Shown piece by piece: positions 1 through 22,612 of a DNA stretch of 22,612 nt. Numbering within the stretch: the first letter of the stretch is position 1; every line of letters starts with the position of its first letter. This DNA comes from a virus. Under the pieces are notes generated by a model. That model was not told where the DNA came from. It made no database searches and saw only the letters and a program-made list of their open reading frames with translations. The stretch is taken from positions 1 through 22,612 of IMG/VR virus record IMGVR_UViG_3300030406_000181; one strand, given 5' to 3'. The translations under genes were made by a program, and so were the position numbers.

Positions 1-72
1 GTTTCTTTTAACTTTTAACAACAGATTTATCGTCGTCTTCTTTCCTAACTTTTTAAGGATAGGTGTATTCAT
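1..72 (-). CDS. possible small lysine-rich protein, partial at left edge
   Basis: An open frame starts with ATG at 70-72 and stays open to the window edge. It reads MNTPILKKLGKKTTINLLL and then a Lys/Arg-rich stretch. It lies downstream of large terminase, where T7 has the tiny gene 19.5, and its codons look plausible. I see no clear Shine-Dalgarno sequence in front of it, and 24 codons are too few to judge. It may be a real small gene or chance. I do not recognise a family. Confidence 0.25.
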   Translation of the reverse strand, partial: MNTPILKKLGKKTTINLLLKVKRN

Positions 73-135
73 AAATGAATCTATAGATGTAATAATAACA
101 TAGATACACTAACTACGACATCACAATATATATAA

Positions 136-145
136 TCTATATAAA
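136..145 (-). promoter_or_regulatory. candidate phage RNA polymerase promoter core, position like T7 phiOR
   Basis: On the minus strand this reads TTTATATAGA followed by a TTA-rich run. The same 10-mer is found in the untranslated leader of the capsid gene at 19467-19476. These are two of the three longest non-coding stretches in the window. Their positions match two T7 late promoters, before gene 10 and after gene 19. Ten AT-rich bases could recur by chance, so this is only a candidate. Confidence 0.25.
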
Positions 146-181
146 AGATTTGTTATCTAAGTAGGAGGAGTGAAACGACGA

Positions 182-1888
182 CTACGTCCAAAGGATCGCT
201 TTAGAACCACCATTACTACGTTTATAAAAGCTATCAGTAAACTTTGTTAACTCTTGTTGTAGTAGTTCTTGTTTCCTATCAGATATGTTTCTATCAGCAT
301 CAGCAGCCATCTGTTCAGTCCAGTAGGCAACAGCTATAGCTAAAGCATCTAGTCTATCATCCTTTAACAGACTACCACGTTCTCTTGTTATTCGTGATAG
401 TTGATACATTAATTGATAGGAAGCTTGTTTCTCAGTGGGGTAAGCCATAGCTGAGTTATAGTCGTTTGTTATAACCCTAGGGTCTATGATAAGTTTATGA
501 CTGTTAAGTACAGGTTCCAGTGTATCAATGATACGTAGTTCTTTTTGTTTACTGTGTCGTACTTCTTCCAGTGTTACCGGGTACGTAGTTCTAAACAAAG
601 GTTTAATCAGTTCCGAAAAGATACCGTCACCAAAGTTACTCTCTACTACGACTTTGTTAACCTTGTTACGTTTAGCGATGTCAACGAGTTCCTTTAGTGT
701 TTGTTCTCCGTATCCACCCTTTAGACCACCCGCTTCAGGAACGTACAGATAACCGTTAAGCATCTTTACCACAGCGTACCCAGTTTCATCAACACCACGA
801 CCAGACGGGTCAATACTCATAACACTACCACTGTACGGTATGTTTTCTCCTATGACGTTACTTGGGCGTTTGTATCTGTCACCGTTAAACCCTACATTAG
901 GCAGTGTCCTGTCAGCTTTCTCAGGGTCACTTGACCACAATATCTTTTCAGGACAAGTATCAACGTCTACGTCGTACAGTACCAGATCGTTAATCTTCAA
1001 TGGGAATCTGTCTTGGTCTGATAGTCGTGGGTTGAGTAAGAACTGCAGGGAATAACCACTACGACCGTAACTTAGCTTACGTTCGTCAAGGTCCATATCA
1101 GTGAACCGCAGTGGTTCTGTAGTCTTACCTATGTTATCCTCAGTGGTGTTATCCGATATAAAGGGTGCTAGAGCGTCTCCATAGATGTTATTGACGGTAG
1201 AGGGGTCAGGATATTCAGAAGGCATAATAAACGCCTTGTAGCCCCGTTCTTGCAGCTTCTGATAGATACTCTCTTCTGTTTGAGGAGTACCAAGGAATAC
1301 TATCTTGGAGGTGTCCAGTGGTTTAATGATAGCATCTGTTTCTTTTACGGCTTCCGATAGCTTGTCTCTCATGCCTTGTGTAGCGGAGTTGTTAACGACT
1401 TCTATATCGTCCAACACTATCAGATCAGCACGACTACCCGTTAACTGTGATGTTATACCAAGACTCTTAACGGACGGTGCGTGTGACGCAGGAGCAGGAC
1501 CAACATCAAAGGATACCTTACTAAACCGTTGGTCTTCCGTTGGTTTTAGTTGGTGCAACACTGGTATATCATTAATAAGACGCTGACAAAATGTACTAAA
1601 TTCATCAGCACGAACCTTAGATGCACTTACAACAAGTATGTTTTTAGACGGGTCCATCAGCAGTTCCCACACTACATAAGCACTTGTTATCCAAGACTTT
1701 CCACAACCACGGAACGCCATGACGATACTACGCTTCGGACCGTGTTGCAGGTGGTCACAAATAGCGTACTGTAGGGGTGTTGGATCAGGCAGGTTTAAGT
1801 GCCTCCATACCAAACAGACAAAGTTCTTAAAGTTCTTTAACTGTGGTGGTACGTTAAGTTCCGGCTGCTTGTTGTTGCTCTTCCTCAT
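182..1888 (-). CDS. terminase large subunit (T7 gp19-like DNA packaging ATPase/nuclease)
   Basis: This is the motor ATPase and headful nuclease that pumps the DNA concatemer through the portal and cuts it. The Walker A motif AFRGCGKSW is near residues 59-67 and Walker B LIVLDDIE near 158. The RNase H-like nuclease acids lie in DPSGRGVDETGY (about 362), VVVESNFGDG (about 414) and DDRLDALA (about 512). Long stretches match T7 gp19, including SVKSLGITSQLTGSRAD and FLGTPQTE. I place the start at the ATG at 1888 (568 aa). A frame starting at 1912 would need a TTG codon and add eight residues that T7 gp19 lacks. T7 gp19 has about 13 residues before its matching QLK, close to the 14 seen here. The gene overlaps the end of the small terminase gene by 35 bases. 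It is the last clear gene of the late block. Confidence 0.97.
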   Translation of the reverse strand: MRKSNNKQPELNVPPQLKNFKNFVCLVWRHLNLPDPTPLQYAICDHLQHGPKRSIVMAFRGCGKSWITSAYVVWELLMDPSKNILVVSASKVRADEFSTFCQRLINDIPVLHQLKPTEDQRFSKVSFDVGPAPASHAPSVKSLGITSQLTGSRADLIVLDDIEVVNNSATQGMRDKLSEAVKETDAIIKPLDTSKIVFLGTPQTEESIYQKLQERGYKAFIMPSEYPDPSTVNNIYGDALAPFISDNTTEDNIGKTTEPLRFTDMDLDERKLSYGRSGYSLQFLLNPRLSDQDRFPLKINDLVLYDVDVDTCPEKILWSSDPEKADRTLPNVGFNGDRYKRPSNVIGENIPYSGSVMSIDPSGRGVDETGYAVVKMLNGYLYVPEAGGLKGGYGEQTLKELVDIAKRNKVNKVVVESNFGDGIFSELIKPLFRTTYPVTLEEVRHSKQKELRIIDTLEPVLNSHKLIIDPRVITNDYNSAMAYPTEKQASYQLMYQLSRITRERGSLLKDDRLDALAIAVAYWTEQMAADADRNISDRKQELLQQELTKFTDSFYKRSNGGSKAILWT

Positions 1889-2105
1889 TCTCGGTGAAAG
1901 GTAAAGCTTCAAATTGTTTAGCTAGGTCATTAACAGGAGTACCAGTACGATTGTCAACCGTTATGTTGTTGTCTTTCAACCACTTACCCACAGCGTTCAT
2001 CAGTGCTGGGTTGTACTCCTCCATAGCATTCATGTACTCAACGGCATTCATGCACACCTTTGTGTAACTGTCTGCCAGTTTAGCTCCTTCTACGTGATCT
2101 TTCAT
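1854..2105 (-). CDS. terminase small subunit (T7 gp18-like)
   Basis: This 83-residue acidic protein lies directly before large terminase, where T7 has gene 18 (89 aa). Small terminase subunits recognise phage DNA and control the large-subunit motor. A central helix-rich segment, YNPALMNAVGKWLKDNNI, resembles SPQLYNAINKLLDRHKFQIG of T7 gp18 in spacing and character. A Glu/Gln-rich tail follows. I see no strong Shine-Dalgarno sequence before the ATG. The gene overlaps large terminase by 35 bases, which suggests coupled translation. The call rests mainly on size, position and this weak similarity. Confidence 0.8.
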   Translation of the reverse strand: MKDHVEGAKLADSYTKVCMNAVEYMNAMEEYNPALMNAVGKWLKDNNITVDNRTGTPVNDLAKQFEALPFTENEEEQQQAAGT

Positions 2106-2137
2106 GTTACAATAGTTACGTCGTTAATTCTTGCACT

Positions 2138-2374
2138 TCAGCACTTCCAACGACGTAACGCCAAAGCTTTACGGGTAGGTCTACCTTTACTGTCTTTCAT
2201 TGGTCCCTTTACTCCTGACATACGAGCACAGAAGGAACGCTTACGAGGACCACCACCGGGTTGAGGAGCTTTCAAGTTAGACCCAGTAGCACGATTGTAT
2301 TTGCGTCTACCTTTTGCAGTGAGTCCTCCTTTACGGGACTTCTCACCTCTGCCTATGGATAAGGATACACTCAC
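2138..2374 (-). CDS. small basic protein, DUF6321-like
   Basis: This 78-residue, strongly basic protein has a GTG start. Its blocks are SRKGGLTAKGRRKYN, GSNLKAPQP, RKRSFCARMSGVKGPMKD and KGRPTRKALALRRWKC. From memory these match a small-protein family of marine phages and giant viruses (DUF6321). The biochemical role is not known to me. High Arg/Lys content and two conserved Cys (in SFCARM and at the C-terminus) suggest nucleic-acid contact or a compact fold, but that is inference. The GTG start overlaps the stop of the upstream gene by four bases (GTGA), a typical coupling junction. The conserved core starts at SRKGG, so the first dozen residues are less certain. Confidence 0.85.
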   Translation of the reverse strand: MSVSLSIGRGEKSRKGGLTAKGRRKYNRATGSNLKAPQPGGGPRKRSFCARMSGVKGPMKDSKGRPTRKALALRRWKC

Positions 2375-2502
2375 TTCTTCTTTTTGATAGCCATACCCTT
2401 ACGACGTTTTAACGTTATGATGTCAGCTTGGGTAATCTTTTTCTTGTCACCAGCAACGGCAGCAAGCTTCTTTTGTTTAGGACTATATTTTCCGTATGGC
2501 AT
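2371..2502 (-). CDS. 43-residue basic protein (MPYGKYSPKQKK family)
   Basis: This short gene runs from the ATG at 2500-2502 to a TGA at 2371-2373. The protein starts MPYGKYSPKQKKLAAVAGDK, continues KKITQADIITLKRRKGM and ends AIKKKK. The start MPYGKYSPKQK is one I recall as recurrent in small marine-phage proteins. No function is known to me. Net charge is very high (about 15 Lys/Arg in 43 residues). Its stop overlaps the GTG of the next gene by four bases, and only two bases separate its start from the stop of the 85-residue gene before it. The tight fit supports it as a real member of the operon despite its length. Confidence 0.8.
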   Translation of the reverse strand: MPYGKYSPKQKKLAAVAGDKKKITQADIITLKRRKGMAIKKKK

Positions 2503-2504
2503 AA

Positions 2505-2762
2505 TTATTTCTTTCTCTTAATCTTTAATGATACCCGTGCTGCGGGTGTATTACTAACAAATTGTTTACCTTTCGCACCACCAGCTTTCTTCTTTCTAGC
2601 GGTAGCTGCTCTTTGAGCGGTGGACAGTGAACGTGCTTTAGACATAGGAAGACAACGATCAGGATTCTTTTTATTTTTAGAAGTACCACACTTACCTGCT
2701 ATCTTACCTGAACTACTAATACGTACCCAGTTCTGTGCTCTCCACTTTGCTAACTCACCCAT
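2505..2762 (-). CDS. small basic protein, DUF5872-like
   Basis: This 85-residue basic protein has the motif series WRAQNWVRISSSGKIAGKCG, NKKNPDRCLPMSKARSL and AATARKKKAGGAKG, with a C-terminus of KIKRKK. The W-x-RI-GKIAG-CGT/NPDRCLP-KA pattern matches a family I remember as DUF5872, found in marine phages and large algal viruses. The two cysteines, in GKCGT and DRCLP, fall in the conserved blocks. The C-terminal half is a run of Lys/Arg/Ala and resembles a DNA-binding tail. The biochemical role is unknown. Its ATG lies one base after the stop of the 50-residue gene upstream. Confidence 0.87.
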   Translation of the reverse strand: MGELAKWRAQNWVRISSSGKIAGKCGTSKNKKNPDRCLPMSKARSLSTAQRAATARKKKAGGAKGKQFVSNTPAARVSLKIKRKK

Positions 2763-2763
2763 G

Positions 2764-2916
2764 TTACTTCTTCTTCTTTATTGCAAGCTTCTTGCGTTTC
2801 TTACCGTACGTGGGACTCTTGCAGTACTTAGATGCAGCCATGTTGGCGTATGCACTTGGATACTTATCGAAAGTACGTTTAGCCCACGCTATTCCTTTTG
2901 GACAAATCTTAGCCAC
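2764..2916 (-). CDS. 50-residue basic protein with GTG start (AKICPKGIA family)
   Basis: This short gene reads from a GTG at 2914-2916 to a TAA at 2764-2766. The product begins MAKICPKGIAWAKRTFDKYP, continues SAYANMAASKYCKSPTYG and ends KKRKKLAIKKKK. The AKxCPKGIA-x-AKR-x-F-x-x-YPSAYAN-x-x-ASKYCK pattern is one I recall from small marine-phage proteins, so GTG is preferred over the internal ATG (M27). The reading frame is closed by a TGA just upstream of the GTG. The start overlaps the stop of the preceding gene by eight bases. Two Cys flank the YPSAYAN block. The role is unknown. Confidence 0.82.
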   Translation of the reverse strand: MAKICPKGIAWAKRTFDKYPSAYANMAASKYCKSPTYGKKRKKLAIKKKK

Positions 2917-3163
2917 GTTTCATTAACATCTCCATTAAGCGATCAAGCTTGTTATTGATTTCTTTTACAGTAATTTCCAGTCCACTCATACGGTTCTCAA
3001 CAGCAGTGTCTCGTTCTTTCTGAGCAGCTAACTCCACCTCTATCTTAGTCATCCGTTTATCCCCGACATCCAATCGTTCTAACAACCTCTTGATAATCCA
3101 CCCGATAACTCCCAGTATTACAGCAAGAGCAGTATCTAAGAAGTGTGAAATAGATTCAGTCAT
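2909..3163 (-). CDS. small membrane/coiled-coil protein in the holin or spanin position
   Basis: This 84-residue protein has one hydrophobic segment (about residues 9-26, LDTALAVILGVIGWIIKRLL). A charged heptad-like helix follows to the C-terminus, including VENRMSGLEITVKEINNKLD. It sits between tail fibre and small terminase, where T7 places its class II holin (gp17.5) and Rz-type spanin (gp18.5). One N-terminal membrane span followed by a coiled coil is the layout of an inner-membrane spanin, though 84 residues is short for one. A holin is the alternative. It starts in a TGATG overlap with the tail-fibre stop, so translation is probably coupled. A lysis role is inferred from position and topology only. 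Confidence 0.7.
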   Translation of the reverse strand: MTESISHFLDTALAVILGVIGWIIKRLLERLDVGDKRMTKIEVELAAQKERDTAVENRMSGLEITVKEINNKLDRLMEMLMKRG

Positions 3164-5208
3164 CAGGTATCAGTTACTATTGTTTTAACAGTTCCGTCAG
3201 AGAACTTAATTTTTAAATCTCCATCAGCTGAGTCCACATAAATAGCAGCTTGTCCTGAGAAAGTGCTGGGAGCTGAAACTCCGTCTTTAAGAACTAACAA
3301 TTGTGAATGCACTTCCCCAGCTTCGATACCTGCTTCTCCCACATTATTAGTGCCAGCAGTTTTAAATTTAATATCACCGTTGGTAATAAGATCAGCATCT
3401 TCAGTTATTACTATCGACTTTTCAGCAGCTCCAGAGCCGGGGGTTGCGATGATTCTTAATACATCTGTATCCGCTGGCAATCCATAATTACCTGTAGAAC
3501 CTGTATCGTAAGAATCAATGACAAACCCGTCAGACTCTGTACCAGTTGGCGTAGTGATCCCTGCTTTATTTATGTTTATTTGACCGCCTTCTGTAGAGGA
3601 AGCTGGATCGTATATAACCAAAGAACTTCCCACCGCAGCGTTACTGGCAGTCAAAGCAAAGTTAGCATTAGTCGTAGTTCCTATACCAACAGCGTTGTTA
3701 GCACCGTCTGTTATTATTAAATTACCATTACCTGTACTCTTTACAATGAAGTCTACATCTCCTAAAGAATTGTTAATGATTACAGTCTTTTGTGTGGATG
3801 TATCGTCTACTAAAAATTGATTGTCTGTATCACTTATCTTAGCACTTGTAACAGCGTTGTCAGCTAGTTGATCTTCGCCAACACCTCCGTTATCAATGCT
3901 CAATGTACCACTACCTGTAATAGGTCCACCCGTCAGTCCTGTACCACTATTTACTGAAGTGACTGTACCTGTATTAGCTGTAGCACCTGTTGCAATACCG
4001 TCAAGCTTTGTCTTGTCAGAACTTGTCATTACTCCTGCCAAACTTGTAGTAGCAGCAGCAACGGTAGTATTAGTACCAGTGGACGATTCAATATCTACAG
4101 ATGAAGCAGCAGGAGTGTTACTTAAATTCGTAGCACCTGCACCAGCAGAACCGTTGGAAGCTGCCGTAATTCGTCCGTTCTCATCAACAGTTAAATCAGT
4201 ATTGGTATAAGAACCCGGAGTAACCGTAGTGTTATCCAACTTATCAGCAGTGATAGCATCATCCTCTATCTGAGTTGTGCCGAGCTGTACGCCCGGAGGA
4301 GGTGACCCTGTAGCTAAAGACGTGGTAATGGTTTCGTCTACGTAAGTTTTATTCGTTAGGTCATTTCCACTGGTGGGAGCTTGCGACTGAACAACTTTAC
4401 TAGGACTGGTCATGGTCAGGTTGCCCGACATACTGTCCCCACTCTTGGTTACCTGTAAATCGTCTTGGTCGTCAACATAACCCTTATTGGCTGCGTAGTC
4501 GTCAGCTACGGGAGTAGACAATCCCTGAACGCTGGCTGCACTGAGTATATCATTAGTACCCATATTAAGGTCACCACTCATGGAATCACCACTTGCATCA
4601 ACAAAAGTATTGTCGGTGTACGTCTTATTGGTCAGGTCATTACCTGTGGATGGAGTGGCAGAAGAGGTGACTTTATTGGAACCCATGTCCAGAGCACCCG
4701 TCATCGTATCCCCAGCTACATCAACGTAACGAGTGTCAGCGTATCCTTTGTTAACGGCATCGTCGTCACTGTCAGGATCCGCTAAGTTCTCAAGTTTCAA
4801 TCCATCAGCGTTGTAGTGGTCAGTGTCTCTTTTAGTTAACGCACCACCAGTAGCACCTTCCTCTGCTTCTTCAGCAAGATAACGGTTGTGATTGTATCCG
4901 TTGTCCAGTTCTGTCTCAGTTAGTACTGAACCATTTTCGAAGTCAACAATAGCTACAGTAGCATTGCTATCCCGTAATATCCTTATCTTAGCTAAGTTAG
5001 TAGGAGCAGTTACAAATCTTACAAAGTTAGTAGGGGATGTTTCAACAGTGTAGTCGTCTGTAAGTGTCTTTCGTACCCATCTGTTTGTACCACCTGCTGG
5101 TCCGTCGTTGACCTCTACCGCTACGTGTTCGGTATTAATGTATGGAAAGGAAAAGTTAAAATCTGTTTCCGAGCCGTCGCCCGTGTAGTCTACGTAGGTA
5201 TTAGCCAT
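3163..5208 (-). CDS. tail fibre protein (T7 gp17-like N-terminus)
   Basis: This 681-residue adhesin should form the trimeric side fibres that bind the host surface. Residues 1 to about 150 match the T7 gp17 anchor that docks on the tail (YTGDGSETDFNFSFPYI, LTETELDNGYNHNRYLAEEA). Residues about 150-295 hold repeats of the form GDxMxGxLxM plus NKxYVD, common in phage fibres. Next comes a low-complexity Gly/Thr/Ser shaft (TGTVTSVNSGTGLTGG, about 415-430). The C-terminal part ends in a short beta-rich DGDLKIKFSDGTVKTIV segment. I see no peptidase S74 chaperone. The start has no Shine-Dalgarno sequence but an AT-only leader. The C-terminal half decides host range and is the least family-like part. 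Confidence 0.92.
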   Translation of the reverse strand: MANTYVDYTGDGSETDFNFSFPYINTEHVAVEVNDGPAGGTNRWVRKTLTDDYTVETSPTNFVRFVTAPTNLAKIRILRDSNATVAIVDFENGSVLTETELDNGYNHNRYLAEEAEEGATGGALTKRDTDHYNADGLKLENLADPDSDDDAVNKGYADTRYVDVAGDTMTGALDMGSNKVTSSATPSTGNDLTNKTYTDNTFVDASGDSMSGDLNMGTNDILSAASVQGLSTPVADDYAANKGYVDDQDDLQVTKSGDSMSGNLTMTSPSKVVQSQAPTSGNDLTNKTYVDETITTSLATGSPPPGVQLGTTQIEDDAITADKLDNTTVTPGSYTNTDLTVDENGRITAASNGSAGAGATNLSNTPAASSVDIESSTGTNTTVAAATTSLAGVMTSSDKTKLDGIATGATANTGTVTSVNSGTGLTGGPITGSGTLSIDNGGVGEDQLADNAVTSAKISDTDNQFLVDDTSTQKTVIINNSLGDVDFIVKSTGNGNLIITDGANNAVGIGTTTNANFALTASNAAVGSSLVIYDPASSTEGGQININKAGITTPTGTESDGFVIDSYDTGSTGNYGLPADTDVLRIIATPGSGAAEKSIVITEDADLITNGDIKFKTAGTNNVGEAGIEAGEVHSQLLVLKDGVSAPSTFSGQAAIYVDSADGDLKIKFSDGTVKTIVTDT
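4333..4765 (-). repeat. tail fibre protein repeats (GDxMxGxLxM / NKxYVD units)
   Basis: Imperfect repeats of about 45 codons lie within the tail-fibre gene. Each pairs a GD[ST]M[ST]GxLxM block with an NK[GT]Y[AVT]D block. The GD blocks are AGDTMTGALDM, SGDSMSGDLNM and SGDSMSGNLTM. NK blocks read AVNKGYAD, LTNKTYTD, AANKGYVD and LTNKTYVD. The two LTNKTY units are also close at DNA level. This is a common shaft module of phage fibres, and recombination between units can change fibre length. Confidence 0.8.
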
Positions 5209-5252
5209 GATATTATATTATTACTTATTGAGCGAGGAGTTCAAGCACTTAG

Positions 5253-8200
5253 TCATTGTTGTAGTATTTCAAAAGGAGCAGCGGGCGGTACTTCAGGTGC
5301 TTTCACTGTTCCTCTTGTTTCTAAAATACTGTAAAGAGTATCTTCATCTTCGTTTATAAAACTAGCTAAAAATGCTTTATCTTCTAGTATATCTTTCTTA
5401 GTTTGATTATAAAATTGATTCAGCAAACTATTCAATGCAACTAAACCTTCGTTAGCGTACTTACCTGTCTCAGTAATTTGAAAGCCTTTGTTGTATTTCT
5501 TTATCCAGTCAGCGTTAGTAATTAAACTGTTTACTGCTTGATTAATATTCATTCGCTTACCTGCTAGCCCTTTAATGCCCTCTATCTTTTTAATTTTAAC
5601 TAACTGTCTTTTTAAGCGTTGGTCAAAGGAATAAGCTAAAGTCATGCCAGTATCGTCATCCACAAAATCAACCATCTTCAGACGATCTGCTATCATACTA
5701 GGTTTTCCAACGATGTTAGCGTGAGTATCACTTGCTACTATTTCTTCAAACCTAGTTCTGTCTAATTCCTTTCTAGGTGCTTGTCTTATAACAGTTTGCG
5801 TAACCCAAGTGTGTGTGCTTTCTAAATCTTCTCCAAGTAAATCTGTCTTCAAGTTAACAGCCCCTGCACCTAAAACAGAGTAAGCAATTCGCTCCCAATA
5901 TCCTTGCCCTCTTAAATCAGGAACTCCATCTTGTAATACTGTTTGTGTTATTTTACGAGCCTGAGCAGGAATAGGTACATAACTAGCGACAAGACGTGAC
6001 AAAGCATTACGTGTAACATCTCCTTCAAATTTAGCTATTTCTTGTGCTGTCTCAACACCTTGAGCTAGTGGCATCGCTTCTGCAAGCTTCTTAAAAGACT
6101 GACCTAAAACAAAATCTAACGTCTGATCTTTGGTGAGTATCGTCTGTCCTGTATCTCTTTCTTCTTTTTTTATTTTATGCCAAGACATCACATCAGCTGC
6201 CATTGCAAGGGGAAAAGACCAAGGTAAGGCAGCTGAGTAATCTGATCCCATTATATTGAAAGATTGTAATTTATTTTTCTGACGTTGATCTACAGTCATC
6301 CACTCAAGTGATCCCGTAGCCATACCATTAAAAGCAGCAGCACCTCCTATAGCATAAAGTGATGTGGATAGTAGTGCGTCTGTTAGTATGTCTTCGTTGT
6401 ATCTTAATCTACGTTCTTCCGCTTGGTTCTTCCTGCGTGTTAAGTCTTTTATCTCTTCGTTAATATCACGCTGCAACTTAGGATCATCTATCTTCCTTAG
6501 CCTGTTATATTGCTCTTTTAATTTTATATCTAACTCTTTTATTTTACCGCTGAATGGATTTGCGAACCTTCTAACTCCGGGCGTTACTGAACCAGCAGCC
6601 AATGCAGGAGATAATGAAAACCTTGCACCTCTGTATACCGCTCTAATAGGAACACCTACATAAGGAAGAAAAGCGTCAACCACAGCTGATAGCATACCGT
6701 TGTCGTTTGTTAGTTTTTTAATTCCTCTTATTATTTTTTCCGCACCGTTTATTGGTATGTCTTCTAAATCTCCATCAGCTGCGAACAATAACTCTTCTCG
6801 TATTTGATTAACAGTGTCTTCAAATTCGTGTGCGTCGTTCAGCACTGCTAACCCGTCGCTATCTCTCCAAGCTCCATCATACAATTCAAGTGCTCTTTTT
6901 TGTGCTTTAGCTGGATCATCAGGGAACTCTAATATAGCTTTCTTGTGTGCTTCTGCGTGTAGTCTTCCTTTAATTAACTGGCGTTTAAAAGCCGAATCAA
7001 GTGTCTGAATACCACGCACACCTAGCGTCCATAACTGCCAAAACTGACCGTTCTTTATAGCGTTAGTAAACCAGTTGGACGTATTCTCTAAAGCTTGTAC
7101 CCTTCTCTCTGCCGACTTGTAAGCTCTAGAAACTAAAGAATGTTCGCCTCTTTTTAATGATGCAGGATTTATTTCATCTGACATTCTACCAGCTCTGCTA
7201 TCTACAGCTGAAACATTCTCAGCAAATGTTCGACGCATCTCTGCCCACAATCCTTTAGTGTCGCTTAATATTTTAAAAGCACCCGCAGCGTCTGCCATCG
7301 CTAACCTTTTTCTAACAGGTAATGCAACGTTATGTGCGTTGTACATGAAATTAGTGAGTGGTCGATAGAATTGTTTCACTACTGCACCAACACCTGTAGG
7401 TAAACCAGCAAGCACTGACGGTAACTGATCAATCAACGACAACTGACGTGCCATCTTAACGTATCCCCAGCCTTTACTTAACCAACTAGCTGTGTCCTTT
7501 TCTAATGCTTTGTAAAAAGATTCTTCTAATTCTCTGAAAGCTTTAACGTTTAATCGTTCTTCTTCTATTTCTTTTCTAGCTTTATCTAAGTCACTAAGCT
7601 TTTGACGCATACGTTTTTTAGAATCAGCTATCTTCTTTCGCAATTCTTTTGATCTAGCAGGTTTAGTTGGTCCTTTAGGAGTAGGAGTTACTTCTTTTCT
7701 TAGCTCACCTACAACAGCCCGACCTTCTATGTCAGCTACTCTAGCAAGTTCTTGTTCAAGTTTTACAACAGCACGTGCCTCTACCTCTGCTTCTTTATAG
7801 TACTTTACTTTCTCTTCTAGCTCTTTTAGTCGTGGGTCTTTTTCCTTACTTGGTTTTAACCCTGCTGCTTTTTCTTGCTCATCTATTTTAGCAAAGCGTG
7901 AACGTAAACCGTCTAATTCTTTTTGTAGTTTATCACGTTTGTTTTCGTAGGCTTTACGTAATTGTTCTGCTTTAAATTCATCAGACATTTCAACTCTAGC
8001 ACGGTCAATCTCTTGTACTCTGTTACGCATATTCTTACGTAAGTCTGCTATGTCTTTAGTGAGTTCTTGCACACGACCCGGTGCTTTCTTTGGTCCTGTA
8101 GGTTTAGCCTCTACTTCTGCACGTTGTCTGCCTAATGGTCCTGTTTCTATCTCTAACAAACGAGCACGTTCAGCTTCCAATTCTTTGATGCGTCTTACTT

Positions 8201-10739
8201 CAGACTGTGCATCCTTGTAGAATTTAATCTTATCCTCTAAATCTTTTACTCGTGGGTCTTTTTCTTTTGGTGCAGTAGGTACAAGTTCTTCAGGTTCTTT
8301 ACCAAACGTAGCACGTAATTCGTCCAGTTCAGTTTGTAAAGTAGTAATCTTCTTTTGAAATGCTTGCTCTGCTTTCTCAGGTGAAAACTCTTCATCCATT
8401 TCACGTCTAGCTTTATCTATATCCGCTAGTCGTTGTTTGATGTTAGCTTTTACTTTAGAAATCTTCGATCTAAGTTCAGTAGCTTTTGTTGCTGGTTTGG
8501 TAGGTGCTTTAGGTTTAGGAGTTACAGCTGCTCGTTGTTCACCCAGCGGTGCTACATCTAACTCAGATACTTTAGCAAGCTCTGCCTCTAAACGTTTTAC
8601 TTCTATGAAATCTTTTTCAGATGCGTCGTAGAACTTAATCCTTTGTTTTAAGTCAGCAATCTCAGGGTCTTCTTGTAATTGTTTCTTTTGCTCCTTAGTT
8701 AATTTAGCTGGATCACCGAAACGTCCTTGCAATTCTTTTAAACGCTCTTGCAATTTCTTCTTACGTTTTAGTAAAGCTTTTTCAGCTTTCTCCGCAGCAC
8801 TTAAACGCTCTTGTGGTTTTCTCTTTTTTCTTTTCTTAGTAGGTTTCCGTGCTTTTAATACAGCCTTAACATCTACTTCTTCTTCTGGTACGGTAATGTC
8901 TACCTCTTCCTCTAAATCAAAATCCTCAAGGAACTCCTGTATATCTTCGTCTTCCTCAACCTTAGACTCTTTAAATATTTCCTGTATCTCGTCGTCTTCT
9001 TTTACTTCAGTAGGTGTAGGTTTACGACGTTTCTTCAGTTCTTCAGGTATAGCTAGATACTCGTCAAACATACCCTGTATATCAGCTTCATCTCCGTCTA
9101 TAACACCACGAGTCTTAGCCTCTAACGTAGCTTGTAGTCTTGCTAACGCTTCGTCTTGTAGTTGAGCACGTATACTGTACTTAGTAGCCCAAGCAAAATC
9201 TTCAGCATCACCACGTTGTGATTGAACTAAACGACCACCTGTAGTGTTTAACCAGTCAGTAACATTCCTATTAAAAGAACGACTAAACTTTATCTCACTT
9301 AACATAGCTTGTGCTACATTCTTATCGCTAGGATTTTTAACGAACGCACGAATCAAATCGTTCATACGTTGTATGTTCGCATCAGCTATCTTCTTACCCT
9401 CACGATTAATACGAGGTGCTTCTATAGACAGTGTACCACTTTCAGGTGTCGTGTCTATATTCTTAATACGCTCTATTAAATCATCCAACGTATCTTCCCT
9501 AGCATCATCTACGTTTCTTTCTCTTTTAGGAGCTTCAACTACAGGTACTTCCTTTTCTACTGCTGGTTCTCCTACTGTCTCTTCTTTAACAACAGTGGGT
9601 TCTTCTACTTCAGGCTCTTCGTCCCTTACAACAATAGGCTCAGATTCTTCCAGTTGTTTAGTAACATCTTCAACTTCTATATCTGGTTCTTCTTTTACGG
9701 TAGGCTCTACTTCTTGTTTAGATAGAACTTTGTTAGCCTCCATCATCTCAGCTATTGAATCATCCAGTATAGCTTGTGACTGCTCGATATCTTTGATCTG
9801 CTGTAAAGCTTGATGCTTGCTAGAACTTTTAGCTGCCGTTGCAGCTGCCCCTCCAAAACCAAACGCCACTTCAGGAGCTAAAGGTTCTTCGGCTTCTTTT
9901 ATTTGTTGTTGTAGTTCTATCTTCTTTGCTTCTAAATTTTCTTTAGCACTAGCTATAACATCAGTAGCTTTGTTCCTGCCCCATTTACCCGTCCTAGCCC
10001 ACACTGAGAATATCGTATTAAAACTACCACCAGCAGCAGAAGAGAACATATAATCATATACATTACGATCTGTACCGTTTAGGTGTGCTTCTACTTCTTG
10101 TCTTAATGCAGACTCGGCTAAACCTAAAGCAGCACCACTAACAAAAGTCTTAGCACCGTTAACATATAATTCTTTACCTTTCCAAGCTTTAGCGGAGGCT
10201 AGGCTAGGAGCACTCAATCTGAATACTTTATCAGCAGCTTTTGTTACTAAACCGATGCCGAACACCGTAGAAGCAATGCTTTCACCTGCTGAGTAGCTGT
10301 CTTGTATGCCGTATGCTTTACGTATTGATTGTCCTATAAAATTAGACGCAAGCCATATACCGCCTTCGGTTGCTGCTAACCCAATGACTCCCGCAACTGT
10401 AGAACTAGGTTCAGGCGTTACAATACCAAGGGTTGATAGTTTTTTAGCATTATTAGCCCAACGTAAATACTTTTGAGATTGGTGTAATTTATGAGTACCG
10501 TACAAACCTGTACCTAGTTCTCCTACAGTACTTACTGCTGTTCCTAATATATACTGACCAGTGCTTATCTCATCTTCAGCGATGGTTACACTCTCTAATA
10601 CTTCAGGTGGTAGATAGTCAGGGTTAGTGTCTACAGGAGGAGCTGGTTGTATATCTAACTCCGGGTTCTCTTGTATTCTAAACGTATCAAGATTACCTTC
10701 AGCTTTAGCTTTTCTAAGCTGTTCCGCAATAGTACTCAT
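5253..10739 (-). CDS. giant internal virion protein (T7 gp16-like ejection protein D)
   Basis: This 1828-residue protein takes the place of T7 gp16 (1318 aa), the core protein ejected with gp14 and gp15 to carry DNA across the envelope. The N-terminal part (about 60-260) has glycine-rich hydrophobic segments such as SSTVAGVIGLAATEGGIWLA. Next come acidic Glu/Pro/Val-rich linkers (about 345-410 and 570-630) and a Lys/Glu coiled-coil region (about 655-1070) built from three repeats. The C-terminal 700 residues mix helices with hydrophobic stretches (LLSTSLYAIGGAAAF, YSAALPWSFPLAMAADVMSW). I see no transglycosylase motif of the kind found at the T7 gp16 N-terminus. The gene starts in a TAATG overlap with the gp15-like gene. 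Identification rests on position, size and composition. Confidence 0.85.
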   Translation of the reverse strand: MSTIAEQLRKAKAEGNLDTFRIQENPELDIQPAPPVDTNPDYLPPEVLESVTIAEDEISTGQYILGTAVSTVGELGTGLYGTHKLHQSQKYLRWANNAKKLSTLGIVTPEPSSTVAGVIGLAATEGGIWLASNFIGQSIRKAYGIQDSYSAGESIASTVFGIGLVTKAADKVFRLSAPSLASAKAWKGKELYVNGAKTFVSGAALGLAESALRQEVEAHLNGTDRNVYDYMFSSAAGGSFNTIFSVWARTGKWGRNKATDVIASAKENLEAKKIELQQQIKEAEEPLAPEVAFGFGGAAATAAKSSSKHQALQQIKDIEQSQAILDDSIAEMMEANKVLSKQEVEPTVKEEPDIEVEDVTKQLEESEPIVVRDEEPEVEEPTVVKEETVGEPAVEKEVPVVEAPKRERNVDDAREDTLDDLIERIKNIDTTPESGTLSIEAPRINREGKKIADANIQRMNDLIRAFVKNPSDKNVAQAMLSEIKFSRSFNRNVTDWLNTTGGRLVQSQRGDAEDFAWATKYSIRAQLQDEALARLQATLEAKTRGVIDGDEADIQGMFDEYLAIPEELKKRRKPTPTEVKEDDEIQEIFKESKVEEDEDIQEFLEDFDLEEEVDITVPEEEVDVKAVLKARKPTKKRKKRKPQERLSAAEKAEKALLKRKKKLQERLKELQGRFGDPAKLTKEQKKQLQEDPEIADLKQRIKFYDASEKDFIEVKRLEAELAKVSELDVAPLGEQRAAVTPKPKAPTKPATKATELRSKISKVKANIKQRLADIDKARREMDEEFSPEKAEQAFQKKITTLQTELDELRATFGKEPEELVPTAPKEKDPRVKDLEDKIKFYKDAQSEVRRIKELEAERARLLEIETGPLGRQRAEVEAKPTGPKKAPGRVQELTKDIADLRKNMRNRVQEIDRARVEMSDEFKAEQLRKAYENKRDKLQKELDGLRSRFAKIDEQEKAAGLKPSKEKDPRLKELEEKVKYYKEAEVEARAVVKLEQELARVADIEGRAVVGELRKEVTPTPKGPTKPARSKELRKKIADSKKRMRQKLSDLDKARKEIEEERLNVKAFRELEESFYKALEKDTASWLSKGWGYVKMARQLSLIDQLPSVLAGLPTGVGAVVKQFYRPLTNFMYNAHNVALPVRKRLAMADAAGAFKILSDTKGLWAEMRRTFAENVSAVDSRAGRMSDEINPASLKRGEHSLVSRAYKSAERRVQALENTSNWFTNAIKNGQFWQLWTLGVRGIQTLDSAFKRQLIKGRLHAEAHKKAILEFPDDPAKAQKRALELYDGAWRDSDGLAVLNDAHEFEDTVNQIREELLFAADGDLEDIPINGAEKIIRGIKKLTNDNGMLSAVVDAFLPYVGVPIRAVYRGARFSLSPALAAGSVTPGVRRFANPFSGKIKELDIKLKEQYNRLRKIDDPKLQRDINEEIKDLTRRKNQAEERRLRYNEDILTDALLSTSLYAIGGAAAFNGMATGSLEWMTVDQRQKNKLQSFNIMGSDYSAALPWSFPLAMAADVMSWHKIKKEERDTGQTILTKDQTLDFVLGQSFKKLAEAMPLAQGVETAQEIAKFEGDVTRNALSRLVASYVPIPAQARKITQTVLQDGVPDLRGQGYWERIAYSVLGAGAVNLKTDLLGEDLESTHTWVTQTVIRQAPRKELDRTRFEEIVASDTHANIVGKPSMIADRLKMVDFVDDDTGMTLAYSFDQRLKRQLVKIKKIEGIKGLAGKRMNINQAVNSLITNADWIKKYNKGFQITETGKYANEGLVALNSLLNQFYNQTKKDILEDKAFLASFINEDEDTLYSILETRGTVKAPEVPPAAPFEILQQ
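7540..8757 (-). repeat. three-copy coiled-coil protein repeat of about 138 residues
   Basis: Within the giant internal protein, three units start at LQxxLxxLxxxF (near 8754, 8339 and 7928), giving spacings of about 415 and 411 bases. Each continues with DPxxxxLxxxIKFY (IKFYDAS, IKFYKDAQ, VKYYKEAE). A short Glu/Arg/Leu helix and a GxxRxEVxxxPxxPxKxP hinge follow. The unit closes with a basic helix reading LxDIDKARxEMxEEF or close variants. Copies differ enough at both protein and DNA level to be old duplications. Confidence 0.9.
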
Positions 10740-12937
10740 TAATAATTACTCTTCTGTGCGTTGTAAAAATTGTCTAACGACTCTGAGTTAAAAATACCTA
10801 GACCCTGATATGTTTCTTTTACTTTCTTTTCTTCTTCTGACAATGGTTGTCTTTCTAAATCTTTTTGCAAAACATCGTCAAACTCTAAATACATCCTGTT
10901 CAGCTCGCCTAAAGTTCCAAATAGCTGTACATCAGCAGCATCTAATCCTGCTTTCTGTAACATCTTATAACTTTCGGAATCAAACGTAGCATAACCGTAT
11001 CTACTTAAAGATATTTTAAGAGGCGTAACATCATTAGCACTCAACATCTTTTTTCGATCCGCTTCTATATCTCTTCTAAAAAACGGTATCTCTTTTCTTT
11101 TCTGTTCTAATAAAGACTCAGGAAACATAGTTTTATACTTTTCCTCTAACGCTTCTGCTTTTTCGCCTTTAAACACTGCTTCAACCGTGAGGGGCGTGTC
11201 CACATCGTAACTAATAGCAGAAGCTTTCGCCATTCCTTCGTATCGTCTTCTTTCGTCTTGTATTAATTTAGTCGTTAAATCCTCTAAAGCAGCATCTCTA
11301 ACATCTTCATCAGCCGCCTGTAATCTAAACGCTTCTTTCTCTACTTCGTTCTTTATGTAACTAACAGCTCCTGAATTATAGAAATAACTTCTATCGTCTA
11401 GTGTTATCTCGCTATCTTTTAATTGGTCGTCGATAGCACCTAAGTTAGCTAATAACTGGCTTGCTATATTTTTGTAGTATTCTTTTTTAAGAACATAGTT
11501 ACCAGCTGTTAATCTTTCAGATTCGTCTATTAACTCTTGGAATTTAGGAATACGACCACCCTCTCTAGATAAATACCCCTTCCAAGGTTCCTCTTCCTCT
11601 TTGTTATCTTTTACATACGCCCTAAAATCTTCAAGAACTTCAGGCATAGTTTCTTCAGTGATTGCTATAGGTGTTATTCCTATTGACTTTATTTCTTCAT
11701 AGTCCTGCGTGATACTAGGGAGTACTGGAAAATATAAAGCGGTTGCTAAGTCTCCCTCCGATCCTGCTACTTCTTCAAGTACACCTAAAAGGTTTTGTCC
11801 TATATCCCCAGTCCCTGCGAACACCTTATCTATGTATCCATTCACTCTTTCCTCTGGCATCTCAGGATTCATGCTTCTAAATATAGAACGTAACGTATTT
11901 AATTTAGAGGCTGGCATATCTTCACGATCACGTACGCCTGATGATAAAACTGAATAGATTCGTCCTTTTAAAACTTGTTTCTGTTCAGTGGTTGATTGAT
12001 TACTAACTTCAGCTAACTTAGTATTAACTTTCGATAGTAAAGGCGTAAGCTGTCTGACTGCTTCTTTTGTTCCGAATACTGGTTTCTTGTTAACACGTAT
12101 AGTACCCATAGAATCCAACAAACGTTTAGCATCGTTGTATCTTCTTTGTGCGTAGAGTTGATCGACATTAGCAGCAAACCCATCAATCATTAGTTTGTTT
12201 CTTTGTGTTTTATCGATGCCTGAATCAGCAAACAACTGCTCAAAATTATCAGCAACATCAGCTAGTATAGCTGTATCAAAGCCCTTATCACGTGTAACAT
12301 TAGAAAGAGTAAGTGTGAGCTCATCTTGTAAGCCCTGCTCAACTGCTTGTTGTTTCTTTTGCTCGTAAGCGATTGATAATTTATTCTTATACGGAGCTGT
12401 TACCGTATTCCATAAAGATTTAGCTGCAACAGAACTAGCTGCTACATTTCCTACTTCATTACTAAAATCAGTCCATTGCTGGTTAACGTATTCGTCAATA
12501 CCAGCGTCAAACTCTTCTCTAGTTTTGTACTTATCTAGATTCAATAAATCGTCTGAATCTGCCTGCATTTGAGGTATAACAGTATTATTGATAGCTCTTT
12601 TCAACAACACATCACGATAGGCTCTCTCTCTGTTATAAAGAGCTAGAGGATGAAAACCACTGATGTCTTTATCACTCAGTTTTTTAAGTTCAGCCTGAAC
12701 CTGCTGTTCTTCTAATGCTTCAGCCCTCTCAACACCTATCTTCTCTTGTACTTTCTGTAACTGACCGTACTGCTGTAACAACGGATTAACTTCACCCAAC
12801 GCATCAGCTAGGTCCATCAACTTGTTACGTCCTGCTCGTTGAACTTGTATCCCGTACTGTCCAGCCCGTTGAATGGTAGGTGATATACCGGGGACAGCCC
12901 CGCCTAATCCTTGTACTTGTACTCGTTCTCTAGCCAT
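10739..12937 (-). CDS. internal virion protein (T7 gp15-like ejection protein C)
   Basis: This 732-residue protein is almost the size of T7 gp15 (747 aa) and lies at the same place, between gp14- and gp16-like genes. In T7 this protein forms the tube through the periplasm during DNA ejection. The sequence is mostly charged alpha-helix without a signal peptide or membrane span. The N-terminus is Gly/Arg-rich (VQGLGGAVPGISPTIQRAGQ), as in many phage core proteins. No catalytic motif is visible. Both ends are TAATG overlaps, so its translation is probably coupled to both neighbours. No good Shine-Dalgarno sequence precedes it, which fits coupling. Identification is by order and size. Confidence 0.85.
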   Translation of the reverse strand: MARERVQVQGLGGAVPGISPTIQRAGQYGIQVQRAGRNKLMDLADALGEVNPLLQQYGQLQKVQEKIGVERAEALEEQQVQAELKKLSDKDISGFHPLALYNRERAYRDVLLKRAINNTVIPQMQADSDDLLNLDKYKTREEFDAGIDEYVNQQWTDFSNEVGNVAASSVAAKSLWNTVTAPYKNKLSIAYEQKKQQAVEQGLQDELTLTLSNVTRDKGFDTAILADVADNFEQLFADSGIDKTQRNKLMIDGFAANVDQLYAQRRYNDAKRLLDSMGTIRVNKKPVFGTKEAVRQLTPLLSKVNTKLAEVSNQSTTEQKQVLKGRIYSVLSSGVRDREDMPASKLNTLRSIFRSMNPEMPEERVNGYIDKVFAGTGDIGQNLLGVLEEVAGSEGDLATALYFPVLPSITQDYEEIKSIGITPIAITEETMPEVLEDFRAYVKDNKEEEEPWKGYLSREGGRIPKFQELIDESERLTAGNYVLKKEYYKNIASQLLANLGAIDDQLKDSEITLDDRSYFYNSGAVSYIKNEVEKEAFRLQAADEDVRDAALEDLTTKLIQDERRRYEGMAKASAISYDVDTPLTVEAVFKGEKAEALEEKYKTMFPESLLEQKRKEIPFFRRDIEADRKKMLSANDVTPLKISLSRYGYATFDSESYKMLQKAGLDAADVQLFGTLGELNRMYLEFDDVLQKDLERQPLSEEEKKVKETYQGLGIFNSESLDNFYNAQKSNY

Positions 12938-13545
12938 TACGCTGTTTGTGTTTGAGGTTTCTCAGGTAGTCTGCTTCCTATATCAAGACCTGTAGCGTAT
13001 CCGCTAAGACCACTACTCAATGCTTGTAGTCCCGCTGCTAAACCACTTGGTCTGCTGATAGGTTGTCTAATACCGATCTGACGTTGTTGCGTAGCGAATC
13101 CTGCTTGTTCAAGACCCATGCCTGTTGCTACTTGTCCTAACTCTTGTTGTCTTAAAAGTGCTTCTCTGTACGCTCCCTCTTGTCGTGTGTAGTCATCCAT
13201 CAATGCTTGTACACTAGCTCCTGCAACACCTGCTTCTCCAGCAGACACTCTAGCTCTAGCTAATGCTTCCTGTGACTTACGACTAACTTGTTGCAACTCA
13301 CGACCCACAGCTTCCTGCTCTTCTGCTTGACGCATACGGATGGAAGTTTGTTCTTGTAGAAAACGCTGACGCTCCGCTGCTGCTGCTTGTGCTTGGAAAC
13401 GTGCTTGCTGTTTAGCTTGCTGACGTTGTCCTGCATAAGCTACAAGAGGTTGAGCAAACCCACTCACTACAGACGCTCCTATGAGTGTTTGCATACCTGC
13501 ACCTGCTGCCGGTGCTAACGCTGCTCCTATTGCTGGAAAACACAT
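12937..13545 (-). CDS. internal virion protein (T7 gp14-like ejection protein B)
   Basis: This 202-residue protein compares with T7 gp14 (196 aa), which forms the pore in the outer membrane during ejection. I place the start at the ATG at 13545. The frame is open further upstream to 13596, but AGAGGAAG lies eight bases before this ATG, and the resulting N-terminus MCFPAIGAAL resembles MCWMAAIPIA of T7 gp14. A hydrophobic Ala/Gly-rich N-terminus (about 1-40) is followed by a Gln/Ala/Arg-rich helix (about 40-150). The C-terminus is Gly/Ser-rich (GLAAGLQALSSGLSGYATGL). The gene starts five bases after the gp13-like stop and ends in a TAATG overlap with the gp15-like gene. Confidence 0.87.
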   Translation of the reverse strand: MCFPAIGAALAPAAGAGMQTLIGASVVSGFAQPLVAYAGQRQQAKQQARFQAQAAAAERQRFLQEQTSIRMRQAEEQEAVGRELQQVSRKSQEALARARVSAGEAGVAGASVQALMDDYTRQEGAYREALLRQQELGQVATGMGLEQAGFATQQRQIGIRQPISRPSGLAAGLQALSSGLSGYATGLDIGSRLPEKPQTQTA

Positions 13546-13550
13546 ATCGT

Positions 13551-13988
13551 TTACTTCCTCTCTAATATAAATGACATATACCCGTCGTACTGGCAATCGC
13601 TAAACTCTGCACCCAACCACTGCAACCACCTGTAGCTCAACGTATTAGTCTTCATTACCACGTTTGTTAGAAAGTCAAAACCCATCATCAATTCATCTAC
13701 CCACTGCTTGGAATGTTTTAGAAAGTACTTCTTAGCAGTAGCCAGTCGTCGTGTTCCTAACAACCACACAACACCAACATTCTCCTGTGGACTAACACCA
13801 AAACTACAATACAATCCGTCGTTACCTCTGAGTGAATATACTTTACTACTTGTTTGAAATGACAGGTTAACAGCGTCCTTTGGGTGGTGCATTAATCCGA
13901 TACACTCCATCATATCCTCTTCCCGTAAGTCGTCGTACAACTCAAAGGCATCCATATCAGGTTGTGCTTCTTCTACTCTAAGACCCAT
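13551..13988 (-). CDS. gp13-like protein with GNAT-type C-terminus
   Basis: This 145-residue protein is close to T7 gp13 (138 aa) in size and lies in its place between nozzle and gp14. It helps build the particle in T7 but is not a main part of the mature virion. The segment TNTLSYRWLQWLGAEF resembles the final helix and strand of GNAT acetyltransferase folds. The acetyl-CoA loop is not clear, so enzymatic activity should not be assumed. The ATG at 13988 is preferred over one at 14021. AGGAG lies eight bases before 13988, giving MGLRVEEAQPDMDAF, while the upstream ATG has only a weak GAG. The start overlaps the nozzle stop by 11 bases. Confidence 0.78.
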   Translation of the reverse strand: MGLRVEEAQPDMDAFELYDDLREEDMMECIGLMHHPKDAVNLSFQTSSKVYSLRGNDGLYCSFGVSPQENVGVVWLLGTRRLATAKKYFLKHSKQWVDELMMGFDFLTNVVMKTNTLSYRWLQWLGAEFSDCQYDGYMSFILERK

Positions 13989-16900
13989 ATCTTCTGCTCC
14001 TCGATACAAACATAGATTCAAACTCAGCAGCTAACAACTTGCACGGCAACGCACTATCACTCTTTACTTCTATCTTCACTTCACCGGGTTGTGCTTGTAC
14101 GGCAAATCTAAAGTGTCCGTTCTGTGGTGCAAATTCATTCAACGATAGATCAGCTCCTACTATATCAGGATTAAAAACATACGAATACGTATCACGATAT
14201 TCAGGAGTTACTTCAACAGTAAAGTGTCCAGTGTCTGCATAATTGATACTACCACTACGTATTGTTTGGTAAGTATAATCAGAAGCACTACGACCTCCTC
14301 TTTCTGTTGGTTGTTTTAACGACTGATCGGAGAACCTGTACAACATATTGTACGGCTTACCTATAACAAAGTACGTATCGTCGTTGTACAATCTACCACT
14401 AGACCACGCAGTAGCTGATGTCACATCTGTTGATACTGTCCACTTAGCACTTGTATCGGGTGTCTCTGAAGCTGTTGATGTGTGTGTTTCTATACACTTG
14501 TAAATACTACCACTGTAACTTGCATAACTAGATATTGTACCTGTGACGTCTATGGTGCTTGAGTTAGCAATACTAACCGTCCGTTGTGTACCTATTTTAG
14601 TGTACAACTCTATACCCGTCGTATCGTATGGTATCTTAAAGATAGTAGTTTTCTTAGTAGCTGTATTATAAAAGATGTCACCAGCAATTGCTTCCCATCT
14701 AGTACCTCTACTTTCTGCTGGTACATTTTCGTAGAAAGTATCTGATACGCTAGTCTCATCACTTCTGATCGTGTGATAAACAACAGGAGTATCGTAAAGT
14801 ACTTCCCAATCAACACCACGACCTGCACCCAGTCCTACCCATTGAGAACCACTAGACGTATTCCCAAACTTCATATTGTTCAACACTCCACCTACTATTT
14901 GAACTTGCACTAAGTCGTAGTCCTCTCCTGCGGTGATAAACGGATGCCACTTATTGATAACTCTGACTTGAGGATAAGGAGCAGAATAAGGTGGCGTACC
15001 GTCTGTTGTAGGAAAAGTGAACCCTGTGTCAAATGGGTCTGTATCCTTAGCCGTTATCTCACCGTATGTATTAACAGGGAAGTCAGTGGTGTCAGTAAGA
15101 AATACTACTTTCATCCCTACTTCTGTAGTAGCTGTAGGATTAGGGTTGGTGGGTTCGGATGAAAAACTATTACCGTCAACACGACTATCTAACAACAAAG
15201 CGTAGTCTAGTCCCGTATCCTTCAGTCCGTCCTCAAGTGTCAAAAACTCTAGGTGTAACCCTTCAGTATCCTTGGTTATCATGTACAACTGACTGTCTAT
15301 AAAATCAAAACCAACAACGTCACGATCAAAAGTAAACTTCATCCAAGCACTCTGTATCTTCTCCTTGTTGCTCCAGAAGTATTTATATACGTACAACGTC
15401 TTCAGGTCGTCTGTAGTGCTAACAACTAACGTATTCTCTGCTTGGCTACCTGCTATCTTACGTACGTTGTTCGGTATGTACTTGGGTACTTGTTGTGTAA
15501 CTTCCTCTGCATCAAACACTTCAGTATTGTTATCAACGTAGTATTCATACATTCCCTCGAAGTCGTTACGTTTAAATGTAAAGTATATGTAGTTACCTAG
15601 TGCTACGGGTTCTACACTGTCTGATATATCGAACTCAGTAACAGGAGATATAGCTACCGTCTTAGGACTTAACACATCAGCACCACGCAATACGAACTGT
15701 GACTGCTTACTGAACAGCATCAGCTTCTCTTGGAACGGTATAGCGTGTTGTAGTATTGCTACCTTTGTGTGACTCAGTCCTACATCTATCGGTGCACTGT
15801 CTAACAGTTGCTGTGTGGTAGTCCTGAAGAAGTTAAAGTATTCGTCTGCTTCACTAAAGACTACGCTGGTATCTGTTAAAAATCCTAAACGGTTCTTAAA
15901 GAAGAATACATCGTTGATAGTCTGCCCAACAAACGACGGGAATGGATTGGTAAAATCGTCACCCGCTAGTCTAGATGTGTAGCCAAAAGCACGATCCTCA
16001 ACTTCTATTCCTTCTTTTTCGTTTGGTACTTCAGCTCTGAAACTGTAAATAAGATTAGTATCTTGACCTAACGACACCTGCCCAAACACAGGTACAATCG
16101 TAATAGGCATAGTAGCAAAATCTAATGTAGTATCTATACCCACAGATAACGAAGCGGATGTACTAGTGTTTTGCCACCCTGCACATTCTATCCAACTTCC
16201 TTCACCAAAGTCTTCTCTGTCTTTTGTTTGAAAGCGAACATAATAATCGTCTTGTGCTATGTCAGCATCTCCTCGTATTCGTATCCTAAAACCATCAAAA
16301 CAACGACGAGGTAAATCAGTGATACTAGCTACCTCTTTATAAGCAACACCTAAACCTTGATTAGCTAGTCCGTCTTCTGTTCTTATTCTAAAGTCTGTGT
16401 CACCTGTAATCTTTATAACAGCACCTTGACGTTCAATCTCATATGTTGTCGTCGATATAGTTATATCACTTGGAGATATACTAGGTAAAGTTACACTTCC
16501 TACAGTCGCTCCGGGTGTTCCCTCATAAACTATTTGCTCAGTAGTTTCAGGGTAGTATTTATAAATTGTTCGTGACTCTGATTTACCAGCAGCACGAAGC
16601 TGCACGTTTCTACTGTACTTTTTAAACTTAGATCGTACCTTTGCTGTTTGCGTGTGCTTTATTATTTGAAGCGTGAGAGGGTTGGTAGTCGTGTCTGTAT
16701 CATAACCACTACCATTTTGTGTTTTTGTCTGTGCTGTGACAGCACCACCACTAAACGTCACATCACCTTGACAACCGTTTCCTATTATAGTTCCACCGCT
16801 GTCCTTTTGAATGAGTTTATAAGTATAGAAAATAGATGTGTTAGCCTTGTCGTTTTTAATGTTCTCACTGTTAGCAAAACCACTACCTCCTGATAACGTT

Positions 16901-17634
16901 AAACTGGTAACACCTAGTAAAGAAGCAGTGGCAGCCTTTAAAACGATCTCTAAATCTTCAGCTATAACTTCAGTGTCTGCGTGTGTACCACTACTAGTAG
17001 TTCCACTCTCATAAGTGTGTCCACTAGGCGGTGTCTTATTACTATCTAAACCCGTACCTCCGTGTGGCACAACTTGACCGTCTAAATATATATCGTATGT
17101 CTTCTCGTAGTCACCTAGCTTAACAAACACTAACGCTTCGTTTTCTAAGTCTTTTGTTTTTAAAGAAGCATCAGTGTTTATATTTACCAGTCTGTTCTTA
17201 TTAACAAGAAATGTATAGTCCGCTACTGTTAAAGCTCTTAGGTCTTTTAACGGATTGGTAACTGCTCCTAACGAACTGCTCCCAAGACTTAAATACTGAC
17301 TAGCTATAGACGATACAGATACAGTAGCATTTCTAGAAACCGTACTACCACTACTAGAAATAGAAACAACAGTTGCACCAACACCACCCAACGACACCGT
17401 CAGTACGTATTGGTTCTCTTCGTCCCGTTTAACAAAGTGTGTAAATAGATTACTACTTGTACTACTACTGTCTATATTCTTTACGTAGTTAGTATTAGGA
17501 CGTTTCTTCAGTCCCTCAACAACAGTAGCCCAAGCGTTAATCTGTTCGTCGCACTGACCGGGGTATCTTAGGTTGTCAGGCTGTTGTGATACGCCCTGTG
17601 CGAGATTAGGTACGCTATTAACTAATAACGGCAT
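13978..17634 (-). CDS. tail tubular protein B / nozzle (T7 gp12-like), enlarged
   Basis: This protein forms the nozzle of the short tail and holds the gate for DNA exit. The N-terminus, LAQGVSQQPDNLRYPGQCDE and then GLKKRPNTNYV, matches the T7 gp12 signature. The central SFVGQTINDVFFFKNRLGFL, with nearby SVVFSEADEYFNF and PIDVGLSHTKVAILQHA, is also diagnostic. At 1218 residues it is about 420 longer than T7 gp12 (794). The extra sequence falls mainly at about 200-420 (Thr/Ser/Gly-rich) and about 800-1100. The second insertion holds a carbohydrate-binding-like segment (about 1027-1064, YSGSIYKCIETHTS then PDTSAKW). The gene starts in a TAATG overlap with the tail adaptor gene. Confidence 0.93.
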   Translation of the reverse strand: MPLLVNSVPNLAQGVSQQPDNLRYPGQCDEQINAWATVVEGLKKRPNTNYVKNIDSSSTSSNLFTHFVKRDEENQYVLTVSLGGVGATVVSISSSGSTVSRNATVSVSSIASQYLSLGSSSLGAVTNPLKDLRALTVADYTFLVNKNRLVNINTDASLKTKDLENEALVFVKLGDYEKTYDIYLDGQVVPHGGTGLDSNKTPPSGHTYESGTTSSGTHADTEVIAEDLEIVLKAATASLLGVTSLTLSGGSGFANSENIKNDKANTSIFYTYKLIQKDSGGTIIGNGCQGDVTFSGGAVTAQTKTQNGSGYDTDTTTNPLTLQIIKHTQTAKVRSKFKKYSRNVQLRAAGKSESRTIYKYYPETTEQIVYEGTPGATVGSVTLPSISPSDITISTTTYEIERQGAVIKITGDTDFRIRTEDGLANQGLGVAYKEVASITDLPRRCFDGFRIRIRGDADIAQDDYYVRFQTKDREDFGEGSWIECAGWQNTSTSASLSVGIDTTLDFATMPITIVPVFGQVSLGQDTNLIYSFRAEVPNEKEGIEVEDRAFGYTSRLAGDDFTNPFPSFVGQTINDVFFFKNRLGFLTDTSVVFSEADEYFNFFRTTTQQLLDSAPIDVGLSHTKVAILQHAIPFQEKLMLFSKQSQFVLRGADVLSPKTVAISPVTEFDISDSVEPVALGNYIYFTFKRNDFEGMYEYYVDNNTEVFDAEEVTQQVPKYIPNNVRKIAGSQAENTLVVSTTDDLKTLYVYKYFWSNKEKIQSAWMKFTFDRDVVGFDFIDSQLYMITKDTEGLHLEFLTLEDGLKDTGLDYALLLDSRVDGNSFSSEPTNPNPTATTEVGMKVVFLTDTTDFPVNTYGEITAKDTDPFDTGFTFPTTDGTPPYSAPYPQVRVINKWHPFITAGEDYDLVQVQIVGGVLNNMKFGNTSSGSQWVGLGAGRGVDWEVLYDTPVVYHTIRSDETSVSDTFYENVPAESRGTRWEAIAGDIFYNTATKKTTIFKIPYDTTGIELYTKIGTQRTVSIANSSTIDVTGTISSYASYSGSIYKCIETHTSTASETPDTSAKWTVSTDVTSATAWSSGRLYNDDTYFVIGKPYNMLYRFSDQSLKQPTERGGRSASDYTYQTIRSGSINYADTGHFTVEVTPEYRDTYSYVFNPDIVGADLSLNEFAPQNGHFRFAVQAQPGEVKIEVKSDSALPCKLLAAEFESMFVSRSRRYGS

Positions 17635-18212
17635 TATCTGTCTAGCACTCTAAGTACGCTGTAGTGGTCAAAGATAGTTCTGTCAGCTGCTTCACTGTCG
17701 GCATCAATAGCCCGTGCTTTAGCTTCCACTTCGTCACGTGTAGCAAACCCTTCTATCTCACGACTACCCAAGAAACGATTAGCGAAGATACGGGCGGCTT
17801 TAACTGTGATGTAATGTCGGAACTGTTCAGGTAGTTCTGTGAAGTCCAACTCAAAAGTTATGGAGGCTTTAACCTCCTTAGTCCATTCGTCCGTGTGATT
17901 CTTCCTATCGTATAAGGTTAGTCCACGTTGAACTGGATCATTTTCTGTATAAAGTTCTGGATCAAGATCAACCCGTAGTGTGTTACTTGGCAGGGTTATC
18001 TTGCTGGTTACTGCATCAGGGGTAAGGGTGTATTCGTGTTCTGTATTGAAATGCCATCCCTCTGACTGTATGGCTCTGCTTGTTTCATCCAATGTATTCT
18101 CTGCTTGAACAACGGTAACTGGTACGGCTGTCCCTGATAAAGTGTTTACTGGTGCTTCTCCGATGACGCTAATCATCGTGTTTACTGCGTTAAGTTTTGT
18201 TGTCAGAGCCAT
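17634..18212 (-). CDS. tail tubular protein A / adaptor (T7 gp11-like)
   Basis: This 192-residue protein forms the adaptor ring between portal and nozzle (T7 gp11, 196 aa). Matching landmarks are LNAVNTMISVIGEAPVNTL at the N-terminus, AIQSEGWHFNTE (T7: QIQSRGWTFNIE), and LPEQFRHYITVKAARIFANR followed by FLGSREIEG near the C-terminus. The ATG follows a T-rich run at the foot of a terminator-like hairpin and has no Shine-Dalgarno sequence, which is unusual for a gene that must be well expressed. The stop overlaps the nozzle start (TAATG). Confidence 0.93.
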   Translation of the reverse strand: MALTTKLNAVNTMISVIGEAPVNTLSGTAVPVTVVQAENTLDETSRAIQSEGWHFNTEHEYTLTPDAVTSKITLPSNTLRVDLDPELYTENDPVQRGLTLYDRKNHTDEWTKEVKASITFELDFTELPEQFRHYITVKAARIFANRFLGSREIEGFATRDEVEAKARAIDADSEAADRTIFDHYSVLRVLDR

Positions 18213-18214
18213 AA

Positions 18215-18270
18215 TAAAAAGAGTACTCGGAGAAGGGAGCGGAACGAATCACAGACCTCCCAACACCGAG
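18215..18270 (-). terminator. terminator-like hairpin after the major capsid gene
   Basis: On the minus strand an outer stem CTCGG/CCGAG (18266-18270 with 18226-18230) encloses an inner stem GGGAG/CTCCC (18257-18261 with 18235-18239). A four-by-four internal loop separates the stems, and the apical loop is 17 bases. A run of five T with further T/A follows five bases after the foot of the stem. T7 has its late terminator at this place, downstream of gene 10. The stems are short and interrupted, so it is probably leaky, giving more capsid than tail transcript. Confidence 0.5.
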
Positions 18271-18280
18271 AGAAACAGGG

Positions 18281-19342
18281 TTACTTCTGCAATTCGATAG
18301 CACACTCAGGACGGAGAACTCCGTGACCCATAGCATACTTTGCAACAAAAAGCGTACCTTGACGTTCGATTTGGTACTCAGATTCAGTAGCCAAGTCGAG
18401 CAGTTTAACAGTTCCAACAGCAGCGGAATGAGAAACGATACCAAGCGTGTTAGTAAAGTCACCATTGTATCCGATACCACTAGCACCAAACACGTCGTTG
18501 CTTGCTTCACCGTCTCCAGTAGAAACAGCTGACAAGTCAGTCGATGGAATGTGGTTGGATTTGTAGATCGTGATACCAGCTACTTGTGGAATTGATCCTG
18601 AAGCGATGCTTCCTAAACCTCCAACGTCTTTGTTGACTGCGGAAGTAGAGATAGCAAGAGTTCCAGCACCACCAGTGATAAGTTTGTAGTACTCTTGAGG
18701 ACGAAGAACAGCGAAGCGTCCGTCTGAAGGAACGTCGTTTTCGTCAAGCTTCTGAGCAGCAGTGAAAAGAGCAGCAGTTAACTCAGCACCTGTTGGATCG
18801 CTGTTGTCAGCGTCGTCGGCAGAGTCAGTAGTGTCTCCCATTGCGTTAGCAGAAACATCAAGGATACCACCAGTATTACCACCAGTAACGGCAGCAGAAC
18901 TACGAGCAGCAGCGATGAACACTTTAGCCATAGCGGTATCGAAACGAACAGCAAGAGCCTTACCCAATTCGTTAGCATAAACTGAACGAATGTCGTAGTG
19001 GTTCTTTACGTCGTCGATGTTTGACAAGAAAGTAGAAGCCAAAAGCATCTTATCGATAGTGATGACTTTCTCAGCTTTCTTGATGTCGCTAAGGTAGCTG
19101 TTTCCGGCGTCAGCGATGTTTTCACCGGGTGTGTGGTAAGAAGCACTAGCGATTCCAGTTACTGGGAACTGTGCAGACTTACCGTTTTCGATTGTGCGAA
19201 CAGTGTGAAGAGCTTTGAAGATGTTGCTTTCCTCGAAGGTTTGCAGAATTTCTCCGCTAAACTTTTTAAGAAACAAAGCATCTACGTCACCAGCACTATT
19301 AATCTGTCCTACACGTGAGGGGGATGTATCTCCATTAGCCAT
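18281..19342 (-). CDS. major capsid protein (T7 gp10-like)
   Basis: This 353-residue protein is the HK97-fold shell protein (T7 gp10A, 345 aa). Conserved blocks are FSGEILQTFEESNIFKALH, ENGKSAQFPVTG, YHTPGENI, KKAEKVITIDKMLLAS, HYDIRSVYANELGKALA, and the C-terminal SAAVGTVKLLDLA with AKYAMGHGVLRPE. A good ribosome site (AGGAGA) lies ten bases before the ATG. The gene has its own leader of about 135 bases behind a sigma70-like promoter and is followed by a terminator-like hairpin, so it is the best insulated gene here, as expected for the most abundant virion protein. Confidence 0.97.
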   Translation of the reverse strand: MANGDTSPSRVGQINSAGDVDALFLKKFSGEILQTFEESNIFKALHTVRTIENGKSAQFPVTGIASASYHTPGENIADAGNSYLSDIKKAEKVITIDKMLLASTFLSNIDDVKNHYDIRSVYANELGKALAVRFDTAMAKVFIAAARSSAAVTGGNTGGILDVSANAMGDTTDSADDADNSDPTGAELTAALFTAAQKLDENDVPSDGRFAVLRPQEYYKLITGGAGTLAISTSAVNKDVGGLGSIASGSIPQVAGITIYKSNHIPSTDLSAVSTGDGEASNDVFGASGIGYNGDFTNTLGIVSHSAAVGTVKLLDLATESEYQIERQGTLFVAKYAMGHGVLRPECAIELQK

Positions 19343-19509
19343 GATATATAATCTCCTATATTACGTATGTTATTATTATTGTGTTAGTTATGTTTAGTTT
19401 GACTCTCACTTCGTTCGTTCACAGGATTGTCTACCGCAGTAGGTCGAGGACTAGTAGTCGTAATCGTCTATATAAATATCCTTAATTAAAATCAAAATAG
19501 TCTTGACTG
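19343..19509 (-). promoter_or_regulatory. untranslated leader of the major capsid gene
   Basis: This 167-base region holds no gene. Reading toward the capsid gene it contains the -10 box of the promoter below and then TTTATATAGA (19467-19476), shared with the region after large terminase. A GACTA-C-TAGTC palindrome comes next. Then a small CUAC-UGCG-GUAG hairpin follows at 19431-19442, whose loop fits the very stable UNCG tetraloop class. After it come CGAACGAACGAA and an AT-rich ribosome-binding stretch with AGGAGA. The sequence ATATAGGAGA next to the start also resembles the end of a T7 promoter (TATAGGGAGA), but the ribosome-site reading is simpler. Confidence 0.6.
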
Positions 19510-19513
19510 TCAA
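19485..19513 (-). promoter_or_regulatory. sigma70-type promoter for the major capsid gene
   Basis: On the minus strand a perfect -35 box TTGACA (19508-19513) is followed by exactly 17 bases and a -10 box TTTAAT (19485-19490), one mismatch from TATAAT. Transcription would start near 19478, about 136 bases before the capsid ATG. The -35 box overlaps the stop-codon end of the upstream membrane-protein gene. The TTGAC-A-GTCAA half-palindrome around the -35 box could also be a protein-binding site. Confidence 0.6.
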
Positions 19514-19977
19514 CCTCTTCTGCCAGATGGACCAAAATAGAAACCTAAGATGCAAGGCAGAATTACTGTGCATCCCATAAGGCTGATGTGTCCAGAAGAA
19601 ATAACGATTGGCTTTTGAGCAGCTTGCCACTTGAAGAGTCCAAAGAGGAACTCGTTGTATCCTTCTCCGTCTGCATTGGTGACTGTGAGGATTTCTGCGT
19701 GTGGATATAGGGTGCAGAGGACGATACACGCACAGAGCGTAGACACCCCGATAATAGCAAGACAACGACGAGTATTAGAAACAAACTCAGAAGTACCTGC
19801 TTTAGCAAGCTCAGCTTGGAGTCTAAGAAAATTATCGTTTGCACGAGCTTCTCTCGCCATTTCAATATCGTGCTTTTGCTGACGAGCTTCAAATACGTAC
19901 CCAAAAACACCCTTGAGAATAGCACCCATAGCCGTGCTACCCCCACCCGTAATGAACAACATAAGCAACTCACCCAT
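19510..19977 (-). CDS. membrane protein, three-span holin-like candidate
   Basis: This 155-residue protein has two strong membrane spans, LAIIGVSTLCACIVLCTLYP (about 71-90) and LMGCTVILPCILGFYFGPSG (about 133-152). A weaker glycine-rich N-terminal segment (LLMLFITGGGSTAMGAILKG) may be a third. A charged helix (about 30-65) links the first two. The GGGSTAxGAxxKG start and the GFYFxPSGRR end are features I recall from a recurrent marine-phage protein without proven function. Topology resembles three-span holins of gene-transfer-agent type (GTA_holin_3TM), which is a weak analogy. It starts one base after the stop of the gene upstream, so the two form a unit. A holin role is inference. Confidence 0.75.
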   Translation of the reverse strand: MGELLMLFITGGGSTAMGAILKGVFGYVFEARQQKHDIEMAREARANDNFLRLQAELAKAGTSEFVSNTRRCLAIIGVSTLCACIVLCTLYPHAEILTVTNADGEGYNEFLFGLFKWQAAQKPIVISSGHISLMGCTVILPCILGFYFGPSGRRG

Positions 19978-19978
19978 T

Positions 19979-20305
19979 TCACTCTACGACGTTGTATCTC
20001 ATTTTATCCAGAAGTTCCTCGTGCTTACCCATCTGTTTCTCTATGAAGCTTAACCTCATATTCTGTTCAGCATCATCCGGCAACGCACCAAGTTCTCCTC
20101 TGGGCCACTTCACTCTAAACTCTGCATTAAGTTCTACGTCGTGCTTCAACCTCATAATCTCTAAATCTAAAGCATTTAACTTATTCCATATAACACTGTA
20201 TCCCCAAACCACACTACCTACCACAGCTATTACTTTAGCCACGAATGCTAGGTTGGCTTTGACCTGTGTGTTTTCTCCTAATTCTGCTGCCATGTCCTTA
20301 ATCAT
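19979..20305 (-). CDS. small membrane-anchored protein (LGENTQ family), partner of the holin-like gene
   Basis: This protein is 108 residues from the first ATG, or 104 from the ATG at 20293. It has a hydrophobic segment (about 17-36, VKANLAFVAKVIAVVGSVVW). A charged, partly helical C-terminal part follows with FRVKWPRGELGALPDDAEQN and a helix around EKQMGKHEELLDKM. The ELGENTQVKANL start is one I recall from small marine-phage proteins next to the GFYFxPSGRR membrane protein, which is also its neighbour here. One membrane span plus a helical domain would fit a spanin, an antiholin or a virion membrane contact protein. AAGG lies only two bases before the second ATG, so the start is uncertain. 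Confidence 0.72.
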   Translation of the reverse strand: MIKDMAAELGENTQVKANLAFVAKVIAVVGSVVWGYSVIWNKLNALDLEIMRLKHDVELNAEFRVKWPRGELGALPDDAEQNMRLSFIEKQMGKHEELLDKMRYNVVE

Positions 20306-20428
20306 AGTAACTAACGACTATCTAAGCAAAGAAAAACCGCCTTGAGCTGCTCGTTAAACTTCCAAAACCAATAAAGGAAGCACCCCATACGAACGCCCAA
20401 GGCGGTACACATTATGAATTAAAACAAC
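20306..20428. other. intergenic region between scaffold and the membrane-protein pair
   Basis: This 123-base region has no gene. Its centre is a long structured hairpin with a T-tract, reported separately as a terminator. The 25 bases left of it, before the next gene, contain no clear sigma70 boxes. It is not obvious how the two downstream genes are transcribed if the terminator is efficient; read-through is the simplest answer. Confidence 0.7.
20331..20406 (-). terminator. structured intrinsic terminator after the scaffold gene
   Basis: On the minus strand a perfect nine-base-pair outer stem ACCGCCTTG/CAAGGCGGT (20398-20406 with 20336-20344) is followed directly by TTTTC TTT. Inside lies a second stem GUUCGU/ACGAGC (with one G-U pair) and then a third, CUUCC/GGAAG, with a 12-base loop. 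The GC-rich foot and U-tract are the hallmarks of an intrinsic terminator on this strand only, and the other strand lacks a T-tract after the stem. The nested inner helices are more elaborate than usual. Confidence 0.78.
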
Positions 20429-21205
20429 TTAGATATTACTTACAGAAAGTCGTCTGTCAATCTCTTCGTGATATGCTTTATCACCACTACGATAACGTGG
20501 GTCAGCTTGTGCTCGTGCTAACTCCTGCATACTTTTAAAAGGCATAGTAGATGTCCCTGTTACAGAACCTTGTGTTAGTTTAGGCTGTGCTCCTGTAGCG
20601 TTCTGATACCTAGCGTACAATCCTTGCACTGCTAACTTCGCTTGCTGTACCGTGCCTCCCGTAACAGCTTCGTCAAAGGCGTCGATCTCTTCGGATGGTA
20701 GATGTTCGTTTGCCCATTCAGCCATTTGATCGTATTGACCACCTGCAACGCTTTTGATGTCTGTCTCTTCTGATTGCATGAGAGCTTGTTGACCAGCTGC
20801 GTAACTATCGACGAGATCACGTGGTAGTCCTATCCCTTCAAGCTTTTGATAAGTTTCTTCAGACAGTTGACCGTCATTTTGAAAGAACTCCTGACTAGCT
20901 TCCACAACAGCTTCATTATAATTAGTGCTCTCTTGAGTATTATCTTCGTTGTTCTCTTCAGTTTGTTGTGGTTGTTCCTCATCTTGGGTTTGTTGTTCGG
21001 GTTGTCCAAGTTTCTTTTCAAGTTCGGAATACGACTTCGCCATTTCTTCCGCACTACTGAACTTCTCAGGTAGCCATGAAGGACGTTCTTCTGTCGGTGC
21101 TTGTTCTTCCGTAGTCTCAACAACTTCGTCAGTCTTAGACTCCTCTGTTGGTTCGATTTCACTCGGTGCTTTTTCGTTTATCTCTACTCGGTGTAATTCA
21201 GCCAT
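20429..21205 (-). CDS. capsid scaffolding protein (T7 gp9-like)
   Basis: This 258-residue, very acidic, Glu/Gln-rich protein lies directly after the portal gene, like T7 gene 9 (307 aa). Scaffold proteins shape the procapsid and leave before DNA fills it. The N-terminal 110 residues are low-complexity acidic (TEESKTDEVVETTEEQAPTE) with one ordered block RPSWLPEKFSSAEEMAKSYS. This PSWLPEKF-x(5)-A-x-SY-x-ELEKKLG element is widely seen in phage scaffolds. A helical middle leads to a C-terminal basic motif, SMQELARAQADPRYRSGDKA, the usual capsid-contact region. The ribosome site AGAGGAA lies seven bases before the ATG, which follows the portal stop by three bases. Confidence 0.92.
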   Translation of the reverse strand: MAELHRVEINEKAPSEIEPTEESKTDEVVETTEEQAPTEERPSWLPEKFSSAEEMAKSYSELEKKLGQPEQQTQDEEQPQQTEENNEDNTQESTNYNEAVVEASQEFFQNDGQLSEETYQKLEGIGLPRDLVDSYAAGQQALMQSEETDIKSVAGGQYDQMAEWANEHLPSEEIDAFDEAVTGGTVQQAKLAVQGLYARYQNATGAQPKLTQGSVTGTSTMPFKSMQELARAQADPRYRSGDKAYHEEIDRRLSVSNI

Positions 21206-21208
21206 CTA

Positions 21209-22612
21209 TTATTCCTCTTGTGGTTGTTCTTGTGCTGCCATGTACTGCTCCTGTGCTGCGTTGATAGCAGGTGTACCAAGTTTCTGTGCCATCTCCATCA
21301 TCTGAGCTTGTTGCATAGCTTGTTGAATCTCTTCTTCTGTCTTGATGAGTCCCTCAGTTTCTATACCAAGAGCAGTAGCACGACGCTTGAAGTAGTCAGA
21401 TACATTTAAGTATTGAGTGACTGCTTGTGGTCCTACTACCTGATTAGCCCCTGCCAAGAATAGATCAAGACGTTGTAAATCATTACCACGACCAAGTGCT
21501 TCCACACCGGTAACAATAGTAGGTTTAACAATATCTTTAGGTAACTTAGGCAGACGCTTGTCCTTGGACATACGATCCATCAGACGACTGACGATTGGTA
21601 GTTGTAGTTCCTGTGACAGCAGAGAGTAGAGACCACCGAGGGCGGCTTCAAGCTCTTGGCTCAACATCCGTATCTCCTCGGCAGTAACTCTCTCAGCGTC
21701 TCTAACAACCCCTGATGTCAGAAGAAATGCTTGTGACAAACGATCCGTAATACCAGCCATAGTAGCTTGTGCAGTACGGAAGTCATTAAACTTATTAAGT
21801 TGTAATACTGATACGTCCCCATCAGACCCTTGTACGATAGCACCGTTAGGAGCTTCAGCCAGTGTACGTGCTCGTGTTGTTCCGTTAGGATTAACCATGA
21901 ACAATACTTTAGCTGCTGCTGCACTACCTTCTACGATAGCTTTTGTTAGTGCTTCAAGTGATTTGATGTCTCCGATGTACTCTTCAACAAACCCACGTCC
22001 GTAGTCTTCTCCATCTATCTGTGTATAACGTAACGGTAACCACGGGGACTTGTCTATAGGATACTCACCAATACTTTCTTCGATGAGCATACCTTTAACA
22101 TCCTGATATACTTTATACTTGTCGTCTTCCCGTACTATAGCTGTGTATAAGTCGCAGGTGTTTTCTTTCTCTTGGCGGTATACTTCCTCACGAACACTCT
22201 CAGGTAACATCATAGGTGCTACCGTTTCTTTGACAGCTATGTGCGTAACGTTACCCATTGGATCACGCTTAACAACGTAACGATCAAGACGGAACACTCT
22301 CATACCTCCTTCATCAGGTAAGTACAACAGACTGTTACCACTGATAAGAAGATTCTTTAGTGCTTGGAATATACCGTTCCTAAAGTTCTGTACTTCTACT
22401 TCCTGTGATACACTACGCTCAACATCAGCCAGTGCTTTCTCTAAGTCCGTCCGTAACTGCTCCGCTCCTTCAGGTCCTAGTTCAGCTTTAGCTTTATCTA
22501 ATTCGTAGCGATCTATTACCAAACGAAAGAACGGAGCATTTGGCGGTAAGAGGGCAAGTAAAAGTTTAGACGCTAAGTTAAGTACACCTCTAGCTCCTAT
22601 GCCTTGGTACGG
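21209..22612 (-). CDS. portal protein / head-tail connector (T7 gp8-like), partial
   Basis: This is the dodecameric portal ring through which DNA enters and leaves the head. The frame is open to the window edge, so the gene is truncated at its 5' end, and 467 codons are visible. The first visible residues PYQGIGARGVLNLASKLLLA match T7 gp8 (PWQAVGARGLNNLASKLMLA), which shows that the true start lies outside; about 60 residues are missing. Further matches are LISGNSLLYLP, DGEDYGRGFVEEYIGDIKSL, ERVTAEEIRMLSQELEAALG followed by GLYSLLSQELQLP, and VTGVEALGRGNDL. The C-terminus is Gln/Met-rich, as usual. The stop is three bases before the scaffold start. Confidence 0.96.
   Translation of the reverse strand, partial: PYQGIGARGVLNLASKLLLALLPPNAPFFRLVIDRYELDKAKAELGPEGAEQLRTDLEKALADVERSVSQEVEVQNFRNGIFQALKNLLISGNSLLYLPDEGGMRVFRLDRYVVKRDPMGNVTHIAVKETVAPMMLPESVREEVYRQEKENTCDLYTAIVREDDKYKVYQDVKGMLIEESIGEYPIDKSPWLPLRYTQIDGEDYGRGFVEEYIGDIKSLEALTKAIVEGSAAAAKVLFMVNPNGTTRARTLAEAPNGAIVQGSDGDVSVLQLNKFNDFRTAQATMAGITDRLSQAFLLTSGVVRDAERVTAEEIRMLSQELEAALGGLYSLLSQELQLPIVSRLMDRMSKDKRLPKLPKDIVKPTIVTGVEALGRGNDLQRLDLFLAGANQVVGPQAVTQYLNVSDYFKRRATALGIETEGLIKTEEEIQQAMQQAQMMEMAQKLGTPAINAAQEQYMAAQEQPQEE

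Follow-up and report, generated by a model that had tools for sequence, protein, structure and literature searches.

What do four very short, strongly basic genes do between the lysis and packaging genes of a T7-like phage? Marine phage genes of this kind generally carry no more than the label hypothetical; here four of them, P1 to P4, are linked into one conserved module that is found in ocean phages infecting Prochlorococcus, Synechococcus and SAR11 and is tied to proteins detected in virions. This makes it testable whether T7-like marine heads are filled with dedicated DNA-associated proteins. To our knowledge, no such proteins are described for the textbook T7 head beyond its core. The window, meaning the whole stretch of DNA that was analyzed (22,612 nt; positions 1 to 22,612 of IMG/VR record IMGVR_UViG_3300030406_000181), comes from a phage that is T7-like because it encodes TerS (DNA_Packaging_2) and a T7-type TerL downstream of the four genes and a T7-type tail fiber upstream of them.

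Gene layout, charge and families of P1-P4

The cassette consists of four short minus-strand genes (positions 2138-2916) between a holin-like gene and the TerS gene (Table 1). The end of the holin-position gene overlaps the start of P1 by 8 nt, P1 and P2 are separated by 1 nt and P2 and P3 by 2 nt, and P3 overlaps P4 in a GTGA at 2371-2374. The reading frames, their lengths and junctions, and their richness in Lys and Arg (28-35% of residues across P1-P4) are as the first-pass annotation had described them. No other protein encoded in the window is strongly basic like P1-P4 (pI 10.3-12.0): every other gene product has a net charge of +4 or less, and most are acidic. Median dN/dS values against relatives are 0.03 (P1), 0.13 (P2), 0.06 (P3) and 0.11 (P4), indicating purifying selection and thus genuine, constrained proteins.

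Three of the four proteins had also been said to contain conserved Cys pairs, and the pairs are invariant in the alignable homologs of P1 (180/180), P2 (185/185) and P4 (213/213). Cys-free variants drop both residues at once, as in the P1 of DSL-LC04 and in the P2-like and P4 proteins of MEP402, each of which lacks both Cys of its pair. The two Cys of each protein therefore appear to work as a pair, probably by an intramolecular disulfide or a shared metal.

Table 1. Positions of the cassette, its neighbors in the window, and features of other phages named in the text (the latter with locus label or phage coordinates)
Feature	Position	Strand	Description
TerL	182..1912	-	T7-type; listed TTG start mechanical
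TerS	1854..2105	-	DNA_Packaging_2 (PF11123); directly downstream of cassette
P4	2138..2374	-	78 aa; net +21; DUF6321 (PF19846); three predicted helices; Cys pair C49/C78
P3	2371..2502	-	43 aa; net +13; without Cys; optional, in many cases immediately upstream of P4; family signature YSPKQKKLAAVAG..KIT.AD...LRRKK
P2	2505..2762	-	85 aa; net +22; distant DUF5872 relative; phrog_23735; Cys pair C25/C37; core W..(K/N)WV...CGTSKNKKNPDRCLP, then Lys/Arg-rich tail
P1	2764..2916	-	50 aa; net +15; GTG start; phrog_27331; Cys pair C5/C32; no Pfam family; family signature CPKGxAWAKRTFDKYPSAYANMAASKYC
Holin-position protein (T7 17.5 position)	2909..3163	-	84 aa; one TM and coiled coil
155-aa membrane protein	19510-19977	-	between capsid and scaffold genes
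C75C1 membrane protein	L002:8380-8769		inside or beside cassette
MEP402 gp52	L093:3415-3849		matched by C75C1 membrane protein
C75C1 CDS0044	L002:7963-8151		called in wrong frame over P1
023Pt_psg01 P1 and P2	L257:4001-4348		incomplete in annotation
DSL-LC04 P1	L340:2305-2493		without both Cys
DSL-LC04 P2	L340:2480-2749		missing in annotation
MEP402 P4 and P2-like proteins	L093:3965-4270 and 4451-4687		without both Cys
GLYANIHAKRKRIKAGSGEKMRKPG family examples	L004:4228-4404; L005:3822-3971; L003:5234-5395		small, basic
S-CREM2 ORF137	108049-109521		4 unique peptides in virions
S-CREM2 ORF160	128342-129235		7 unique peptides in virions
Proteins starting MKTFKQFMSES, MQTFSMFFSED, MKNFSSFLTEA	L006:6219-6539; L097:3302-4015; L360:6609-7469		CTS-like starts
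S-SZBM1_195	L100:25378-25641		87 aa; unnamed; adjoins terS

P4 is assigned to DUF6321 with 90.8 bits against a gathering cut-off of 28.5 (positions 2-72 of 72, E 9e-26). The Pfam model of DUF5872 (PF19197) does not match the window P2 at E<=1, whereas the P2 of P-SCSP2 is a DUF5872 protein; the link runs through intermediates, namely P-SCSP2 gene 22 (53 bits) and HTVC027P gp50 (21 bits, below cut-off). PHROG 23735 holds the window P2, the HTVC203P P2 and, more weakly, the P-SCSP2 DUF5872 protein. Both DUF6321 and DUF5872 are unnamed domains without function, and DUF5872 has been reported from an algal giant virus as well (PMC12085832). Neither P1 nor P3 belongs to a Pfam family, and P3 also lacks a PHROG or NCBIfam match. 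The earlier statement that the families are domains of unknown function holds directly for P4, the one protein of the four that is itself a named Pfam domain.

Profile searches of Pfam, NCBIfam and PDB with P1-P3 returned nothing usable, and among the PDB profiles no solved structure is related in sequence to P1, P2 or P4. The AlphaFold models are of modest confidence (P4, pLDDT 74 and pTM 0.38; P2, pLDDT 75 and pTM 0.61), and neither finds a Foldseek match in the PDB at E<=0.001; no DNA-binding fold was recognized in P1-P4 from models of this quality. No homology to histones, HU, H-NS, protamines or other nucleoid families was found with Pfam, NCBIfam, PDB profiles or Foldseek, and the histone-like possibility raised in the first-pass annotation is not supported as a kinship. 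For DNA condensation, the charge of P1-P4 is the one feature that speaks in favor. An EF-hand relationship of P3, considered because its positional counterpart in P-SCSP2 is EF-hand-like, was rejected (E 2.7 to that gene).

Some observations concern the neighbors. As listed, with a mechanical TTG start at 1912, TerL shares 59 nt with TerS; the true TerL start is probably further downstream. The 155-aa membrane protein encoded elsewhere in the window bears a weak likeness (E 1e-4) to the C75C1 membrane protein, which in turn matches MEP402 gp52 (E 4e-7); the three are possibly a holin-like family that travels with the cassette. The 84-aa holin-position protein was compared to a similar-looking cassette protein of DSL-LC04, and the match is not significant (E 0.23).

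Co-occurrence and genome position of the cassette

Loci were taken from IMG/VR by P4, P2 and P1 independently. In the non-redundant set, with flanks of 1.2 kb, P2 is present in 39/40 of those seeded with P1 and P1 in 34/35 of those seeded with P2. Outside the cyanomyoviruses, both genes are found in 181 loci, P1 alone in one and P2 alone in six, and the median distance from P1 stop to P2 start is 0 nt. A P4-type protein is encoded near P1-P2 in 136 of 151 loci (~90%), as DUF6321 in 112 and as the RARHxC form without DUF6321 in 24, and the remaining 15 may be cut by contig ends. The RARHxC form (PHROG 7595) is homologous to P4/DUF6321 (hhalign 95%, E 2.5e-8). An annotated collection of 50,697 phage records has P1 and P2 in one and the same set of eight phages (HTVC027P, HTVC023P, HTVC106P, HTVC203P, 023Pt_psg01, P-SCSP2, C75C1 and DSL-LC04), a few members being recognized from flanking ORFs. 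P1 also lies upstream in 16 of 18 P2-found loci in genome contigs, all of them metagenome or single-cell assemblies.

P1 and P2 are thus an almost obligate tandem pair, with a P4-type protein near and P3 optional, in a modular conserved cassette. Relatives of three of the four proteins move as a group among unrelated marine phages. Order and membership vary among phages, and DUF6321 is a wider family, present in 531 of the 50,697 records and found alone in 24/40 P4-seeded loci. Of the co-occurrence and order expected across marine phages, the P1-P2 tandem with its P4-type companion is borne out; DUF6321 is often single, P3 may be missing and the order changes. The "fixed stoichiometry" read from the junctions is not sustained on these grounds, and overlapping frames do not establish stoichiometry.

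Annotations of the cassette contain errors and gaps in C75C1, 023Pt_psg01 and DSL-LC04 (Table 1). Several cyanopodoviruses and pelagiphages encode another small basic family, GLYANIHAKRKRIKAGSGEKMRKPG, next to DUF6321, and in PHROG 11180 the two are fused.

T7-like phages carry the cassette at two sites, ordered scaffold-P4-P1-P2-MCP or fiber-holin-P1-P2-P3-P4-TerS-TerL, and the window is of the second type. P-SCSP2 has P1, the EF-hand-like small gene, P2 and P4 between the scaffold and capsid genes, and no obvious DUF6321 gene is seen in the annotation of the P-SSP7 capsid region. The cassette recurs in other pelagiphage lineages; in HTVC106P and HTVC203P the P1-P2 pair follows an M15 peptidase gene as the last part of the late operon, away from the packaging genes. 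The link is therefore to late genes, mostly but not always packaging genes. It had been proposed that the four proteins act together, late, next to the packaging genes: the P1-P2 tandem, the nearby P4, the fusions described below and the head or packaging link in most lineages agree with this, and the two off-site pelagiphages do not.

Fused relatives and virion proteins in cyanophages

T4-like cyanophages have DUF6321 as the C-terminal part of a large T4-GC119 protein whose gene lies between terS and terL or close to terL. These proteins (PHROG 727/3477; S-SCSM1 gp029, Syn33_105) combine P2-like, P1-like and DUF6321 segments in one chain with long linkers, and P3 is not seen in them, whereas the window has four separate genes. 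S-SCSM1 gp029 has its P2-like segment at 64-135, its P1-like segment at about 213-240 and DUF6321 at 445-515. Among 83 chains with a cyanophage P1-like segment, many of them cut by contig ends, 52 also have P2, 60 also have P4 and 39 have all three, and the P2-P1-P4 order is invariant in the fused chains. The P4 homology in S-SCSM1 is strong (E 4e-22), and those of P2 and P1 are moderate (E 7e-4 and 2e-3 with profiles built without cyanophage members; P1 hhalign 91%). The P1-like segment of S-CREM2 gp160 reaches E 1.5e-4 with a profile of the same kind. Because the three likenesses occur jointly in one chain, chance resemblance is unlikely.

Related domains occur in other fusions too. Aeromonas phage 2L372X encodes, between its portal and capsid genes, a head maturation protease (Peptidase_S78_2, E 2e-20) with a RARHxC domain attached, which has a match to PHROG 220, "minor head protein and DNA pilot" (E 2e-9). 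In Melnitz-3 the domain ends a cytidylyltransferase, a class reported from several cyanophage virions (PMC9602691, PMC9146016, PMC10665884).

The proteome of CsCl-purified S-CREM2 virions lists ORF137 and ORF160 (PMC10665884 Table 3). ORF137 ends in DUF6321 (E 3.5e-10), and ORF160 has a P1-like segment at 252-296 as well as a P2-like one at 140-204, the latter recognized solely by the widened profile (E 4e-4). Relatives of all three Cys-paired families are thus present in purified S-CREM2 particles, although mass spectrometry of such large proteins does not prove internal location or say which domain gave the peptides. S-SCSM1 virions probably carry relatives as well: gp029 has the product name "virion protein", an identification that rests on the record name, and the S-SCSM1 paper detected 45 virion proteins by mass spectrometry (PMC9602691). 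The 165-aa DUF6321 protein S-SZBM1_192 is absent from the detected protein list of S-SZBM1 (PMC9146016). The suggestion that the set goes into the head is partly supported: the cyanophage relatives of three families speak for it and this absence against it. Published virion proteomics were found for no phage with a free-standing P1-P2-P4 set.

P-SCSP1u, which encodes a DUF6321 protein with 100% identity to that of P-SCSP1k, has been solved by cryo-EM, its shell consisting of capsid protein only, with portal, adaptor, nozzle and fiber (PMC10575957). Any DUF6321 copies would therefore be internal and not symmetrically ordered, or absent.

Possible roles of the cassette

The reading that we prefer, at a little under even chances, is that P1-P4 are late-expressed, small, cationic accessory virion proteins that associate with DNA inside the head. 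It builds on the genes themselves, their selection, association and fusions, and the virion detection of cyanophage relatives; presence in T7-like virions, an internal head location and DNA binding are inferred from these. P1-P4 would associate with the phage DNA, the prohead core or the terminase-DNA complex, end up inside the head and help to neutralize and organize the packaged genome, and they may leave with the DNA on infection, like the basic internal proteins of T4. P1 and P2 would be a closely coupled pair working with the P4-type protein, P3 an optional helper, and T4-like cyanophages would have the same P2, P1 and P4 modules joined within larger proteins of the virion, one or two in number.

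Internal proteins IPI, IPII and IPIII of T4 are the nearest comparison, being likewise a group of small basic accessory proteins whose members are optional and differ from phage to phage. P1-P4, at 43-85 aa and net +13 to +22, are small and basic in the manner of T4-type internal proteins. In T4, IPI, IPII and IPIII are each present in about 360 copies (PMC9958956), and lysines of its internal proteins touch DNA phosphates (PMC3012670). No homology was found between them and P1, P2 and P4, which differ in being far more conserved and in having paired Cys. Capsid-targeting (CTS-like) starts occur in the T4 relatives and in some cyanophage chains with these domains, and are not detectable on P1-P4, whose starts (MAKICP, MGELAK, MPYGKY and MSVSLS) do not fit the pattern. 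We know of no T4-type prohead protease in T7-like phages. T7 itself has gp6.7 and gp7.3, small late head/ejection proteins encoded at another gene position than P1-P4.

Two alternatives keep the proteins close to the head. P1-P4 might serve in assembly only, as scaffold, prohead or terminase cofactors that are not kept in the mature T7-like particle; genes beside scaffold, capsid and terminase genes, a P4-superfamily domain on a head maturation protease and the P-SCSP1u structure, for which no ordered density of such a protein is reported (PMC10575957), are in keeping with this, but relatives are detected in CsCl-purified cyanophage virions, and we consider it unlikely. Rather improbable, too, is that P1-P4 are carried in the virion and injected with the DNA to subvert the host or block its defenses, in the way that IPI, IPII and IPIII of T4 block GmrSD nucleases. 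Small basic head proteins with such a role are known, T4 internal proteins being diverse anti-restriction factors (PMC3012670, PMC12373910), the cassette varies in make-up between phages and its relatives are in virions. T4 internal proteins, however, show great diversity and little conservation (PMC9026906, PMC3012670), while P1, P2 and P4 are strongly conserved in phages of Prochlorococcus, SAR11 and others (dN/dS 0.03-0.13), which fits a common physical task better. Conservation across phages of such different hosts favors a physical role over an arms race.

It is very unlikely that the four genes are neighbors by history only, each an unrelated accessory gene. The solitary DUF6321 loci, the optional P3 and the variable order would suit such an origin, but P1 and P2 are paired in three independent samples, a P4-type protein accompanies most of the pairs and all three are fused in cyanophages. 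Some phage-encoded cationic peptides disrupt the outer membrane, and P1-P4 could in principle be lysis helpers of this kind, given that the cassette adjoins the holin gene in the window and lies near the M15 peptidase gene in HTVC106P, HTVC203P and HTVC023P. P1-P4 lack a hydrophobic segment (hydropathy over 19 residues peaks at 0.45 or less), many phages carry the set between scaffold and capsid genes and the fused forms are virion proteins, making lysis the least plausible of these roles.

A broader extension of the preferred reading, which is speculative and distinctly improbable as a whole, is that P1, P2, P4/RARHxC and others such as GLYANIHAKRKRI form an exchangeable set of mini-domains whose common job would be entering and locking inside a DNA-filled head. 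In T7-like phages they would stand free, as protamine-like proteins with paired Cys; in T4-like and other phages they would form tails that target larger virion enzymes and proteases to the head. The Cys pairs would oxidize when the particle reaches oxic seawater.

N-termini were scored with a pattern that we take to be the T4 capsid-targeting sequence, and 5 of 86 large chains carrying these domains have a CTS-like start against 0.16 expected from the rate at all ATGs; in the example MKTFKQYITEA, the fitting residues are at positions 4, 7, 8 and 10. These positions are named as important in the T4 sequence (PMC9026906). The excess at chain starts counts toward the preferred reading, although chains with such starts are a minority. 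Among virion-detected S-CREM2 genes, the excess of CTS-like starts (2/3 vs 13/61) is not significant (p 0.11).

Two further observations concern virion proteins of cyanophages. S-SZBM1_195 has an emPAI of 2.66, third after capsid and portal (PMC9146016), and is a good candidate for a head decoration protein. Other cyanophage proteins, some encoded next to the fused chain and one the virion cytidylyltransferase, have CTS-like starts (Table 1); two of them belong to S-CREM2, and both are in the S-CREM2 virion list.

Follow-up and report, generated by a model that had tools for sequence, protein, structure and literature searches.

The stretch of DNA analyzed here, a 22.6-kb virus record (22,612 nucleotides, hereafter the window), shows a T7-like order of late genes on the minus strand: major capsid protein, adaptor, nozzle, gp14-like protein, gp15-like protein, a protein of 1828 aa and a T7-type tail fibre, with the large terminase at the other end of the window (Table 1). 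The 1828-aa ORF, which is the subject of this analysis, follows the gp14-like and gp15-like genes and precedes the tail fibre; the gp15-like gene is named by position only, and its product matched nothing in Pfam, PHROG or, by tblastn, INPHARED. The gp14-like ORF was called from a TTG codon, and its PHROG match begins at residue 31, suggesting that translation may begin at a more internal codon. Named relatives of the nozzle protein cover only ~60% of its length, in three pieces, which points to large lineage-specific insertions in the window protein; the nozzle genes of CRP-125 and RHEph01 encode about 780-795 aa, compared with 1218 aa here.

Table 1. Features of the window discussed in the text (positions are those of the window)
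Feature	Positions	Strand	Basis
gp16-like ejection (internal virion) protein, 1828 aa, no Cys	5253..10739	-	ORF; synteny; C-domain homology to marine gp16
N-terminal part, residues 1-260, Gly/Ala-rich, hydrophobic stretch 113-131	9960..10739	-	
Middle part, residues 261-645, acidic (net -34), variable; slot holding enzyme-like cargo in some relatives	8805..9959	-	
Repeat unit U1, residues 646-781	8397..8804	-	self-alignment
Repeat unit U2, residues 782-918	7986..8396	-	self-alignment
Repeat unit U3, residues 919-1058	7566..7985	-	orthologue of the C-domain-adjacent unit, the sole one kept in single-unit relatives
U1-U2 block, apparently exchanged, residues about 600-925	7965..8942	-	identity steps, trees
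C-terminal gp16-type domain, residues 1086-1828	5256..7484	-	
gp15-like protein, tunnel protein position, 732 aa, no Cys	10739..12937	-	position only
gp14-like internal virion protein	12937..13596	-	phrog_805, 9.4e-17
T7-type tail fibre	3163..5208	-	PF03906 N-terminal domain
Nozzle protein, 1218 aa	13978..17634	-	PF25675

The C-terminal domain links this protein to the gp16 proteins of marine podoviruses. A profile-profile comparison of our own 54-row C-domain alignment with 13 rows of marine gp16 (P-SSP7 gp16, S-CBP3, S-RIP1, S-CBP42, SS120-1, HTVC041P, HTVC011P, HTVC200P, HTVC048P, CRP-125, CRP-171, CRP-114 and CRP-804), performed using hhalign, aligned 552 columns with a probability of 99.2% and an E-value, for a single target, of 2.6e-19; the reversed-alignment control gave a probability of 0.2%. 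When the AlphaFold2 (AF2) model of residues 640-1828 was compared with BFVD using Foldseek, 15 targets were retrieved at E <= 0.001, including the internal virion proteins of Synechococcus phages S-CBP3 (2.9e-7) and S-RIP1 (2.0e-6) as well as several polyvalent-type proteins. Neither the complete protein nor its C-terminal part matched a convincing Pfam or PHROG family, and comparison of the C-domain with single sequences yielded no significant match, T7 gp16 included (single-target E-values of 0.05 and 0.12, with probabilities of about 1% and 0.5%); the marine gp16 proteins as a family likewise lack a match to T7 gp16. The N-terminal part produced no profile match to the N-terminal parts of named gp16 proteins. 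No Pfam family above cut-off was found in the window protein, and in particular no N-terminal lytic transglycosylase, a domain of the T7 type that is described as absent from P22-like phages (PMC8954989). On the combined evidence of synteny and C-domain homology, the 1828-aa protein is a divergent gp16-type ejection protein of a T7-like, probably marine phage, and it is probably injected into the host.

The likeness to marine gp16, or internal virion protein D (phrog_6651), comprises the gene position, the C-terminal domain, the absence of cysteine (in six of the seven named marine proteins) and the lack of a transglycosylase, none being found in the four marine proteins scanned with Pfam. The marine set consisted of S-CBP3, S-RIP1 and CRP-125 (phrog_6651), along with P-SSP7, HTVC011P and others identified by tblastn. 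In contrast to the window protein, all seven named marine proteins lack a 138-aa repeat, and their N-terminal parts cannot be aligned with it. A shorter, near-tandem duplication of 49 residues was observed at residues 10-100 of CRP-804 gp34, a Roseobacter phage gp16 (L113 in our set; self-diagonal score 76). T7 gp16 resembles the window protein in gene order, large size and lack of cysteine, and differs from it in possessing the transglycosylase domain and, as the original prediction held, in having no comparable repeat.

Cysteine is missing from 39 of the 40 family ORFs longer than 1400 aa, the remaining one containing a single residue, and the gp15-like and gp16-like proteins of the window amount together to 2560 aa with zero cysteine. 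Many other large ORFs in the same genomes encode several cysteines; tail fibres and some structural proteins have none. The absence of cysteine fits an ejected protein and is possibly a general trait of such proteins. One record designated complete (L095, AP013544.1) carries cysteine-free ORFs of 788 and 745 aa at its opposite ends and, judging from the ORF list, the linearisation point may have split its gp16-type gene.

Self-alignment of the 1828-aa protein confirmed the predicted array of three tandem units of about 138 residues, with individual lengths of 136, 137 and 140 aa for U1, U2 and U3, respectively, pairwise identities of 37-40%, and the motifs in the order originally described. 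The best ungapped self-diagonals lie at offsets of 137 (score 268), 140 (192) and 277 (150), and the gapped local scores between units (268, 227 and 222) compare with maxima of 71-79 in 1000 shuffles. The span proposed originally, 7540-8757, was about right (residues 661-1067, or 7539-8759 in frame), and the array is better bounded at 7566-8804, that is, residues 646-1058. The phase of the units was fixed by placing each start just after EM|(S/D)(D/E)EF because it is here that units have been lost or swapped in relatives.

A profile built from the unit detects clear units in IMG/VR relatives, and the same C-domain is present in all 125 fetched ORFs with a unit match, a redundant set in which many contigs were fetched repeatedly and which came in part from two scans that used the repeat or the unit itself as the query. 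Across 108 units, the IKFY/VKYY core is indeed the best-kept part (Y 95%, F/Y 100%), and other well-kept columns are leucines of helices A and B (97-100%) and an isoleucine of helix C (91%). The supposed drift of the hinges did not hold up for the Pro/Lys hinge, which is conserved (weighted columns: P 90%, P 78%, K 69% and P 67%); the drift is instead in the A-B loop, which connects the first helix to the second. Within units, dN/dS was about 0.06-0.11, similar to the flanks, in four close pairs (window-L003, L005-L028, L006-L018 and L009-L014), and thus, the units are under purifying selection.

The repeat appears to be undescribed within the sources searched. It was described by no match in Pfam, PHROG, PDB or INPHARED: Pfam searches of the repeat region at E up to 10 produced only sub-cut-off matches to unrelated families; sequence comparison with solved structures gave unrelated best hits at E 0.04-0.5, and a PDB profile search gave a best E of 0.04; and tblastn searches of the named phages in INPHARED with the repeat, the C-terminal part, the N-terminal part and the gp15-like protein retrieved nothing. 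Among GTDB genome contigs, 47 pattern matches included no relative, and accordingly neither a prophage nor a host was found. None of the phages seen to bear the repeat is a named isolate; by capsid and terminase, the closest named relatives include phages of Roseobacter and Rhizobium, so that alphaproteobacteria of marine or estuarine waters may be the hosts. No such repeat was encountered in the open-licence literature, judged by titles and the starts of abstracts. With a repeat-specific profile in hand and no known coiled-coil family assigned to the region, it is highly improbable that the units are generic coiled-coil filler which expands by recombination and has little function. Filler would account for rapid change in unit number of the kind described below for L005 and L028, but it is at odds with the low dN/dS, with the conserved Y, L, I and P columns, and with the failure of any Pfam family to exceed its cut-off.

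Unit number could be determined in related phages and varies from none to four. From 63 non-redundant ORFs with a unit or the C-domain, 43 were complete (both ends within the contig, over 1200 aa), and the 20 truncated ones were left uncounted; the criterion for a unit was a match to 91 or more of the 139 profile positions with a domain E-value <= 0.01. On these terms, no unit was present in 2 complete relatives, one in 13, two in 10, three in 17 and four in 1, with degenerate first units in L014, L062 and L065. The two complete relatives with zero detectable units (L086 and L091) indicate that the repeat is dispensable in the wider family; given the limited sensitivity of the profile, they may hold diverged units that it missed.

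The last unit of the array adjoins the C-domain. In the unit tree, in which not all forks are resolved, units of different species cluster by position, which implies that the duplications are old, and single units are found mostly near U3 or at the base; exceptions in one tree are the single units of L066, L074 and L076, which lie beside the U1/U2 group, and the most diverged units are uncertain in position. Given this clustering and the placement of the single units, U3 most likely represents the founding position, and U1 and U2 would stem from old duplications N-terminal to it. Proteins with three units are present in two C-domain clades that are distant from each other.

Unit number does not follow the length of the putative tunnel protein, an explanation that we considered and dropped: gp15-like proteins are 723-806 aa long in relatives with three units and 759-828 aa in those with one, and this overlap speaks against simple co-scaling with the tunnel. 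The same overlap bears on the proposal that the units are a protein-binding tape for the gp15-like tunnel or core subunits. T7 provides a precedent, in that residues 157-228 of gp16, described as a "molecular tape", cement gp15 (PMC8954989), and the charged and aromatic columns of the unit are strongly conserved. A tape is nevertheless unlikely, considering that unit number is unrelated to gp15 length and that the repeat is located directly before the C-domain rather than after an N-terminal transglycosylase.

Comparison of relatives indicates that the U1-U2 block has been exchanged between lineages at least twice, as judged from identity steps and conflicting trees, with the breakpoint at the U2/U3 border. 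The window and L005 share 84-98% nucleotide identity across residues about 600-925, and mostly 33-72% in the flanks. L007, in turn, has U1-U2 in common with L023, and U3 and the C-domain in common with the window. In both cases, the 3' identity step falls at residues 911-927, at the U2/U3 border (residue 919). Approximately unbiased (AU) tests rejected the grouping of L005 with L009, L011 and L014 on the U1+U2 data (p-AU 0.0003) and, on the C-domain data, the groupings of L005 with the window group (p-AU 0.0002) and of L007 with L023 and L025 (p-AU 3e-67); these p-values are not strict because the groups were named after the trees had been seen, and the nucleotide identity steps are the independent support. 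Comparisons between clades often show the repeat as the most similar part of the protein. Stronger constraint on the repeat than on its flanks was rejected as the cause, since within clades the dN of the repeat is similar to or above that of the flanks; together with the conflicting trees, this makes exchange the better explanation. We also dropped the notion that exchange is peculiar to the repeat, given that other parts of these genomes are mosaic too.

Units are lost in register as well: in L031, the deletion joins the U1/U2 border to the U2/U3 border. L005, with three units, and L028, with two, are about 97-98% identical over flanks of 4.1 kb and 3.2 kb (7.3 kb), and L028 lacks an in-frame piece holding U1 relative to L005. 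This pair is near-identical in gp15/gp16, the downstream tail-fibre region diverges at once, and the fibre genes differ. Conceivably, unit number is a length dial, fitting how far the ejection protein reaches to how wide the host envelope is or how it is built, and is traded along with the tail fibre. The discrete copy number, 0-4, and the joint difference of L005 and L028 in unit number and adjacent fibre genes would suit such a dial, which is quite improbable all the same: the association concerns one pair only, unit number is unrelated to gp15 length, and three units are found in both of the distant C-domain clades. A broader version, in which phages trade whole units in register, at times along with a different tail fibre, as an exchangeable length module that tunes the envelope reach of the hub or cargo, is distinctly doubtful as well. 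The L005/L028 pair neither proves nor excludes envelope matching.

The original prediction that the units form a rod is supported in part. AF2 modeling of the repeat alone (40-row alignment; pLDDT 70.6, pTM 0.28) predicted helices A, B, a short B' and C recurring in each unit; the three main helices per unit are of fair confidence, with low-confidence breaks between them, and their packing is undefined. The longer model of residues 640-1828 reached a pLDDT of 63.6 and a pTM of 0.40, and with neither model did Foldseek retrieve anything from PDB at E <= 0.001. The repeat is helical and probably elongated on these models; a low pTM is also expected from a shallow alignment and does not by itself show an extended stalk.

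We lean, with somewhat better than even confidence, towards the repeat being a modular, flexible helical stalk that joins the N-terminal or cargo part to the gp16-type hub. Each unit would comprise three helices: A, of about 25-39 aa, followed by a variable loop; B, of about 38 aa, which would start at DP and carry IKFY; and, beyond a Pro/Lys break, C, of about 30 aa. Helix C is predicted to run nearly unbroken into helix A of the next unit; in the model, helix C of U2 and helix A of U3 are one residue apart. The last unit would be fixed to the gp16-type C-domain, with the others added on the N-terminal side, lost or exchanged in register. Being helical and free of cysteine, the proposed stalk could thread through the narrow tail and fold again in the periplasm. 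After ejection, it would separate the N-terminal membrane or cargo part from the C-terminal hub and determine how far each extends across the inner membrane or alongside it.

T7 gp16 is thought to span the periplasm and the inner membrane, with its C-terminal part forming a cytoplasmic hub (PMC8954989). The topology of T7 gp16 cannot be transferred to the window protein, given that there is no direct match between the two and that the N-terminal part is unmatched to named gp16 proteins. The repeat is situated between the N-terminal part and the gp16-type C-domain, and a second hydrophobic stretch, residues 1103-1121, lies near the beginning of the latter. Depending on whether 113-131 or 1103-1121 crosses first, the repeat would be periplasmic or cytoplasmic, and it may span or match the envelope.

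It is also possible that the repeat works inside the capsid, packed around the internal core or DNA, and has no envelope role, which we regard as unlikely. U1 and U3 are Lys-rich, with net charges of +12 and +11 in the window, which counts in favor of such packing; against it, U2 is about neutral (-1) there and ranges from -3 to +5 among three-unit relatives. Helical insertions are known in gp16 equivalents, and a possible parallel is the helical hoop inserted in the tetrameric ejection protein (TEP) of PhiM1 (PMC11440229). That protein, gp48, is like the window protein an ejection protein with a helical insertion, in its case in the hub, and differs, by comparison of descriptions only, in that the insertion is presented as a hoop plus an endolysin-like domain, with no tandem repeat described in that account (PMC11440229).

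For the stalk, TolA of Escherichia coli, which is placed across the periplasm, offers an analogy. TolA contains an in-frame repeat tract the copy number of which varies and alters function (PMC3477136); it is an unrelated cellular protein, and the likeness concerns the behavior of the repeat.

The middle part, on the N-terminal side of the repeat, carries enzyme-like segments in some relatives. The 1933-aa protein of L062 (L062:4395-7463) contains in this part a methyltransferase match that passes its cut-off (E 1.3e-4) and an ART-PolyVal match that does not (E 0.0013), and the 2430-aa protein of L153 (L153:1345-5394) contains a weak methyltransferase match there; a metallopeptidase-like HETIH motif was spotted by eye in L153. 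Based on these matches, the segments of L062 and L153 are candidate injected enzymes. An ART domain suggested by eye in L086 was not confirmed by Pfam, and the best blastp match to L062 had an E-value of 0.28. The enzyme-like middle segments recall the polyvalent proteins, which combine several disparate, mostly enzymatic domains within a single injected chain (Iyer et al. 2017; PMC5512222); the window protein differs in that Pfam recognised no enzyme domain in it.

Gp16-type ejection proteins differ widely in size and build, and in the family described here the length differences reside partly in a discrete, countable module that looks like an exchangeable spacer. The relatives connect gp16-type proteins with polyvalent, cargo-bearing injected proteins. 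The idea that the module matches the envelope is an attractive one, and natural forms with one, two, three and four units exist on a common scaffold, including one pair about 97-98% identical around the repeat, which would make the role of ejection-protein length in DNA delivery directly testable, host by host.
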